Notes under the pieces: generated by a model | What the model saw: the letters and a program-made list of their open reading frames with translations, nothing else | The model's database searches: none | Told to the model about the DNA's origin: nothing | Assembly (NCBI GenBank): GCA_035623075.1 | Contig: DASPUC010000024.1 | Span: 62,001-126,000 of the forward strand | DNA: 64,000 bases | Reading direction: 5' to 3' | Origin: Nitrospiraceae bacterium | GTDB taxonomy: Bacteria; Nitrospirota; Nitrospiria; Nitrospirales; Nitrospiraceae | Position numbers and translations under genes: made by a program | Shown here: positions 1 through 64,000 of the stretch, in pieces | How the letters are laid out: each line of letters begins with the position of its first letter | Position numbering within the stretch: the stretch's first letter is position 1

Positions 1-65
1 CCCAGCCGGGGTTCATTCCCCATGACCGGTCCTCGTGGTGAGAATCACCCCTGCAGACGACGAAG

Positions 66-341
66 CTATGAATTGACGTACTTCTTGAACACCTGGCTTG
101 GGCGGAAGGTGACCACACGGCGGGGAGTAATGCCGATCTCTTCACCGGTCCGAGGATTTCTGCCTTTTCTTGCACCTTTGCTGCGCACCACAAAATTGCC
201 GAACCCCGCGATCTTCACCGATTCCCCCTTTTTTAACACTGCCTTGAGCATGTTCAGGACGAGCTCGACTATGTCTGCCGCTTCGTTCTTTGAGATGCCG
301 ACATGCTTGTAAATTTCGTTTGCGATATCCGCCTTTCTCAT
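66..341 (-). CDS. ihfA: Integration host factor subunit alpha (HU/IHF family)
   Basis: A 91-residue nucleoid protein that bends DNA as a dimer. The whole length matches the HU/IHF fold: an N-terminal helical dimerisation part (residues 1-45), the GFGNF turn, the flexible beta arm with GRNPRTGEEI around residues 60-70, and the ITPRRVVTFRPSQ end that points to the IHF-alpha branch rather than HU. It starts at ATG 341. It lies downstream of cimA on the same strand after a 135-bp gap that probably holds its own promoter. No beta subunit is visible here. Family is certain; the alpha assignment is by motif recall. Confidence 0.92.
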   Translation of the reverse strand: MRKADIANEIYKHVGISKNEAADIVELVLNMLKAVLKKGESVKIAGFGNFVVRSKGARKGRNPRTGEEIGITPRRVVTFRPSQVFKKYVNS

Positions 342-476
342 GCTCCCTCCCCTACGTCACCCAACTCGAAGCATTCGGCAACCTGATTTCGCATGGCCCG
401 AAAGGGGCCGGTTTCGCTATAAGTTACGTAAGGTTATGTGGTCTGTCAAGGAGAAAGATCAGCTGGGGCGATTCCT

Positions 477-2126
477 TTAAGACCGGTCTCTCGACAGAAG
501 TTTGTATTCAATGCTGTCGGCTAAGGCCTGCCAACTTGCTTCAATGATGTTTCCCGAGACTCCAACAGTCCCCCATTTATCCTTGTGGTCACCCGACTCG
601 ATCAACACCCGGACTTTGGATTCAGTTCCCCGATTGGCGGAGAGCACGCGGACTTTATAATCCAACAACTTAACTTCTTTGAGCTCAGGATAAAACTTCT
701 CAAGCGCCTTCCGGAGCGCGTGATCCAAAGCATTGACAGGCCCAGCCCCGACCGCTGCTGCATGCTCCACGACATCGCCGACTTTTACCATCACCGTGGC
801 CTCGGAGAATGACGCCCCGTGGTCTTGTTTTTTCTCTACAATCACGCGGAACCCCAACAAATGAAACGAGGGGATATGGGTTCCCATCGCCTTCCGCATG
901 AGCAGCTCGAATGATCCTTCGGCCCCTTCGAACTGATAGCCTTCGCTCTCACGTTCTTTTAGAGTGTTGATCAGTTCCTGGACTTTCGCATCCTCTTTAT
1001 TCAGCTTGATCCCGAAGGCTTCCACCTTTTCGAGCAACCCACTGCGACCGGCATAGTCAGATACCAGCACGCGTTGGCGATTGCCTACCATGGTCGGGAT
1101 CACATGTTCATACGTTGCCGGATTCTTCAACACCGCATGAATATGAACGCCGCCCTTGTGAGCAAACGCAGAGTCTCCCACATAAGGTTGGTGCTTGTTC
1201 GGCATGAGATTCGCGATTTCCGTGACGAAACCGGACACCTCTTTCAAGTGATTCAATCGTTCGCCCAAAGCCCGACGCTTCATCTTCAGTTGAAGATTCG
1301 GAATGATGGAACAGAGATTCGCATTCCCACAGCGTTCACCGATACCGTTGATAGTGCCTTGCACCTGGACAACACCGGTCTCGATCGCCACTAATGAGTT
1401 GGCCACGGCCATTTCGCAGTCATTGTGTGCATGAATCCCGAGCGGCACTGAACATTCTTTCCGAACCTCGTCACAAATCTTTTTCACTTCCCACGGCATC
1501 GTTCCACCGTTGGTGTCGCAAAGGATCACGCGCTCGGCTCCCGCTGAGACTGCCTTCCGAATCGTGTTGAGCGCATACCCCGGGTTGGTCTTGTAGCCGT
1601 CGAAAAAATGTTCGGCATCATAGAACACACGCCGATTCTTGGATCGCACGTAGGCGATCGAATCGCCGATGAGTTCGAGATTCTTCGCTAACGAAATCCC
1701 CAACGCGTCGGTGACGTGCAGTGACCAGGTCTTTCCAAAGAGGGTGATGATCTTGGTTTCGGCATCCAGCAACGCTTGGAGATTGGGATCATGGTGGACA
1801 GAGTGGCTGGCTTTTCTTGTCGAACCAAATGCGATCACGGTCGCCTGATGCAATGGAACTGCCTTGATCATCCTGAAGAATTCGATGTCCTTGGGGTTGG
1901 CTCCCGGCCATCCGCCTTCGATGAACTGGACGCCGAGATCATCCAGCCGCTGCGCGACTCGCACCTTGTCTTCCGCGGAGAAGGACACATCTTCAGCCTG
2001 CGCGCCGTCACGCAACGTTGTGTCATAGATTTCCAACGACGTGGGTCCAACAGGCCGAACCTGGACCTCCGTAGCCGCAGAACGTGGTTGCCGAGCCGAT
2101 CGTTGTTTGGCGCTTTTCTTGGCCAT
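477..2126 (-). CDS. cimA: Citramalate synthase
   Basis: Condenses pyruvate with acetyl-CoA to (R)-citramalate, giving 2-oxobutyrate for isoleucine without threonine deaminase. The 549-residue protein has the DRE-TIM lyase start YDTTLRDGAQ near residue 34, a GHxHxD-like metal site (GIHAHNDCEMA, near residue 225), and a C-terminal LeuA-type allosteric domain (residues 400-530), as in CimA of the TIGR00977 type. An N-terminal Lys/Arg-rich stretch of about 25 residues precedes the barrel. It is the last gene of the alaC-hom-thrC-apgM-lysC-cimA run, 57 bp after lysC. 2-Isopropylmalate or homocitrate synthase is the alternative; size and N-terminal motif favour CimA. Confidence 0.88.
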   Translation of the reverse strand: MAKKSAKQRSARQPRSAATEVQVRPVGPTSLEIYDTTLRDGAQAEDVSFSAEDKVRVAQRLDDLGVQFIEGGWPGANPKDIEFFRMIKAVPLHQATVIAFGSTRKASHSVHHDPNLQALLDAETKIITLFGKTWSLHVTDALGISLAKNLELIGDSIAYVRSKNRRVFYDAEHFFDGYKTNPGYALNTIRKAVSAGAERVILCDTNGGTMPWEVKKICDEVRKECSVPLGIHAHNDCEMAVANSLVAIETGVVQVQGTINGIGERCGNANLCSIIPNLQLKMKRRALGERLNHLKEVSGFVTEIANLMPNKHQPYVGDSAFAHKGGVHIHAVLKNPATYEHVIPTMVGNRQRVLVSDYAGRSGLLEKVEAFGIKLNKEDAKVQELINTLKERESEGYQFEGAEGSFELLMRKAMGTHIPSFHLLGFRVIVEKKQDHGASFSEATVMVKVGDVVEHAAAVGAGPVNALDHALRKALEKFYPELKEVKLLDYKVRVLSANRGTESKVRVLIESGDHKDKWGTVGVSGNIIEASWQALADSIEYKLLSRDRS

Positions 2127-2183
2127 AAAGAAATCAGGGTAACAGGAGAGGGGAGGGCCTGTCGAGCCTCTCCGGCAAGGGGG

Positions 2184-3416
2184 CTAACGTTTCCCGGATA
2201 AGTCCCGGTCAAGCCCAAACGCCGAATGGAGTGAGCGCATGGCCAACTCCAAATATTTCTCGTCGATCACGCAGGAAATTTTGATCTCCGACGTACTGAT
2301 CATCATGATATTGACCCCCTCCCGCGACAGGACCTCAAACATCTTAGCCGCAACGCCGGAATGCGACCGCATGCCAACCCCCACCAAGGACACTTTGGCA
2401 ATGGCTTCGGTCACCGAGACGGATTTAGCATCGATATCCTTGGCCATAGACTGGATCAGCGGTACCGCTTTCTTCAGGTCAGCCCGCGGGATCGTAAATG
2501 AGATGTCTGTCAATCCAGCTTGGCTGACGTTCTGAATGATCATATCAACCAGAATGTTCGCCTGTGCGACTGGTCCAAATATTCGGGCGGCGATCCCTGG
2601 TTTGTCCGGAACTCCAACGATCGTTACCTTAGCCTGGTTTCGGTCACCGGTCACACCGGAAACGGCGACATCTTCCATCCCTACATCTTCGCGTGTCACG
2701 AGCGTCCCCTTTCCTTCCTTAAAGCTCGAGTTGACCTCGACCGGCACGTTGAACTTCGCCGCAAATTCCACCGATCGACTCTGTAGCACCTTCGCACCCA
2801 AACTCGCCATCTCGAGCATCTCTTCATAGGAGATTTTATCGATTCGGCCGGCCGCCGGGACGATATTCGGGTCAGAGGTATAGACCCCGTCCACGTCGGT
2901 GTAAATGATGCATCGATCGGCCTTGAGTGCAGCAGCCAGTGCGACGGCGGTAAGGTCTGACCCGCCTCTTCCCAGCGTCGTCACATCCGACTCTTCATTG
3001 ATCCCCTGAAAACCTGCCACGATCGGGATGGTGCCTTTGGTCAATGCTTCGCGAATCCGGTCTGCTTTGACGCGTGTGATGCGCGCCTTGGTATGGGCAC
3101 TGTCAGTCATGATCCCAACCTGACGTCCGGTATAAGAACGGGCGTGCAGCCCTCGCCCCCGCAACTCCATCGCCAACAAGGCAATCGTGACCCGTTCGCC
3201 CGTTGAGAGCAACATGTCGAGCTCTCGATCATCGGGCATCGATGTCACCTCGTTGGCCAATCTAAGCAGTCGATCTGTTTCGCCGCTCATGGCAGAGAGG
3301 ACAACAACCACGAGATGCCCGTCTTTGTGCGCCTTCTCTACGCAATCAGCCACGCGGCGAATGCGTTCGATAGTTCCCACCGATGTCCCGCCATATTTTT
3401 GAACAATCAACGCCAT
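2184..3416 (-). CDS. lysC: Aspartate kinase
   Basis: Phosphorylates aspartate, the first step to lysine, threonine and methionine. The start chosen is ATG 3416 because the family always begins at [14 protein letters not shown]; the longer reading frame upstream is inside apgM. The protein is 410 residues long: an amino-acid kinase domain (1-245, with KYGGTSVG and GRGGSDLTA) followed by two ACT domains (about 265-405) for feedback inhibition. Only 5 bp separate it from the apgM stop, so it is translated from a shared transcript with hom and thrC. Confidence 0.93.
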
Positions 3417-3421
3417 GACGA

Positions 3422-4657
3422 TCAGGACCCTTTGGCAAAGAGTCGAGCAATAAACTTCGTGGCATCCTTGGGGGAAGTTCCTAGCGCTTGGACATGAACC
3501 TCGGTCAATCGCTTCCTCCCTCCTGATGTCCCTTTCAGCGTCGAATCCCAATAGACAAACGGGCCAGGTTCGTTCTCTACCTGGCCCGCGTGAACACTTC
3601 CATGATCACAGAATACGAGAAGACGAATAGGGCCGAGCTTCTCCAGCCCTCCAACCAGGGGTCCGATGAGATCACGATCGATCGCTTCAATGCCTTGGAC
3701 CTTCGCTTTGAGATCCGATCCATAGACAACTTCGTCCGACAGTTCGACGTGGACATAGGCGAAGTCGTTCTTGGCCAGCTCTTCCAGGGCCACGGTAGCC
3801 TGCGTCCTGAGATCAACCTGAGTCAACCGCGCTGGATCAACCGCGGTCAGCCCTGCGCAGAGCCCAAGCCCCCGGTGGACGTCGCTCGTCGAGACGACAA
3901 CGCCGGAAATCTGAAATCGCTCTGCGAGGGTCGGCCAGGAAACGGCACGGCCTTCTCCCCAGAGCCACAGACAGTTTGCCGGCTTCCGCCCCGCCTGCCG
4001 ACGTTCGTCATTGACCGGGTGGTCACGGAAGATGTGTAGGGAGGCCTCCATGAGTTTCCGCAAAATATCGGACCCGTCCCCAGACGGAAGCGCCCCGGCA
4101 ATCGGATGACCCACCAGCGTCTGAGGGTCGGCACAGACCGCCCTCGGTTTACCATTGACCCAGACCATAACATGCCGATGCCCGGACCCTGGATAGAACT
4201 GGATTGTTTCAGACCCCAATTGCTCATTGGCGGCATCGATCAGCTCCCGCGCTTCCTCCGTGCTAATGAGTCCGGCGGTCGCATCATCCATGACCACCTG
4301 GGGTCCGAGTTTTTTGATATCGGTCCAGGTTCCCTTGGTTCCCGGCTCCCCCTTGAGCGTGACCATCGTGCAACGATACACCACGTCGTGCTCGGTGACG
4401 TTCACCTCCAGACTGACTGCTTCAAAGGGTCCGGGACCCTGATAATATTTCTTGGGGTCATACCCGAGAATGGCTGTGCCTGTGAGCCCGGAGCCATGAC
4501 GGCCCCCGCCATTGGGAAAAGACAGGAGCCCCAGTTCTCCACTTTGAACCACACGATCGAGATGGGGAGTCGCCGCAACTTGGAGAGGAGTCTTCCCACC
4601 CAGTTCCTGCCGAGGGCGGTCGGCAAGCCCGTCGGCATGCAGGATCACATACTTCAT
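3422..4657 (-). CDS. apgM: Cofactor-independent phosphoglycerate mutase, archaeal type
   Basis: Interconverts 2- and 3-phosphoglycerate with a metal-dependent alkaline-phosphatase-type fold. It starts at ATG 4657 ([15 protein letters not shown]), which matches the family start; the frame extends further upstream only inside thrC. The length of 411 residues is typical for ApgM. The metal-binding DG of the first strand and a later CDHGSVHAG motif (near residue 355) are present. It sits between thrC and lysC. Many bacteria have this gene beside hom/thr genes, and ApgM-like proteins have been proposed as alternative homoserine kinases. No thrB is seen in the operon, so that role is possible here but is inference. 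Confidence 0.85.
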
Positions 4658-4680
4658 CGACAGAGCGCTCGCATCAATCT

Positions 4681-5739
4681 CTACACATTTAGCAGTCGGG
4701 CGACATCCTCCCGCGTCGCCTTCACGGTTTTCGGTTGAACGGACACGCTGATAGCGGTATCGGCATCCTTCAACCCATGGCCGGTCAACGTACACACGAC
4801 CGTCTCTCCTTCCCGAAGAGCGCCAGCTCGATTCAACTTAGTCACGCCCGCCACCGATGCAGCCGATGCCGGTTCGCAGAAGACCCCTTCGGTCGCTGCC
4901 ACGGCGGCGTAGGCCTGCAAAATTTCTTCGTCCGTGACCATGTCGATGGCGCCGGACGACTCTTTCACCGCATTCAGCGCCAATTGCCAACTGGCTGGAT
5001 TGCCGATCCGGATGGCCGTCGCCACGGTTTGCGGATTGTCCACCACATGTCCAAGCACGATCGGTGCGGCTCCAGCCGCTTGAAACCCCATCATCCTCGG
5101 CACCTTGGTGACCTGATTCGCGGCTCGATACTCCTGATACCCCTTCCAATAGGCCGTGATGTTTCCGGCATTCCCAACGGGGAGCACGTGGAGGCTCGGC
5201 GCGTCTCCAAGTTGATCGCAGACCTCCATGGCCGCGGTCTTCTGGCCTTCGATTCGGAAAGGATTAATGGAATTCACCAGCTCGATGTGCTGCGTCACAG
5301 AGAGATCTTTGACGATCGAAAGCGCTTGATCGAAATTGCCTTCGATTTGGATCACTGTCGCGCGGTGCATCATCGCTTGGGAGAGCTTCCCCATCGCGAT
5401 CTTGCCCGCGGGAATCAAGACATACACGGCCAGCCCGGCTCGAGCTCCGTAGGCGGCAGCAGACGCCGATGTATTCCCCGTCGACGCACACATCACAGCC
5501 CGCGCGCCGCTTTCCACCGCTTTCGAGATCGCCATCGTCATGCCGCGGTCCTTGAAAGACCCGGTTGGATTTGCGCCCTCGAATTTCAGATAGAGATCGA
5601 TGCCTGGAGCAATTTTCTTCGCTAACCGCGTGGCTCTGATGAGGGGGGTGTTGCCTTCGCCTAACGTAGTGATGGGTGTACGTTCCGAAACCGGCAGAAA
5701 CTTCCGATACTCTTCGATCACCCCACGCCAACGATTCAT
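4681..5739 (-). CDS. thrC: Threonine synthase
   Basis: PLP enzyme converting O-phosphohomoserine to threonine. The protein has about 352 residues from ATG 5739 (MNRWRGVIEEY), which avoids overlap with hom; an in-frame start 24 nt upstream is the alternative. The PLP lysine lies in GSFKDRGM near residue 60, the phosphate-binding loop is PVGNAGNITAYW, and the family motif LGEGNTPL is near residue 28. It is 4 bp downstream of hom and 23 bp upstream of apgM. The length matches the short bacterial/archaeal form rather than the long yeast/E. coli form. Confidence 0.93.
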   Translation of the reverse strand: MNRWRGVIEEYRKFLPVSERTPITTLGEGNTPLIRATRLAKKIAPGIDLYLKFEGANPTGSFKDRGMTMAISKAVESGARAVMCASTGNTSASAAAYGARAGLAVYVLIPAGKIAMGKLSQAMMHRATVIQIEGNFDQALSIVKDLSVTQHIELVNSINPFRIEGQKTAAMEVCDQLGDAPSLHVLPVGNAGNITAYWKGYQEYRAANQVTKVPRMMGFQAAGAAPIVLGHVVDNPQTVATAIRIGNPASWQLALNAVKESSGAIDMVTDEEILQAYAAVAATEGVFCEPASAASVAGVTKLNRAGALREGETVVCTLTGHGLKDADTAISVSVQPKTVKATREDVARLLNV

Positions 5740-5743
5740 CGCG

Positions 5744-7057
5744 TTATTCGTCCTTGCCTTCAACCCGGATCAGGATGGCAGGTGCAGAGATACAGGTCAT
5801 GCGATTGAATTCCCGTAATGCGGCCTGGACATCCCGTTCCTTGGCCAGGTGGGTTTTGATGACAATCGAGACCGTCTGTCCCGCGCTTCTCCCCTGTTGT
5901 AGCATCGACGAAATGCTGATGCTGAACTGGCCGAGCACACCCGCAATCTGCGCCAAGACCCCTGGACGATCCACCACCATGAACCGCAGATAGTAGAGGG
6001 AGCTGATCTCGTCCATGGGACGCATTCTCAGTGGACGCCGCTGATTCTGCTGGAATGACGCAGGTGGAATACGCCCGACAGCACCCTTTAGGAGGTTGCG
6101 CGCGAGGCTGATGACATCGCTCACGACGGCACTTCCGGCTGGCAAATCACCGGCGCCCCTGCCGTACAACATCACGTCGCCGACCGCATCGCCAACAAGC
6201 TGAATCGCGTTGTAGACCCCTTCCACTTTGGCGATCGGCAAGGACGATGCGATCATGGTCGGATGGACGCGTGCCTCGACCTCGCCATCGACGAGCTTTG
6301 CGATGCCTAGGAGCTTAATCGTGTACCCGAGTTCCCAGGCGTAGGCGATGTCATGTTGCGTGATGTGCGTGATCCCTTCGGTATAGAGATCCTTGAAGTT
6401 GATCGGCGTACCAAAGGCCAGGTTGGCGAGGATAGACAGCTTATGCGCCGAATCGATACCTGCGACATCGAAGGTCGGATCGGCTTCTGCATAACCGGCC
6501 CGTTGGGCTTCTGCTAAGACAGCCTCGAATCCCTGCTTCTCATTGGTCATACGAGAAAGAATGTAGTTCGATGTCCCGTTGATGATTCCGTAAATAGACT
6601 GGATCGCGTTGGCCGCCAGTCCCTCTGTCAACGCGTGGATGACGGGAATTCCTCCCCCGACGCTGGCTTCAAAGCCGAGATCCACTCCGTGGCGCACCGC
6701 TGCCGCGAAGATGTCTTCACCATGGAGCGCCAGCAATGCCTTGTTCGCTGTCACCACCTGTTTCCCCGCAGCCATGGCATCCAGGATCAGCCGTTTGGCC
6801 GTATCACAGCCTCCGATTAATTCGATCACGATATCGACGGCAGGGTCGGTGAGGACCTGTTTCGCATCGGTGGTCAACATTTCAGCGGGTACATGAACAC
6901 CTCGATCACGAGTGATATCGAGATCGGCAATCCGGATGAGTTTGACTGGTACACCAACGCGACGTTGGATCAATCCGGCATTCTCCAACAGAATCTTGGC
7001 GACGCCGCTTCCGACCGTACCGAACCCAATGAGCCCAACACCGATGCTCGACTTCAT
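5744..7057 (-). CDS. hom: Homoserine dehydrogenase
   Basis: Reduces aspartate semialdehyde to homoserine. The 437-residue protein has an N-terminal Rossmann motif ([11 protein letters not shown], residue 8 on), the catalytic core with the family signature around [20 protein letters not shown] (residues 190-210), and a C-terminal ACT domain (about 355-425) for threonine feedback. It starts at ATG 7057, whose first bases overlap the TGA of the upstream aminotransferase gene (ATGA), so the two are translationally coupled. It is monofunctional; lysC is separate in the same operon. Confidence 0.94.
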
Positions 7058-8250
7058 TCTTCGGCTCCCTCCAGCTTGAGGGCTTTACGAATTCCACGGA
7101 CTGCCTGTCTAGTACGGTGCTCGTTCTCGACCAGTGCGAACCGCACGTACTCATCGCCCCCTTCTCCAAACCCGATTCCGGGAGAGACAGCCACTTTCGC
7201 CTCGCGCAGCAGGAGCTTAGAAAACTCCAGCGATCCCATGTGGCGATAGGGAAGCGGAATCCTGGCCCATACGAACATTGTCGCCAGCGGTTTTGCGACA
7301 TGCCAGCCAATTCGGTTCAAGCCGCTGACCAACACATCCCGTCGTTTTTGATACCGGAGAACGGTTTCTTTGACACAATCCTGAGGCCCGTTTAGCGCAA
7401 TGACGCTGGCGATCTGCAGCGGTTGAAAAATGCCGTAATCCAGGTAGCTCTTGATCTTGGCCAGCGCGCCGACCACTTCGCGATTGCCGACACAGAATCC
7501 CACGCGCCATCCAGGCATATTGTACGCCTTCGAGAGGGTATAGAACTCGACGCCGACATCCTTTGCGCCAGGGATTTGGAGAAAACTTGGCGCCCTGTAC
7601 CCATCAAACACGATATCCGCATAAGCGAGATCGTGGATGACGATTACCTGGTGTTCTTTTGCAAAGGCGACAATCTTCTTGAAAAATTCCAGATCGACTA
7701 CCGCCGTGGTCGGATTGTGCGGGAAATTGATGACCAGAATCTTGGGTCTAGGGAATGTCTGCCGATAGACACGCTGGAGATCATCGAAGAAGTCACTATC
7801 CGGGCGCAGCTCGATGCCGCGGACTTCCCCACCCGCGATGATAAAACTATACATGTGGATGGGATAGGTGGGCGTAGGAGTCAGGACGACATCGCCTGGT
7901 CCGATCATTGCCAACGATAAGTGCGCCAGCCCTTCCTTGGAGCCAATGGTCACGATGGCTTCGCTCTCGGGATCGAGATCAACGTCGTAGTTCCGTTTGT
8001 ACCAGGCCGCGATTGCGTGCCGAAGCTTCGTGATCCCACGGGACGCCGAGTAACGGTGATTCTTGCCCTTTCGCGCCGCCTCGATCATCTTGTCGACGAT
8101 GTGAGGGGGCGTCGGTTGATCGGGATTACCCATCCCGAAGTCGATGATGTCTTCGCCACGATGCCGGGCATCAAGCTTCAGGCTCTGGACCTGAGCAAAA
8201 ACATACGGCGGCAGCCGTTTAATTCGGTAAAACCCGTCTCCGATTCCCAT
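7054..8250 (-). CDS. Alanine-forming class I/II aminotransferase (AlaC-like)
   Basis: A PLP-dependent fold-type I aminotransferase of 398 residues. The start region ([15 protein letters not shown]), [12 protein letters not shown] near residue 40 and the PLP lysine in [15 protein letters not shown] (near residue 240) match the AlaC branch that makes alanine from pyruvate and glutamate. LL-diaminopimelate aminotransferase and aspartate aminotransferase are close relatives and cannot be excluded. It is the first gene of the aspartate-family operon and overlaps hom by 4 nt. The 285-bp gap to pdxJ on the other side must hold divergent promoters; I could not pick a convincing -35/-10 pair there. 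Confidence 0.82.
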
Positions 8251-8535
8251 CTTTGTCTCGTACCTCTACCCGATCGGGACCTGACAGCAAAAATCCCCCC
8301 TCCTTCTACAGCGCCATATTCTAATTGTGCAGAACGAGTCGAGTCAAATTATGTTGTGATTCTGTGGGGTTCCGCGTGCAGTCCAACCAATAGTCCTTCC
8401 CCCAATTTGGCGACCGTGGCGTGTCTTCTCCGGTCCTTGCCGACCCAGTCTATTTCTGTTACAACAGCAACGCCTTTCACGTTTTTCCTTCACGTTAGGA
8501 TCTCCTGGGTTCGCACTCCTCAGAGGGGAGGCTTC

Positions 8536-9249
8536 GTGCCACGGCTTGGGGTCAATATCGATCATGTCGCGACCTTGCGGCAGGCCCGAGGGGGAAACGA
8601 CCCGGACCCCTTGGCGGCAGCGGTGCTCGTGGAGTTGGCCGGCGCTGACGGGATTGTAGTCCATCTTCGCGAAGACCGTCGTCACATCCAGGACAAAGAT
8701 CTCCAACTCCTTCGAGAGTTGATTCGAACCAAGCTCGATCTGGAAATGGCTGCAGACGAAGCCATGGCGAAAATCGCGCTGATGATTAAACCAGACATGG
8801 TTACGCTGGTCCCTGAACATCGTCAGGAACTCACCACCGAAGGCGGGCTGGACGTGGCCAGTCACAAGGACCGCATCAACCAAGTCGTGAAGATGCTTCA
8901 CGACGGCGGCATTCCCGTCAGTCTTTTCATCGAACCAGATCTTGCGCAGATCAAGGCGGCTCATAAGATCTCCACCGATTTCGTTGAGTTGCACACCGGT
9001 CGATATGCCAACGCGAAACGGTCTAAAGAAGCTGACGCTGAATTCGAGGCCATCAGCCAATCGGCGAAGTTGGCTTACAAACTGGGCATTGGAGTAAATG
9101 CAGGACATGGCTTGAATTACCGTAATGTCAAGCGGTTAACGATGATCCCCGAAATCGTCGAGTACAACATAGGCCACAGCATCATCGCGAGAGCCGTACT
9201 CGTCGGCTTAGATCAAGCCGTCCGTGAAATGAAAGTGCTGATCGGCTGA
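8536..9249 (+). CDS. pdxJ: Pyridoxine 5'-phosphate synthase
   Basis: Last ring-closing step of DXP-dependent vitamin B6 synthesis (with PdxA). The start is GTG 8536, preceded by a strong Shine-Dalgarno (GAGGGGAGG, 8522-8530). Family members begin with the sequence seen here ([18 protein letters not shown]). The same frame stays open for 600 bp upstream, but that stretch is antisense to the aminotransferase gene and is not coding. It encodes 237 residues, the normal PdxJ size, with [16 protein letters not shown] and the C-terminal [13 protein letters not shown]. It is first in a plus-strand series with nnr, tsaE, a LapA-like gene and mutS. Confidence 0.95.
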
Positions 9250-9393
9250 GTTTCGCAACAACGAAGCGCCGCCGTCCGCACAAAACACCGGTCAGTTGTC
9301 CTGCCATGACACGACTGTGGATGAAAGACTTCCTCCTCCACTCCTCGGCAACTCAATACATGAGGCCCTTCTCACACGGATGATGAGCCTTTC

Positions 9394-10947
9394 ATGAAAC
9401 TCGTCACTGCGGCACAGATGCAGACCCTTGATCGTCGAACCATCACGGAGGCGCATGTGCCAAGTTCTACTCTGATGGAGCGGGCCGGCCAAGGAGTCGT
9501 ATCCCAACTCGAAGAACAGTACGGACCCATTCGCGGGAAAACCGTCACAATCTTTTGTGGCAAGGGCAACAATGGAGGTGACGGACTCGTGGTTGCGCGG
9601 CTGCTCCGCCGACGGCATGCGTTGGTGCATGTGTTCATGCTGGCTCCTCTTACCGATCTGAGTCGCGACGCGGCAGTCATGTACCGTCGACTCGTTCGAC
9701 TTGCAGGGCGTTCTTCTATTAAGCCCTGGCGCTCTGGAGATCAGGCCCGCAGCTTGCTGGCCTCCAGCGACTTTGTCATCGACGCCCTTCTCGGAACCGG
9801 AATATCCTCAGAGGTCAGTGGGCCCTATCGCGAAGCGATCGACCTCATCAACGAGGTCCATCAACCAATCATCGCTGTTGATATTCCATCCGGCATCCAT
9901 GCAGACAGCGGAGCGATCATGGGACGAGCCGTGCGTGCCGCTATGACCGTCACATTCGGCTTGCCAAAGCTCGGACTAGTTGTCGGTTCCGGAATCGACC
10001 ATGCTGGGACCGTTCGGATCGTCGACATTGGCATTCCCCCGGCCTATGCGGAAGCGAGTGACAGCAGGATTGTGTTAATGACTCAGAAGATGGTGATGGC
10101 CACCCTTCCGCCGCGTAGACTGTCCTCGAACAAGGGCACATACGGGCATGCCGGAATTATCGCTGGATCCGTCGGCAAGACTGGTGCAGCGGCGCTCGCC
10201 GCACAAGCAGCCTTGCGCGCCGGCGCCGGTCTCGTCACGGTGGCGACGCCAAGCAGTGTCAACGACGTGCTTGAGGCCAAGCTCCTGGAAGCGATGACAA
10301 TGTCGCTCCCGGAAACCAAAGCGCGCACGCTGGCTCGCGCGAGCCTGGATCAGATTGTCGCCTTCATGCACGCTCGAACGGCGGTGGCCATTGGCCCTGG
10401 TCTTTCGACACATCCAGAAACTATCGAATTGGTCCAATCCCTGATGAAACATCTTGAGAGACCAACCGTCCTGGATGCCGATGCATTGAATGCCTTGGCC
10501 GGCCGAGCCGCACTTCTTACGGAATGTAAGATTCCGCCGATCATCACCCCACACCCGGGTGAAATGGCCCGGCTCGAAGTCGAAGCGACAACACAAACAG
10601 TGAACGCGGATCGAATCGGTACGGCGCAACGGTTCTCTCGTGAACGGGGGGTGTTCGTTGTGCTAAAAGGAGCTCGAACGGTCATCGCCCGACCGGACGG
10701 ACTCGTGGCCGTGTGTCCTACCGGAAATCCAGGAATGGCCACAGCAGGAACCGGCGACGCCTTAACCGGGATACTCGTCGGGTTGCTCGCACAGGGGCTA
10801 TCCTCCTGGGATGCAGCCTGTGCAGCCACCTACATCCATGGATACGCGGGCGACCTCGCCATGAATAGGCTTGGACAGGCCGGCATGTTGGCAAGCGATC
10901 TTATCGCTCAGATTCCTTATGCGCTCCGACAGCTCCAGACGGCATGA
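9394..10947 (+). CDS. nnr: Bifunctional NAD(P)HX epimerase / dehydratase
   Basis: Repairs hydrated NAD(P)H. The protein has 517 residues. The N-terminal YjeF_N epimerase domain (1-215) has FCGKGNNGGDGLVVARLL near residue 52. The C-terminal ribokinase-like dehydratase domain (about 235-510) has HAGIIAGS, TPHPGEMARL and AGTGDALTGILVGLLAQG with the catalytic Asp near residue 453. It starts at ATG 9394. Its 3' end overlaps the frame taken for tsaE by about 29 nt. The order nnr-tsaE is common in bacteria because both domains occur in old YjeF/YjeE pairs. Confidence 0.94.
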   Translation: MKLVTAAQMQTLDRRTITEAHVPSSTLMERAGQGVVSQLEEQYGPIRGKTVTIFCGKGNNGGDGLVVARLLRRRHALVHVFMLAPLTDLSRDAAVMYRRLVRLAGRSSIKPWRSGDQARSLLASSDFVIDALLGTGISSEVSGPYREAIDLINEVHQPIIAVDIPSGIHADSGAIMGRAVRAAMTVTFGLPKLGLVVGSGIDHAGTVRIVDIGIPPAYAEASDSRIVLMTQKMVMATLPPRRLSSNKGTYGHAGIIAGSVGKTGAAALAAQAALRAGAGLVTVATPSSVNDVLEAKLLEAMTMSLPETKARTLARASLDQIVAFMHARTAVAIGPGLSTHPETIELVQSLMKHLERPTVLDADALNALAGRAALLTECKIPPIITPHPGEMARLEVEATTQTVNADRIGTAQRFSRERGVFVVLKGARTVIARPDGLVAVCPTGNPGMATAGTGDALTGILVGLLAQGLSSWDAACAATYIHGYAGDLAMNRLGQAGMLASDLIAQIPYALRQLQTA

Positions 10948-11539
10948 AACCAAAAGAAGGGCTTATAGTTCTCGATCGGCGATTCGGCCAATCCGTGGAC
11001 CAGCACCATGGCAAATCATCTCTTCGTCACAGCAACACACAGATCGATTAGGCCAGGCCATTGGCCAAAATCTTCAAGGGGGAGAAACCATCGCACTCTA
11101 CGGTCCCCTTGGGGCAGGAAAGACAGCGCTGGTGCGAGGCATCGTCCAAGGTTTGGGTGTAGAAACGACCGCCGTCAGCAGCCCGACGTTCGTCATGATC
11201 CATGAGTATCAAGGACGCCTCCCCCTTGCCCACGTCGATCTCTACCGGGTGCGTTCCCAGCGAGACCTGGACTCGACCGGACTGCTCGATTATCTTTCCG
11301 GGGCAACCGTGACCGCAGTTGAGTGGGCGGACAAAGGCGCCTCTGTCCTTCCTTCGGATCGTCTCGAGATCGACTTGAGTCACAGAGCCGCTCGAGTCCG
11401 AGCAATCCGACTTCGAGCGACGGGACCAATGTCTGCCAGGCTCTTAGCGCAGGCCAAGAGGTGCTTGGGGAATGGGCGTGCGAAGAAGGCATCAGCGCGG
11501 CAACCCGCTCCAGCGAGAAAGGGACCAGCTCGGTTATGA
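10919..11539 (+). CDS. tsaE: tRNA t6A37 biosynthesis ATPase TsaE
   Basis: ATPase subunit of the TsaBDE complex that makes t6A37 of ANN-decoding tRNAs. The Walker A GPLGAGKT, SSPTFVMIHEY and the HVDLYR motif are all present and in the usual order. The start is uncertain. The conserved domain begins near base 11020, and the only in-frame ATGs upstream are inside nnr (10919 or 10871); no ATG, GTG or TTG lies closer. That gives about 45 extra N-terminal residues. The C terminus carries an additional basic tail of some 40 residues. The stop overlaps the next gene as ATGA. Confidence 0.85.
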   Translation: MRSDSSRRHETKRRAYSSRSAIRPIRGPAPWQIISSSQQHTDRLGQAIGQNLQGGETIALYGPLGAGKTALVRGIVQGLGVETTAVSSPTFVMIHEYQGRLPLAHVDLYRVRSQRDLDSTGLLDYLSGATVTAVEWADKGASVLPSDRLEIDLSHRAARVRAIRLRATGPMSARLLAQAKRCLGNGRAKKASARQPAPARKGPARL

Positions 11540-11880
11540 TCAGGCTCATTCTGGTCGGCACGCTACTACTACTGTGCTTGGCTTTCTTTCTTCAGAACCA
11601 GGAACAGGAAGTCACGCTCCGCTATTTCTTCGGGTTGTTTGAAGCCACGACACCGATCTACAAACCGATTCTTGCAGGATTCGCCGTTGGACTGCTTGTC
11701 TCTGGCATCTTGCTCTTTCCACCATGGATCAGAGGACGAATTGAGCTGAGACGTAAGACCAAAGCTCTGCAAGAAGCAGATGTCGACTTGGAACGGCTTC
11801 GCCAGTCGCTCGAAAAGGTGACCGGCCGTTCCCCTGCATCCGTTCCGCGTGACCCACGCCAAGATTCTCACGATGAGTGA
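11536..11880 (+). CDS. LapA/DUF1049-type inner-membrane protein
   Basis: A 114-residue protein starting at ATG 11536, overlapping the tsaE stop. Two hydrophobic segments are seen (residues 3-20, and about 43-64), separated by a short loop with the motif QNQEQEVTLRYFFG, which is the hallmark of the LapA_dom/DUF1049 family. A C-terminal basic and coiled-coil-like stretch (about 70-100) should be cytoplasmic. In E. coli LapA works with LapB in LPS assembly control; no lapB is next to it here, so only the family is claimed. The end overlaps mutS. Confidence 0.72.
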   Translation: MIRLILVGTLLLLCLAFFLQNQEQEVTLRYFFGLFEATTPIYKPILAGFAVGLLVSGILLFPPWIRGRIELRRKTKALQEADVDLERLRQSLEKVTGRSPASVPRDPRQDSHDE

Positions 11881-14536
11881 CACCGATACCTCGCCGCTCA
11901 TGCGGCAATATCGCGAGATTAAGCGCGGCTATCCCGATGCCATTCTGTTTTTCCGCGTCGGCGACTTTTATGAAATGTTCTATGAGGATGCCCGGGAAGC
12001 GTCTGCGCTTCTTGCCATTGCTCTGACTTCTCGTGACAAATCGAGTACCGATCCCATACCGCTGTGTGGTGTGCCATATCACGCCGCGCAGGGGTATATT
12101 GCCAAGCTTCTCAAGTCCGGACGTACCGTGGCCCTGTGCGAGCAAATCGAAGACCCGAAGCTCGCGAAAGGGCTCGTCCGCCGCGAGGTGGTCCGTCTTT
12201 TCACGCCCGGTACGCTGGTTGACACGGAGCTTCTGTCACCTGGGGAATCGAACTTCCTTGCTGCGGTCTCAGTCGGCATAGTACCAAGCAGGCCAGGCCG
12301 ACCGACGATCGGCCTGGCCTGCCTGGATGTGTCAACGGGAGAATTTTGGGTGATAGAGTTCGACGGTGAGCAGGCTCCGGCTCAGTTGCAGGATGAGCTC
12401 GCCCGACTGGAGCCGCGTGAAATCCTCTACGAAGCCGGCTCGGAGACGAATGTGAAGGCCTGGCTCTCCCAGTTGAATGGACCTCGCCTATGCGAGCAAC
12501 CGTCTGTTTCTTTCGATCAGCGAGACGCGACCCTGACCCTGCAACAACATTTCGGCGTCCATTCCCTTGACGGCTACGGTTGTCGTGGTCTGACCAGCAG
12601 CATCGGAGCAGCCGGAGCGGTCCTGCAATATTTCCGCACAACGCAGCCGACTGCCTCACTCGCCCACATCCGCCGACTCCACACTCGTCGAGGCGGCGAT
12701 GCAATGCACCTCGACAGCGCTACCATCCGTAATCTCGAGCTCGTTCGACCACTGGCCGTCGGAGAAAACCGATCGCCACGGGACCCAGCGACCGTCTTCT
12801 CCGTCTTAGACCGGACAGTCACAGCGATGGGCAGTCGCCTCTTGCGCGAATGGCTCATCAGACCTCTGGTGAACCGATTGGCGATCGAAGGTCGCCTCGA
12901 GGCGGTTGGTGAACTAAAAGACCGCCTCCAGCAACGGGTCCCGCTCCGAGCCACACTCAGACATATCCAAGACATCGCTCGACTGAGCAGTCGCATCGCG
13001 CTCGGCGTGGCGACCCCGCGGGAGTTGGTGGCCCTGAAGCAGTCCTTGAGTGCCTTGCCTGAACTGGCGTCGCATCTCCAGCCATTCCACGCTTCCATGC
13101 TGACCGCTCTAAATGAATCATGGGACGACTGCCGTGATGTGCAGGATCTCATCGAGCAGGCCATCAATCACGATGCACCGATGTCCGCGCGAGATGGCGG
13201 GATCATTCGAACAGGCTACCATGCAGGCGTCGATGAACTGCGGAAAGCGAGCACGGAGGGCAAGGGCTGGATCGCCTCACTTGAGGCGAAGGAACGAGAA
13301 CGAACCGGGATCGAGTCACTGAAGGTTCGTTACAATCAAGTCTTCGGCTACTATATCGAGATCACCAAGGTCAATCTCTCGCGAGTCCCCGTCGACTATA
13401 TCCGCAAACAAACGCTAGTCAATGCCGAACGATTCATGACCTCGGAGCTGAAGGAATTGGAAGAGCGCGTAAGCGGCGCCGAAACCAAATTGCTCGCTCT
13501 CGAACAAGAACTCTTCGACCAGCTCCGTAGTCGGCTGGCCAAAGAAGTCCCTCGTCTTCAGGCTATCGCTCAGGCTATCGCTCTGTTGGACGTGTTAGCC
13601 GGTCTGGCTGAGACTGCCGCCTTATATCGATATGTCAAACCGGTACTCGACGACTCCGGCACCTTGATGATTCGGGAGGGCCGACATCCTGTCATCGAAC
13701 AGCTCAGCAGCGATCTGAGTTTCGTGCCCAACGATACGTTGCTGGACCGAGACCGAAATCGGCTCATAATTTTGACTGGACCCAACATGGCCGGGAAGAG
13801 CACCTACCTCCGCCAAGTCGGCCTCATCACGCTCCTTGCACAGATCGGCAGTTTCGTTCCAGCCACGGAGGCACGGATCGGTTTGGTCGATCGGATTTTC
13901 ACCCGCGTCGGAGCCTCCGACAACCTCGCAGCCGGACAGAGTACCTTCATGGTCGAGATGGTTGAAGCTGCCCAGATTCTGAATGGCGCGACCGCTCGGA
14001 GCCTGATCCTGCTTGATGAGATCGGGCGGGGGACCAGCACCTACGATGGACTCAGTATTGCGTGGGCGATCGCTGAATACATTCAAGACCCCAACCATCT
14101 TGGCGCACGGACGCTCTTCGCGACCCATTATCACGAAATGACGCAATTGGAGGGGTTGCGAGAGGGAATCAGAAACTATCGTGTGGCGGTCCAGGAACGG
14201 GATGGCGACGTGGTCTTCTTGAGGAAAATCGTGCCGGGAGGGGCGGATCGGAGTTATGGCATCCATGTCGCCAAGCTGGCTGGACTGCCGGCTTCGGTGA
14301 TCGATCGGGCCCAAGACGTCCTTGCTCGGCTGGAACAACCAGAATCGTCAACTCTTGATCTCGTTTCTCGTTCATCGGCGGAAGAAACCATTAGAACGTC
14401 TCTCCCTCATCCACATCCGATCATCGAAGAGGTCAAGCAAATCGATCTCTTCTCGATGACTCCCCTAGATGCTCTCAACCGTCTGGCCGAGCTGCAGCGT
14501 CGCGCTGCTGATGAGACCCAGAATCCCCGGCAATAA
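11873..14536 (+). CDS. mutS: DNA mismatch repair protein MutS
   Basis: Recognises mismatches and starts repair with MutL. About 887 residues from ATG 11873 (overlapping the stop of the LapA-like gene); an in-frame ATG at 11849 is the alternative. The N-terminal mismatch-binding domain carries the Phe-x-Glu wedge in VGDFYEMFYEDA (near residue 30). Connector, core and clamp domains follow. The ATPase domain has Walker A GPNMAGKST near residue 638, then LLDEIGRGTSTYDG and an ATHYHE motif. The C-terminal part fits the tetramerisation/beta-clamp region. A terminator follows directly. Confidence 0.96.
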   Translation: MSDTDTSPLMRQYREIKRGYPDAILFFRVGDFYEMFYEDAREASALLAIALTSRDKSSTDPIPLCGVPYHAAQGYIAKLLKSGRTVALCEQIEDPKLAKGLVRREVVRLFTPGTLVDTELLSPGESNFLAAVSVGIVPSRPGRPTIGLACLDVSTGEFWVIEFDGEQAPAQLQDELARLEPREILYEAGSETNVKAWLSQLNGPRLCEQPSVSFDQRDATLTLQQHFGVHSLDGYGCRGLTSSIGAAGAVLQYFRTTQPTASLAHIRRLHTRRGGDAMHLDSATIRNLELVRPLAVGENRSPRDPATVFSVLDRTVTAMGSRLLREWLIRPLVNRLAIEGRLEAVGELKDRLQQRVPLRATLRHIQDIARLSSRIALGVATPRELVALKQSLSALPELASHLQPFHASMLTALNESWDDCRDVQDLIEQAINHDAPMSARDGGIIRTGYHAGVDELRKASTEGKGWIASLEAKERERTGIESLKVRYNQVFGYYIEITKVNLSRVPVDYIRKQTLVNAERFMTSELKELEERVSGAETKLLALEQELFDQLRSRLAKEVPRLQAIAQAIALLDVLAGLAETAALYRYVKPVLDDSGTLMIREGRHPVIEQLSSDLSFVPNDTLLDRDRNRLIILTGPNMAGKSTYLRQVGLITLLAQIGSFVPATEARIGLVDRIFTRVGASDNLAAGQSTFMVEMVEAAQILNGATARSLILLDEIGRGTSTYDGLSIAWAIAEYIQDPNHLGARTLFATHYHEMTQLEGLREGIRNYRVAVQERDGDVVFLRKIVPGGADRSYGIHVAKLAGLPASVIDRAQDVLARLEQPESSTLDLVSRSSAEETIRTSLPHPHPIIEEVKQIDLFSMTPLDALNRLAELQRRAADETQNPRQ

Positions 14537-14540
14537 AAAA

Positions 14541-14568
14541 GGCGGTAGCCTTTTTCGGGGCTACCGCC
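14541..14568 (+). terminator. Intrinsic terminator after mutS
   Basis: A perfect 10-bp stem (14541-14550 with 14559-14568) around an 8-nt loop sits 4 nt after the mutS stop. Runs of A before it and T in the loop are present, but there is only a weak T tract after it on the plus strand. On the minus strand the stem is followed by TTTTTT, so it would also end the leftward transcript of the secreted protein at 14596. Confidence 0.75.
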
Positions 14569-14595
14569 TCTTACAAAAACCCGACAGGACTAAAA

Positions 14596-15264
14596 TTACC
14601 TACCGCCGTTGTACTTCGCAGTCCAGGGAATCAAACCGCCGACAGGTTGGCCACCTGGCAGCAATACATCGTACTGCATCGGCAATTGGGCTCCGTCCGG
14701 CGTCTTTGGTGATGTATTAAGCTTTTGGATTCCTGCATAGCAGTCAGCATCCGTCACCTGATTCTTCCCCTGACATTCCTTTAATCGGAGAGCAGAGATA
14801 CTGACGGTCTTGCTTGGAGTGCCGGCAGTTTCCGCAAGCTTCTTGACGGCGGTGATGACGCGATGGTTCTGCTCTGTCTCAACCACCGTAAATTCCACCA
14901 AATCCGTCGTGCTGCCGGGTGGCACTTCCTTGGCAGCAGCTGGTCCAGCATGGGGGCGGCCCATCTTCTTCAGCTCTTCCCACGGACCCTTGTCTGCATA
15001 GAACTTCACCGTCTTACCTGGATGAATCCTCTGCCAGAAGAGCCCGCTTTCGGCATTGCCGCCGAACACAGCAATATTGATCCAGACTGCCTCATCGTAG
15101 GGATCCAGAACGATCACCCGACCCTGTAACGTCGTCGGCTTGCTCATGTCTCCCCATTCAAACCGCTCCTGGAACGCCTCAATAGCCAGTGCGGTGGAGG
15201 CCACACAGACCACCAGCGCAACAGCGGCCATCACAGCCCAGCCTTGCTTATGAAACTTCATCAT
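14596..15264 (-). CDS. Exported protein of unknown function, first of a pair
   Basis: A 222-residue protein with a clear signal peptide (hydrophobic residues 10-28, probable cleavage after ALA). A consensus Shine-Dalgarno (GGAGGGACC) precedes ATG 15264. The mature part has a segment with TLQGRV near residue 45, then a strand-rich stretch. It includes a charged centre (PWEELKKMGRP) and later a segment LVEFTVVETEQNHRVITAVKKL. The order TL-x-GRV to a C-terminal R-x-ITxxKxL resembles the gene upstream at 15315, so the two may be diverged paralogues. I do not recognise the family. Likely periplasmic; probably co-transcribed with 15315-15824 (gap 50 bp). Confidence 0.78.
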   Translation of the reverse strand: MMKFHKQGWAVMAAVALVVCVASTALAIEAFQERFEWGDMSKPTTLQGRVIVLDPYDEAVWINIAVFGGNAESGLFWQRIHPGKTVKFYADKGPWEELKKMGRPHAGPAAAKEVPPGSTTDLVEFTVVETEQNHRVITAVKKLAETAGTPSKTVSISALRLKECQGKNQVTDADCYAGIQKLNTSPKTPDGAQLPMQYDVLLPGGQPVGGLIPWTAKYNGGR

Positions 15265-15314
15265 GAGGTCCCTCCTTCACACGTAAAGAAAGAATGATCG
15301 CTCAACAACGTCGA

Positions 15315-15824
15315 TTACTTGAGCACCTTGAAGCCGGTGATGGTCCGACCATCCAGACTGACTTCCATGGCGACGAGTTCTTGTGACGCCTTGATGATCT
15401 GGTCCATGAGAGCCTTGTCCTTCACAGCCAGCCGCACGGTCGTCGCAGCATGGTACCACCCAGCATAGGGATTATTCTTCTCAGTTCCCCCGGTAAAGCC
15501 CCAGGCGCAGCATACGAACAAAGGATCTGGCGGCTTTACATCGAGATCAGAAGAGGAACGACCGGTCGGAGTCCCCGACGCTGGATCACCGGTATTCCAA
15601 TATTGAATCCCGAACAGCAATTCACCATCTGGATTGTCTGCCCATTGGGACCAGACCCGACCCTTCAAGGTCTTGGTCACTTCAGCCTTCATAGGCCCGC
15701 CACCGACAATCTTTGAACCAGGACCAGTTGGACCAGCATCGTCGGCTGCAACAGCGAATTCGGCCGTCAGCAAGCCGAGCACAGAAAACACGGCAACGGC
15801 AGCTAGTATTACGACCCTTTTCAT
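15315..15824 (-). CDS. Exported protein of unknown function, second of a pair
   Basis: A 169-residue protein starting at ATG 15824 behind an AAGGAGGG ribosome site; the frame extends upstream without support. It has a signal peptide (residues 4-25, ending AVAADD). Features of the mature part are TLKGRVWSQW near residue 50, FVCCAWGFTGG with two adjacent cysteines near residue 98, and the C-terminal RTITGFKVLK. Function unknown. It is the first gene of a two-gene minus-strand unit with 14596, with a promoter about 190 bp upstream. Confidence 0.75.
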   Translation of the reverse strand: MKRVVILAAVAVFSVLGLLTAEFAVAADDAGPTGPGSKIVGGGPMKAEVTKTLKGRVWSQWADNPDGELLFGIQYWNTGDPASGTPTGRSSSDLDVKPPDPLFVCCAWGFTGGTEKNNPYAGWYHAATTVRLAVKDKALMDQIIKASQELVAMEVSLDGRTITGFKVLK

Positions 15825-16011
15825 ACCAAATCCCTCCTTCATGAAAGTAGCAACCACAAGATCTCTTATGAACACCTGTTTAAGTACGATGAAAAATCGA
15901 AACCAACTTCCCGGATCACGCAACCACGAGCGAAGGATTCCAGCCACCTCCTTTTGCTCTTCTTCGCAGCGCGTTCCTTTGGATGAGATTCGTTATCAAA
16001 AAAGCGAGCCA

Positions 16012-16040
16012 ATCGTACTGAAATCACTAATACGTGTCAA
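16012..16040 (-). promoter_or_regulatory. Sigma70-like promoter for the secreted pair
   Basis: Reading the minus strand, TTGACA (16040-16035) is followed by exactly 17 bp and TACGAT (16017-16012). The predicted start near 16005 leaves a leader of about 180 nt before ATG 15824. The rest of 15825-16172 (348 bp without a gene) is AT-richer than its surroundings, especially 16040-16130, and shows no open frame worth calling. Confidence 0.55.
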
Positions 16041-16172
16041 GGAAATGTTTTCCCTGTGGATAGTTTGAAGTAAAAGCAATATCTATGTTTTAATTCAACT
16101 ACTTATGAAGATATTGCGATTCTGCGTCTGGACGGGGTTTCAGTGGCAAATGAATCTTCTATTAGAGAATTC

Positions 16173-17435
16173 TCATCTATGCTCTTTGAGACTATGAGCA
16201 GGAAGTGGTCCGAGTCCTGTGATCGCTAAGCAATCCAATTTGAAGAGTTGACGCCCGACATTGAACATTTGCTCCTCATTCACACGATCGATGTGGGTCA
16301 ACATTTCTTCCAGTGATGTCCGCTTGCCATGTGTGAGTTCATCCTTTGCGAGCTTGCTCATCCGACTATGGGAACTCTCCAAACTGAGCATCAAGCTCCC
16401 TTTCATTTGATTCTTCGCTCGCTCAAGTTCTTTCCTTTCGATGCCGTTGGCTCGCATTCGTCTGATCTCGCGGCAGATCAAATCGACGACCCGATCCACT
16501 TCCTTCTGTCTTGTGGCCGCATACACGGTGATCGTTCCACTGTCCGAGTAACCAGAGAGAAAGGAATAGATGGAGTACGCCAGGCCTCGTTTTTCTCGTA
16601 CTTCCTGGAACAGTCGAGAACTCACGCTCCCGCCCAGGACACTGTTGAGCGCATAGGCTGCGTATCGGTCCTTATGGCCCGCCGGAATGCCCTTCAACCC
16701 AAGGCAAAGATGAACCTGTTCCAATGGTTTTTTCTTCAGAAGCACACCACCGTGCAGCTCCGGAGGACGTCGGCCATTTACGTAACTTCTTTTGGCTCTC
16801 CGGCTGTTACCGAAAAAGTGCACCACCATCGAATGGAGTTTGGCCTGTTCGAAGTTCCCTGCGACCGCAATGACGATCTGCGCCGGATCATAGTGCACGT
16901 CGACGTACGCCATCAAATCCTGTCGGCGCAGGCTTCGAATCGTCTCTTCCCGACCTAGGATCGATCGGCCCAGCGGGTGACGTCCCAGTACCTGACCCGT
17001 GTGGAGCTCCTGTACGAGATCTTCTGGATCGTCCTGGACCATCCGAATTTCCTCCAGCACAACTTGCTTTTCTTTCTCGACTTCTTTCGCGTCAAAGCGT
17101 GAGCGATAGAACAGATCGGAGAGCAATTCCAAGGCCCGATGGAGGTCCTGATCCAGAACCTTCACGTAAAAGGTGGTCGTCTCCCTGGTGGTAAAGGCGT
17201 TCATCTCGCCGCCGAGTGCGTCAATTTCCCGCGAAATCTCAGTAGCGGAACGAGACTCCGTACCTTTAAAAAACATATGTTCGATGAAATGAGAGAACCC
17301 TGATTGGGAAGGCTGCTCGTCCCGGGATCCGGTATTCACCCAAATCCCGACGGTCACCGATTTGAGTGTTGGTATCCTCTCGGTGACAACCCGAATGCCA
17401 TTCTCAAGGACGAACTTGTGGTACAAGGCGCTCAC
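16173..17435 (-). CDS. M16-family zinc peptidase (processing-peptidase type)
   Basis: A 420-residue single-unit M16B peptidase. The inverted zinc motif HFIEHMFFKGT (HxxEH) lies near residue 48, with the distal acidic ligand in the following helix region (EKQVVLEEIRM, near residue 120). The second half has the usual LxRxxxREKRGLAYSIYSF motif near residue 280. It starts at GTG 17435, overlapping the pnp stop (GTGA). Genes of this family are very often found right after rpsO-pnp in bacteria (YmxG/PepR type). No signal peptide, so probably cytoplasmic. Confidence 0.9.
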   Translation of the reverse strand: MSALYHKFVLENGIRVVTERIPTLKSVTVGIWVNTGSRDEQPSQSGFSHFIEHMFFKGTESRSATEISREIDALGGEMNAFTTRETTTFYVKVLDQDLHRALELLSDLFYRSRFDAKEVEKEKQVVLEEIRMVQDDPEDLVQELHTGQVLGRHPLGRSILGREETIRSLRRQDLMAYVDVHYDPAQIVIAVAGNFEQAKLHSMVVHFFGNSRRAKRSYVNGRRPPELHGGVLLKKKPLEQVHLCLGLKGIPAGHKDRYAAYALNSVLGGSVSSRLFQEVREKRGLAYSIYSFLSGYSDSGTITVYAATRQKEVDRVVDLICREIRRMRANGIERKELERAKNQMKGSLMLSLESSHSRMSKLAKDELTHGKRTSLEEMLTHIDRVNEEQMFNVGRQLFKLDCLAITGLGPLPAHSLKEHR

Positions 17436-19552
17436 CCGGCGGATGAGTCCTTGGCTCCGGCTCCGGTGGGGGCCGGCATGGTTTCCTTGCGACTCAGCCG
17501 GATCTTTCCCTGCCTGTCTACTTCCAGCACTTTGACAAGGATTTGATCGCCCTCCGCGACTTCATCGGAGACAGATTTCACCCGATGATGGGCGAGCTGT
17601 GAGATATGCACGAGTCCGTCGGTTCCTGGAAGCACCTCAACGAAGGCGCCGAAGTCCATGATCTTGCGAACCGTGCCCAGGTAGGTTTTTCCGACTTCGA
17701 CCTCTTCCACGATCCGGTTGACCATTTCCTTGGCCTTCATGGCTGAGGCTTCGTCGATCGACGCAATTGTTACGACGCCGCTGTCCTCGACATTCATCTT
17801 CACGCCGCACTCCGCGATGATTCCGCGAATCGTCTTTCCGCCCGGACCGATGATTTCGCGGATTTTGTCCTGTTTCACCTTCATCGTGAAGATGCGCGGA
17901 GCAAAAGCCGACAGGTTCGGTCTTGGTGCATCGAGGGCCTTCTGCATGCAGCTCAGGATATGCAATCTACCTGCCTTGGCCTGTTCCAAGGCCTGATGCA
18001 TGAGAGCCGGTGTAATTCCTCCGATCTTGATGTCCATTTGCAGCGCGGTCACTCCGTCCTTTGTTCCACAGACCTTGAAATCCATGTCGCCCAAATGGTC
18101 TTCCAGCCCAAGGATATCGGACAGAATCATTACCCGTTCCCCCTCCTTGATCAATCCCATCGCAATCCCTGCGACCGGTTCTTTGATCGGGACACCCGCA
18201 TCCATCATCCCCAACGTCCCACCGCAGACCGTTGCCATCGAGGACGATCCGTTCGATTCGAGAATGTCGGACACGATCCGCAGGGTGTAGGGGAACTCCT
18301 CTTTGCTCGGAATCACCGGCTTCAGCGCTCGCTCGGCCAAGGCGCCGTGGCCGACCTCTCGACGTCCTGGCGATCTAAGCGGCCTCGCCTCCCCGACGCT
18401 GAAAGGAGGAAAGTTGTAATGGAGCATGAAGGTCCTGGTGTATTCCCCTTCGAGTGCGTCGATCCGCTGCTCGTCTTCGGTCGTTCCCAGAGTAATGACG
18501 GCTAGGCTCTGAGTTTCGCCACGGGTAAAGAGGGCAGATCCGTGTGCTCGAGGCAGTATGCCGACCTCACAGGTGATCGGACGAATGTCCGCGGGCCCAC
18601 GCCCGTCCGCACGTGATCGTTTTTCAAGAATCATATTTCGGACTTCTGTATATTCCAGTCCGTGGAAAACCAGCTTCACATGTCGCTCGCGGTTGGGATC
18701 GTCGGGGTGCTTCAGTTTCTCGACCGCGTCGCTCATTAACTGATCCAACCGTTCCTGCCGCGCGGTCTTATTCGGAATCATGATGGCATCTCTGATCCCC
18801 TGGGCAACGAGTGTCTTGACCTGGCTCGCAAGCGCCGGATCAATCTGCTCCGTCATGACAATCCGCTTGGGCTTGTTGCCAGCCAAGACACGCAATTCAT
18901 TGATCTTGGCGACGATCTTCTTGATTTCGGCATGAGCCAACTCGATGGCTTGCAGCATCGTGGCTTCCGGCAATCCGTTGGCGCCGGCTTCCACCATCAT
19001 CACCGCATCGGCGGTCCCTGCCACCACGAGGTGGAGGTCGCTCTTCTCCAATGTCTCAAGATCAGGGTTGACGATGAACTGGCCGGCAACGCGACCGATC
19101 TTGACACCTGCAACAGGGCCATTGAATGGAATGTCTGAGACCGCCAGGGCGGCCGACGCCGCCGTAATCCCGATGACATCGGAAGATCCGGTCTTGTCGG
19201 CCGAGAGCACGGAGGCGATGACCTGAGTTTCGAAGTAGTACCCGTCGGGAAACAGTGGACGGATGGGACGATCGATCAACCGGCTGGTGAGGACCTCCTT
19301 TTCTGACGGACGGCCCTCACGTTTAAAATATCCGCCCGGAATCTTCCCGGCGGCATAGGCTTTTTCCTGGTAGTCAACAGTAAGGGGGAGAAAGTCAACG
19401 CCCGGCTTGGCTGTCTGGGATGCCACTGCCGTCGCGAGGACAATCGTGTCTCCGTACGTGGCCCAGATCGAGCCATCCGCTTGCTTGGCGACTCGGCCGG
19501 TTTCAAGTCGCAGGGTTCGTCCGGCGACATCGAGTTCAACTGTGTGTGCCAT
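17432..19552 (-). CDS. pnp: Polyribonucleotide nucleotidyltransferase (PNPase)
   Basis: 3'-5' phosphorolytic exoribonuclease and degradosome core. The protein has 706 residues in the usual order: first RNase PH domain, all-helical linker, second RNase PH domain with [17 protein letters not shown] near residue 390, then KH ([15 protein letters not shown], near 565) and S1 ([21 protein letters not shown], near 625). It starts at ATG 19552 with GGAGG upstream. It follows rpsO as in most bacteria, with a hairpin between the two that could be a processing site. Confidence 0.97.
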
Positions 19553-19653
19553 CGAGGGCCTCCTCTAGTTATGCCCCACAGATGCCCACGGAGAGAAACT
19601 TGAACGATAGAAGATTCCAGTTTCTGTCAGTGTTCACCTGTGCGACTGGTTCC

Positions 19654-19685
19654 TCTCGCCGTCGCGTATCAACGCGACAGCGAGA
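19654..19685 (-). promoter_or_regulatory. Hairpin in the rpsO-pnp intergenic region
   Basis: Two arms of 13 nt (19654-19666 and 19673-19685) pair with a single internal mismatch around a 6-nt loop. The hairpin begins 7 nt past the rpsO stop and has no T tract, so it is not a classical terminator. In E. coli the same interval holds an attenuator and RNase III/RNase E processing sites that control pnp; a similar role here is inference by position. Confidence 0.5.
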
Positions 19686-19692
19686 CGCGCTT

Positions 19693-19962
19693 CTACTTCC
19701 TGATGCCCAAACGATCGATCACGGCGCGATAGCGGGCATCGTCGACATCGCGGAGATAGTCCAGCAGCCGACGACGGCGCCCCACAAGCGTCAGTAGCCC
19801 ACGTCGCGAGTGATGATCCTTCTTATGCAGCTTGAAATGTTCCGTCAAGTATGTGATCCGGTTGGTTAAGACCGCGATCTGGACCTCGGGAGAGCCAGAG
19901 TCCGTACCATGTTGCCGATACTGTTTAATCACATCGGACTTTCCTTCTTTCAGCAATGCCAT
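19693..19962 (-). CDS. rpsO: 30S ribosomal protein S15
   Basis: Binds 16S rRNA helices 20-22 early in 30S assembly. The 89 residues are full family length, with the signature [34 protein letters not shown] region around residues 24-55. ATG 19962 is preceded by GGAGGAGG. It lies between truB (32 bp upstream) and pnp. Confidence 0.97.
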
Positions 19963-19994
19963 AACCTGCCTCCTCCTTGTCAGTAAACTTCGTG

Positions 19995-20969
19995 TTACGA
20001 CTTCTGACTCATCAACACTTTTTCGATGCGTATCGGTTGAGACCGGCTTTCTCCAGACCGTCCAATCGCCACTAGCTGCCCTTGGCTATCATGGATACGG
20101 ATCGGCATTCCTGGTTTCGCCTGGGCAACAGCTTCATGTCGGGCTACAATGTTCTCCGGAGACACCGGTATCCCATGCTTCACGCGGGCAACCGCCTGAT
20201 CGTCCACCTCCACAGAAGGCAGCCGGTCCAGAACCTGATCCAGCGAGTGAAGATGCTGCTTGAGATGCCCTAGCGCGTGATGGGTCGCAACATCGTCAAC
20301 TGTCAAGGTCTGATCAAGGCTAAATGGACCAACACGCGTCCGGACGAGCGATTGCAGATGTCCACCGACTCCCAAGACTTCGCCGATGTCCGCACAGAGA
20401 GTGCGCACATAGGTTCCCTTTGAACAGACAACCCGAATGGTGACGTCACGTTCGTGAATCGCCACCACCTCAAGAAGGTGGAGCATGACGGTTCGCGGTT
20501 CGCGCGCAATCGTTTTCCCAGCGCGCGCCGCCCTATACAGGGGAACGCCGCCGACTTTAACGGCGGAATACATCGGGGGGACCTGTTCGAGTGGTCCGCG
20601 AAATTGCGCTACAGCTGCGTATATCGCCGCCCGTGTTAGGGCCTCGATCGTCCGGCGTTCCAACACAGCTCCGGTCGCGTCCTGCGTATCGGTTGTCTCA
20701 CCGAGTCGAAGCACGGCCTCATATTCTTTGTCCCATTCGACGAGATATTCAGAGAGACGCGTGGCTCGGCCGACAAGAACAGGCAACACGCCTGTTGCCA
20801 TCGGATCGAGTGTGCCGGCATGTCCTACCTTCACCCCTCCCAGAAGATGACGCACCTTGGCGACGACATCGTGAGAGGTCCATCCTCCCTCTTTGTTGAT
20901 ATTCAGCACCCCGTCGAGGACCGCACAGTGTGGTTCTACATGTATCATCGATAGACTTAATGCGGGCAC
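19995..20969 (-). CDS. truB: tRNA pseudouridine-55 synthase
   Basis: Makes Psi55 in the T-loop of tRNA. The catalytic Asp is in [19 protein letters not shown] (near residue 57), and the N-terminal [17 protein letters not shown] motif and a C-terminal PUA-like region are present. GTG 20969 overlaps the last base of the rbfA stop; an internal ATG at 20948 is an equally plausible start, and neither has a good ribosome site. 324 or 317 residues. Part of the nusA-infB-rbfA-truB-rpsO order. Confidence 0.95.
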
Positions 20970-21367
20970 TACGTCGATCCGGTATGTCCGGTTGACGACC
21001 CGATTGCCCCTTCATCTTTACTCTGCAACTCGTCCAAGAGCCGCAAAACTCGATCGCCTCGCGGCCCACTCACGTCCTTCACGAAGACGATTTCTGGCAG
21101 ATAACGGAGCGTCAGCCGCCGACCCAGTTCGCTACGGACAAACCCGCTTGCCTTAGCAAGTCCGGAAAAGATCTCACGCTCTTCAGATTTAGTCCCCATC
21201 GCGGTTACAAACACGCGGGCGATGCGTAAATTGTTCGTTAACTCGACGTCGGTGACCGTGACCGACCGGACTCGCGGGTCCTTGATCTTCCGCATGAGGA
21301 TGTCTGCCACCTCCATGCGAATTTGATCCGCCACACGATCGGCCCGCTTGTAGCCTGCCTTCGTCAT
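20969..21367 (-). CDS. rbfA: Ribosome-binding factor A
   Basis: Cold-shock 30S maturation factor with a KH-type fold. The start at ATG 21367 gives 132 residues with YKRADRVADQIRMEVADIL, followed by KDPRV and the VTDVELTNNLRIARVFV strand, all standard RbfA. A longer in-frame ATG at 21376 is possible; the frame upstream of that runs into ylxP. A C-terminal tail of about 20 polar residues follows the fold. Overlaps truB by one base. Confidence 0.93.
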   Translation of the reverse strand: MTKAGYKRADRVADQIRMEVADILMRKIKDPRVRSVTVTDVELTNNLRIARVFVTAMGTKSEEREIFSGLAKASGFVRSELGRRLTLRYLPEIVFVKDVSGPRGDRVLRLLDELQSKDEGAIGSSTGHTGST

Positions 21368-21419
21368 CGCCCCCATGCTCGAGCGGTTTCTGTACCGCCG
21401 CTCGCCGCCATGGACTTCA

Positions 21420-21707
21420 TCACAACACATCAATCCGGGACTGGACAATCTCCACCGCCGGGGTCGCGCGAATTACGTTCAACGCTTGCTCCAATACTTG
21501 ATGAACGTGCCGTGTTTCGTTCGCGACACACGCAAGTCCGAGTACTACCTTCTGCCACAAATCCTGTTCGCCGACCTCGGCAACCGACAGATTGAACCTG
21601 TCGCGTAGTCGATCTTTGAGACTCAAAAGTACTTGGCGCTTGTTCTTCAAAGACTGACTGCTCGGGATGAACAACTCAACCGTACAGAGTCCGACGATGA
21701 TACTCAC
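21420..21707 (-). CDS. ylxP: DUF503 (YlxP-like) protein
   Basis: A 95-residue protein of the DUF503 family, recognised by VGLCTVELFIPSSQSLKNKRQVL at the N terminus and a small alpha/beta fold. It starts at GTG 21707, 19 bp after the infB stop. YlxP homologues sit between infB and rbfA in many Gram-positive and other genomes and have been linked to ribosome maturation, but the biochemical role is not settled. Confidence 0.88.
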   Translation of the reverse strand: MSIIVGLCTVELFIPSSQSLKNKRQVLLSLKDRLRDRFNLSVAEVGEQDLWQKVVLGLACVANETRHVHQVLEQALNVIRATPAVEIVQSRIDVL

Positions 21708-21726
21708 AGTCCAGCAGGCTCACGCC

Positions 21727-24267
21727 TCAGAGCTTCGCGGCGATCTTATCAATCGCGTACACTTCGAGAATATCGCCTGTTTTGATGTCGTTGAAATTCT
21801 CAATCCCGATTCCACATTCATAGCCCTGTTGCACTTCGCGAACGTCGTCCTTGAACCGCCGCAAGGACGACAACCTCCCCTGATACACGACGACATTATC
21901 GCGAATGACCCGGACCCCCGCGCTTTGTCGCGTGATGGTCCCTTCCAATACGTAAGAGCCAGCTACAGTGCCTGCCTTAGAGACGGTGAACACTTGGCGT
22001 ACTTCGGCCCGACCGACCGTCCGCTCCTTCAGCGTCGGCTCAAGCAGTCCCTCCATCGCCGCCTTAATGTCGGCCATCGCATCGTAGATGATGGTGTACA
22101 GGCGGATATCCACACCTTCCTGTTCGGCGAGTGCCGCGGCTTTGGGCTCAGGCCTGATATTGAACCCAATGATGATCGCGTTGGACGCGGCGGCAAGAAG
22201 CACGTCAGACTCCGTGATGCCGCCGACACCGCTGTGAATGACACGGAGTTTCACCACATCCGTCGGCAGTTTCTCGACGCCTGCAGACAGGGCTTCCGCG
22301 GATCCTTGCACATCCGCCTTGATCACCAAGGCCAATTCCTTGACCGACCCCTCCTGGATCTTCGCGAAGAGATCGTCCAGTGACACCTTCCCCTGCCCTG
22401 CGAGTTCAGCCGCCCGTTGCTTCCGTGCCCGGTCTTCTGCAATCTCACGGGCGACACGTTCATCCTTGACCACCTGGAAGACATCGCCAGCCGCAGGCAC
22501 ACCCGGCAACCCGACAACCCCCACAGGAATCGAAGGGCCGGCTTCCTGTACCTTCGCCCCCATGTGTGACAGCAACGCCCGTACTCGTCCGCTGAAGGCC
22601 CCGACGACGAATGCGTCGCCGACATGAAGCGTGCCACCCTGGACCAACACCGTCGCGAGGGGTCCCCGCCCCCGCTCAAGCTTCGCCTCGACCACCGTTC
22701 CCTTGGCTAGTCGATGAGGATCGGCTTTCAATTCCAGTATCTCGGCTTGAAGTAAGATCATTTCCAAGAGTTGGTCTAAGCCGGTTTTCTGCTTGGCAGA
22801 CACCTCCACCATAATAGTCTCACCGCCCCAGGCTTCCGAAATGAGCCCATGCTCTGAGAGCGCGTTTCTCACCCGATCCGGATTGGCTCCAGGCTTGTCG
22901 ATCTTGTTGATGGCGACGATGAGCGGGACGGAGGCGGCCTTCGCATGATGGATGGCCTCGATCGTCTGTGGCATCACGCCGTCATCCGCCGCGACGACGA
23001 GGACGACGATGTCAGTGACCTTCGCCCCCCGAGCCCGCATGGCCGTGAACGCCTCATGGCCGGGGGTGTCCAGAAACGTGACATGCTTGCCGCGCACAGT
23101 GACGGTATAGGCGCCGATGTGTTGGGTGATGCCACCCGCTTCTCCCTCCGCCACCTTCGTTTCACGAATCGCATCCAGCAGCGACGTCTTACCGTGATCC
23201 ACATGGCCCATGATCGTCACGACTGGCGGCCTGGGTTCAAGCTGCCCTTCACCCTCGGTCTGAACCAAGGCTTCCAGCAACTCTTCGCCGGCCTTCTCAA
23301 CCGTCACATCGAGTTTCACTCCGCTCTCTTCGGCAATGATCCCGGCAGCATCCGTGTTCATCGGCTGGTTAAACGTCAACATCTGCCCCATGTCCATTAA
23401 CTTCCGGACGATGTCGGCAGGTCTCTGACCGATCATCTCAGCAAACTCTTTGACCGTCATGCCCGGCGTGAGCTTGATGCTCTTCTTCCGTGGCTTGGTA
23501 ATCTCCGCCAGAGTACTGTGGTGTGCGTGCTTCGCACGATCATCGCGACGTGGCTGAACAGGAATCGCGCGAAGGTCTTGCCAGCGCGCGGCATCTTCGC
23601 GAACAGCCACTTGATCGTCATCCCGTTGTCTGGCTATTTTGCGGCTCTTTTTCAGCTTGTCCTTGAGCCCCTCCGCCTCGATCGCTTCGAAGGCGACGCT
23701 CTTCTTCTTGCCGAGAACCGATTCGACGGTCGGTACCACCGCGGACGTGCTAGGAGATGCCTGTGTAGGAGACTGAACCGCGGCTGCGGGCCTGGTCATC
23801 GGCTCCAGATGAGGAACAATGGGCGTCTCGACGGGATGTGTGATCGTGAGAGAGCTGGGGGATTCTGCAGATGGAGCGATGAGACTCGATGACTCGCTTC
23901 CGACGAGCGCCGCTGCTCCCTCTTCAGCAGCACCCTCCTCTACTTTCTTTCGCTTAATGAGGATGCGTCGTTTGTCTGGTTTTGATTCCTCGGCGGCCGG
24001 AGCAACGTGCCCACCTCCCGCTTTTGCGATCGTCCCGTGGCCGGTGTCCTTTCCACGTTCAGCACGAACATCACCAGCCTCAGCCACGTGGCCACTCGTC
24101 TTGACCGAGGTCTTTGATTTGTGGCCCAGCTTCGCGAGCACTTTGTGGACCGTCTCCTCCTCGAGCGCACTGCTGTGGGAGGCAACGGGAATCCCCATCC
24201 GCTTCAACTCAGGGATGAGATCACGATTCTCCATCCCAAGCTGTTTGGCCAATTCATACACACGCAT
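21727..24267 (-). CDS. infB: Translation initiation factor IF-2
   Basis: GTPase that brings initiator tRNA to the 30S and joins subunits. The 846 residues comprise an IF2_N domain (1-52), a long Ala/Pro/Lys-rich linker (about 60-260), and a second IF2_N-like segment ([26 protein letters not shown], near 270). The G domain has [15 protein letters not shown] near 351, DTPGHEAF and NKIDKP, and domains II-IV fill the C-terminal end. It starts at ATG 24267, 23 bp after nusA. The linker varies widely between species. Confidence 0.97.
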
Positions 24268-24290
24268 AAGTAGTCAACACCTTTTCGGCG

Positions 24291-25457
24291 TTACCCAGCA
24301 TCCGACGCCTGAGATTCTTCTTCGGCTTCCCGCTCCTGCTTTCTGGCTTCTTCCTGCTGACGCTGGGCTTCGGCCTCCTCTGCCAATGCGGCCTTGATTT
24401 CCTTGTCTCGCTCCGCTTTTTCCTTTTCGTACTCCGTGGCACTGATGATGTCGATCTTCCATCCCGTTAGCCGTGCGGCCAAACGAACGTTCTGTCCGTT
24501 TTTCCCGATCGCGAGCGACAGCTGAGAATCCGCTACCACGACGAGCGCCGACTTTTTCTCTTCATCGATCCCGACTTTTTCGATCGTGGCTGGGTTCAAC
24601 GCCTCGGCGATAAAGACGCGCGGATCGGACGTCCAGGTAATGATATCGATCTTTTCTCCCCGCAGTTCGCGGACCACCGCCTGCACCCGAGAGCCCTTGA
24701 TGCCGACACAGGCTCCGACGGGATCGACCGCCTTTTCGCGGGACGTTACGGCGATCTTGGTCCGGTCGCCCGGCTCTCGCACAACGGACTTGATTTCCAC
24801 GATTTTTTCCGTGACTTCCGGAACTTCCAATTCGAAAAGCTTCGCCACGAATTGCGGATGACTTCGAGAGAGAATGACCTGCACATCTTTTGGCGTCCGT
24901 CGGACCTCCAAGAGCATGGCCTTCACTCGATCGCCGCGACGATAGGTTTCTCGCGGGATCTGTTCTTGGATCGGGAGGATGGCTTCGGTCTTGCCCAAGT
25001 CCACCAGGTAGTTCCGGCGTTCCATGCCGAGAATAATGCCGTTCACCAAATCGCCCTGGCGGGTAGAGTATTCCTTCTGCACTGCCTCCCATTCCGCCTC
25101 ACGGACCTTCTGGAAGATCACCTGCTTCGCCGTTTGTGCCGCGATTCGGCCCAATTCATCCATTTCGATTAAGGACCCGATCTCATCTCCCACTTCGGCT
25201 TCGCTGTCATACTGACGCGCTTCCTTCAGAGAAATCTCGGCTTTGGGATTGGTGACGGCATCGACGATAATTTTCTTCGACACCACCGAGATTTCTCCGG
25301 TCTTCGGGTCGATTTCAACTTGAATGTTTTCAGCTTGCCCGAACCGTTTCTTCGCCGCGGTCTGGAGCGCTGCCTCGATCGCCCCGATCACCCGGGACTT
25401 CTCGATGCCCTTTTGCCGTCCGATCTCATCGATCACTGCAATGAGTTCTCGATTCAT
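24291..25457 (-). CDS. nusA: Transcription termination/antitermination factor NusA
   Basis: Binds RNA polymerase and nascent RNA, controlling pausing and termination. The 388-residue short form has an NTD (1-125), an S1 domain (NGIILGMERRNYLVDLG, near 140) and KH1/KH2 (DPVGACVGIKGSRVQAVVREL, IGKNGQNVRLAARLTGWKIDI). It lacks the two C-terminal acidic repeats of the E. coli protein. Instead it ends in a Glu/Lys/Gln-rich coiled tail of about 45 residues. Between rimP (52 bp upstream) and infB. Confidence 0.96.
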   Translation of the reverse strand: MNRELIAVIDEIGRQKGIEKSRVIGAIEAALQTAAKKRFGQAENIQVEIDPKTGEISVVSKKIIVDAVTNPKAEISLKEARQYDSEAEVGDEIGSLIEMDELGRIAAQTAKQVIFQKVREAEWEAVQKEYSTRQGDLVNGIILGMERRNYLVDLGKTEAILPIQEQIPRETYRRGDRVKAMLLEVRRTPKDVQVILSRSHPQFVAKLFELEVPEVTEKIVEIKSVVREPGDRTKIAVTSREKAVDPVGACVGIKGSRVQAVVRELRGEKIDIITWTSDPRVFIAEALNPATIEKVGIDEEKKSALVVVADSQLSLAIGKNGQNVRLAARLTGWKIDIISATEYEKEKAERDKEIKAALAEEAEAQRQQEEARKQEREAEEESQASDAG

Positions 25458-25509
25458 AGATTACTCTCCACCATGCTCTCGTCGTCTCAACACTCCGCCT
25501 ATCCGCGAT

Positions 25510-25986
25510 TTAAAACGTCACCACCCGTCGTGTTTCGGCAATCTCGCCGAAGTCGAGGGTGATTGATCGCGGAGGCGGCGGCTCACTGATCGTCACTGTC
25601 ACAGCTTGTTCGTTGACCTCCCCCAACACGCCAACGATCCGCCACTGCCCGTCAATCGGCTGCTTCAGCTTGACGCTGACTCGCATGCCCACCGCCCGGC
25701 GATAATCTTGGAATCGTTTGAATGGCCGATCCAGCCCCGGCGAGGACACTTCAAGCGTATAGGGATGGGGAAATGGGTCGCTGACGTCCAAGGCTGGACT
25801 CAACGCCACATGCGCCCGTTCACAATCACTGACGGTGACGCCACCCGGTTTATCGATATAAACCCGCACCACCGTTCGTGAACCCTGCCCCACACACTCG
25901 ACGTCGACGAGTTCCAGACCCATCGTCCAGAGGATAGGGGACACGATGTCTTGCAGATGATCAACGACCGGTCGGGAGTCCTTCAC
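25510..25986 (-). CDS. rimP: Ribosome maturation factor RimP
   Basis: 30S assembly factor. I place the start at GTG 25986, which has an AGGGG ribosome site 5 nt upstream and gives 158 residues, the family size. The open frame continues to 26088, but that would cross the terminator of the next gene. Family motifs are LELVDVECVGQGSRTVVRVYIDKPGGVTVSDC (near residues 20-50) and the region DPFPHPYTLEVSSPGLDRPF near residue 70. First gene of the nusA-infB operon. Confidence 0.9.
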   Translation of the reverse strand: MKDSRPVVDHLQDIVSPILWTMGLELVDVECVGQGSRTVVRVYIDKPGGVTVSDCERAHVALSPALDVSDPFPHPYTLEVSSPGLDRPFKRFQDYRRAVGMRVSVKLKQPIDGQWRIVGVLGEVNEQAVTVTISEPPPPRSITLDFGEIAETRRVVTF

Positions 25987-26047
25987 CGACACCCCTAGCC
26001 TCGGCGCTCCGGATCGCAACTTCCAAGGTTCCAAGAGGCCAAACAAA

Positions 26048-26069
26048 AAAGTGGGCCAGAGCCCACTTT
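26048..26069 (-). terminator. Intrinsic terminator after the aminotransferase operon
   Basis: A 9-bp perfect stem (26048-26056 with 26061-26069) and 4-nt loop. On the minus strand it is followed at once by TTTTTTGTTT, a strong T tract, so it ends the transcript of the gene at 26113. It also separates that operon from rimP. Confidence 0.88.
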
Positions 26070-26112
26070 CGGTGCAGCACCATAGCATTTCACTCCGGTC
26101 AAAGCAAGGGGG

Positions 26113-26952
26113 CTACCCAGTCACACGCCTCAGGAGGGTCGCCAGTCGTTGAGTGATCGGACCGGGACGGCCTGTTCCAATCGCTTTGCCGTCCATCTTG
26201 ACCACCCCGACCACCTCGACCGTAGTCCCCGTCAGGAGCACCTCGTCGACAGAGAAGAGATCCGCTTGAGGGATTGCACGTTCCTGGACCGGTATCCCGT
26301 CTTTTCGGGCAAGCTCGAGCACCACCGCTCTTGTGACTCCGGAGAGAATCAGAGGCCCTTCGGGAGCAGTAACGACAGCTCCTCCCTTGACCGCCATCAC
26401 GTTGCTGACCGCGCCTTCGGTCACGTGTCCATCTTTGACGAGAATGGTCTCAAAGACCTCGGCTTGTTTGGCTTGCTGGCGGGCGAGGACATTGGCGAGC
26501 AGATTCACGCTTTTGATATCGCAGCGACCCCACCTGATGTCGTTGATGACGATCGCCGACACACCGGTACCCTTGATTTCTTCGCTCAGCGCGTGAAACT
26601 CGCGTATGGTCATGACAACAGTGGCCGTGGCATTCTCGGGAAAGGCATGATCTCGAGGTGCCGGGCCGCGAGTAATCTGCAGGTAAATCTTGGCCTCGGG
26701 ATAGGCCGCCCGTTTGATTCCCTCAAGCACGTAGTGAGTCCACTGACTGTGAGAGTACGGTTGCGGAAGGTCGAGCGCTTTCGCGCTCCGTTCGAGACGG
26801 GCCAGATGGGCCTCTAGTTCGAACGGCTGCCCCCGGTATGTACGAATGACTTCGTAGACCCCGTCGCCGAACTGAAATCCCCGATCTTCGACCGAGACGG
26901 TGGCCTCGGCCAGGGGCATGAACCGTCCATTGAGATAAGCGACGTCCGGCAT
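26113..26952 (-). CDS. Class IV aminotransferase, D-alanine aminotransferase-like
   Basis: PLP fold-type IV enzyme of 279 residues from ATG 26952 (AGGGAAAG upstream); a GTG at 26958 overlaps the preceding stop as GTGA and is also possible. The PLP lysine is in RCDIKSVNLLANVLA near residue 143. EDRGFQFGDGVYEVIRTYRG near residue 21 and the C-terminal VDEVLLTGTTVEVVGV are typical of D-amino-acid transaminases making D-glutamate or D-alanine. Branched-chain aminotransferase (IlvE) is the alternative; size and RCDIKS favour the D-amino-acid group. Confidence 0.85.
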   Translation of the reverse strand: MPDVAYLNGRFMPLAEATVSVEDRGFQFGDGVYEVIRTYRGQPFELEAHLARLERSAKALDLPQPYSHSQWTHYVLEGIKRAAYPEAKIYLQITRGPAPRDHAFPENATATVVMTIREFHALSEEIKGTGVSAIVINDIRWGRCDIKSVNLLANVLARQQAKQAEVFETILVKDGHVTEGAVSNVMAVKGGAVVTAPEGPLILSGVTRAVVLELARKDGIPVQERAIPQADLFSVDEVLLTGTTVEVVGVVKMDGKAIGTGRPGPITQRLATLLRRVTG

Positions 26953-26954
26953 TG

Positions 26955-27311
26955 TCACTTTCCCTGGTTCGGCGACCGGTCGGACACGACGACTTCGAAA
27001 ACGCGCCGATCTTCAGCGGTGAATTTCCATCCCATCCGCTTTTCGAACAGCACCGAGTGAGTCCCTGGTCGAACCGCCTGAAACTCGAACGTTCGCTCTC
27101 CATTATCGACGGCATTATTTCCCGCTACGCGGAAGTAGTCGTCCGCCACTAACGCAAGCGCCGTCGGATCATAGGTCGGAACCCAAAGCTCTCCCCGAGT
27201 TCGGTCTTCCCAGAGATGAATGTAGATAGGGCAGTCCAGTACGGTTTTGATGATCCTCGCATCATGCGGCGGTGTGGTTCCATCCATGTCGCGACTCGCG
27301 CTCACGTTCAT
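26955..27311 (-). CDS. Chagasin-like (inhibitor I42 fold) protein, tentative
   Basis: A 118-residue protein without signal peptide. The C-terminal half reads as an immunoglobulin-like strand order (FRVAGNNAVDNGERTFEFQAVRPG, then LFEKRMGWKFTAEDRRVFEVVV). This is the pattern of the I42/chagasin cysteine-protease inhibitors: the G-to-F strand, the RPG turn and the closing strands. The N-terminal NPTTGY loop of the family is not clear (DPTALALV instead). The stop overlaps the aminotransferase start. ATG 27311 has no clear ribosome site; ATG 27287 is possible. Function uncertain. Confidence 0.5.
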   Translation of the reverse strand: MNVSASRDMDGTTPPHDARIIKTVLDCPIYIHLWEDRTRGELWVPTYDPTALALVADDYFRVAGNNAVDNGERTFEFQAVRPGTHSVLFEKRMGWKFTAEDRRVFEVVVSDRSPNQGK

Positions 27312-27344
27312 CGCACTCTTGAACGCGACGGAACTTCGTGCACG

Positions 27345-27698
27345 CTACACCTTGCGGCGTGGACCGATAAAAATCTCTGCGCCTTCGACTCGAACCTCGT
27401 AACTCCCGATACAATACCCGCCGCCATCGATTCCTCGACCGTTCCGAACGTCGAAGGCCAAATCGTGCCAGGGGCATGAGACAATGAACCCTTTCAGTCG
27501 CCCCTCATTCAATGGGCCTCCTTCGTGCGGACACACATTGTAGATTGCGTGGTACTGCCCGTCGACATTGAACACGGCAATCGCTCGATTATTCACCGTC
27601 ACGACCTTCGACTGCCCGGGAGGAATATCCTCCACCCGCGCGACTGCCTGAAATCCATCTGTCACGAAGTACACGCTCCCTTTTCGTCTGCTTGGCAC
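27345..27698 (-). CDS. Rieske [2Fe-2S] ferredoxin
   Basis: Soluble small Rieske protein, 117 residues from GTG 27698 or about 106 from a GTG closer to the domain (GGGAG is seen upstream of the latter). Both cluster motifs are complete: CPHEGGPL near residue 62 and CPWHDLAF near residue 82. This is the nitrite-reductase-small-subunit/biphenyl-type ferredoxin layout, with no membrane anchor. It lies 8 bp from the DUF192 gene and 33 bp from the chagasin-like gene. Its electron partner is not evident locally; the oxygenase at 55421 is far away. Confidence 0.9.
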   Translation of the reverse strand: MPSRRKGSVYFVTDGFQAVARVEDIPPGQSKVVTVNNRAIAVFNVDGQYHAIYNVCPHEGGPLNEGRLKGFIVSCPWHDLAFDVRNGRGIDGGGYCIGSYEVRVEGAEIFIGPRRKV

Positions 27699-27706
27699 AG
27701 TCCTGG

Positions 27707-28192
27707 CTACATTCGAAGGGTGTATTTCAACTCCATTCCGGTCGTAATACCGGCCTGTTTAATGAAACCCGCTTCGGTTTGGAGAACGTAGCGGACCGGA
27801 TCCGGCGAGTCTCCATACCAGGGGCACGGATCACGTTCACAGGGAGGAACCGTCTCCATCATCCGCACAATCTGATGACTCTCATCAACCCACATAACGT
27901 CGACGGGAAATCGGTACCCCTTCGTCGTGATTCGATGGGGGCCGGTTGACTCGAAGATATAAAGCATTCCGCTGTTAGGTGGCAATGTCTCTCGAAAAGC
28001 GAGACCGAACAGCAGCTTCTCCGGTGTATCCGCCACTTCCGTTTCCAGTTCCTTGCCGTTCGGGAACGTGACGATGATAACACTCGACTCCTTCCGGTCG
28101 ACCAGGAAGAGGGAGACACTCATGAGGAGGATCGCGAGTAAAATGAGTGTGACGATCCGCTTCTTTTTCTGTTCACGATCCCCTGTTTGCAT
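27707..28192 (-). CDS. DUF192 protein with N-terminal membrane anchor
   Basis: A 161-residue protein from ATG 28192. A basic N terminus with KKKR is followed by one hydrophobic segment (about 13-30), then the DUF192 fold: ETEVADTPEKLLFGLAFRETLPPNSGMLYIFE and FPVDVMWVDESHQIV. The family is small and extracytoplasmic, of unknown role. There is no ribosome site; a TATAAT on the minus strand at 28210-28205 would start transcription only about 6 nt before the ATG, so the mRNA may be nearly leaderless. First gene of a four-gene unit ending at the terminator 26048. Confidence 0.8.
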   Translation of the reverse strand: MQTGDREQKKKRIVTLILLAILLMSVSLFLVDRKESSVIIVTFPNGKELETEVADTPEKLLFGLAFRETLPPNSGMLYIFESTGPHRITTKGYRFPVDVMWVDESHQIVRMMETVPPCERDPCPWYGDSPDPVRYVLQTEAGFIKQAGITTGMELKYTLRM

Positions 28193-28416
28193 GGCTACCA
28201 CTATATTATAAAAACTGCCCCGCCTCTCAGTGCATTTCTGGGCCCAAAGGCCCATGATATCAGGGGATCTAGGCCTTCTGTGCGAGGCCAGTTCTGTTGA
28301 CTTAGAAAAGAACGGCGGACTAGAATGACGCCTGCGTCGAGTCACGCACTATGGTCGTGGCGAGGCGGTCTTGTCAACCGTGTTCGTCCCATTGTGGTGA
28401 GAAGGAGGCGAGGGTC

Positions 28417-28764
28417 ATGGCACTGCTGATTACCGATGAATGCATTTCCTGTGGAGCCTGCCTACCCGAATGTCCGAACGAGGCAATCTTCGAAACTCGC
28501 AGCGATGCAGAGGGAAAGGGGAACCACGTCGGCGATGGCCAGGGAGTTGGCGACAATATTTATGTTATTACCCACGACCGCTGCACCGAATGCGTCGGTC
28601 ACTTTGACGAACCGCAATGCGCTGCCGTCTGCCCAGTCGACAATTGTTGCATTTCAGACCCCGCATACGCGGAAACAACGGATGTCCTGCTCGAGAAAGC
28701 AAAGAAGCTCAATCCGGACAAGAATATTGATCCTGCGAAGGTCTGGAGCGGAGTGCGGAACTAA
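28417..28764 (+). CDS. YfhL-type 2x[4Fe-4S] ferredoxin
   Basis: A 115-residue protein, ATG 28417, with GAAGGAGG upstream. The first cluster motif CISCGACLPECPNEAI (near residue 9) and the second CTECVGHFDEPQCAAVCPVDNC (near residue 54) have the long CX2CX8CX3C spacing typical of Allochromatium-type/YfhL ferredoxins. A loop of about 25 residues rich in Gly separates them. A tail of about 35 residues follows. Soluble low-potential electron carrier; single gene with its own terminator. Confidence 0.92.
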   Translation: MALLITDECISCGACLPECPNEAIFETRSDAEGKGNHVGDGQGVGDNIYVITHDRCTECVGHFDEPQCAAVCPVDNCCISDPAYAETTDVLLEKAKKLNPDKNIDPAKVWSGVRN

Positions 28765-28784
28765 CTCTGTCATAGATCAGCGAT

Positions 28785-28820
28785 GAGAGCCCTGCTTCTT
28801 TGGTGAGAGGCAGGGCTCTC
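28785..28820 (+). terminator. Intrinsic terminator after the ferredoxin gene
   Basis: A perfect 11-bp stem (28785-28795 with 28810-28820) with a 14-nt loop starts 21 nt after the stop codon and is followed by GTATTTTG. Confidence 0.85.
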
Positions 28821-28977
28821 GTATTTTGATCTCCCTACCATCCAATTCGGTCTTTTGGTAGCTTTCTCGTCGTCCTCCCTGTAAGATTGAATTGGAGGTT
28901 ATTTCTGCTGAACCACCCGGCTCCCGTTTTCTTCGGGGCCTTCACGCATTGCTCACCGCTCGTATGGAGGTGACACC

Positions 28978-29310
28978 ATGCGGCATCGATGGATCCTCGT
29001 TGGAGCCCTTGCTTGGCTCCTCACCCTCCCAGCGCTGGCTTCGGCCAGTACCGGCGACATCGGGACCATCATCGAAAAGTTCGTCGTCCGGCAGTTCCCT
29101 GATGCGGCCAGCCATTATTGGGTGATCAACGAAACCCAGTGGGACGGAGATGAGATGATCGTTGACGTGCACACGATCGTGAAAGAGCGGCGAAACACAG
29201 AACCGACGTTAAGCCGTTTCTTACTCCTGATTGTCGCGGGAGAGATCAAAGGCAGTCAAAATGTTCCGCTTGAGCCAGGGGCCGACTGTCGAACTGACGA
29301 AGAGGCCTGA
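28978..29310 (+). CDS. Small exported protein of unknown function
   Basis: 110 residues with a signal peptide (hydrophobic 6-20, ALASA cleavage near residue 23). The mature part has SHYWVINETQWDGDEMIVDVHTIV (strand-rich) and one cysteine near the C terminus. ATG 28978 is preceded by GGAGGTGACACC, a strong ribosome site. No family recognised. Single gene between two terminators, so an independent transcript. Confidence 0.75.
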   Translation: MRHRWILVGALAWLLTLPALASASTGDIGTIIEKFVVRQFPDAASHYWVINETQWDGDEMIVDVHTIVKERRNTEPTLSRFLLLIVAGEIKGSQNVPLEPGADCRTDEEA

Positions 29311-29350
29311 GTCTCTCCCCTCTCGCTCTCATATTTGCTCCCGAAATGAC

Positions 29351-29384
29351 ACCGCCCCCTCCGCTGGACAGCGGAGGGGGCGGT
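29351..29384. terminator. Strong bidirectional hairpin terminator
   Basis: A perfect 14-bp GC-rich stem (29351-29364 with 29371-29384) and 6-nt loop lies between the convergent genes 28978 and 29410. TCTTCATTTT follows on the plus side; the minus side lacks a good T tract. Confidence 0.85.
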
Positions 29385-29409
29385 CTTCATTTTCGCCGGT
29401 CGCGAATGC

Positions 29410-29889
29410 CTACTTCAGCATGAGTAACTTGCCACCAACGTGAGCGGGATGCAGGTGGCAGCGATATCTCAACGTGTTGCCCTGCGTGGCATAGAACAAG
29501 TCGCTGGTCGGAATACCAACATACTTGGTCTCCCCCGGCTTCAACACGAGTTGGGCCTTCAGTACGGTAGGAGCTGCTTGCGTCTCATCGGCTGTCAACA
29601 GGAAGCCGTGCTCACCAGTTGAGTTATTGGTGACCTTGATGACAACAGGACGACCTGGACGGACTTTGAAGTCAATCGTTGTCATAGGCGGGTACCATGT
29701 TTTCATATTGCCGATCTCGATCGCATACAACTCAGCATCCACATCCAATTCTTTGAACGGTTGGCCGACGACCGAACCGGTTTCCAGATCGCCAACCTCC
29801 ACACCGCCCGCCTGGTGGGCATACGCCCCCGAGGCTGCAGCGAGAACCATAACCAGGCCGAAGAAGACCAATGCTATCGTCTTGCCCAT
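29410..29889 (-). CDS. Exported cupredoxin-like copper protein
   Basis: 159 residues with a signal peptide (1-24, ending AYA). The mature protein has a single cupredoxin domain. The first histidine ligand is in STGEHGFLL near residue 95. The ligand loop YRCHLHPAHVGGKLLML near residue 142 supplies Cys and one or two His; no Met ligand follows. Likely a periplasmic electron carrier or copper-binding protein. The ribosome site AAGGAGG precedes ATG 29889. Monocistronic, with a promoter about 140 bp upstream. Confidence 0.85.
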   Translation of the reverse strand: MGKTIALVFFGLVMVLAAASGAYAHQAGGVEVGDLETGSVVGQPFKELDVDAELYAIEIGNMKTWYPPMTTIDFKVRPGRPVVIKVTNNSTGEHGFLLTADETQAAPTVLKAQLVLKPGETKYVGIPTSDLFYATQGNTLRYRCHLHPAHVGGKLLMLK

Positions 29890-30024
29890 GACCTACCTCC
29901 TTAAGAAGAAGAAGAGATGTGATTAGGTTGGTGAATGACTACCGCCACGCTTGAGTGACCATGACCGTCTTGCTGACTTCTCTGCCTCATGAACTCGTAC
30001 AAATCCTTCTACAAAGAGGGGACT

Positions 30025-30054
30025 CTTATAGCACAGCGATCAAAATGGAAGCAA
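30025..30054 (-). promoter_or_regulatory. Candidate promoter of the cupredoxin gene
   Basis: On the minus strand TTGCTT (30054-30049), an 18-bp spacer and TATAAG (30030-30025). The -10 fits 5 of 6, the -35 only 3 of 6. Transcription would start about 130 nt before ATG 29889. Confidence 0.4.
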
Positions 30055-30139
30055 GACGGTTATTCGAGATAGTAGCCCGAATGAGGATCTGCTACCGTCC
30101 CTGAATTATCAACAAGTCCCACTATGCATTTTCAATAAC

Positions 30140-31711
30140 TTACCTGACTAGCGTCGGTTCGGGCTGGGGATCGAGAGTCCCAGACCCCATTAATAGATCG
30201 AAAGGCGCATAGTCGTCGGTGAGTACCACGCCAGAAGGCCACGGGTGCGTACGGTGAGTGTTCAAGAGCGCGAGAGCTTCTGGTGGGAGTCGATCCTGCT
30301 CGACGAACGCCCCCACTTTGTTCGCGAGTTCGGCGAAGTCTTGTCTCTCGAGGGGCGCACCAGCAAAAAAGATCAGATTCTCTGCCCGAGTCTGCGCCGA
30401 CTTCCAGGGTCCCTTGACGGCATACGATTCGATCTGAGCGAAGGACCGACTCATCGTCTGTACGACCGCGCTGGCTCGTAAGAGATCTCCGCCTTCCCCC
30501 AACGAGGCAAGATTCACCGCCACGATTCCATCCGGCGCGAGATGGCTTCGCAGCTCGGCAAAAAATTCCACGGTTGTGAGATGGAACGGAACCATGTGGC
30601 GTGCAAAGGCGTCCACCCAGATCAGGTCGTAAGTTCGGTCGGTAGCCTGTAAGAACGCTCTCGCATCCTTCACGTAGACGTGGTGCTCCGGCGGAGCCTG
30701 GTACGAAAAAAACGTCTCGGCCATGCGCACCACAGTGGGATCAAACTCCACCACGTCCAATTCAAGCTGGGGCCATTTGTGCGCGAGCCATTTCGCCAAG
30801 GATCCGCCACCATGACCAAGGATAAGCCCCCGTTTCGCATCAGGGACCCAGGCCAATGAGGCTACCATCAGTTGACTGTAGGGAAGAAACAAGGTAACCG
30901 GATCCGCCTTCCACATGACCGCGTGGAAAGTCCGGTCCAGCACCAGATAGCGAAACAGGTCGTCGTCGCGAATCCGAACCTGCTGATAAGGACTGTCTTC
31001 TTGGTAGAGGGGGGTCTTCAACACCTGCATGGGATGCAGCGCACCAGCCACCAGGCCTGTCGCGCATGCAACCAGGGTCAGTCTCATCCGGGGTCGAGCC
31101 GATGTCGTTTTCAAAAGCCACGAGAGACCGAGCCCGAATTGGACCGCTCCAAGCCAAGCCACCAGCGCGTGGCTGCCGATCCATGAAAGCAGATAGAACG
31201 CAGTTCCCCACGTGCCGAGAAGACTTCCCACTGTGGAGAGAGCAATCATACGACCCGTGTGACGGCCGAGATAATTGAGATCGGAGATGGCAATCCTCAA
31301 CATGGCCGGCAGCACCCCGCTCAATCCAAATGCCGGTGGCGCCAATAGAACAGAGGCTGCGACACAGGGTCCCCATCGCGGATCGTCAATTGCCCCTGCC
31401 ACTTTGAACAATACCGGCTGACCGACCCACGCAATAAGAAAGGTCCACGTTCCCGAGAACAGCAATAACCAGGCGAGAACTTGGCCCCCGGGATGACGGT
31501 CTGACATCCAACCGCCGAACGCATACCCGCTGCTCATCGCCGCAAGGATGACCCCGATGAGGGCTCCCCACACAAACAGCGAGTTTCCAAAGACGGGTGC
31601 CAAGAGTCGGCTGCCCAATATCTCCAATGCCATAACAACCGCGCCGGTCATCAACGCGGTCGCCAGAAGGAACCAGCGGGGGATAGGAGCAGAAGCTGTT
31701 TGGGCAGTCAT
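30140..31711 (-). CDS. Membrane-anchored spermidine-synthase-like protein
   Basis: 523 residues. The first 210 form about seven hydrophobic segments (starting WFLLATALMTGAVVMALEILGSRLLAP). The rest is a spermidine-synthase-type Rossmann domain: GLILGHGGGSLAKWLA near 290 (SAM-binding glycine loop), ELDVVEFDPTVV, and TYDLIWVDAFA near 365. Fused MFS/SpeE-like proteins of this kind are widespread; whether they make polyamines is not known. The loop has GHGGGS instead of GGGDG, so the substrate may differ. The gene stands alone; no speD is near. Confidence 0.8.
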   Translation of the reverse strand: MTAQTASAPIPRWFLLATALMTGAVVMALEILGSRLLAPVFGNSLFVWGALIGVILAAMSSGYAFGGWMSDRHPGGQVLAWLLLFSGTWTFLIAWVGQPVLFKVAGAIDDPRWGPCVAASVLLAPPAFGLSGVLPAMLRIAISDLNYLGRHTGRMIALSTVGSLLGTWGTAFYLLSWIGSHALVAWLGAVQFGLGLSWLLKTTSARPRMRLTLVACATGLVAGALHPMQVLKTPLYQEDSPYQQVRIRDDDLFRYLVLDRTFHAVMWKADPVTLFLPYSQLMVASLAWVPDAKRGLILGHGGGSLAKWLAHKWPQLELDVVEFDPTVVRMAETFFSYQAPPEHHVYVKDARAFLQATDRTYDLIWVDAFARHMVPFHLTTVEFFAELRSHLAPDGIVAVNLASLGEGGDLLRASAVVQTMSRSFAQIESYAVKGPWKSAQTRAENLIFFAGAPLERQDFAELANKVGAFVEQDRLPPEALALLNTHRTHPWPSGVVLTDDYAPFDLLMGSGTLDPQPEPTLVR

Positions 31712-31775
31712 AGAGCAGGAACAAAAGGCGAGACGACCACAGGCACTCGAGCACGCGGGAATTCGGACTGCTCGA

Positions 31776-32186
31776 TCACAGGCCGCCCCAATTCTTGAAA
31801 TAGCGAAGGAGATCCCGCACGGAGAGAATGCCGCTCACTTGACCGTCCTCTGTGATGGCAAGATGGCGAATCCCATGTTCCGCCATCAGATCACTGGCAT
31901 CATGTGCGGATCGAGCAATGTCGATCGTGATGAGGGGTCGGCTCATAACCATGTGAACCAATGTCTCATGCGCAAGTTTCGATTCCGCCATACACCGGCG
32001 GACCAAATCCGATTCACTCACGATCCCGCAATAGTCTCCATGGTCCTGTACCAGCAGGGCCCCGACTTTGGCTTCGCGCATGAGCTGCGCCGCCTCCAAC
32101 AGACTGGCGTCTGGACTGATCGTCTGCAACACTCGCTGCATCAACATTGCGAGGGGCCGTTGGATGGTTCCACTGTGGATGGGCAT
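31776..32186 (-). CDS. CBS-domain pair protein
   Basis: 136 residues containing two CBS motifs (about 12-65 and 75-132), with VGALLVQDHGDYCGIVSESDLVRR and HLAITEDGQVSGILSVRDLLRYF. Such stand-alone Bateman modules bind adenine nucleotides and regulate partner proteins; no partner is obvious. It lies 64 bp upstream of the spermidine-synthase-like gene on the same strand and might be co-transcribed with it. Confidence 0.88.
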   Translation of the reverse strand: MPIHSGTIQRPLAMLMQRVLQTISPDASLLEAAQLMREAKVGALLVQDHGDYCGIVSESDLVRRCMAESKLAHETLVHMVMSRPLITIDIARSAHDASDLMAEHGIRHLAITEDGQVSGILSVRDLLRYFKNWGGL

Positions 32187-32291
32187 GACACTCTTCTCGA
32201 ATGAATGAGGAAGGCATAGTACTCAAGCATTCTTCATCCTGTCAACGAAACACCGGCCCCTACGGTTGGCTTGAGCGCTTCGATAACTTCA

Positions 32292-32320
32292 TTGCCGGAT
32301 CGGTGGGCGGTTGCTATACT
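32292..32320 (+). promoter_or_regulatory. Sigma70-like promoter of ugd
   Basis: TTGCCG (32292-32297), a 17-bp spacer and TATACT (32315-32320). Predicted start near 32327, leaving a leader of about 34 nt before ATG 32361. Confidence 0.55.
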
Positions 32321-32360
32321 GCCGCCAAGTTGGTCAAGGCCCGATAGGAATTTCATTTGT

Positions 32361-33695
32361 ATGCATATTAGCGTCATCGGAACGGGATACGTAGGGCTCG
32401 TCACAGGGGCCTGTTTTGCCGAGTTTGGTGTCAATGCCACCTGCATGGACACCAATGCCAAACGGATCGGCAAACTCGAAAAAGGGCATGTTCCATTTTA
32501 TGAGCCCGGGTTGACGGACTTGGTCGCGAAAGGCATCAAGGAAGGACGACTGAGCTTTACCACAGACGTCGCAAAAGCTGTCGAAAAGGCGCTCGTCATT
32601 TTCATCGCAGTCGGCACTCCCCCGCGAGGCGACGGATCGGCCGATCTCTCCTATGTGGAAGAAGTGGGCCGCGGCATTGCCAAGAACATGACGGGATATA
32701 AGGTCATCGTGACCAAATCGACCGTACCGGTCGGTACGGGAGAGACCTTGCGGAAGGTCATTACCGCAAGTCAGTCTGGCAAATTTCAATTCGATATCGT
32801 GTCAAATCCCGAATTCCTCCGTGAAGGGTCGGCTATTGAAGACTTCATGCGACCGAATCGGGTGGTCATTGGGGCAGAGAGCGAGCAGGCCGTGGCCATT
32901 TTAAAGGACCTCTACCGGCCCCTCTATTTGATCGAGACCCCATTCGTCGTCACGGACATTCCGACCGCAGAAATCATTAAGTATGCGTCAAACGCCTTCC
33001 TGGCGACGAAGATTTCGTTCATCAATGAAATTGCGACGCTGTGCGAACGGGTCGGGGCAGATGTGCAGATGGTCGCCAAGGGGATGGGGCTGGACCACCG
33101 CATCGGATCCAAATTTCTGCATGCCGGTCCCGGCTTCGGTGGATCGTGCTTCCCGAAAGATCTCGCCGCTCTGATCCAAACTGGAGAACGGCTCGGCTAC
33201 TCCGCGCTGATCGCGAAAGCTGCGTCGCAGGTCAATAACGAGCAGCGGCAGCGGATGGTGGAGAAAATCCGGGAAACGGTCGGGACCCTGAAAGGAAAGA
33301 CCTTTGCCCTCCTGGGTCTGTCCTTTAAACCAAACACGAATGACCTGCGCGAAGCCCCCGCGCTCGCGATCGCACAGATCCTCATAAAGCAAGGAGCTGC
33401 GATTCGCGCCTATGACCCGGTCGCCCTCGAGGAGGCGACTCGTACCGTGAACGGTCTCGTGCCCTGTCGGGACGCGTACCACGCAGCTGAAGGAAGCGAT
33501 GCGTTGATTCTGATGACGGAATGGAACCAGTTCAGAAACTTGGATTTCGAGCGACTGAAGGCTCTCGTGAGGAAGCCGGTACTGTTCGATCTTCGGAATG
33601 TGTACGAACCAACCAAAGTTGCAGCCTTTGGGTTCCTCCACGTCTCGGTAGGACGACCCAGCAAGAATCCTTCGACGCCTCCCTCACCTCTTTGA
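32361..33695 (+). CDS. ugd: UDP-glucose 6-dehydrogenase
   Basis: Oxidises UDP-glucose to UDP-glucuronate with two NAD. 444 residues from ATG 32361. The N-terminal NAD site is HISVIGTGYVGLVTGACFAEFG. The central domain has the catalytic cysteine in GPGFGGSCFPKD near residue 262, and the C-terminal UDP-binding domain has the LSFKPNTNDLREAP motif near residue 325. Together with the 4-epimerase at 60222 it would supply UDP-galacturonate for surface polysaccharide. Converges on the HEAT gene at 33703 with a 7-bp gap. Confidence 0.95.
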   Translation: MHISVIGTGYVGLVTGACFAEFGVNATCMDTNAKRIGKLEKGHVPFYEPGLTDLVAKGIKEGRLSFTTDVAKAVEKALVIFIAVGTPPRGDGSADLSYVEEVGRGIAKNMTGYKVIVTKSTVPVGTGETLRKVITASQSGKFQFDIVSNPEFLREGSAIEDFMRPNRVVIGAESEQAVAILKDLYRPLYLIETPFVVTDIPTAEIIKYASNAFLATKISFINEIATLCERVGADVQMVAKGMGLDHRIGSKFLHAGPGFGGSCFPKDLAALIQTGERLGYSALIAKAASQVNNEQRQRMVEKIRETVGTLKGKTFALLGLSFKPNTNDLREAPALAIAQILIKQGAAIRAYDPVALEEATRTVNGLVPCRDAYHAAEGSDALILMTEWNQFRNLDFERLKALVRKPVLFDLRNVYEPTKVAAFGFLHVSVGRPSKNPSTPPSPL

Positions 33696-33702
33696 CCGAG
33701 CA

Positions 33703-34410
33703 TTAGGTCAGTCTCGGAATTTCCGCCTTTACCTCATCCTTCGGCTTTGGTTTGTACCCCATTCGATCCAATACTTTCATGATCCGCGTTTTCAGCCGAT
33801 CGTCGGCTTCGGCAAGAGCGGTGGCGAGGGGTTCGACCGCGGGCTTTCCGATTTTCCGGATAATTTCGGTGACAGATTGTCGCAGTTCATCTTCCTCTGA
33901 CACCAACAGTGGTACGAGAGACGGGACTGCTGAACCACCGATCTTGATCAAGGAATCGTAGGCCCGCTGCCGGACGTCGCCCACATCATCCGTCAACGCC
34001 TCGACCAACGGTTCTACGGCGCGCGTTTCTTTGAGTTCACCAAGGATTTCCGCCGCATATTTCCGATTGAGCCAATGGGGATCCTTGAGATCCAACAGCA
34101 TGGCGTCGGCCTTGGCGGCGTTGGGGTCCTTCGCACGGATCTTGAAGCTTTTTGCAATCCGGCGCCCGCCTTCCTCCACGACGCGGATCGTCGCACCATC
34201 TCCCACTTTGATCTGTTTCAGATCTTCAAGCGCTTCTTCAGCGACATCCAACAGAACGGTTTTCCCGTCGTAGGCCAACAGTTCGACCTCGAGTTGCTTC
34301 GCCTCAGGATTGACGGCCACAACCCGTTCCGTCACCAAGTTGAATCCGTCCTTCTTGAGGCCCCCCTTGGGACCAATTTGAATGAGTTTCGCTGGAGCTT
34401 CGTCCGCCAT
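33703..34410 (-). CDS. HEAT-repeat protein with N-terminal beta domain (HEAT-1)
   Basis: 235 residues. The first 95 are strand-rich (VTERVVAVNPEAKQLEVELL, VGDGATIRVVEEGG) and unlike HEAT. From about residue 100 there are four to five E-Z-type HEAT repeats (WLNRKYAAEILGELKETRAVEPLVEALTD and onwards). The end VLDRMGYKPKPKDE resembles the ends of the other HEAT proteins here (LG-W/Y-x-P). No signal peptide. Last gene of the HEAT-4/3/2/1 run, 32 bp after HEAT-2. Presumably a protein-binding scaffold; function unknown. Confidence 0.85.
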   Translation of the reverse strand: MADEAPAKLIQIGPKGGLKKDGFNLVTERVVAVNPEAKQLEVELLAYDGKTVLLDVAEEALEDLKQIKVGDGATIRVVEEGGRRIAKSFKIRAKDPNAAKADAMLLDLKDPHWLNRKYAAEILGELKETRAVEPLVEALTDDVGDVRQRAYDSLIKIGGSAVPSLVPLLVSEEDELRQSVTEIIRKIGKPAVEPLATALAEADDRLKTRIMKVLDRMGYKPKPKDEVKAEIPRLT

Positions 34411-34442
34411 GATGTGGTTCCTTTACGTCCAAAAAGAGATGA

Positions 34443-35204
34443 TTACTTTGCTTTCCACCCCAAACTTGCCAACACCCCTTCGACCGTCTCCTGCACCATC
34501 GTGTTTTCGTCTTCTAGCAACGGAAGCAATGGATCGATCGCCTGCTTCGCGCCCAATCGCGCAAGCGACTCCGCCGCGTTTCGACGCACCAGCCAGTCCT
34601 CGTCCTTGAGCGATTCGATCAACGGCGGGATCCCCCGTTGATCGCCAATCTTACCCAATGCCTCTGCTGCATGCCGCCGCACCATCCAATTGTTACCCAT
34701 CAAGCCGTCGATTAACGCGTCCACCGCCCTCGTGTCACCGATTTTTTTCAGCACCCTCGCGACATCCTCACGTAATGTACTGTCGGTCAGGGCCTCGATC
34801 AACCCCGGTACGGCACGGGAGTCGCCGATCCGCTCGAGCGCCCACACAGCGGCGGTCCTCACCGCTCCGTCTTTATCCCTCAGCGCCACAACCAACGGAT
34901 CCACCCCACGCGGGTCCTTGAGCTTTCCTAGTCCCGATGCCGCTTGTTCACGAACGGCCCATTCGTCATCTGTGAGGGCCTCGATCAATGGATCGACTAC
35001 CGAAGGCCCGATTCGGACGACGGCACTCGTCGCCGCTTCTCGAATCAACATATCCTCGTCCGCCATCAGGCCGATGAGCTGAGGCACAGCTTCCTCACCG
35101 ATTTGTCCGAGACTGGCAATGGCATGGTCGCGGAGTGCCTCGTTGTCGTCGCGCAAGGCCGAAATCAACTGTTCGATGCGATCCGCCCGGGTCTCGTCAT
35201 TCAT
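34443..35204 (-). CDS. HEAT-repeat protein (HEAT-2)
   Basis: 253 residues from ATG 35204, made almost wholly of about eight regular 31-residue E-Z HEAT repeats. A typical unit is WAVREQAASGLGKLKDPRGVDPLVVAL. The end is VEGVLASLGWKAK, sharing the LGW cap with HEAT-4 and HEAT-5. The start overlaps the HEAT-3 stop by 8 nt, so the two are coupled. Cytoplasmic by sequence. E-Z HEAT repeats are found in phycobilin lyases and in many scaffold proteins; no lyase-specific residues were identified. Confidence 0.88.
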   Translation of the reverse strand: MNDETRADRIEQLISALRDDNEALRDHAIASLGQIGEEAVPQLIGLMADEDMLIREAATSAVVRIGPSVVDPLIEALTDDEWAVREQAASGLGKLKDPRGVDPLVVALRDKDGAVRTAAVWALERIGDSRAVPGLIEALTDSTLREDVARVLKKIGDTRAVDALIDGLMGNNWMVRRHAAEALGKIGDQRGIPPLIESLKDEDWLVRRNAAESLARLGAKQAIDPLLPLLEDENTMVQETVEGVLASLGWKAK

Positions 35205-36297
35205 CGTGGTGCGATCCTTCCTGACTCGCCGTCTGCTCTCCGTCGAGGGCTGCGAGTTTATCGGCAATCAAGCCGGCATTATACGCCACCAAACCGTCAC
35301 GGTCGGTCCTCAGCCGTTCGAAGAGGTCCCGATGCGGGCGGAGAACATCCACATCCTTCACCTTCGCGAGCGCCTCCATGGCATAGACCCGGAGCGGACG
35401 GATGGGAATCGCCTCAATGTATAATTCAGCCGGCCGAGCATCCCCGATCAGTCCCAGCGACTTTAAGGCTAATTCTTTAACCCCGGTATCCTTGTCGACT
35501 TCCAGCCGTTTCATCAGAGGACCGACGGCGCGGACGTCGCCGATTTTCCCCAGCAAATCAGCCGCCGCTTCGCGCACCAGCCAATCGTCGTCTTCAAGAT
35601 ACTCGATCAAAATTTCGACGCTGGGCCGACCGATGTTGAGGAGCTCGATCACCGTCGCCATGCGGGCTTCCTCCCGTTCGCTGGCTCCTTCGACATCGCG
35701 CAGAGCGTTGAACCGTTGATCGATACATTCGCGAATGGCTCCCAATTTCTTGAGCGTGCGCACGGCCGTCTCGCGCACCGCCAGCTGTCCCATCGCGTCG
35801 ATGAACGCATCCGCGGAACGGGGATCGAGGAGTTGTTCGAGCATCGTGGCCGCCAAGACCTGCGCCTCCGGGTCGTGGTGTTTCAGCATCTCACACAGTG
35901 AGGGGACCGCATTGGGAATCGCTCCTAATAACTGTGAGGTCACCGTCCGCACCCGCTCGTCCTTTGCTTCATACAACAAGGACACCAGTGCCGACGCAGT
36001 GTCTCGGTCCAACACTCCCGCCATTTGCTCCAATGCCGACGCACCGGCTCGCTGAACCTGTTCGTCGGTTTCGCGGAGTAACTTGACCAACGGCACCCCG
36101 GCCTGCGGATCCTTCACGCGCGCCAACATGGCGGCCGCCTCTACCTTCAGGGCTGGAACACCTGTTTCCACCGCATGCACGAGAGCGTGGACCGCCCGCG
36201 GCCCACCAGACAAGCAGGCAGCTGTGGCCCGCATCCGCCGCCAGTCTTCTTCATGGACCAACTCGCCGACCAGCGTCTCGATGCTTTCTTTCGACAT
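35197..36297 (-). CDS. HEAT-repeat protein (HEAT-3)
   Basis: 366 residues from ATG 36297. About ten HEAT-like units, less regular than HEAT-2, with long acidic and basic helices (ALRDVEGASEREEARMATVIELLNIG near residue 215). The C terminus is different from the other members: DRDGLVAYNAGLIADKLAAL, then an acidic/His tail, and no LGW cap. A 98-bp gap precedes it after HEAT-4. No signal or membrane segment. Function unknown. Confidence 0.85.
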   Translation of the reverse strand: MSKESIETLVGELVHEEDWRRMRATAACLSGGPRAVHALVHAVETGVPALKVEAAAMLARVKDPQAGVPLVKLLRETDEQVQRAGASALEQMAGVLDRDTASALVSLLYEAKDERVRTVTSQLLGAIPNAVPSLCEMLKHHDPEAQVLAATMLEQLLDPRSADAFIDAMGQLAVRETAVRTLKKLGAIRECIDQRFNALRDVEGASEREEARMATVIELLNIGRPSVEILIEYLEDDDWLVREAAADLLGKIGDVRAVGPLMKRLEVDKDTGVKELALKSLGLIGDARPAELYIEAIPIRPLRVYAMEALAKVKDVDVLRPHRDLFERLRTDRDGLVAYNAGLIADKLAALDGEQTASQEGSHHDE

Positions 36298-36395
36298 AGC
36301 ATTCGCTCCGGCGCGAAGCACAGGGCGAGGGAACAAGAGCGAAAATCAGTTTTCTCACCTGGACCTTTTCGCTTCGTCCCTCTGGCCGATCCAGC

Positions 36396-37478
36396 TCAGA
36401 CACGACCAGGCCGCCAGCCCACCTTTGTCAACGTGTCCTTGACGTGGTACCGAAGATTGTCATCCGCTTCCTGCGCTAACATCGTCAGCAACGGTGCGAT
36501 CACGACATTGCCGAATCGCACCAGTGCCGCAGCCGCATCCGCGCGAGTGACCGTATGACGCATGGCATCGAGCAGTGTCGGCACTGCTGCTTCATCCCCT
36601 ATCACGCCTAATGCTCGGGCTGCTGCACCCTTGGCGACCATTTCTTCATCCCAATGATCTCCACAGCCATCGACTGCCCGGGAAACTTCCGGTCGATCGA
36701 CGCCGTTCAGCACATTGATCAGGACCGGAACTGCGCGTCGATCGCCGATCTGCCCGAGAGATTCCACGGCGAGCGGCCGCAAGCCCGGCTCTTTGATGAC
36801 CACAAACAAAAAATCGACAGCTCTGGCATCCCCGATCTGACCAAGCGCGCGGACTGCGTCTTCGCGGATAGCTGCATCGCGATCGTTGAAAAGTGCCGAT
36901 AATAACGGTTCGACTGCCGACGCTGATCGTGTCTTCCCCAAGGCTTCCACGGCATGGAGCCGCACAAGCCACTCGGAATGAGTCAGCGCATTCAAGAGAG
37001 AGGGGATCGCAGCATCGCCGATCGCCGCCAGCGCTGCAGACGCCTCCTCGCGAACCGCCTTGACCTTATCTTGGAGTAACGGAATCAATGGTTCAATAGA
37101 TTCGAGGGGTTTGATGCGTCCCAGGGCCTTCGCCGCATGCATGCGAACGATCCAGTCAGGGCTGTTGAGTGCCGTGATTAACGGAGCCGCCACGCGCGCA
37201 TCGGCAATGACAGCCAAGGCCGCTGATGCCGCTTCCTGGATAGACAGGTCACGATCGTTGAGACAGTTCGCCAGGGCTGTCACCGCCGACTCGCCCAGAA
37301 CTGTTAGAGCGCCGATTGCCGCCTCGCGTACTGCCCGGTCGGAATCGCGCAGGAGCGTGACCAGCGGTCCCACGGCCCGGGGATCGCGAAGGGCACCGAG
37401 TGCGGTCGCGGCATCCTCCCGGATCGCCCAGTCCTCATCCTGGAGCGCCGCAATCTGTTCGGCAACCGCGTCTCCCAT
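36396..37478 (-). CDS. HEAT-repeat protein (HEAT-4)
   Basis: 360 residues, about eleven E-Z HEAT repeats of nearly uniform length (AIREDAATALGALRDPRAVGPLVTLLRDSD is the first complete one). One unit near residue 260 is interrupted by an insertion containing VDGCGDHWDEE, which puts Cys, His and acidic residues on a loop. The end is VKDTLTKVGWRPGRV, with the shared LG/VG-W cap. First gene of the minus-strand HEAT run and divergent from the beta-propeller gene across 219 bp. Confidence 0.87.
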   Translation of the reverse strand: MGDAVAEQIAALQDEDWAIREDAATALGALRDPRAVGPLVTLLRDSDRAVREAAIGALTVLGESAVTALANCLNDRDLSIQEAASAALAVIADARVAAPLITALNSPDWIVRMHAAKALGRIKPLESIEPLIPLLQDKVKAVREEASAALAAIGDAAIPSLLNALTHSEWLVRLHAVEALGKTRSASAVEPLLSALFNDRDAAIREDAVRALGQIGDARAVDFLFVVIKEPGLRPLAVESLGQIGDRRAVPVLINVLNGVDRPEVSRAVDGCGDHWDEEMVAKGAAARALGVIGDEAAVPTLLDAMRHTVTRADAAAALVRFGNVVIAPLLTMLAQEADDNLRYHVKDTLTKVGWRPGRV

Positions 37479-37582
37479 GGTCCTCCAAATGTCGGATCGA
37501 GTACCCTAACACAGCCATTTTCCAGGGGTCAACGGAAGGGCTGTCGATGACTCATCGCGGAGATTTTGAGCCATTCATTCAA

Positions 37583-37612
37583 TTGACAGCCCCTGTACCC
37601 CCTCGCTACCAT
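37583..37612 (+). promoter_or_regulatory. Candidate promoter of the beta-propeller gene
   Basis: A perfect TTGACA (37583-37588), 18 bp, and TACCAT (37607-37612). Predicted start near 37619, leader about 80 nt. The same 219-bp region must also drive HEAT-4 on the other strand. Confidence 0.45.
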
Positions 37613-37697
37613 CACGTTCCCAATTCACTGGCTCCCTGATGATAACCCGCTGTCAGATAACGCAACCCCTACAAACTTTCTTGTAATGGAGGTCCCG

Positions 37698-38948
37698 ATG
37701 ATTACGACGAATTTCGTTCTGAATAGAAATGTCCTGACGATCGTGCTCCTCCTAATCGGGTGCCTCGTCCCGTTCGGGACTTCAGCAGGGGCCTATGAGG
37801 TCTGGCTAACAGATCAATCAGACACGGGGAAAGAAATCGGAGGCTTACTGTATGTCTATGACGGGGCCCAACTGGCGGCCAATCCGACAACGGCAAAACC
37901 GACCGTGACGATCGATTTAGCCGGGGACGTCAACAAGCTTTGTGAAGAGGCAACCAAGAAAGCCGTCCGTCGTCCCCACATGCTGTTCTTCACCAAGGAT
38001 CAGTCCCATGCCATCGTCTCGTTCCTCAGCGGGCACGTGCTCTTCATGGACGCAGCCACCAAGAAGCCTGAAGCCTGCCTCTCCATGGGAAAGAACGTCC
38101 ATGCGGCCTGGCCGACGCCCGATCAGAAGATGACCATCGCAGCCAACATCGCTGAAAAAAAGTTCATCCGCATCTGGACAGACTATGCAGCACATAAGTT
38201 TACCTTCGATGCTGAGAAGGATGTGATGAATCTGGCCTTGTTGGAAAGCGGTGAGCGACCGGATACCGCGCCCATTTGTCCGATCACCGAGGCATCCAGC
38301 AAGTATGCGTTCATCACGCTTCGGGGCGGCGGCTTGCTCGTCGTGGACGTCACGAGCACGCCCATGAAGGTGGTCGCAACCTTGGACAATAACCAGATCC
38401 ATCCAGCCGGATGCGGCGGAGTCCAAGTCGATAGCACGATGTACATCAACTCCGGCGGAGGCTGGCCGATTGCACCGCTCTCCTACGACGTCTATGCGTT
38501 GGATCTGTCGGACTTGCCGAAGTCTGTCTCAGCAAAATTGGTGTCGCAGCGCGATCAGAAGTTCGCCGATTCCCATGGCATGGTTGCGGTCGGCAGGTAT
38601 GTGTGGAGCGCGGATCGCGCGGGAAACGATATCGAGATTATCGACACGCTTACCAACTTGAGTGTCAACTCCGTCGATTTGGTAACGGATGCCAACAAGG
38701 ACCCGGCGCCTGATTTGATGGATGTGTCACCCGACGGCCAGTATGTCTTCGTCGGCTTCCGTGGTCCCACCCCGTTGACCGGTAATGACAAGACCGTTAA
38801 CAACGCAAAAGGAACTATCCCGGGGATTGGCGTCGTGCATGTGGATGCCGGCGGAAAAGTCGGTTATTACAAAGGGCAGGCGGCGATCACCAACATGAAG
38901 GACGGGAAAGAAACGGCGGACAATCACGGCGTCGCGGTCCGAAAGTAG
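37698..38948 (+). CDS. Exported YncE-like beta-propeller protein
   Basis: 416 residues from ATG 37698, which has GGAGGT 4 nt upstream (an in-frame ATG at 37686 lies on that site). Signal peptide: hydrophobic 14-30. The mature protein consists of WD/YVTN-like blades, for example DLMDVSPDGQYVFVGFRG near residue 350 and YAFITLRGGGLLVVDVTSTP near 210. A seven-bladed periplasmic propeller of the YncE/lactonase/NirF superfamily is likely; heme or metal ligands are not evident. Surrounded on both sides by HEAT genes on the opposite strand. Confidence 0.78.
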   Translation: MITTNFVLNRNVLTIVLLLIGCLVPFGTSAGAYEVWLTDQSDTGKEIGGLLYVYDGAQLAANPTTAKPTVTIDLAGDVNKLCEEATKKAVRRPHMLFFTKDQSHAIVSFLSGHVLFMDAATKKPEACLSMGKNVHAAWPTPDQKMTIAANIAEKKFIRIWTDYAAHKFTFDAEKDVMNLALLESGERPDTAPICPITEASSKYAFITLRGGGLLVVDVTSTPMKVVATLDNNQIHPAGCGGVQVDSTMYINSGGGWPIAPLSYDVYALDLSDLPKSVSAKLVSQRDQKFADSHGMVAVGRYVWSADRAGNDIEIIDTLTNLSVNSVDLVTDANKDPAPDLMDVSPDGQYVFVGFRGPTPLTGNDKTVNNAKGTIPGIGVVHVDAGGKVGYYKGQAAITNMKDGKETADNHGVAVRK

Positions 38949-38950
38949 TC

Positions 38951-38971
38951 GTTGGCTTTCAGCCGTCAGCC
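38951..38971 (-). repeat. Heptamer repeat locus A
   Basis: Read on the minus strand, two units GGCTGAC and GGCTGAA plus one diverged unit, in strict 7-nt phase, beginning 3 nt after the beta-propeller stop codon. Confidence 0.5.
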
Positions 38972-39050
38972 GCGGACAAGGAAAAGATCACAGCCGTCAC
39001 GAGATGATTCTTGCCGACAGGTGATGGCTGACTGCTTCCCGGCGAGAGTA

Positions 39051-40409
39051 TCATCGAGCCAAATCGCCTGACGGACCAAAGCGACCGGTCTCGCCCAGCG
39101 GGCGATCGACACGGAGATTGTCGGCCTGGCTGGAGTCTGCCGTGTAATCCTCCGGCGGCAGAGTCCACCCGAGTTTCTCCAGTGTTTCAAGGACCAACTG
39201 TCTCAACGCATCCTTGGCCGTTAAACGGACCGAGGCATAGGAGAGGACTCGCTCACCTTCCGCACCGATCTCCGAGGCTTTGGGATCGTAGAGAAACGAG
39301 ATCAACGGCTCAATCGCCGCATCACCGATGACTGCCAGAGCCGCCGCCGCTTTTTCTCGCAAGACACCATCTTTCAACAGCATGATCAAGTCGGGAATCA
39401 CTCGCGGATCGCGGAATTGACCGAGCGCCGTCGCCGCCGCTTCCTTGATGAACGCATCCTCGCTGACGATGCACCCGGGCGTCGGCGTGCCATCCTGCCT
39501 GATCCCCTTCCCTTTTAACGCATTGAGCACGGGCGGCAACGCACGAGCATCGCCGATCATGCCCAGCGAGGCGATCGCATGCCGTTTGACCGCGCCGTCT
39601 TTCATGGCTTCGATGAGCGCATCAATCGCTCGCGGATCGCCGATTTGCCCCAACGCAATCGTCGCGTCTTCCCGAACAGCACGATCCGGATCTTTGAGCA
39701 TCGCAATGAGCGCATCGACCACCCTCGGTTCGCGCACCCATGTGCGGCCGATTTGATAGTCAGTCGTCATCCCGCCAAGGGCTCGCGCCGCGTGACATCG
39801 CACGACGAAGTCTTTGTCTTTCAATGTCTCGATCAGCGGATCCACCGACGCCTGGCCGATATAGACGAGGGCCGTGCCGGCCGTCTCGCGCACAATCTTG
39901 GATGAATCACGGAAGAGTTTGATCAAGGCCGGCACAGCGGCGGAATCACCGATCTTGCCTAGGGCCTCAGCCGCCGCGCTCTTCACCGCTCCATCACGAT
40001 CACGGCAGGCGACGATTAATGCCTCAACGGCCTTCCGGTCCTTGAGTTCGCCGCACGTCTTTGCCGCATGTTCCCGGACTCGCCACCGGTCGTCTTTCAT
40101 CACTGCGATCATGCGATCGAGGACCGCAGGCTCCATCCTGACGGCGGCGTCGACGGCTTGGTTGCGAACTTCCATGATCGGATCGTTGAACAACGCGATC
40201 ACGGCCTCCAAGGCCTTGGGTCCACCGATCTTGGCCACACCTAATCCGGCATGGGCCCGCACCGACCAATAGTCATCGCTACAGGCGCTGACCAGTGCCT
40301 CGAGACTCTTCGGATCGCCGAGCTCAGCCAACGTCTTTGCTGCTTCCTCGCGGGTGGCATCATCGACGTCTTCCAACGCTTCCAGTAAATCGTCGAGCGT
40401 GTGTGTCAT
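39051..40409 (-). CDS. HEAT-repeat protein (HEAT-5)
   Basis: 452 residues from ATG 40409 (a GTG 15 nt upstream also fits). About thirteen E-Z HEAT repeats. Two repeats carry insertions: one with TTDYQIGRTWVREPR near residue 215, and one with RQDGTPTPGCIVSEDAF near residue 310, the latter holding the only non-repeat cysteine. The end has LETLEKLGWTLPPEDY, the same LGW cap as HEAT-2/4, plus an acidic tail of about 35 residues. It lies 15 bp downstream of the exported protein at 40425 and forms a unit with the phosphodiesterase-like gene. Confidence 0.86.
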   Translation of the reverse strand: MTHTLDDLLEALEDVDDATREEAAKTLAELGDPKSLEALVSACSDDYWSVRAHAGLGVAKIGGPKALEAVIALFNDPIMEVRNQAVDAAVRMEPAVLDRMIAVMKDDRWRVREHAAKTCGELKDRKAVEALIVACRDRDGAVKSAAAEALGKIGDSAAVPALIKLFRDSSKIVRETAGTALVYIGQASVDPLIETLKDKDFVVRCHAARALGGMTTDYQIGRTWVREPRVVDALIAMLKDPDRAVREDATIALGQIGDPRAIDALIEAMKDGAVKRHAIASLGMIGDARALPPVLNALKGKGIRQDGTPTPGCIVSEDAFIKEAAATALGQFRDPRVIPDLIMLLKDGVLREKAAAALAVIGDAAIEPLISFLYDPKASEIGAEGERVLSYASVRLTAKDALRQLVLETLEKLGWTLPPEDYTADSSQADNLRVDRPLGETGRFGPSGDLAR

Positions 40410-40424
40410 CGTCACGTTCTCCAC

Positions 40425-40838
40425 TCAGTATTGATAGTCTCGTTGCCCGCCATGCGGGTAGGTCCGCGAGCAGCGAATCGTCAACGTCTGTGTTCCGCGT
40501 CCACCGACACATTGGTCGAGGGAGGCGGCATACTCTACTTTCCCCTCCAAATTCACTCCGAATGGAAAATCAAACGTAAAGCTGACGAACTTGTATTTCC
40601 CCGGTTTGAGCTTGAGGGCACGGGCTTCCGTCGTCTTGTAGGCATCCAACGATTCAGGATCCGAGGCGTAAATGGAGGGAGTGACGCCGGGAACCTGCCA
40701 CCACGTGGGTGGCTCCAGAACTGTCGCATCGATTGTGATGACATGTTCCTGCAGGTAGGCTGCCGGCGGACCGGCAATCGCCGAAGGACCCATCATTGTA
40801 GTCAGGAGAAGTCCGATTCCCGGTACGACCCATCGCAT
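40425..40838 (-). CDS. Small exported protein of unknown function
   Basis: About 137 residues from ATG 40838 (ATG 40865 is in frame and possible). Signal peptide ending SAIAG. The mature part has PPTWWQVPGV, LKPGKYKFVSFTFDFPFGVNLEGKVEY and two cysteines near the C terminus (DQCVGGRGTQTLTIRC), suggesting a beta-sandwich with one disulfide. Family not recognised. Sits between the phosphodiesterase-like gene (33 bp) and HEAT-5 (15 bp), so probably one transcript. Confidence 0.72.
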   Translation of the reverse strand: MRWVVPGIGLLLTTMMGPSAIAGPPAAYLQEHVITIDATVLEPPTWWQVPGVTPSIYASDPESLDAYKTTEARALKLKPGKYKFVSFTFDFPFGVNLEGKVEYAASLDQCVGGRGTQTLTIRCSRTYPHGGQRDYQY

Positions 40839-40871
40839 CACATGCTCGTCAATAAGGCATTGCATGACGCA

Positions 40872-41897
40872 TTACTGTTTTGTAGATGGCGAGATTGGAG
40901 CCGCAGAGGCTGTTTGAAAGATTTCTTCAATGGCATGACTTTCCCACTCCGTATGGGTCTCCAGCCCCAACGTCCGCATCACCGTAGCCCCTGTATCCAA
41001 AATCGAAACCGGTTGGTGAATCGCATACCCATGCTTGATCCCTATGCCTGAAGCAATCCAGGGAAGCAGTGGAACCGTGCCGTCAGCCTGTTCTCCGCCG
41101 GCGTCTTTGCCTTCCGCGCTCAAGGAGGTCACAAACACCGTCGTGCGTTTCAGCATGCCCTGTTCTTTGTAAATATCCAACACCGACGCCATGGCATTGT
41201 CCACGGTCTTCAAGGCTTGTCGGTATTCCTTGGATCCCCACCCATGGGCAACACCCACTCGTCCCGCCTCGGGCAGATGCACGATGAGAAAGTGCGGGAG
41301 CGATTGGATCGCGTGACCGTATCCTTCGCCGCTCGCGGCTTTCTTGAAATAGGCTCGGATGTAGGAGACGATCCGGTCCGGATTGCACTCCGGCTTCAAG
41401 GGGCCACACATTTGATAATCGGTGTAGGGTTCCGGTCGGGCGATCTGATACAGAGATTCGTCCATCAAAAAGATGGCGCTGTCGCGCCCGCCGCTCAAAT
41501 CGAGGTAATCAAAGACGCTGGGAGCCCGTGGATAGCCTCGGCTGAAGTCGAAGGTGTTCCAGGAAACTCCGTGCTTATCGACCGGCATTCCGGTGATCAA
41601 CGACACCATGGTCGGGAGTCGCAACGCCGGTTTGACTCCCGTGGCCGACCATGTCACAGCCCCCTGCTTGATCAGACGACTCATCGTCGGCATGGTGCCG
41701 CCCTTGAGAGAATCCTGTCCGAACCCTTCGAGCACGAACAGCATGACGTAGTCGGCCGGGCTCGTCGTGGAGGTCTCATGAGAGGCCGGGGCAACTGCGA
41801 GGGCGACATTGAGCGAGGTGCCTGGGCACAAAAAGACAAGCAACACCGGGAGGATAGCCGCCATTCGCCACTGAGCATATCGTGATGGAGGATTCAC
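40872..41897 (-). CDS. Exported phosphodiesterase/sulfatase-superfamily protein with altered metal site
   Basis: 341 residues from GTG 41897 (AGGA upstream) or 330 from ATG 41864; signal peptide in residues 12-36. The fold is that of type I phosphodiesterase/nucleotide pyrophosphatase. The nucleophile Thr is kept in LRLPTMVSLITGMP near residue 95. The ligand positions are changed, however: LFVLEGFG where the family has a DG, HLPEAGRVGVAHGWG where it has D-x-x-G-H, and TSLSAEGK where it has SDHG. It may be inactive or use another metal set. First gene of the unit with the 40425 protein and HEAT-5. Confidence 0.72.
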   Translation of the reverse strand: MNPPSRYAQWRMAAILPVLLVFLCPGTSLNVALAVAPASHETSTTSPADYVMLFVLEGFGQDSLKGGTMPTMSRLIKQGAVTWSATGVKPALRLPTMVSLITGMPVDKHGVSWNTFDFSRGYPRAPSVFDYLDLSGGRDSAIFLMDESLYQIARPEPYTDYQMCGPLKPECNPDRIVSYIRAYFKKAASGEGYGHAIQSLPHFLIVHLPEAGRVGVAHGWGSKEYRQALKTVDNAMASVLDIYKEQGMLKRTTVFVTSLSAEGKDAGGEQADGTVPLLPWIASGIGIKHGYAIHQPVSILDTGATVMRTLGLETHTEWESHAIEEIFQTASAAPISPSTKQ

Positions 41898-42086
41898 AAC
41901 GATGTCCTGGCCCCAGAAAAGAATTTGTACCTTAACACGCTATTTTCCGCCAAGGCAAGGCGACCCAGGCCCGCCAGCAGGCCCTGGCGCCCGGACAACG
42001 CTGATGCTATGCTGAGATTATTCGTGTCCTTGGAAGTCAACGAAAGACGCTCTGGTGCGTCAGTTCTATCATGGAAGGAACTGGTG

Positions 42087-43379
42087 ATGCCTCGTTCCCC
42101 GATAGATCTGATACCCGTCCCCGCCTATCGGCCCATCGTGACATGTGGGGTCTTCGCTGTATTGACCATGGCCCCCTTTCTCCCTGCTCTCTCATCCCCG
42201 GCGGTCGCGGAAGTCCGGGTCGTCAACGCTCAGGGCGAACACCGCATGGGCGACCGGGATACGAGAGAAGACGCGATCCGACTGGCCACTGAAGCGGCGA
42301 AGCGGAATGCACTGGAGCAGGTTGCCACCTACCTGGAAAGTGTTACGGTGGTGGAGGGAATGGATGTAACGAAAGATGAAATCCGCACTTACACAGCTGG
42401 GCTCGTGCTCGTCCTGGATCAACGAGTGAACACCACGCTTGATGGAGACACGATCGTGATCAAGGTCGATCTTGTGACACAGGTTGATACGGAAGAAGTG
42501 GCCCAGGCCATCGTCGCACTGCGGGAAAACGAAGATGCACGCCATCAGCTTGTGGCTCTTCGGCAGGAGATGGACCAACTGCAGGGTCAGCTGGCCGCCG
42601 CCAATCAAGCACTGGAGCGGGCCACCTCGGCTGAACAGGTTCAGCAGGCTTCCCAAGAACGCCAAGACCTGCTGAATCGTGCACAATCAGACGCCATGGT
42701 TGCCCAAGCCTGGACGGACTGGGTGGTCGTGTCACCGGTTGTGTATCCCTACCCGGGGATGGGTTTAGCACAGACGCAGGCGCTGTTGAATGTCGCGCGC
42801 ACCCTGTACCCGACGAGTCCGCATGTTCCGGTCGCTCAGCAAGTTATCACTGCGCAACAACCATCATCAGTGATTGCGCCGGCTCCGGTCTTGACTCCAC
42901 CGCCCACAACGGGACCAGTGCCGCATACGTTGAATGAAATCTCGCACACGACTCAGACGACTCCCCCGCACATCGGGAACCAACCAATCACGAGTCAGCT
43001 ACCCACTGCTCCGATCCCGTCAGGTCCGCGTAACCTCACCGATGTGCGTCAGTTAAATCCATTGGTGCCACCGTCACAAAACGGGGCTCCGTCGACACCG
43101 CAGCAGACTGTCCCACCAAGCTCTCGCTCGGGGCAGGCATTGCAGCAGTTTCTGCAACCACCGTCCACATCCGGAGGGCAGGCACAGGCCGGGCTGCCTC
43201 CAATTGCCCGACGGTTGCCTCCGACGATCAACCAACTTCATCCACCCTTGCTGCATCAGGCACCCCGCATGCCCTACCATGTCGGCCCTCGATCCTTCGG
43301 TGGCGGCAGAGGCTTTGGAGGAGGACGAGGTTGGGGAGGCGGTCGAGGTGGCGGCGGGCATGGAGGGGGGAGGAGGTAA
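42087..43379 (+). CDS. Exported LPP20/FlgT-like protein with Gly/Arg tail
   Basis: 430 residues from ATG 42087 (AAGGA upstream). Signal peptide ending AVA near residue 41. Domain 1 (45-145) has the pattern of LPP20/FlgT N-terminal domains: AIRLATEAAKRNALEQVATYL, then TAGLVLVLDQRV and strands. A coiled coil follows (about 150-200, Gln/Glu/Leu-rich), then a Pro/Thr/Gln-rich region, and finally 25 residues of GGGRG repeats ending in HGGGRR. It overlaps no other gene; the next gene of similar type starts 4 bp after its stop. Probably periplasmic or outer-membrane associated. Confidence 0.72.
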   Translation: MPRSPIDLIPVPAYRPIVTCGVFAVLTMAPFLPALSSPAVAEVRVVNAQGEHRMGDRDTREDAIRLATEAAKRNALEQVATYLESVTVVEGMDVTKDEIRTYTAGLVLVLDQRVNTTLDGDTIVIKVDLVTQVDTEEVAQAIVALRENEDARHQLVALRQEMDQLQGQLAAANQALERATSAEQVQQASQERQDLLNRAQSDAMVAQAWTDWVVVSPVVYPYPGMGLAQTQALLNVARTLYPTSPHVPVAQQVITAQQPSSVIAPAPVLTPPPTTGPVPHTLNEISHTTQTTPPHIGNQPITSQLPTAPIPSGPRNLTDVRQLNPLVPPSQNGAPSTPQQTVPPSSRSGQALQQFLQPPSTSGGQAQAGLPPIARRLPPTINQLHPPLLHQAPRMPYHVGPRSFGGGRGFGGGRGWGGGRGGGGHGGGRR

Positions 43380-43382
43380 TCG

Positions 43383-43955
43383 ATGAACCGGGTGATCCGA
43401 CTGGTGAGCATCTGCTGCAGCATGACAGGAATACTTGGTGTGATGCCGGCCACGACATCAGCTGAGGACGGAGCCCCGGCCGTTCGCCAACATGCCGAAC
43501 AGCCGTTTCAGGAGATGAAACAGAGCGAGCGAGGCGGGAAGGCGCCTGTCGGTGCAAAGGGGGGGGCGACCATCGCCGAGACCAGCAGCCACTACTCCCC
43601 CGACCAATACTTGATCGGCAAGGGTCAGGGAGATCTCTCAAAGGGCAAGAACGTCTGCCAGCGGGTGTCGGAGTTGTCAGCTCGGACGGATCTGGCAAAG
43701 CAGATCCGCGTGATGGTGAAGGAACATATGGTCGATCGTGTGCGGCAGCAGGCCGATGGGAAAGAATCCGAACAGGACATCGAACTCACTCGCGAAGAAA
43801 TCGTCCAGGAATATCTGCAGGGCGTCAAGATCGTCGATCGCCAGGTCGATGAAGCAAACAACACCTGCAGCGCCTCGGCTGTCATGCCGAAGAGTCAAAT
43901 CCAGCCGAAGCCGGCCCCGGACCAGCCCGAACCGATTTCTACAATCCTCCACTAA
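43383..43955 (+). CDS. Exported LPP20-like protein
   Basis: 190 residues with a signal peptide (hydrophobic 5-22). From residue 75 it reads YLIGKGQGDLSKGKNVCQRVSELSARTDLAKQIRVMV, which resembles the LPP20 domain, where small proteins refold a K/R-rich helix against a sheet. Later there is the QEYLQGVKIVDRQV strand. Two cysteines are in the mature part. The family often occurs in tandem, and here the neighbour 4 bp upstream shares the fold. Role unknown; LPP20 proteins are outer-membrane lipoproteins in Helicobacter, but no lipobox is clear here. Confidence 0.68.
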   Translation: MNRVIRLVSICCSMTGILGVMPATTSAEDGAPAVRQHAEQPFQEMKQSERGGKAPVGAKGGATIAETSSHYSPDQYLIGKGQGDLSKGKNVCQRVSELSARTDLAKQIRVMVKEHMVDRVRQQADGKESEQDIELTREEIVQEYLQGVKIVDRQVDEANNTCSASAVMPKSQIQPKPAPDQPEPISTILH

Positions 43956-44020
43956 GAGCCCTCTGCACTACTTCCCATAGGTTGCACTCCCCACTCCCTT
44001 TCGGGTAAGTACCTGCTCCC

Positions 44021-45289
44021 ATGCCGAACGAGAACAACTTTCAACACGATGAGCTCTCACGGAAGAGTCCTGGTGACCGGCTCGCTACAGCCGAGCTGGC
44101 GACGGGGATGCAGCCCGACTCTCCTGCCTGGGCCGAGGCGATGGCGCAGTGCGGCATGCAGTTGTCGCAGGCTGGTGTTAAAGCGATCGTCTTCCTGCAC
44201 GGGTCCATCATCGGCACCGACGTCTTCGGGATGCAGCGGCTCGACGAAGCCGGCGGACTCAAGCGCGGCTACTCGCGTGGCGTGTCTGGCGTCGATGCCC
44301 TGCTCGCCGCAATGCGCGAAGGCAGTAATGGTATCCCTCCACTCCCCGGCGGAATAAAACCTCCGCTGACCAACGATGACGCGACCAAGAAGCTGCTCGA
44401 CGATCAACTCGGCGACGCGGGCAATTTCACAAACGCCGCTGTCTTGCAGTTTCAGAAAGCAATCAACAGGAGCGCGGCGAAGCCCCTCACCTGTATCCGA
44501 TACCTCTGGTCGTCTGAACACCATCATCTCGGACGCGCATTGGCGGCTGTCCGGTTCTTGGACGACCTGCGGCAACTTTGCGAGAGTCAAAAATTCTCGA
44601 CTGGAGACAGACTTCTCGTTGAAGCTCACGGACAAGCGGGCTTGGTCATAGCGCTCGCGTCTAATCTGCTTTGTCCCAGCCCTATCGTGGGCCGGCCGAA
44701 GCTCTTTGCACTTCTTTCAGGCTATGCCAAGCAGATCGGACTAACAGACGTCACGACCTCTCTGACGAAAATCGAGTCGTCGTTGGCGTCGGGGTCTTTG
44801 CTGAACGGTGCCGTACTCGATGCAGTCACATTCGGTACTCCGGTCCGCTACGGCTGGGATCCGTTGGGGCTCGGGAAACTGCTGCATGTCGTGAATCACC
44901 GCAACCTACGCACCGACGGCAAGATCTGGCTCTCAAAGATGGAACTTCCTCAAATCACAATGGAGATGCCGATCGCCTGGGGCGGCGACTACGTGCAGGA
45001 ACTGGCCGTAGCGGGAAGCGATGCCATGCCGATGACCGAAGCGGCGAAAGCCGCGAGCAAAGCCGTGTGGGAACTGGTTGAACCCTATGACGGGTTCGAG
45101 CGTTGGCTGGAATGCGCGAGACGCGCCGTGCGATTCCCCAGTGAAGGTCGTTGTTTGTTAGTTGATTATAAGGATTCGACCGGCTCCACCAATCCGCGTG
45201 ACCATTACTACGGCCATGCAGCGTATACCCGCCTGAATGCGATGCTCTTCAACACGACGGAGATCGTCCGCGCGCTTTACAAAGCCTAG
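44021..45289 (+). CDS. Alpha/beta-hydrolase-like protein lacking the nucleophile serine
   Basis: 422 residues, no signal peptide. An oxyanion-type strand AIVFLHGSIIG near residue 55 and a nucleophile-elbow-like LLVEAHGQAGLVIALAS near residue 210 look like a lipase core. The usual GHSxGG is AHGQAG here, so Ser is Gly. A late RDHYYGHAAY near residue 397 could hold the third-position His. Either a pseudo-enzyme or a fold match by chance. The stop codon overlaps that of the convergent gene at 45286 (shared CTAG). Confidence 0.6.
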   Translation: MPNENNFQHDELSRKSPGDRLATAELATGMQPDSPAWAEAMAQCGMQLSQAGVKAIVFLHGSIIGTDVFGMQRLDEAGGLKRGYSRGVSGVDALLAAMREGSNGIPPLPGGIKPPLTNDDATKKLLDDQLGDAGNFTNAAVLQFQKAINRSAAKPLTCIRYLWSSEHHHLGRALAAVRFLDDLRQLCESQKFSTGDRLLVEAHGQAGLVIALASNLLCPSPIVGRPKLFALLSGYAKQIGLTDVTTSLTKIESSLASGSLLNGAVLDAVTFGTPVRYGWDPLGLGKLLHVVNHRNLRTDGKIWLSKMELPQITMEMPIAWGGDYVQELAVAGSDAMPMTEAAKAASKAVWELVEPYDGFERWLECARRAVRFPSEGRCLLVDYKDSTGSTNPRDHYYGHAAYTRLNAMLFNTTEIVRALYKA

Positions 45290-45588
45290 CGGCGAGGCGC
45301 TTTGGTCAATTTCGTCTTGCCTTTTCTCGCCAATTCGAGAAGCACGCGCAAACCGTAATAGAAACATTCCTTGTTGTAGCGCCGCTCCCATTCCTTGAGG
45401 ATGCGCTGCCCTGCTTTGCTCTTGCGCCGAAGCGCCTGTGCCACATCCTTGTGCAGCAGACAGCGTGACTCGGACGCCCGCTGAATCCACATGGGCGGAA
45501 TATTCGCCCCGCCTCGCTGAAGAAGCCGGTAGCCCCTCAAAACACTCCCGTCTGCACTCTCATACAACGACGCTTCTCTTGGCATCAC
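45286..45588 (-). CDS. Small basic protein of unknown function
   Basis: 100 residues, highly basic at the C terminus (RKGKTKLTKAPRR). ATG 45588 is preceded by GGAGGTGATG, an unusually strong ribosome site, which supports it being real. No membrane segment; a helix-rich middle (LHKDVAQALRRKSKAGQRILKEWERRYNKE) might bind nucleic acid. No family recognised. It shares its stop-codon bases with the convergent gene 44021. Confidence 0.6.
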   Translation of the reverse strand: MMPREASLYESADGSVLRGYRLLQRGGANIPPMWIQRASESRCLLHKDVAQALRRKSKAGQRILKEWERRYNKECFYYGLRVLLELARKGKTKLTKAPRR

Positions 45589-45589
45589 A

Positions 45590-46334
45590 TCACCTCCGTG
45601 AAGGGTTCATGACAAAGCAATGTCTTACGCAAATTTGACACCAAAACAGGCTGCACTCAACAGCGCAGAGAAAATACGCTAGACTAACACCCTTCCCGCT
45701 GATTAAGGGTCCAGCCAAAGACCTACGTCAAGACACCCAGAGCGAGCAATCATCAACAAAGGGGAGGTTTCATGACGGTTCAGATCTTCATGGGTCATGG
45801 CCTGTCAGAGTGTTTTGGCACCACGTTGGTACCAATAAGGGCTCAAACATACGACATTTCGGAAACTCAAACGAATCAGATTGTAACCTTTCTGGCCGCA
45901 TCACCGACATCGTATGGTGGAGCGAACTGCGAGACTAGCTATGAGCTAGGCTACTGCCAATGTCTTCTACGCGTTCACGTCGCTTCGGTCAGGTCCGTGA
46001 AGGCTGCGCATCCGACCACGCTGCCGACTTCAATACCTGCTGGATGTCCTGACTTCAATCCTAAGGAATATCACCTCGGAAGGCCTCGGCCTTTTTATCG
46101 TGCTCTTAGTGCTGGTTATCCTGCTGCTGTTTCTGCTGCTGCCCGTGATGCGTTCGTAAAGATGGAGGGGAGGTCAATCAGCAAACGGCCTCATGTACAG
46201 GACAAAGTCTGGACGATGAAGTCGATGCGAGGGGTGACACAAAGTCAGCGTCAAGGAGCTTTTGGCACGCTACATCGCTTTGATTTTTCCGTCCCTGCTA
46301 GATCAAAAGAGAACAACCATGAGGAAGGTTCTCA
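45590..46334 (+). other. Gene-poor stretch with a doubtful ORF and a membrane-peptide frame
   Basis: 745 bp without a convincing gene. A frame from ATG 45772 to 46407 has a fine ribosome site (GGGGAGG at 45760) but its product looks like no protein: rich in Cys, Pro and Ser, codon use poor, and it runs into the hydrolase gene on the other strand. In another frame, 46001-46159, the translation ends in a typical membrane helix (GLGLFIVLLVLVILLLFLLL) but has no ATG/GTG/TTG start before it. A weak promoter-like pair lies at 45657-45685. The region could be a frameshifted gene remnant or a small-RNA locus. Confidence 0.4.
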
Positions 46335-47213
46335 TTACGCCGCGCCGTACTGTTTAAACCAAGCCTGCAGGCGGTTCCATCCGTCCTGCGCCTGCTCTTT
46401 TCGATAGCTCGGTCGGTAATCGGCGTGGAAGGCGTGCGGCGTGTCCGGATAGACGATGATTTGAGACGGACTATCGGCTGCTTTCAGCGCCTGCTGCATT
46501 TGCTCTACCGTATCAAGCGGAATGCCTTGATCGTTTCCGCCGTAAAGACCGAGGACTGGTGTTTTCAGGCTGGCGGCTACGTCTATCGGGTGCTTGGGTT
46601 GGAGCTCGCTCGCCTTGCCGACCAGCAGTCCATACCAGGCGACGCCGGCCTTCAGTTGGGCACTGTGAGCGGCATAGAGCCAGACAATCCGCCCACCCCA
46701 GCAAAATCCCGTGATACCGAGCTTCTCGATATTGCCCTCCCCGGATGTCTTGACCCATGCCACAGTTGCATCGAGATCTGCCATCACTTGCGCATCTGAT
46801 ACCTTGGCGACGACTTTGCGGATTTCGTCGATATCAGACAGCTTCGAGACATCGCCCTGCCGCGCATAGAGCTCCGGTGCGACGGCCAAGTACCCCAACC
46901 TGGCGAACCGGCGACACACGTCTTTGATGTGCTCGTGGACGCCGAAGATTTCCTGAACGACCAGCACGACCGGAAACGAACGTCCTTGCGATGGCATGGC
47001 CCGGTAGGCTGGAATACTGTCGTCATCGGTTGGGATCATCACTTCACCGGCCGTCAGGCCTGTCGAATCCGTGACGATCGTCTCGGCCCAGACCGGTCGT
47101 ACAGCCAGAGCGAAGCCGGCTGCCAGCGTCGAGACCACGAACCCGCGCCTTGTCAGTCCAATCGCCTGAATCGAGCCAGGCACATGCCCGCTATCTTGTC
47201 CGTTATCCCTCAT
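46335..47213 (-). CDS. Exported dienelactone hydrolase family protein
   Basis: 292 residues from ATG 47213. An N-terminal Tat-type signal ([21 protein letters not shown]) suggests export of the folded enzyme. The catalytic triad of the family is intact: Cys in GFCWGG near residue 170, Asp in GGNDQGIP near 230, His in TPHAFHAD near 263; the supporting Glu is in [11 protein letters not shown] near 90. Substrate unknown; the family acts on dienelactones and on other esters. Codon use and context ordinary. Downstream lies the gene-poor stretch. Confidence 0.9.
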
Positions 47214-47252
47214 ATTTTTCTCCCAATGAACTGGCCGCCGCACCCAAGCTAA

Positions 47253-47513
47253 TTATTTCTTAAAGATCAACCTTGGCTCCGTCATGTCCCCCATCGACAC
47301 CACCACCAACTCCCATCCACTCGCTCCATATTCGTTTAAGATCGTCTGCATGTTCTGCGTGTCCCGTAATACTTCCACGATCTTGTACTGAAACCGTTTC
47401 GGTTCTTGGGCCTTGGCCGGGATGGGAGGCCATTGCATAAAGAGAGTTGTTATAGCCACTAGTAGGCTTACTCCAGCCGTAGTCCAAACTGCGTATAGAC
47501 GTACGTTCCTCAT
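47253..47513 (-). CDS. DUF4177-like small anchored protein
   Basis: 86 residues from ATG 47513 behind GGAGGAATAT. One N-terminal hydrophobic segment (7-25) and then FQYKIVEVLRDTQNMQTILNEYGASGWELVVVSMGD, the usual DUF4177 pattern with the NxxGxxGWELV core. Probably periplasmic side, membrane-anchored. The 58 bp upstream to polA contain a purine-rich stretch with loose 7-nt periodicity (47521-47549). Confidence 0.75.
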   Translation of the reverse strand: MRNVRLYAVWTTAGVSLLVAITTLFMQWPPIPAKAQEPKRFQYKIVEVLRDTQNMQTILNEYGASGWELVVVSMGDMTEPRLIFKK

Positions 47514-47571
47514 ATATTCCTCCTTTCCTCTCACCCTTTCCCTCTCCCCGATGGGACGAGGGAGGTTCAAT

Positions 47572-50226
47572 TTATGGATGAGCCACTCTCCAATTTGTCC
47601 CGACGCCGAGATCGACCTTCAGCGGCACCGAGAGCCCCAGTTTTTTGCCTGTTGCCTCCATCTCATTCTTCACCAACTGCTTCGCTTCCTCCACTTCCTT
47701 CTCCGGCACTTCGAAAATCAATTCGTCATGGACCTGGAGAATCATCTTCGTGTGCGGCAGTTCGTGGTGCAATCGCTGATTCACGTTGATCATCGACACC
47801 TTGATCAAATCCGCTGCGGAGCCCTGGATCGGGCTGTTGACCGCCATCCGCTCGCCGAACCCGCGCTGCACCGGATCGCCGCTCTGTAATTCCGGAATCG
47901 GACGGCGGCGGCCGAGAATCGTCGTCGTGTAGCCCTTCGTCTTTCCCTCGGCGATGTTCCGATCCATGAGTGCGCGGACCGAGGCAAATCGTTCGAAGAA
48001 CGTATCGATGTACTTCTTGGCTTCCGCCTGGGACACGCCGATGTTTTGCGAGAGTCCGAACGGGCTGATCCCGTAGACGATTCCGAAGACCACCGTTTTG
48101 GCCGCGCGCCGCATTTCTTTGGTAACCTGCCTCGACGGAACACTGAAGATCTCCATTGCGGTGGCCATGTGGATGTCTTCGCCTTTTTCGAAGACGTCAA
48201 TCAGGCGCGGATCCTGCGACAGGTGCGCCAGGATGCGCGGCTCGATCTGACTGTAGTCCGCGCAGAGCAATGTATGGCCCTTCGGTGCGATGAAGGCCTC
48301 GCGGATGCGCAGGCCATAATCTCCCTTCACCGGGATGTTTTGCAGATTGGGCTCGGTCGACGAGAGCCGGCCGGTTGCCGCGACGGTTTGGTTGAGCGAA
48401 GTGTGCAGTCGCTTCGTTTCAGGGTTGACCAACTCAGGCAGCGCATCCACATAGGTAGACTTGAGCTTGCTGAGGCTCCGGTAATTCAGAATCTGCGCCG
48501 GCAGGTCGTGCTGGGTCGCCAGTTGTGTGAGCGTGTCTTCATCCGTCGAGTAGCCGGTCTTGGTTTTGCGCAGCGGCTTGAGCCCCAGCATCTCGAATAA
48601 CACCGTTGCGAGTTGCTTGGGTGAGTTGATGTTGAACTCGCCTCCCGCCAACCCCGCGATCGACTCCATGATCCGGTCGAGTTCCCGCTCCAATTCCTTG
48701 CTGAGAGCGTGTAAGACTTCCACGTCGAGCAGGAACCCATTCCGCTCGATCTCAGCCAGGACCAGTATCAACGGCATCTCAACCTCGGTAAAGAGTTTTA
48801 GGCTGCCTTGCTCCGAGAGTCGCTCCGTCATGGCCGGGGCGAGCCTGGCCAGCACCGATGCAGCTTCCGCCGCCTGCTCACGCGAGCCACGATCTTCTTC
48901 GAAGAGGGATTGCGGCGTAGCTCGTTCCTGTTTCCCCGCGCTCAAGCGATGACCCAGTACTTCCATCGCGATTGTTTCGAGCTGATGGTCGCGACGATTG
49001 GGATTGAGCAGATAGTCCGCCACCATCGTATCCAGGTAGGGACCAGCGAGCGTCAGCCCGATCCGGTGAAAGGCCAGCAACGTCGCTTTGAGGTCATGCA
49101 CCACCTTGGTTCTCGATGTCTCGTGGAGGAGCGCCGTAATGGGCCTCATCAATGTCTGGACGTCGAGCGGAACGAACGCAGTCTTTTCCCCTCCCGAAAG
49201 CGCGATGCCTTGCACGGTCGCCTGTGCGCCAGGTCCGCCGGAGCAGAGGCAGCACAGACCCAAGGCCCCGTCTTGCGGCAACCCCTGCACGAATTGTTTG
49301 GCGGACGGTTCATCCTGAATCAGTTCCGTCTTGAGGCCTTGTTGCTGAGCTGGTTCAGAGGCGGACTGAAACGACTTGAGGAGCGTCGTGAACTCCAACT
49401 CGCGCAGGAGGTCCGTGAGTTGCTCCGTATGCGGCGGTTTGACGTGGAGTGCCGCTGCATCGAATTCCACGGGGCTGTCGACATCGATCGTGGCGAGCCT
49501 GCGGCTGAGCCGCGCGTTGTCCGCCTGTTCCCTCAACATCGTTTTCGTCCGTGACGGCGTCACTTCGTCCACGCGGCGCAGGAGTTCGTCGATCGTGCCG
49601 AACTGCGCGATGAGTTTCATTGCCGTCTTTTCACCGATTCCCTTCACCCCGGGAATGTTGTCGGTGCTGTCGCCCATCAAGCCCATGACTTCCACCACCC
49701 GCGCCGGCTCGACGCCGAATCGCTCTTGGCATTCGGCTTCACTGACCCACTTGTCTTTTACGGGATCGTAGATACGAACGTGATTTGTGAGGAGCTGAAA
49801 CATGTCTTTGTCGCCGGTCACGATGACGACGTCGTACCCGGCCTGCTCCGCCTTGCGTGCCAGCGTGCCGATGAGATCATCCGCTTCATACCCCGCTTGG
49901 CGAACCGCGGGAATATTCAACGCTTCGACCACACGGTGGATATAGGGGATTTGGGCGCTCATCCCCTCCGGCATAGGCGGCCGCTGGGCTTTGTACTCTT
50001 TGAATTCCTGGTGGCGGAGCGTCGGCCCTTTCTCATCAAACGCGACGACGAGACTGTCCGGTTGCCGTTCGCGAAGAATCTTGAGCAGCATCGTAGTGAA
50101 CCCGTACACCGCGTTGGTCTGGAGGCCTTTGGAATTGTTCAGAGCCGGCAGGGCAAAAAAGGCACGGTAGATGTAGGCGCTCCCGTCGATCAGGTAGAGC
50201 GTCTTGGGTTTTGAGGAAGCGGACAT
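47572..50226 (-). CDS. polA: DNA polymerase I (proofreading site apparently lost)
   Basis: 884 residues. The 5' nuclease domain (1-290) has GSAYIYRAFFALP and the helix-hairpin-helix GVKGIGEKTA near 195. The 3'-5' exonuclease-like domain spans about 300-490. The polymerase domain has motif A ADYSQIEPRILAHLS near 655, motif B RRAAKTVVFGIVYG near 704 and motif C QVHDELIFEVPE near 829. In the middle domain the usual DTE of Exo I is GLCCLC and the NxxYD of Exo II is DLKATLLAF; only the Exo III Asp region (LDTMVADYLL) is kept. It starts at ATG 50226. Confidence 0.96.
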   Translation of the reverse strand: MSASSKPKTLYLIDGSAYIYRAFFALPALNNSKGLQTNAVYGFTTMLLKILRERQPDSLVVAFDEKGPTLRHQEFKEYKAQRPPMPEGMSAQIPYIHRVVEALNIPAVRQAGYEADDLIGTLARKAEQAGYDVVIVTGDKDMFQLLTNHVRIYDPVKDKWVSEAECQERFGVEPARVVEVMGLMGDSTDNIPGVKGIGEKTAMKLIAQFGTIDELLRRVDEVTPSRTKTMLREQADNARLSRRLATIDVDSPVEFDAAALHVKPPHTEQLTDLLRELEFTTLLKSFQSASEPAQQQGLKTELIQDEPSAKQFVQGLPQDGALGLCCLCSGGPGAQATVQGIALSGGEKTAFVPLDVQTLMRPITALLHETSRTKVVHDLKATLLAFHRIGLTLAGPYLDTMVADYLLNPNRRDHQLETIAMEVLGHRLSAGKQERATPQSLFEEDRGSREQAAEAASVLARLAPAMTERLSEQGSLKLFTEVEMPLILVLAEIERNGFLLDVEVLHALSKELERELDRIMESIAGLAGGEFNINSPKQLATVLFEMLGLKPLRKTKTGYSTDEDTLTQLATQHDLPAQILNYRSLSKLKSTYVDALPELVNPETKRLHTSLNQTVAATGRLSSTEPNLQNIPVKGDYGLRIREAFIAPKGHTLLCADYSQIEPRILAHLSQDPRLIDVFEKGEDIHMATAMEIFSVPSRQVTKEMRRAAKTVVFGIVYGISPFGLSQNIGVSQAEAKKYIDTFFERFASVRALMDRNIAEGKTKGYTTTILGRRRPIPELQSGDPVQRGFGERMAVNSPIQGSAADLIKVSMINVNQRLHHELPHTKMILQVHDELIFEVPEKEVEEAKQLVKNEMEATGKKLGLSVPLKVDLGVGTNWRVAHP

Positions 50227-50242
50227 AGATGCAGCCTACAGT

Positions 50243-50263
50243 GATGAGCTATCAGCAGTCAGC
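50243..50263 (-). repeat. Heptamer repeat locus B
   Basis: Three units on the minus strand of the GCTGANN type (GCTGACT, GCTGATA, and a diverged third), in 7-nt phase, between polA and the PGPGW gene. Confidence 0.5.
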
Positions 50264-50273
50264 ACCTGATTTC

Positions 50274-50735
50274 TCACGCCCCGACAGTTGTGCGATCATT
50301 CGAGGGATCCGGTGACATGATGAGCGGTGGCTTATTGAACTTGTTTCGCATCGCGTTGATCGCGCTCAAGACACTCGGTTGGCCGATTAATTTTGCCTCC
50401 AGCCGTTGTTTTCCAGGAAAATTCATGAGCGAAATGCCGATCAGCATGGTCAGGATGCCTTGGCCCGGCAGAAACAGCATGGCAAAACCCGCCAGGAAAA
50501 AGATGGCGCCGACGGCGTTTTTTACGACCAGCCCGATCATGCGCAGCACAGGATGGTGATCTTTCATCCAATGACGCGGCACGCGGGTATCAAAATAATC
50601 AGGAGGAAGACGGACGAGAATGAGAGGGATGGCAATAAGGGTGCCGATGAATCCGATCACGGACGCGACCGTCAGCCCGACCAATACCTTGACCGGAATG
50701 ATCGCTTGCAGCTTCTCGATGAGACCGTCCATCAT
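50274..50735 (-). CDS. PGPGW-type membrane protein
   Basis: 153 residues. Two hydrophobic blocks (about 14-41 and 68-105); the second contains FLPGQGILTMLIGISLMNFPGKQRLE, the pattern of the putative transmembrane PGPGW family. The N-terminal 14 residues are soluble, with a stretch APDxF-like loop (LPPDYFDTRVPRHW) between the blocks. Role unknown. Divergent from the plus-strand unit at 50837. Confidence 0.8.
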   Translation of the reverse strand: MMDGLIEKLQAIIPVKVLVGLTVASVIGFIGTLIAIPLILVRLPPDYFDTRVPRHWMKDHHPVLRMIGLVVKNAVGAIFFLAGFAMLFLPGQGILTMLIGISLMNFPGKQRLEAKLIGQPSVLSAINAMRNKFNKPPLIMSPDPSNDRTTVGA

Positions 50736-50797
50736 GGGGTCGGCATCCTAACATGCGACCTAGGGGCACTCAAGCGAACAGCCGTGTGACAGCACGG

Positions 50798-50827
50798 TTT
50801 ACGGCCCATTTCTCGACGGGCTATAAT
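50798..50827 (+). promoter_or_regulatory. Promoter of the 50837 gene, nearly leaderless
   Basis: A perfect TATAAT (50822-50827) with TTTACG (50798-50803) 18 bp upstream. The expected transcription start, about 7 nt past the -10, falls 2-4 nt before ATG 50837. No ribosome site is present, which fits a leaderless or nearly leaderless mRNA. Confidence 0.55.
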
Positions 50828-50836
50828 TACCGAACG

Positions 50837-51169
50837 ATGTTGCTCTCTTCGCCTGTCATTCGTCTTGCCAGCGCCGTCCTTTGGATGACGCTCCTCGCAA
50901 CCTGCCCTGCACTCGCCGGTGAGCTTGAGATTGCGATCACCAAAAAGGGCCTGGGCAAGGAAGTCTTGATTACACAGGGCGCGAAGGAATGGTACATGCT
51001 TGTCGAGGTGACCCCGGAGAACACGGTTGTCGTCCGTCAGGAGAAAGAAGGAGAGACCTATCTGGTTGACGAAAGCGAAACACACGATCGCCAGCTCACT
51101 TCTGGAGAAGTCGATCAGGCCATCAATGACTATGTGAATAGCGTGAAGACCCGCGCGCAGAAGAAATAG
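50837..51169 (+). CDS. Small exported protein of unknown function
   Basis: 110 residues from ATG 50837; the frame upstream of it (to 50753) is not supported. Signal peptide 1-27 (ALAGE). The mature part is a short strand-rich domain with VLITQGAKEWYMLVEVTPENTVVVRQE and a Lys-rich C-terminal helix. Unknown family. Four bases before dsrE-like 51173, so the two are one transcript. Confidence 0.72.
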   Translation: MLLSSPVIRLASAVLWMTLLATCPALAGELEIAITKKGLGKEVLITQGAKEWYMLVEVTPENTVVVRQEKEGETYLVDESETHDRQLTSGEVDQAINDYVNSVKTRAQKK

Positions 51170-51172
51170 CCG

Positions 51173-51592
51173 ATGCCGTCACTCCCCAAGTTCGTGCTCT
51201 TCGCCCACAACGCGACCTATGACAAGCTGCACCAAGTCGCCACACTCGGCTTGACAGCGGCTGCAATGGGCAAAGACGTCATCGTCGTGCTGCTGTTCTG
51301 GACGATCAAGAAGTTTGCGGAAGGCAAGGTCGATGTGATCGATTTTCCGCCCGAGTACGCAGTATCGGCGGACGAAGTCGCGCGGCTGTTGAAAGAGAAA
51401 AAGGTCCCGACAATTTCCGAGATGTTTCGGGACGCGAAACACGTGGGAAAGTTTCGCTTGATCGCCTGCAGCGCCGGTTTGGAATATATGGGGGTTGACA
51501 GCAAGGCGGTCGAAAAGAACGTCGACGAAGTGATGGGCCTGCCCGCCATTATTTCCCTCACGGCAGACGCTGAGACGAAACTGTTCATCTGA
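51173..51592 (+). CDS. DsrE/F-like protein
   Basis: 139 residues without signal. FVLFAHNATYDKLHQVATLGLTAAAMGKDVIVVLLFWTI at the start and FRLIACSAGLEYMGV near residue 98 match the DsrE-like family, with the cysteine of IACSAG at the position used for sulfur transfer in relatives. A central insert (about 50-80) is charged. Cytoplasmic. With TusA and the DsrE2 protein at 54262-55081 it forms a likely sulfur-relay set, though in a separate transcript. Confidence 0.82.
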   Translation: MPSLPKFVLFAHNATYDKLHQVATLGLTAAAMGKDVIVVLLFWTIKKFAEGKVDVIDFPPEYAVSADEVARLLKEKKVPTISEMFRDAKHVGKFRLIACSAGLEYMGVDSKAVEKNVDEVMGLPAIISLTADAETKLFI

Positions 51593-51602
51593 TTCGCGGC
51601 CA

Positions 51603-51670
51603 GAGGCTAGAGGCGAGAGGTAAGATAGCTTCTCCAATGCACTCCTAGCCACTCGCCTCTAGCCTCTTGC
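51603..51670. repeat. Heptamer repeat locus C, inverted pair
   Basis: On the plus strand, three units of type GAGGNNA at 51603-51623. On the minus strand, four units of type GCNAGNG at 51643-51670. A stretch of 16 nt (51602-51617) is exactly complementary to 51652-51667, giving a 16-bp hairpin with a 34-nt loop between the convergent dsrE-like and nth genes. The second array runs directly into the stop codon of nth (TAG at 51673-51671). Confidence 0.65.
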
Positions 51671-52330
51671 CTATCTCGATTTCATCACCCCGACTCGATC
51701 GCAATATTCGACGAGCTTGCACTGGCTGCAGAAGGGCGAGACAGGCTGGCAGAGGTTCTGTCCGTATGGCACCAGCAGATCGTTGAACGTGATCCAATAT
51801 TGCTTTGGAAGTTTCTTGCGCAACGCCTGTTCGGTCTCCTCCGGTGTCTTCGTCTTCACATATCCCCACCGATTACAGATCCGATGGACGTGAATATCCA
51901 CGCAGATACCGGGTTTGCCGTAGCCGACGGTCACCACCAGATTGGCCGTTTTCCGACCGACTCCCGAGAGTGTGACTAACTCGTCGATGGAGTCGGGCAC
52001 GACTCCGCCGTACACATCCAGGAGACGACGGCAAATTTGGCGAATCGACTTGGCCTTCGTTCGATAAAATCCGACTGGAAAGATCGCGCGTTCGATCCGG
52101 CGGAGAGGCACGTTGACTAGCGTCGTTGGTGTGTCAGCCAATGTGAAGAGCCGGCCGCTGGCCTCACTGGTCGTCTTGTCTTTGGTCCGCAGACTCAGGA
52201 GGCAGGAGATAAGAATGCGAAAGGGATCGCGATTCGACTCGCGGGCGACGACACCGACGACTGGTTCCTGCCATCGCCGGATCTCACGACTCACGATCCG
52301 CAGCGCGGCATGGATGTCTTTTTGACGCAT
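51671..52330 (-). CDS. nth: Endonuclease III
   Basis: 219 residues. HhH motif VTLSGVGRKTANLVV near residue 120, the catalytic Asp in CVDIHVHRICNRW near 143, and the [4Fe-4S] ligands in the C-terminal CQPVSPFCSQCKLVEYC stretch. The lysine nucleophile of the HhH is present (GRKTA). This is the classical oxidised-pyrimidine glycosylase/AP lyase; the helical N terminus has an ISCLLSLRTKD in place of the usual ILSAQTTD, which might change substrate preference (an Nth-like subgroup). Confidence 0.9.
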   Translation of the reverse strand: MRQKDIHAALRIVSREIRRWQEPVVGVVARESNRDPFRILISCLLSLRTKDKTTSEASGRLFTLADTPTTLVNVPLRRIERAIFPVGFYRTKAKSIRQICRRLLDVYGGVVPDSIDELVTLSGVGRKTANLVVTVGYGKPGICVDIHVHRICNRWGYVKTKTPEETEQALRKKLPKQYWITFNDLLVPYGQNLCQPVSPFCSQCKLVEYCDRVGVMKSR

Positions 52331-52392
52331 GGACCTGAACGGAGAGCGAACGGATGAGCGGAGATGAATCGAACGAGCCTGCTAGGCGGGGA

Positions 52393-52587
52393 TCACTCGG
52401 GTTTACGCTTGGACAACCACTTCTGACGACGCCGTTGCGCTTCCCGCTGCTTGGCCTTTTTCCTGACGCTCGGCTTCTCGTAGTAACGCCGTCGCTTCAG
52501 TTCGCGGAAGAGCCCTTCCCCCGCGAGCTTTTTCTTCGCAACTTTGAGCGCTTTTTCGACGTTGTTATTGAAGACCTTAATTTCCAT
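52393..52587 (-). CDS. rpsU: 30S ribosomal protein S21
   Basis: 64 residues, full family length: MEIKVFNNNVEKALKVAKKK at the start and a basic C-terminal helix (RRRYYEKPSVRKKAKQREAQRRRQKW). It starts inside the end of the ftcD frame (91-nt overlap, different frame) and has no clear ribosome site, so its translation may depend on that of ftcD or on a site within it. Confidence 0.95.
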   Translation of the reverse strand: MEIKVFNNNVEKALKVAKKKLAGEGLFRELKRRRYYEKPSVRKKAKQREAQRRRQKWLSKRKPE

Positions 52588-54170
52588 GCTTGTCGTCTAT
52601 GTGCTTTCTCAGGCGATGCCTGTCTAGATTTTCCCGGACTGACCGACCGACCCGGGAGCGGAGTGTAACATAGCCTCTTGAGTTCCTCAAGGCGGCGTGT
52701 CACCCGCGTCACGCGAGTCTGGAGTGAGGATTTAAGGCGCTGATTTGTCTGAGCTTTCAAGTTTTCCGTCACTGTGTGGAGTCCCGCTTGAGTCGCGGCA
52801 ATCGCCATGATAATCCCGACCATGATATCGGACTGAACATTCTGCTTTGCGTGCTTTCGGCAGGCATGGAGCAAGACCCCGGCTTCGGTCGTCAACTCCG
52901 CATTCTCCAGCGGAATCTCCGTCGCCATGTGCAGCCCAGTGGACATGGCGGTCTGGCGGGTCGGGTCCTGCGCCGGCAGCTTCATCGCCCGCATGAATTG
53001 TCGATAGGCTTCGCCGTCCGCCTGGACGAGATGCAGTAAGCGTTGGCTGATCGCGAGCAACCGGTGCTCGGCTCCAGACTGTTGGCTCAGCTTGGCGCCC
53101 ATGACGCCGAGGGACGCAGCCAATGCGCCGACTGCGGCTGCCACGCTGCCTCCGGCCGGAACCGGCGTCGCGGCAGCCACCGATTGGGCAAACGAAGCAA
53201 TCGATCGAGTCGAACCGTCGAGTTCGGCGGACACCGGTGATTCCGTCTGCCCTAAGCCCTTGCCCGACAGGACGAGAGCCAATCGAGTCTCCAGCACTTG
53301 GCTCGGATCAAACCATTCGATCCGGAGCGACTGACTGGCGGTTTGGACCATCGCCGCTTGGGGGACCAGGCCGACGATCTCGCTGCCGACCACCTCCACA
53401 CCTCGCTGTTCCGCCTGGGCGCTGACTGCCTCAAAGGCGGTTAGCATGGATGTGATGGTGTGATCGGTGAGATTCATGGCCACTTGCACCATCTTCTTGC
53501 TCGCGAGCGGGACGCCGATGGCTTTTAGGTGAGACACGCCGCCGTTCGATTGCCGGATCGTCGACGCGATCGACTTCGCCACGTCGAGATCGGTCGTCCG
53601 GAGGTTCACGTTGAAGGCAATGAGCGGAGGGCGGGCTCCGATCACAACAGCACCTGCCGTCGGGTGCAGATGCGACGGGCCACAATCCGGCGCCCAGTCT
53701 GGGTCGGACTGCATCCGAAAGGCCAAGCCATCGAGCCCGCCACGCCGAACCGACTCCAACGATGCATGATCGCGATGCGTCGCAGCCTGCTCATAGAAAA
53801 ATACCGGGATGTCGAGTTCGCTGCCCACCCGCTGCCCTACTTGCTTGGCCAGCACCACGCATTCCTGCATGGTCGTTCCCTGAATCGGCACGAACGGCAC
53901 GACGTCGGTGGCTCCGATTCGCGGATGCACACCCTGATGCTTCCGCAGATCGATGAGGTCGGCTGCGACGCGAATCGCGCGAAACACCGCTTCGGCCACG
54001 GCGTCGGGTGCGCCGGCAAATGTCAGCACGGCTCGATGATGGTCGTGATCTTTGGTATGGTCCAACAGCCAGACTCCCGGAACCGACGTCACGGCATTCA
54101 TGAGGGCATGGACGGTCGTGAGATTCCGACCCTCACTAAAATTCGGAACACATTCCACGATTCGATCCAC
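52497..54170 (-). CDS. ftcD: Glutamate formimidoyltransferase / formimidotetrahydrofolate cyclodeaminase
   Basis: Bifunctional histidine-degradation/folate enzyme. GTG 54170 follows GAGGGAAAT. The N-terminal transferase starts with the family pattern RIVECVPNFSEGRN and has DHDHHRAVLTFAG near 42 and IGATDVVPFVPIQG near 87. The cyclodeaminase domain is at about 325-510 (VAAATPVPAGGSVAAAVGALAASL). The frame does not stop after the cyclodeaminase: the last 50 residues are basic, unlike the family, and cover the start of rpsU. Either the native stop has been lost or the overlap is real. No hutH/hutU nearby, so folate one-carbon recycling is as likely a role as histidine breakdown. Confidence 0.88.
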   Translation of the reverse strand: MDRIVECVPNFSEGRNLTTVHALMNAVTSVPGVWLLDHTKDHDHHRAVLTFAGAPDAVAEAVFRAIRVAADLIDLRKHQGVHPRIGATDVVPFVPIQGTTMQECVVLAKQVGQRVGSELDIPVFFYEQAATHRDHASLESVRRGGLDGLAFRMQSDPDWAPDCGPSHLHPTAGAVVIGARPPLIAFNVNLRTTDLDVAKSIASTIRQSNGGVSHLKAIGVPLASKKMVQVAMNLTDHTITSMLTAFEAVSAQAEQRGVEVVGSEIVGLVPQAAMVQTASQSLRIEWFDPSQVLETRLALVLSGKGLGQTESPVSAELDGSTRSIASFAQSVAAATPVPAGGSVAAAVGALAASLGVMGAKLSQQSGAEHRLLAISQRLLHLVQADGEAYRQFMRAMKLPAQDPTRQTAMSTGLHMATEIPLENAELTTEAGVLLHACRKHAKQNVQSDIMVGIIMAIAATQAGLHTVTENLKAQTNQRLKSSLQTRVTRVTRRLEELKRLCYTPLPGRSVSPGKSRQASPEKAHRRQAWKLRSSITTSKKRSKLRRKSSRGKGSSAN

Positions 54171-54192
54171 ATTTCCCTCGTTCTAAACGACA

Positions 54193-54225
54193 AAGCCGGA
54201 GGTTGGCCTATTACCCCTCCGGCTT
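54193..54225 (-). terminator. Terminator after tusA
   Basis: A perfect 10-bp stem (54193-54202 with 54216-54225) lies between the tusA stop and the ftcD start, followed on the minus strand by TTTGTCGTTT. It separates tusA-dsrE2 from ftcD. Confidence 0.65.
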
Positions 54226-54261
54226 CCTCAGTCTCTATCTACTCCGCGCTGTTCGCGGTCG

Positions 54262-54504
54262 TTATTTCGTCTTTTTGACAAACGCCTTGTAGATCGGCCC
54301 GGACTTGGCCTGCTCTTCTTCGAGTCCGACCATTTGATGACCGGTGGTGTCGCACCAGGCCGGCATGTCTTTCTTAATGCCTTCATCGTCAGATACGACT
54401 TCGAGCACCTGCCCCACGGCGAGCTCTTTGATTTTTTTCGAGGTCATGATAATCGGCATGGGACAGAAATATCCGAGCGTGTCGAGCTTCACATCGGCTT
54501 GCAT
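54262..54504 (-). CDS. tusA: Sulfur-carrier protein TusA
   Basis: 80 residues, with the sulfur-carrying cysteine in GYFCPMPIIMTSKKI (CPxP motif, near residue 14). A second cysteine in PAWCDTTGH near residue 51 is common in TusA proteins of sulfur-oxidising or chemolithotrophic bacteria. Downstream of the DsrE2-type protein (46 bp with a heptamer repeat between), matching the tusA-dsrE2 pairs found with rhodanese in sulfur-trafficking loci; no rhodanese is here. Confidence 0.92.
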   Translation of the reverse strand: MQADVKLDTLGYFCPMPIIMTSKKIKELAVGQVLEVVSDDEGIKKDMPAWCDTTGHQMVGLEEEQAKSGPIYKAFVKKTK

Positions 54505-54521
54505 TATGAATAAATCCTTTA

Positions 54522-54552
54522 GCTGAACGCTGACAGCTGACAGCCGTCAGCT
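54522..54552 (+). repeat. Heptamer repeat locus D
   Basis: Four 7-nt units plus 3 nt: type GCTGANN for three (GCTGAAC and two identical GCTGACA) and one diverged unit. The final part pairs with the preceding unit to make a small palindrome. The array ends on the stop codon of the gene at 54551. Confidence 0.7.
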
Positions 54553-55081
54553 ATATAAACAGATTGACGCTGCCTTGTTTCGCTTCGGCCAAATAGGTTG
54601 TCACACCGGCGAACTGATCAATCCCCTCGATCAACGTGTCCTTGGTGATTCCCATCAGGCCCATCGTCGTCGTACAGGCGATAAAACGTACGCCGAGATC
54701 CAGCGCGGTCTGCATGAGTTCCGGCACACCGGGCATGCGATTCTGCTTCATGACCTTTTGCATCATTCTGGTTCCGAGGCCCCCAAAATGAAACCGCGAG
54801 AGTGGCAGGCTCTCGGCACCGCCTTTATTGAGCAGGCCGAACATCCTGCGGAGCCAGTCCTTCGCCGCACTCGTCGCTCCTTTTCGGCGGATGGTGTTTA
54901 GACCCCAAAACGTGAAGAACATCGTGACCTGCATTCCCATCGCTGCAGCGCCGGTCGCGATGATAAAGGCTGCCATCGCACGATCCAAATCCCCGCTAAG
55001 CAGCACGATTGTGACTCGTTCCGGTTTGGAGGCCTGGAGATCGGTCAATGCGGCTGCGGGATCCAGTTGTGTGGTCGTCAT
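54551..55081 (-). CDS. DsrE2-like (DsrE/DsrF/DrsH) protein
   Basis: 176 residues. RVTIVLLSGDLDRAMAAFIIATGAAAMGMQVTMFFTFWGLN near residues 22-62 and VRFIACTTTMGLMGI near 132 define the DsrE2 group; the cysteine of ACTTTM is the likely active one. Two hydrophobic stretches (about 36-58) could be membrane-associated, as in DsrE2A. With tusA it makes a sulfur-relay pair. No regulator is close. Confidence 0.87.
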   Translation of the reverse strand: MTTTQLDPAAALTDLQASKPERVTIVLLSGDLDRAMAAFIIATGAAAMGMQVTMFFTFWGLNTIRRKGATSAAKDWLRRMFGLLNKGGAESLPLSRFHFGGLGTRMMQKVMKQNRMPGVPELMQTALDLGVRFIACTTTMGLMGITKDTLIEGIDQFAGVTTYLAEAKQGSVNLFI

Positions 55082-55177
55082 CGTAGCCTCGCTTTGCTCA
55101 GTTGCGTGTCAATTCGTGCATTTCGAGACTTTTTGACTATAGTCTCCACATCTTTTTCTTGTCAAGAAAGGGGGGGC

Positions 55178-55271
55178 GGGAGCAGCCCGATTATCCTTCT
55201 TGCTCGCAGAACGCGCACGATAAGACAGTGCTCGTTCGATGCGCGCAGTCAAGTCTAGTCGGGCTGCTCCC
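55178..55271. repeat. 94-bp element with 13-bp perfect inverted ends
   Basis: Arms 55178-55190 and 55259-55271 are exactly complementary over 13 nt and flank a 68-bp centre. The centre has further short inverted matches (GCTCG and GCGCGC-like). It lies in the 339-bp gap 55082-55420 between two divergent genes, where nothing else was found except a run of seven or more Gs just before the left arm. Could be a folded leader RNA, an operator or a small mobile repeat. Confidence 0.55.
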
Positions 55272-55420
55272 TTCTAAAGAGGCATTGGGGGGAAACCAAA
55301 CAGGTTTTGCCAAGAGGAGAATGAGGCTCGCTTGACGTTCAAAAACCTAGTCGTTATATTCACGAGCAAGCTGCTTCTGCAGTCTAGGCTGGTCCTTTCG
55401 CGCACGTCCTTCCCCTGTCA

Positions 55421-56509
55421 ATGAGCACCGACCTCATTACCGAAATCAAACCCTCCAAGAATGCGCCGCTGCTTGGATTCTGGTACCCCGGCTGTTTGAG
55501 TTCAGACCTCCGCGCCGGAGCTCTGAAGGGTATCGTGCTGTTAGGCCTTCCAATCGTGGTGTGTCGGACCTCCCAAGGCGAGGTTGCGGCCCTGCGCGAC
55601 ATCTGCCCGCACCGCGGCATGCCACTTTCGTTTGGAAGGATGGAGGGGGACTGCGTTGAATGTGCGTATCACGGCTGGCAATTCGACAAGACCGGTCGAT
55701 GCCGCAGCATTCCAGCGCTGGTCGAGGATTCACCGATTCAGCCCGAAAAGATCGGGATCATCAGCTATCCTTGCCGTGAACGTGACGGCTATGTGTGGGT
55801 CTTCATTCCTGACGGTCAGCAGCCCAACCAGATCGTTCCGGATGTCCCGCCGCTCCCGCTGCCGTCTTCCCCCTACAGGAAAATTCACATTTCGACGATC
55901 CTGGACTGCACGATTGACGACGGCATCGTCGGCTTGATGGATCCGGCCCACGGCCCTTTCGTCCATCAAAGTTCGTGGTGGCGTACGAAGGCGAGTATCC
56001 ACGAAAAGGCCAAGACCTTCGAACCGCTGCCCCGCGGCTTTCGCATGGTGCCGCATGAGCCCTCGAAGAACAGCGGCCCATACAAACTCCTGAACTTCTT
56101 CTATGGCGGTCCCTTAACGACGACCATCGACTTCGTTCTGCCCAATCAGCGATTCGAATTCGTCCAGTGCGGCTCGCTCTTTGTCTCCACGCGCGCGACC
56201 GTGACGCCGATCACCGAACAGCAATGCCGCATCGATTTTACCGCGGCCTGGAATTGTTTTGGCTGGATGCCATTTTCCAAGTCACTGTTCCGCTACTTCG
56301 CCAACATCTTCATGACGCAGGATCGAGAGGCGATGGAACGCCAAGCGGTGGGCTTGCGATATAAGCCGGCCTTAATGTTGATCGATGATGCAGACACGCC
56401 GGCGAAGTGGTATTACAAACTCAAGGCCGCCCATCTGGCCACAATCCAAACAGGCCAGCCCTTCGATCATCCCCTCAAGGAACGAGTCACGCTGCGCTGG
56501 AAAAGCTGA
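55421..56509 (+). CDS. Rieske non-heme iron oxygenase (alpha subunit type)
   Basis: 362 residues. Rieske motif CPHRGMPL near residue 65 and CAYHGWQF near 85. The mononuclear iron site is in the helix with DPAHGPFVH near residue 182 (two His of the facial triad) and the third, acidic ligand further on. This is the single-component VanA/PaO-like oxygenase type, where a separate reductase gives electrons. Substrate unknown; no reductase gene is near. The start ATG 55421 lacks a strong ribosome site. No C-terminal membrane segment. Confidence 0.86.
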   Translation: MSTDLITEIKPSKNAPLLGFWYPGCLSSDLRAGALKGIVLLGLPIVVCRTSQGEVAALRDICPHRGMPLSFGRMEGDCVECAYHGWQFDKTGRCRSIPALVEDSPIQPEKIGIISYPCRERDGYVWVFIPDGQQPNQIVPDVPPLPLPSSPYRKIHISTILDCTIDDGIVGLMDPAHGPFVHQSSWWRTKASIHEKAKTFEPLPRGFRMVPHEPSKNSGPYKLLNFFYGGPLTTTIDFVLPNQRFEFVQCGSLFVSTRATVTPITEQQCRIDFTAAWNCFGWMPFSKSLFRYFANIFMTQDREAMERQAVGLRYKPALMLIDDADTPAKWYYKLKAAHLATIQTGQPFDHPLKERVTLRWKS

Positions 56510-56541
56510 CGCGCGGGGTTCGGCGGGTGTTTTGAACCGAC

Positions 56542-58548
56542 TTATTCGTCTCCGGTCTCTATCAACAGACCCATTGCCCGCCTGATTTGGGCCCTCGATC
56601 CCAGCAAGACCAGGATATCACCGGCCATCAGCCGGGTTTTCTCCGACGGGTTCGATTGGGTGACGCCGCTCCGCGTCCAAGCAATGACCGACACGCCGGT
56701 CCGAGGGCGAATCGACAACTCAGCCAAGGTCTTTCCCTGCGCCGGTGAATCGTCATCGATCCGGCAGGTCTCGACTTCCGCGTCAGTTAATGTCCCGCCG
56801 CGCAAATGATGCGCGAGTTCCGGCATTTCGCTGCGGCGGAGCAAGGCGTAACCCTCTCGGCGAACCTGCTCAGCCTTTCGCATGACGAAGTCCTGCGGCA
56901 GGTTATACGTGCGGAGCACCAAAGCGAAAATTTCGATCGACGTCTCGAATTCCTCCGGTACGACGTCGTCCGCGCCCAGCTGATGTAACTCTTCCAGCTC
57001 GCGTAGATAGCGGGTCCGGACAACGATGTGCAGTTTAGGGTTCAGACCTTTCGCAATCTGCACCGCCCGTCTGGTGATAAAGGGGTCGGAAATCGCCACG
57101 ACCAGCACTTTCGCATCGTCGATCTTGGCGTGCCGCAAGACATTCGCGTTGGTCGCGTCCCCGTAATAAATCGGGACCCCGTGACGGGCTTCGCGACGGA
57201 CCGTATCGCCGTCGAGATCCAGCGCTACAAAGGGAATTTCCGTCTCGCTCAAGACCCGGGCAAGGTTCCGCCCGTTTAACCCATACCCGGCGATAATGAC
57301 GTGATCTTTGATACGAATCTGTTTCCCTTCACTTTGCAAGATGTGGGCGGTCGTCCGGCTCGGCAGCCAATGTCGCAGTCGTTGGACCGCCTCAATGCGA
57401 CGAGCAATGTCCGGCGACCACTGCATGAGGAAGGGTGTGATGATCATCGACAGGACGGACACCGCCAGGAAGACCTGATAGGGATCGCCCCGCAGGAGCC
57501 CGCTCTCCTGCCCTTGCTGCGCCAGCAAGAAACTAAATTCCCCAACTTGGGCCAGGGCAATCCCTGCCATGAACGCGGAACGAGGCGGAGCCTCCACAAT
57601 TAAGGCCGCACCGGCCCCCGTGACGAACTTCACTAGGAGGATGGCAGGAAGGAGGCCGGCGACCACGAAGGGATGCTCGACCAACACACGCCAGTCCATG
57701 AGGATGCCGATCGATACGAAGAACAGACTGTTGAAGCTGTCGCGAAACGGCAACACTTCAGCCATGGCCTGATGACTGTACTCCGACTCTGAAATGACGA
57801 GTCCGGCAATAAACGCTCCGAGCGCCAGAGAGAGACCACCCAATGACGTCAGCCAGGCGATACCCAAGCAGAGCACGATGATCGTCAATAGGAACAGTTC
57901 ACGGCTCCGACTGCGGACGATATGCTCCAGCAGTCTCGGCACTACATACCACGCCGCTCCGACGACGAGACCGACGAGGAGGACGGAGATACCCAGCGTG
58001 ACAAGGATCGAGAGATTTGCGCCTTCCCCCTGGCTGGCTAGAATCGGGGTCAGAAGCATCATGGGAACCACCGCGAGGTCTTGGAAAATGAGGATCCCGA
58101 TGGTAACTCGGCCATGAATCGAGTCACTGTCACCTCGATCAGCGAGGGCCTTCAAGACAATGGCGGTACTGCTCAATGAGAGTAAAAATCCCCAGAAGAT
58201 CCCCTGGCGCCACGAAAGACCGGCTAAGGTCGCCCCGAGCCAAGCTACGGCCAACACCCCGCCGACCTGAATCGGTGCCGCAAGAAATAGGAGTCGCCGC
58301 AACGAGGCCAGTTGGACGAGTGAAAACTCGATGCCGATAGTGAAGAGCAACAACACCACGCCGATTTCCGCCAGGACTTGCACGGTGCCGATATCGGCGA
58401 TGAGGTGCAGCCCATTTGGTCCGATCAAGGCACCGGCGACGAGAAATCCTGCGATCGACGGGAGACGAAATTGGTGGAAGAGAAATACGACTGCGATCGA
58501 CACCGTAAAGATGACGAGCAAGTTGCTGAGGACACCGTAATCAGTCAT
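56542..58548 (-). CDS. CPA2-family K+/H+ antiporter (KefB-type)
   Basis: 668 residues. Twelve or so hydrophobic segments fill the first 390 residues (for example IAGFLVAGALIGPNGLHLIADIGTV). A RCK/TrkA-N domain follows (HVIIAGYGLNGRNLARVL, near 415, with the NAD glycine loop), then a TrkA-C domain (about 585-665). The layout matches KefB/YbaL-type monovalent-cation/proton antiporters. No KefG/F ancillary gene. Divergent from the HAD gene. Confidence 0.93.
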   Translation of the reverse strand: MTDYGVLSNLLVIFTVSIAVVFLFHQFRLPSIAGFLVAGALIGPNGLHLIADIGTVQVLAEIGVVLLLFTIGIEFSLVQLASLRRLLFLAAPIQVGGVLAVAWLGATLAGLSWRQGIFWGFLLSLSSTAIVLKALADRGDSDSIHGRVTIGILIFQDLAVVPMMLLTPILASQGEGANLSILVTLGISVLLVGLVVGAAWYVVPRLLEHIVRSRSRELFLLTIIVLCLGIAWLTSLGGLSLALGAFIAGLVISESEYSHQAMAEVLPFRDSFNSLFFVSIGILMDWRVLVEHPFVVAGLLPAILLVKFVTGAGAALIVEAPPRSAFMAGIALAQVGEFSFLLAQQGQESGLLRGDPYQVFLAVSVLSMIITPFLMQWSPDIARRIEAVQRLRHWLPSRTTAHILQSEGKQIRIKDHVIIAGYGLNGRNLARVLSETEIPFVALDLDGDTVRREARHGVPIYYGDATNANVLRHAKIDDAKVLVVAISDPFITRRAVQIAKGLNPKLHIVVRTRYLRELEELHQLGADDVVPEEFETSIEIFALVLRTYNLPQDFVMRKAEQVRREGYALLRRSEMPELAHHLRGGTLTDAEVETCRIDDDSPAQGKTLAELSIRPRTGVSVIAWTRSGVTQSNPSEKTRLMAGDILVLLGSRAQIRRAMGLLIETGDE

Positions 58549-58603
58549 GCTGATCTCAGTACGGACTAAGAAGTGAAGGGTGGGGCGAGAAAATTCTGTG
58601 ATC

Positions 58604-58631
58604 GCCTAACGTTTCACGCCTCACGTTTCAT
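58604..58631 (-). repeat. Heptamer repeat locus E
   Basis: Four units in exact 7-nt phase on the minus strand, type GTGANNC (GTGAAAC, GTGAGGC and two variants), between the divergent kefB-type and HAD genes. Confidence 0.7.
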
Positions 58632-58740
58632 CGGTTCAGGGCGGAGAATACCCCAGCGGAAGGAATCGAACAAGGCAAAGCTGCTTGTCCGGCCCTCAAC
58701 CGTTGGGTAGAGTCAGGTTCAGGAGGTGGCCGGGGCGAGT

Positions 58741-59433
58741 ATGATTCGAGCGATCATTTTCGATTTCAATGGCGTCATTGCCGACGACGAGACGCCACAC
58801 CTCATCTGCTTCCAACAAGCATTGGAGGAGCATGGGCTTTCGATCTCGAAGGAGGAGTATTACGGAGCTTATCTGGGGATGGACGAGCGCACCTGCGCGG
58901 CCGCCCTGCTTGCTGCAAGGGATGGTCACTGCGAGCGACAATTGCTTCAGACCATAATCGACCGAAAGGCGGAATTATTTAGGGAGTACACGGTCTCGCA
59001 CCGACCACCGCTGTTTCCCGGAGTGATTGAATTCGTGAGACAAGCCGGAACGAGGTATCGACTGGCTATTGCCTCGGGCGGTCGTCGGGAACAGATTACG
59101 GACGCCCTGCGAGACACGCCGATCGAAGGGGACTTCGCGGTCATTGTCTCCGCGGATGATTGCGCGGTTGGCAAGCCGGACCCGGCAATCTATTCCTACA
59201 CGCTCAAACTGCTCAATGCGAAAGAACCCCGCCCCCCTCTCGTCACGGCAGCAGAGTGTCTCGTCGTGGAGGATTCGATGGCCGGGATCCGGTCGGCGAA
59301 GGCAGCCGGCATGGGGGTCCTTGCGATCGCGACCACCTATCCCCTTGAAAAGCTGAGCGAAGCTGACCTCGTCCTTCCGGCTCTCAACGGAGCTGCACTT
59401 GGTCAGGTTATGGATCGCTTCTCGTCAAAGTAG
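58741..59433 (+). CDS. HAD-superfamily hydrolase with Asn at the second motif-I position
   Basis: 230 residues from ATG 58741 (a GTG at 58726 sits directly on AGGAGG and is rejected). HAD motif I is FDFNGVIADDE near residue 7: the nucleophile Asp is kept but the second Asp of DxD is Asn. The remaining motifs are in order: IASGGRR (motif II, near 107), K in VGKPDPAIYS (motif III, near 143) and VVEDSMAG (motif IV, near 175). The helical cap after motif I is of the beta-phosphoglucomutase type. Substrate unknown. Confidence 0.85.
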   Translation: MIRAIIFDFNGVIADDETPHLICFQQALEEHGLSISKEEYYGAYLGMDERTCAAALLAARDGHCERQLLQTIIDRKAELFREYTVSHRPPLFPGVIEFVRQAGTRYRLAIASGGRREQITDALRDTPIEGDFAVIVSADDCAVGKPDPAIYSYTLKLLNAKEPRPPLVTAAECLVVEDSMAGIRSAKAAGMGVLAIATTYPLEKLSEADLVLPALNGAALGQVMDRFSSK

Positions 59434-59606
59434 CCACGGGAGCCATTTCACAGCAATCACCCCACAGAGCTATCCCCCCCGAAAGAAGAATGGAAGTATT
59501 TCTGCTTGGTGGCATAGCTTGTCACCACCATTAGTTAGTAGGATAGATGAAAAGCGGCGCGACGATGAAACGATTACCCATCCTCCAATATCGCGTGAGG
59601 TGTTTT

Positions 59607-60164
59607 ATGTGGCCAACCCACCGAATTCTGCCGTTCATCATTATTGCGCTCCTGGTTTCTGCAGCACCAGCGCTCGCCGATACGACTGTGAAGGTCGACC
59701 CGACCAGAATGTGGGAATGTCCTCAAGCTGACGGGACCTCTCTCTATACCAACAAAGAACTGAATGGCTGCAAGCTGATGACCCTGAAGGAGCTGTCAGT
59801 TGTGCCGTCGCTCGAGCACATGCCGACCTACGTTTCTCCCTATCCTCCTGCGGCCCCGGTATATGAAGGAATTCCCATGGCAGCTGGCGGTGGCACCCAA
59901 GTGCCGGATTGGGCAAAGGACTGGCGAGCAAGCACCGCCTCGACCGGGTCGGTGTATACCAAAGTCTGTTCGATGTACGGAGAGTGGCTTGAGTTGAACG
60001 AAAAGACTCGAGGCGGGTTCTTCTTCGGATCGGATCCGTCATACGGAGGAGATCTGTCGCAGAGAAATCAGCGGGGTGCGAGTTACTCGTTCTATGACAA
60101 CACTCGCTATCGTGCTTTAGCAGCGATCTTCGGAGCAGGATTCGTACCGATCGGCTGTCAGTAA
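59607..60164 (+). CDS. Exported protein of unknown function
   Basis: 185 residues from ATG 59607 (upstream in-frame ATGs exist at 59547 and 59565, but only this one gives a normal signal peptide ending ALA). The mature part opens with MWECPQADGTSLYTNKELNGCKLM, with two cysteines like the DUF4124 pattern; then a Pro/Tyr-rich linker and a C-terminal Tyr/Arg-rich region. Two more cysteines at the end. A terminator follows 25 bp after the stop. Confidence 0.72.
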   Translation: MWPTHRILPFIIIALLVSAAPALADTTVKVDPTRMWECPQADGTSLYTNKELNGCKLMTLKELSVVPSLEHMPTYVSPYPPAAPVYEGIPMAAGGGTQVPDWAKDWRASTASTGSVYTKVCSMYGEWLELNEKTRGGFFFGSDPSYGGDLSQRNQRGASYSFYDNTRYRALAAIFGAGFVPIGCQ

Positions 60165-60189
60165 TCGGCGGTCAGAACATACGAGAAGG

Positions 60190-60219
60190 GGCGCCGGGCT
60201 TGCCAACAGGTTCGGCGCC
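60190..60219 (+). terminator. Terminator after the 59607 gene
   Basis: A perfect 7-bp GC stem (60190-60196 with 60213-60219), extended by a G-T and further A-T pairs, then TCTTACTTTTT. It abuts the stop codon of the convergent epimerase gene. Confidence 0.75.
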
Positions 60220-60221
60220 TC

Positions 60222-61238
60222 TTACTTTTTGTAGAACTCGCGATACCACTTCACAAATCGCCCAATCCCTTCCTCTATCGGCGTCGCCGGTGCAAATCCC
60301 ACGTCTCGCATAAGATCATCGACATCGGCATAGGTGGCGGGAACGTCACCGGGTTGGAGAGGCATTAACTTCTTTTCCGCCTTCTTTCCCAATGCCTGTT
60401 CCAGCACCTCGATAAAGCGCAAGAGTTCGACCGACTGGTGATTCCCGATGTTGTAAATCCGTGCTGGCGCAGAACTGGTTCCCGGATCTGGTCGGTCCCC
60501 CGACCATGTTGGGTCGGGCATCGCTGGATGATCGAGCGTCCGAATGACACCTTCGACGATGTCGTCGATGTAGGTAAAGTCGCGTCGCATCTTTCCGTGA
60601 TTGAAGACCTCGATCGGCTTGCCGTCCAGGATCGCTTTCGTAAAGAGGAACAGCGCCATATCGGGCCTGCCCCAGGGACCATAGACGGTAAAAAACCGCA
60701 AACCGGTGCAGGGAATTCGATACAAATGGGCATAGCAGTGGGCCATCAATTCATTCGCTTTCTTACTCGCTGCGTAGAGTGACACCGGGTGGTCCACATT
60801 GTCGTGAATCGAGAACGGCATGTGCGTGTTTCCGCCATAGACGGAGCTTGAAGAGGCATAGACGAGATGCTCTACCTTCGCATGCCGACACCCTTCTAAA
60901 ATGTTCATGAACCCTTCGATATTGCTGTCTGTGTAGGCGTGCGGGTTAACCAGCGAGTACCGGACGCCGGCCTGTGCTGCGAGATGGACCACGCGCTTGA
61001 TCGGGTGCTTCGCAAAAAGCCTCCGCATCCCAGACCGGTTGGCCAAATCGAGTTTCGTGAACAAGAAGGACCGAAACGGTTTGAGCTGCGCCAGCCGTGC
61101 CTTCTTCAATCGAACGTCGTAATAGTTGTTGACGTTATCCAGCCCGATGACCCGATCGCCTTGTTCCAACAACCGCTTCGCCACATGAAACCCGATAAAG
61201 CCGGCGACGCCGGTTACGAGGATAGGGGCCTGTGCCAT
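60222..61238 (-). CDS. UDP-glucuronate 4-epimerase-like NDP-sugar epimerase
   Basis: 338 residues from ATG 61238. SDR-type Rossmann start [28 protein letters not shown] near residue 37 (typical for UDP-GlcA epimerases), [10 protein letters not shown] near 128 and the catalytic YAASKKANE near 154. It converts UDP-glucuronate to UDP-galacturonate in the group it resembles, which is the product of ugd at 32361. GDP-mannose or dTDP-glucose 4,6-dehydratase are less likely by the N-terminal motif. It precedes no other glycan gene here. Confidence 0.87.
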
Positions 61239-61280
61239 AGGTCGTCTTGTCATGGCTCGTCCGTACGATGATTTCGACGG

Positions 61281-62909
61281 TTATGTGCGGGCGCCCGATT
61301 TTAGAAAGGGAGGGTCGCCGTGGTCAAGCCGATAGAGTGTCATTGGGGCCAAGGTCTCACCGGTGGGAAGGTAATCGACATGTCCATCGGTCGTGACTCG
61401 ATAAATATCGAGGGCCTGAGCGTAATGATAGCCGCATCCCTGTCTGCTCAAAAGATCTTTCAGCTTTTCCGGGTGTTCCCAATGCGCCGTCAGCAGCGCC
61501 GTCCTGGCTGGATTGCGCACACTGAACATGAACGAGAGATGGTCGGGATACCACTCGGCTCCGCCGGTGGCATACGACACGAAGAGCTTGGCCTGAGCGG
61601 CAGCACAAAGGTCAGCGAGGTAGGCGTTGGTGAGATAGCCGTTTTCTCCGACATCCAGCCATTTCCCCGGATGCGAGAGCGCCGCGTGGGCTGCATGGCT
61701 CCGCACTTCCAGCAATTGCTGTTGCGACGCCAGCACGAGCGGGATTGGTCCATGCTTCTGGACCAGCTGCTGGACGATGCCGTCTTTTAGCGGCGATCTC
61801 CCACTATTTGTCGGTCCGCTGTCCGCATGGACGAGGACGTTGTGGCCTCGATCACTAATCAAATAACAATTGCGAGGCATCTCGAGGTCGCAGGGATCCT
61901 CGCCGTAGAACGGCACCGCGTGGACAGCCCCGCCGTCGAACGACCACTGTTCGCCATGCGCCAGCTCGATGATGCGGCCAAACCCGAGCTCGCGCAAGAG
62001 AGAGAGGTAGTCATAGAACAGTGTGCGTCGGTTCCGGCGACTCGGCACGATGATCGGTGTGTCTTTTGAGAAATGCAGCAATGTGCGCGGATCGACGTGG
62101 TCGTCATGATCATGGGTTAAAAAGATGGCCGCCGGTCTGGGAATCAGCAGACCCCAGAGCGACGGGACCGAAGACTCAGCAAACCACGGAAGCAGCCAGG
62201 GATCGAAGAGCAACACATTGTCGCGCTGGCGATAGAGAACCGCGGCATGTCCGAGATGCACCGTATCGCGATCCTGAACGGTCTTCAACCAATGAGCCTT
62301 GACCGAGGAGCGACTCGAGCTCACCAAACACTCGTACTGGTGCAGGGATTCGATCAATCTGGTCAGTACGCGCTCCGCATCACGCCCTGAGGTAGTAACC
62401 ACGGTTTTGATTTCCTCGGTCAGATGCGTACCGTCCAAGAATCCCAAGACCTTGCCGACTATCGGACCCAATGGACGTTGGTCGAACCCGATTGGAATTG
62501 CCTGACGCTTGACCGAATGAAAAATCCGAAGTCCCCCGTTGCTGACCATGGCGGATTTCGTCGGATCAGTTGGAAATTCCCAATGGAATGTCCCCTCCGC
62601 TTTCCGCCCGCATCGAATATGCTGTTTGAGATATGGTCGTCCGTTAACGAGTTCGGCATAGGCATCTTCCAGCCGTCGATGCCGATCCGGATCATCCAAC
62701 GGAGCACGTTTGGAAAACACATCACTAATCGCCGTATCGATCGAGCTTGCCAGGAGACTGTGCGCTTCGTGGAGACTCGCCACGACTTCCGGGGCCACAC
62801 CGGCAACGAAGGGAAACGGGCCAGGCGGCTCAGCGCTCTCCAGCTGCACCCAGCACCACGGCGCCAGCGCGAGGTATTGATGGCGCGGCAGACTGTCCCA
62901 GATCTTCAT
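61281..62909 (-). CDS. MBL-fold hydrolase with extra N-terminal domains
   Basis: 542 residues from ATG 62909. The C-terminal half (about 225-470) is a metallo-beta-lactamase fold with the signature FLTHDHDDHVDPRTL near residue 275 and later VHADSG. The strand before it is HLGHAAVLYRQRDNVLLFDPWLLP, as in UlaG-like lactonases. The first 120 residues match nothing I know. Residues 150-210 (GKVLGFLDGTHLTEEI onwards) look like a small winged helix of the PqqD type. An MBL plus PqqD-like arrangement suggests work on a peptide-linked or carrier-bound substrate, but that is inference. Confidence 0.75.
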   Translation of the reverse strand: MKIWDSLPRHQYLALAPWCWVQLESAEPPGPFPFVAGVAPEVVASLHEAHSLLASSIDTAISDVFSKRAPLDDPDRHRRLEDAYAELVNGRPYLKQHIRCGRKAEGTFHWEFPTDPTKSAMVSNGGLRIFHSVKRQAIPIGFDQRPLGPIVGKVLGFLDGTHLTEEIKTVVTTSGRDAERVLTRLIESLHQYECLVSSSRSSVKAHWLKTVQDRDTVHLGHAAVLYRQRDNVLLFDPWLLPWFAESSVPSLWGLLIPRPAAIFLTHDHDDHVDPRTLLHFSKDTPIIVPSRRNRRTLFYDYLSLLRELGFGRIIELAHGEQWSFDGGAVHAVPFYGEDPCDLEMPRNCYLISDRGHNVLVHADSGPTNSGRSPLKDGIVQQLVQKHGPIPLVLASQQQLLEVRSHAAHAALSHPGKWLDVGENGYLTNAYLADLCAAAQAKLFVSYATGGAEWYPDHLSFMFSVRNPARTALLTAHWEHPEKLKDLLSRQGCGYHYAQALDIYRVTTDGHVDYLPTGETLAPMTLYRLDHGDPPFLKSGART

Positions 62910-62913
62910 GATC

Positions 62914-63000
62914 GTGACCCGTGATACGTGACACGGGACGCGGGACACGGAAACGTTGGTTTTTCTTCCAACTGGTCACCCGTCACGAGTTACCCGCCAC
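62914..63000. repeat. Heptamer repeat locus F, convergent pair
   Basis: Five units of 7 nt at 62914-62948 on the plus strand (type GTGANNC, drifting to GGGACNC) and four at 62973-63000 on the minus strand (type GTGACGG and variants). The minus array covers the last codons and stop of the VOC gene; the plus array begins 4 nt before the start of the MBL gene. Confidence 0.7.
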
Positions 63001-63426
63001 TTCCCATGTGAGCTTGCTGATCGCTGGTTCGTACAAGGCTTGGATGACGTTGCCGTCGGGATCGCAAAAATAGAACGAGTAGCTTCCGTCACGATGCTGT
63101 TTCGGTGGTTGAGCAATGCTGCCGCCAAGGCGACCAATCGCCGGCTCAACGGCCCGATACATCTGATCCACTGCTTGCGGGCTCTCCAGAATCACGCCGA
63201 CGTGATCGAGCAACTGCGGTTTCAGCGGCTGGTAGTCGGCAAGTTCGTGCTTCGCAATCTGGTGGAGGGCAAGATTGTCGGTCCCGGAACTGAAATACAC
63301 GTTGTCGGCATCCGGTTCCCAGACCACCTTCATTCCAAGCAACTGTTCGTAGAATGCGCGTGAACGGGCCAGGTTCGTCACGCGGAGCGCGAGGTGACGA
63401 AGACCACGATGGAGCTGGGTTTCCAT
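62983..63426 (-). CDS. VOC-family (glyoxalase/dioxygenase fold) protein
   Basis: 147 residues from ATG 63426. Two beta-alpha-beta-beta-beta modules: HLALRVTNLARSRAFYEQLLGMKVVWE (metal His near residue 11), LDHVGVILESPQAVDQMY (His near 75) and SYSFYFCDPDGNVIQALYE (Glu-type ligand region near 130). A monomeric glyoxalase/bleomycin-resistance type; substrate unknown. Its C terminus (EVAGNS) is encoded by heptamer repeat units, so the end of the protein has probably been changed by the repeat. Confidence 0.85.
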   Translation of the reverse strand: METQLHRGLRHLALRVTNLARSRAFYEQLLGMKVVWEPDADNVYFSSGTDNLALHQIAKHELADYQPLKPQLLDHVGVILESPQAVDQMYRAVEPAIGRLGGSIAQPPKQHRDGSYSFYFCDPDGNVIQALYEPAISKLTWEVAGNS

Positions 63427-63570
63427 ACACTCCTCTGCAGTGACCGTATAGTAGGTGGCTCTTCGGACTCCCGTCAATTCGAATTTCCATGCAAGGAGCC
63501 GGCTGTGGTCCTTGTTGGAGCTATGTTAGGATGGGAGTCGATCCGATCGTGTGGAAAGGAGCCGTCGACC

Positions 63571-64000
63571 ATGCGCCGCTTGTTCGCTGTCATGCCGCTC
63601 ATCTTCACGTTTGGTTTATCACCTCAGCTCCAGGCTGCAGAATCTCCTTCCCATTCAGACCCTAAGACCATAACGGGGAACGATGGAGCACCCATGGTGC
63701 TCATTCCAGCGGGACCCTTCCCCATGGGCGTTCCACCCGGCGATCGAGACGGAGGCCGCGACGAATATCCCCGCCACGAGGTGCGGCTGGATGACTATTA
63801 CATCGACAAATTCGAGGTGACGAACGGACGCTACTTGGAGTTCGTGAAGGCCACGAATCACCGCGTGCCGCAGAATCCCAGGAACCCGACCCGCAATCTC
63901 TGGGAAGGAGTCGCTATACGGGACTCCCTCGTGGACCGTCCTGTCGTCAACGTGGATTGGGCCGACTCCGACGCCTATTGTCGATGGACCGGCAAGCGTT
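63571..64000 (+). CDS. Formylglycine-generating-enzyme-like exported protein (partial)
   Basis: Open frame from ATG 63571, cut by the window edge after 143 residues. Signal peptide about 1-22. Then MVLIPAGPFPMGVPPGDRDGGRDEYPRHEVRLDDYYIDKFEVTNGRYLEF, which is the start of the FGE-sulfatase/SUMF1 domain, and the WADSDAYCRWTGKR part. The catalytic cysteines of true FGEs lie in the C-terminal part, beyond the window, so activity cannot be judged. Many such proteins in Nitrospira-like bacteria are not sulfatase activators. Confidence 0.82.
   Translation, partial: MRRLFAVMPLIFTFGLSPQLQAAESPSHSDPKTITGNDGAPMVLIPAGPFPMGVPPGDRDGGRDEYPRHEVRLDDYYIDKFEVTNGRYLEFVKATNHRVPQNPRNPTRNLWEGVAIRDSLVDRPVVNVDWADSDAYCRWTGKR

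Follow-up and report, generated by a model that had tools for sequence, protein, structure and literature searches.

Proteins of Helicobacter, Vibrio and Campylobacter are among the nearest known counterparts of the two proteins analysed here. The portion of PMC12222027 drawn on here describes Lpp20-fold relatives that assemble into disks and rings of the flagellar motor, among them the SHS2-like ring proteins FlgT of Vibrio (PDB code: 3w1e) and FlgP of Campylobacter, and ties ring formation to a beta-hairpin inserted between the SHS2 helix and the second strand. Helicobacter pylori Lpp20 (HP1456; PDB code: 5ok8; Pfam PF02169) is reported, in the portion of PMC11756786 used here, to interact with the motor accessory protein FapH and weakly with itself, and its deletion is reported there to leave flagella and motility unchanged. 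The window, a stretch of 64,000 nucleotides from a nitrifying Nitrospiraceae bacterium, carries a pair of adjacent genes, hereafter P1 and P2, whose products are predicted to belong to the same fold class. We read the pair, with a probability of roughly 0.4, as a non-flagellar periplasmic assembly or tether pair of which P1 bears an accessory basic tail; the anatomy of the proteins, their pairing and their non-flagellar nature are held with high confidence.

P1 (430 amino acids; 42087–43379 including the stop codon, coding 42087–43376) and P2 (190 amino acids; 43383–43955 including the stop codon, coding 43383–43952) are real open reading frames on the forward strand, separated by 3 bp, and both have relatives in other genomes. 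A Shine-Dalgarno-like GGAAGGA (42073–42079) lies 7 nt before the P1 start, and a second such site, AGGAGG (43371–43376), which is also the final two codons of P1 (Arg-Arg), precedes the P2 start by 6 nt. The short gap between the two genes and the placement of this AGGAGG within P1 suggest that they are translationally coupled.

By reading, each protein begins with a hydrophobic stretch, and the P1 sequence and its relatives predict a signal peptide (42087–42212) with its cleavage site after PAVA and before EVRVV. With a lenient pattern, a signal-peptidase-I-type (AxA-type) site precedes the core in 76 of 77 scorable P1 relatives; three of the 80 named relatives were unscorable because the mature start was not located. 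No lipobox with Cys was seen on reading P1 and P2 of the window, and three of 72 relatives of P2 show a lipobox-like pattern, in upstream sequence that is possibly in part untranslated. Two cysteines of P2, C92 and C162, are both conserved in 71 of 72 relatives (two matches below 80 bits were excluded), the sole miss (L111) being cut by a contig end. This conservation fits with an oxidising compartment, and P2 is possibly a compact, disulphide-bonded domain. From these sequence signals P1 and P2 are both probably exported, and the adjacent exported pair put forward in the original prediction is upheld.

The AlphaFold2 model of P1, built with 44 relatives, is modular. An N-terminal domain (residues 43–134; 42213–42488) with beta-alpha-alpha-beta-beta topology and mostly high pLDDT is followed by a coiled coil (residues 135–215; 42489–42731) and by a helical hairpin (residues 224–256; 42756–42854) that is also conserved in the alignment of relatives. 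Beyond the hairpin the chain is predicted to be disordered, comprising a Pro/Gln-rich linker (residues 257–403; 42855–43295; pLDDT mostly below 55) and a Gly/Arg-rich tail (residues 404–430; 43296–43376). The mean pLDDT is 68 because of this disorder, and 141 residues reach at least 90. The coiled coil and the Pro/Gln-rich linker claimed for P1 from the sequence are both found in the model. In the P2 model the order of elements resembles that of the P1 N-domain.

Foldseek ranked H. pylori Lpp20 first for both the P1 N-domain (E 3.2e-3) and P2 (E 1.3e-4). The VIA comparison with the same structure gave Z 9.4 with rmsd 3.1 over 93 aligned residues for the P1 N-domain, in a list where two matches to the helices of P1 outrank Lpp20, and Z 10.6 with rmsd 4.9 over 102 aligned residues for P2. 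H. pylori Tip-alpha (PDB codes: 2wcq, 3guq, 3vnc, 3gio, 2wcr) also scores in VIA (Z 8.3–8.7 for the P1 N-domain and 6.5–6.8 for P2), but no sequence match to it was found and its architecture differs. P2 matches the Pfam LPP20 profile at 27.5 bits against a cut-off of 25.9, and 25 of 25 P2 relatives match it at E up to 0.1; a PDB sequence search with P2 found nothing. P1, in contrast, does not match LPP20 at E up to 1 and has no LPP20 or FlgT match in Pfam or NCBIfam, and neither family is among the 25 commonest listed for 44 P1 relatives. Nor do the P1 and P2 profiles recognize each other (hhalign probability 0.9%), so that the common domain is a statement on predicted folds only. The LPP20-type domain originally proposed for both proteins therefore holds for P2 by profile and for both by predicted fold, while by profile P1 belongs to neither LPP20 nor FlgT. 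P1 further departs from Lpp20 in its additional coiled coil, linker and tail, and both window proteins do so in showing no lipobox and in being conserved together with two flanking genes, c2 and c3.

Several other matches were set aside. A weak match of P1 to the type VI secretion protein VipA (E 0.025; 0.01 in NCBIfam) falls largely over the coiled coil and is attributed to chance. Matches of the P1 helices to ESCRT-III/CdvB and others were under the VIA level that is meaningful for helices, and TPR matches in a PDB search with the P1 alignment were due to TPR-bearing paralogs included in it rather than to P1 itself. A phage origin was rejected, there being no PHROG match.

Across 295 genomes of the phylum, a P1 relative was found in 116 and a P2 relative in 71. 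All but one of the latter (70 of 71) belong to the family of the window, Nitrospiraceae, in which 79 genomes were examined and nine have no P2. The original prediction had proposed a search for the same pair in other Nitrospira-like genomes. Among the 70 P2-bearing genomes of the family, 67 have the two genes side by side on the same strand, the place of P1 being that of the best match per genome. In G254, one of the exceptions, the locus is divided between two contigs; the others, G149 and G155, keep P2 and have lost P1 from the locus, their P1 match being a paralog elsewhere; a weak 43-residue P1 match remains at the G155 locus. P2 is therefore not strictly dependent on P1. In 67 of the 70 genomes c2 and P1 are oriented divergently, and c3 lies no more than 2.5 kb behind P2 in 65.

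A second count was based on 80 named loci from records of Nitrospira (including N. moscoviensis), Nitrospiraceae, Nitrospirae or Nitrospirota. In N. moscoviensis, P1 is accompanied at its locus by P2, c2 and c3. After omission of eight loci with less than 600 bp behind P1, P2 adjoins P1 in 67 of 72. The five misses comprise L113 and L114, where a TPR paralog was picked, L142, where 1111 bp separate P2 from P1, and two P1 paralogs with no P2 behind them, L157 and L169. Two records titled Nitrosospira group with Nitrospira sequences in the P1 tree. The P1-P2 pair is a conserved, Nitrospiraceae-specific unit; a literature search for Nitrospira together with LPP20 or FlgT returned nothing relevant.

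The genes that flank the pair are themselves conserved. Divergent from P1 lies c2 (40872–41897, reverse strand), an exported member of the NPP/alkaline-phosphatase superfamily that matches Pfam PF01663 (E 2.2e-18) and solved NPPs, with relatives in 96 of the 295 genomes. Compared with bacterial NPP chains, the positions that we take to be catalytic in NPPs (the first-motif Asp, the Thr nucleophile and the SDHG motif) are altered: the Asp is replaced by Glu in 29 of 29 sequences, the Thr by Arg in 26 of 29 (the three that keep Thr all belong to a second family within the order), and SDHG is not kept. These substitutions suggest that c2 is probably non-cleaving, a probable pseudoenzyme. Downstream of P2 and in the same direction is c3 (44021–45289, forward strand), a 422-amino-acid protein with no recognizable signal peptide, a mean column identity of 77% and no relative found in Pfam or the PDB. 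By eye, its AHG(Q/H)AG motif, present in 29 of 29 sequences, resembles the nucleophile elbow of an alpha/beta-hydrolase without the Ser. Relatives of c3 occur in 95 of the 295 genomes, where the gene usually either follows P2 or is oriented divergently to c2. On the reverse strand, c2 is adjoined by c4 (40425–40865), a small, putatively exported protein of 146 amino acids identified from its open reading frame and by locus comparison, and the conserved divergent arm includes a HEAT-repeat protein (39051–40424), assigned by profile and locus comparison. Five successive HEAT-repeat genes occupy 33703–40424 of the window on the reverse strand, interrupted by one beta-propeller-like gene on the opposite strand (37686–38948).

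In 25 genomes c2 and c3 are present without P2, and in all 23 of these that have both on one contig the two genes are divergent, 164–2289 bp apart. Such genomes belong either to the family of the window or to this second family, and P1-P2 are found between c2 and c3 only in the main Nitrospiraceae genera. Two small genomes, G105 (2.0 Mb) and G161 (1.8 Mb), have c2 and c3 with, respectively, a 59-residue P1 remnant and no P1 match. The divergent c2/c3 pair is probably older than the P1-P2 insertion, and the simplest reading is that P1-P2 were placed within it and later lost in some reduced genomes; loss of P1-P2 in the second family, rather than gain in the first, is a possible alternative. In three genomes of one genus, the space between c2 and c3 holds an exported protein that appears PstS-like by eye in place of P1-P2 (L176 4699–5796; L177 3840–4898; L178 3254–4303).

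The genome of the window encodes four further P1 relatives, one on contig C33 that carries a Gly/His tail, one on contig C48 whose end is basic, and two that terminate in TPR repeats (C24:325708 and C29:12200). The latter two share the order of related N-domain and coiled coil with P1 at 29–30% identity, and differ in that TPR repeats replace the linker and tail. The C33 paralog (L086 7811–9127) ends in regularly spaced His within Gly, and its close relatives are the L157 and L169 proteins. A single P2 paralog (L090 7132–7752) in the same genome has a lipobox-like start and lies directly behind two genes labelled by eye as RND-type transporters. In Nitrospira sp. RSF5 (G272; L066 6629–7846 and L129), one open reading frame joins P2 to a P1 that has neither linker nor tail. 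By comparison with RSF12, a single 275-bp deletion explains the fusion; since this may be a real deletion or an assembly error, it is not counted as proof that P1 and P2 interact.

The tail of P1 invited the most specific claims. It is present as described, with a length of 27 rather than 25 residues (18 Gly, 5 Arg, 1 His, 2 Phe and 1 Trp). All four Gly codons are used and the DNA contains no tandem repeat, so that repeat expansion is rejected as its origin and the tail is taken as a feature at the level of the protein; the count of a Gly-rich DNA pattern in the genome of the window (three sites versus five in a control) was uninformative. A filter on the last 30 residues (at least 30% Gly, at least four R/K/H, at most two D/E) was passed by 29 of 76 P1 family members and by none of 693 other open reading frames from the 80 related loci. 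In a quickly built tree of 83 P1 sequences, four of them unscored since a contig end cuts the gene, 31 of 79 rows have the tail and 48 do not, and the label changes at least eight times. The presence of the tail follows clades: it is below threshold throughout one clade of 34 rows (support 99) and another of seven (support 100). Both of these retain P2 and c3, and many members of the larger one keep a short Gly-Gly-Arg-like end. With so many relatives having a reduced tail, it is not essential to the core role.

This reduction is compatible with the somewhat unlikely explanation that the tail is functionless low-complexity filler after the linker, with its final codons shaped by the purine-rich ribosome-binding site of P2. 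Indeed, the final Arg codons of P1 overlap the apparent Shine-Dalgarno site of P2, the Gly codons of the 29 tails lean towards purines (GGA 150, GGC 126, GGG 105, GGT 69), and 18 of the 29 tails contain GGAGG within their final 18 nt, a sequence absent from the tail ends of L157 and L169, the paralogs with no P2 behind. A purine-rich end would, however, account for the final few residues only, whereas the Gly/basic composition is maintained over many divergent sequences and in the C33 paralog, and hardly any acidic residues occur (13 D/E over the 29 tails, where the filter itself allowed no more than two in each). The GGAGG pattern thus suggests that part of the tip possibly arose as a side effect of coupling; the remainder would be an optional basic arm.

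Conserved Arg in a Gly context is expected of RGG/RG elements. The window copy, with its Gly/Arg composition and aromatic residues, resembles such an element, and the original prediction accordingly called the tail RGG-like. Over the 29 tails, however, Arg (110) is exchanged with His (59) and Lys (10) and there are only 22 RGG triplets; together with the loss of the tail in two clades and its overlap with a Shine-Dalgarno site, this speaks against the label. It is highly doubtful that binding of nucleic acid, whether extracellular DNA or RNA, is the main job of P1, since the tail is missing from many relatives and the protein is predicted to be exported. From its sequence and evolution the tail appears to be an optional extra and not an RNA-binding signature, and a putative role in polyanion binding or surface assembly is possible. 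The abundance of His, the second commonest basic residue of the tails, and its regular spacing in the C33 paralog would suit metal-ion binding, of which Gly/His-rich tails may be capable; with a single His in the tail of the window copy and no metal genes seen beside P1-P2, we regard this as quite improbable.

A ring in the flagellar motor, as formed by FlgT or FlgP, is the function that the fold class might first bring to mind, and P2 aligns with FlgT with Z 5.1; for P1, FlgT is not among the rows listed in the VIA second look at the Foldseek results. In both models, however, the stretch between the domain helix and the second strand is helical, where the part of PMC12222027 cited above would lead one to expect a beta-hairpin in a ring former. 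FlgH occurs in 68 of the 79 family genomes, and FlgI was searched for in 18 of them. Five genomes have P2 with neither FlgH nor FlgI: that of the window (G000, 99.93% complete), G077, G149, G155 and G167, of which G149 and G155 have P2 only. Conversely, G060, G143 and G218 have FlgH and FlgI and no P2. This distribution in both directions, together with a neighbourhood in which no flagellar genes were seen, leads us to reject a flagellar role as extremely improbable, and with it the FlgT-like affinity first suggested for the pair; P1-P2 do not depend on a flagellum.

For the periplasmic assembly or tether pair that we favour, self- or hetero-assembly is the likeliest core function, given that relatives of the Lpp20 fold form rings and disks and that P1 has a coiled coil. 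Through their Lpp20-type domains and the coiled coil, P1 and P2 would come together in an envelope complex, from which the flexible arm of P1 would reach out and tether the complex to a negatively charged component of the envelope or matrix; the basic, Gly-rich tip would provide an optional contact driven by composition. That P1 and P2 assemble and act as a tether, and to what kind of partner, is what we infer for proteins whose export, fold and disorder are predicted. The part of PMC4070959 cited here describes a wide periplasm and extracellular polymer in sections of Nitrospira japonica. A periplasm of that width would suit a long P1 arm, which is speculation on our part.

The neighbouring genes invite a larger and decidedly unlikely picture, that of an envelope module specific to Nitrospirales in which two ancient, divergently arranged enzymes with altered catalytic positions (c2 exported, c3 perhaps cytoplasmic) would sense or scaffold rather than cleave. 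Into this the main Nitrospiraceae would have inserted the Lpp20-fold assembly pair, whose arm would span the periplasm as far as the matrix or outer envelope, giving a multi-part, non-flagellar machine. The c2-P1-P2-c3 block is a compact target for localization and genetics, and a conserved Lpp20-fold pair outside the flagellum suggests another envelope role for a fold that the portions of the papers cited here describe in rings of the flagellum and in a lipoprotein of Helicobacter.
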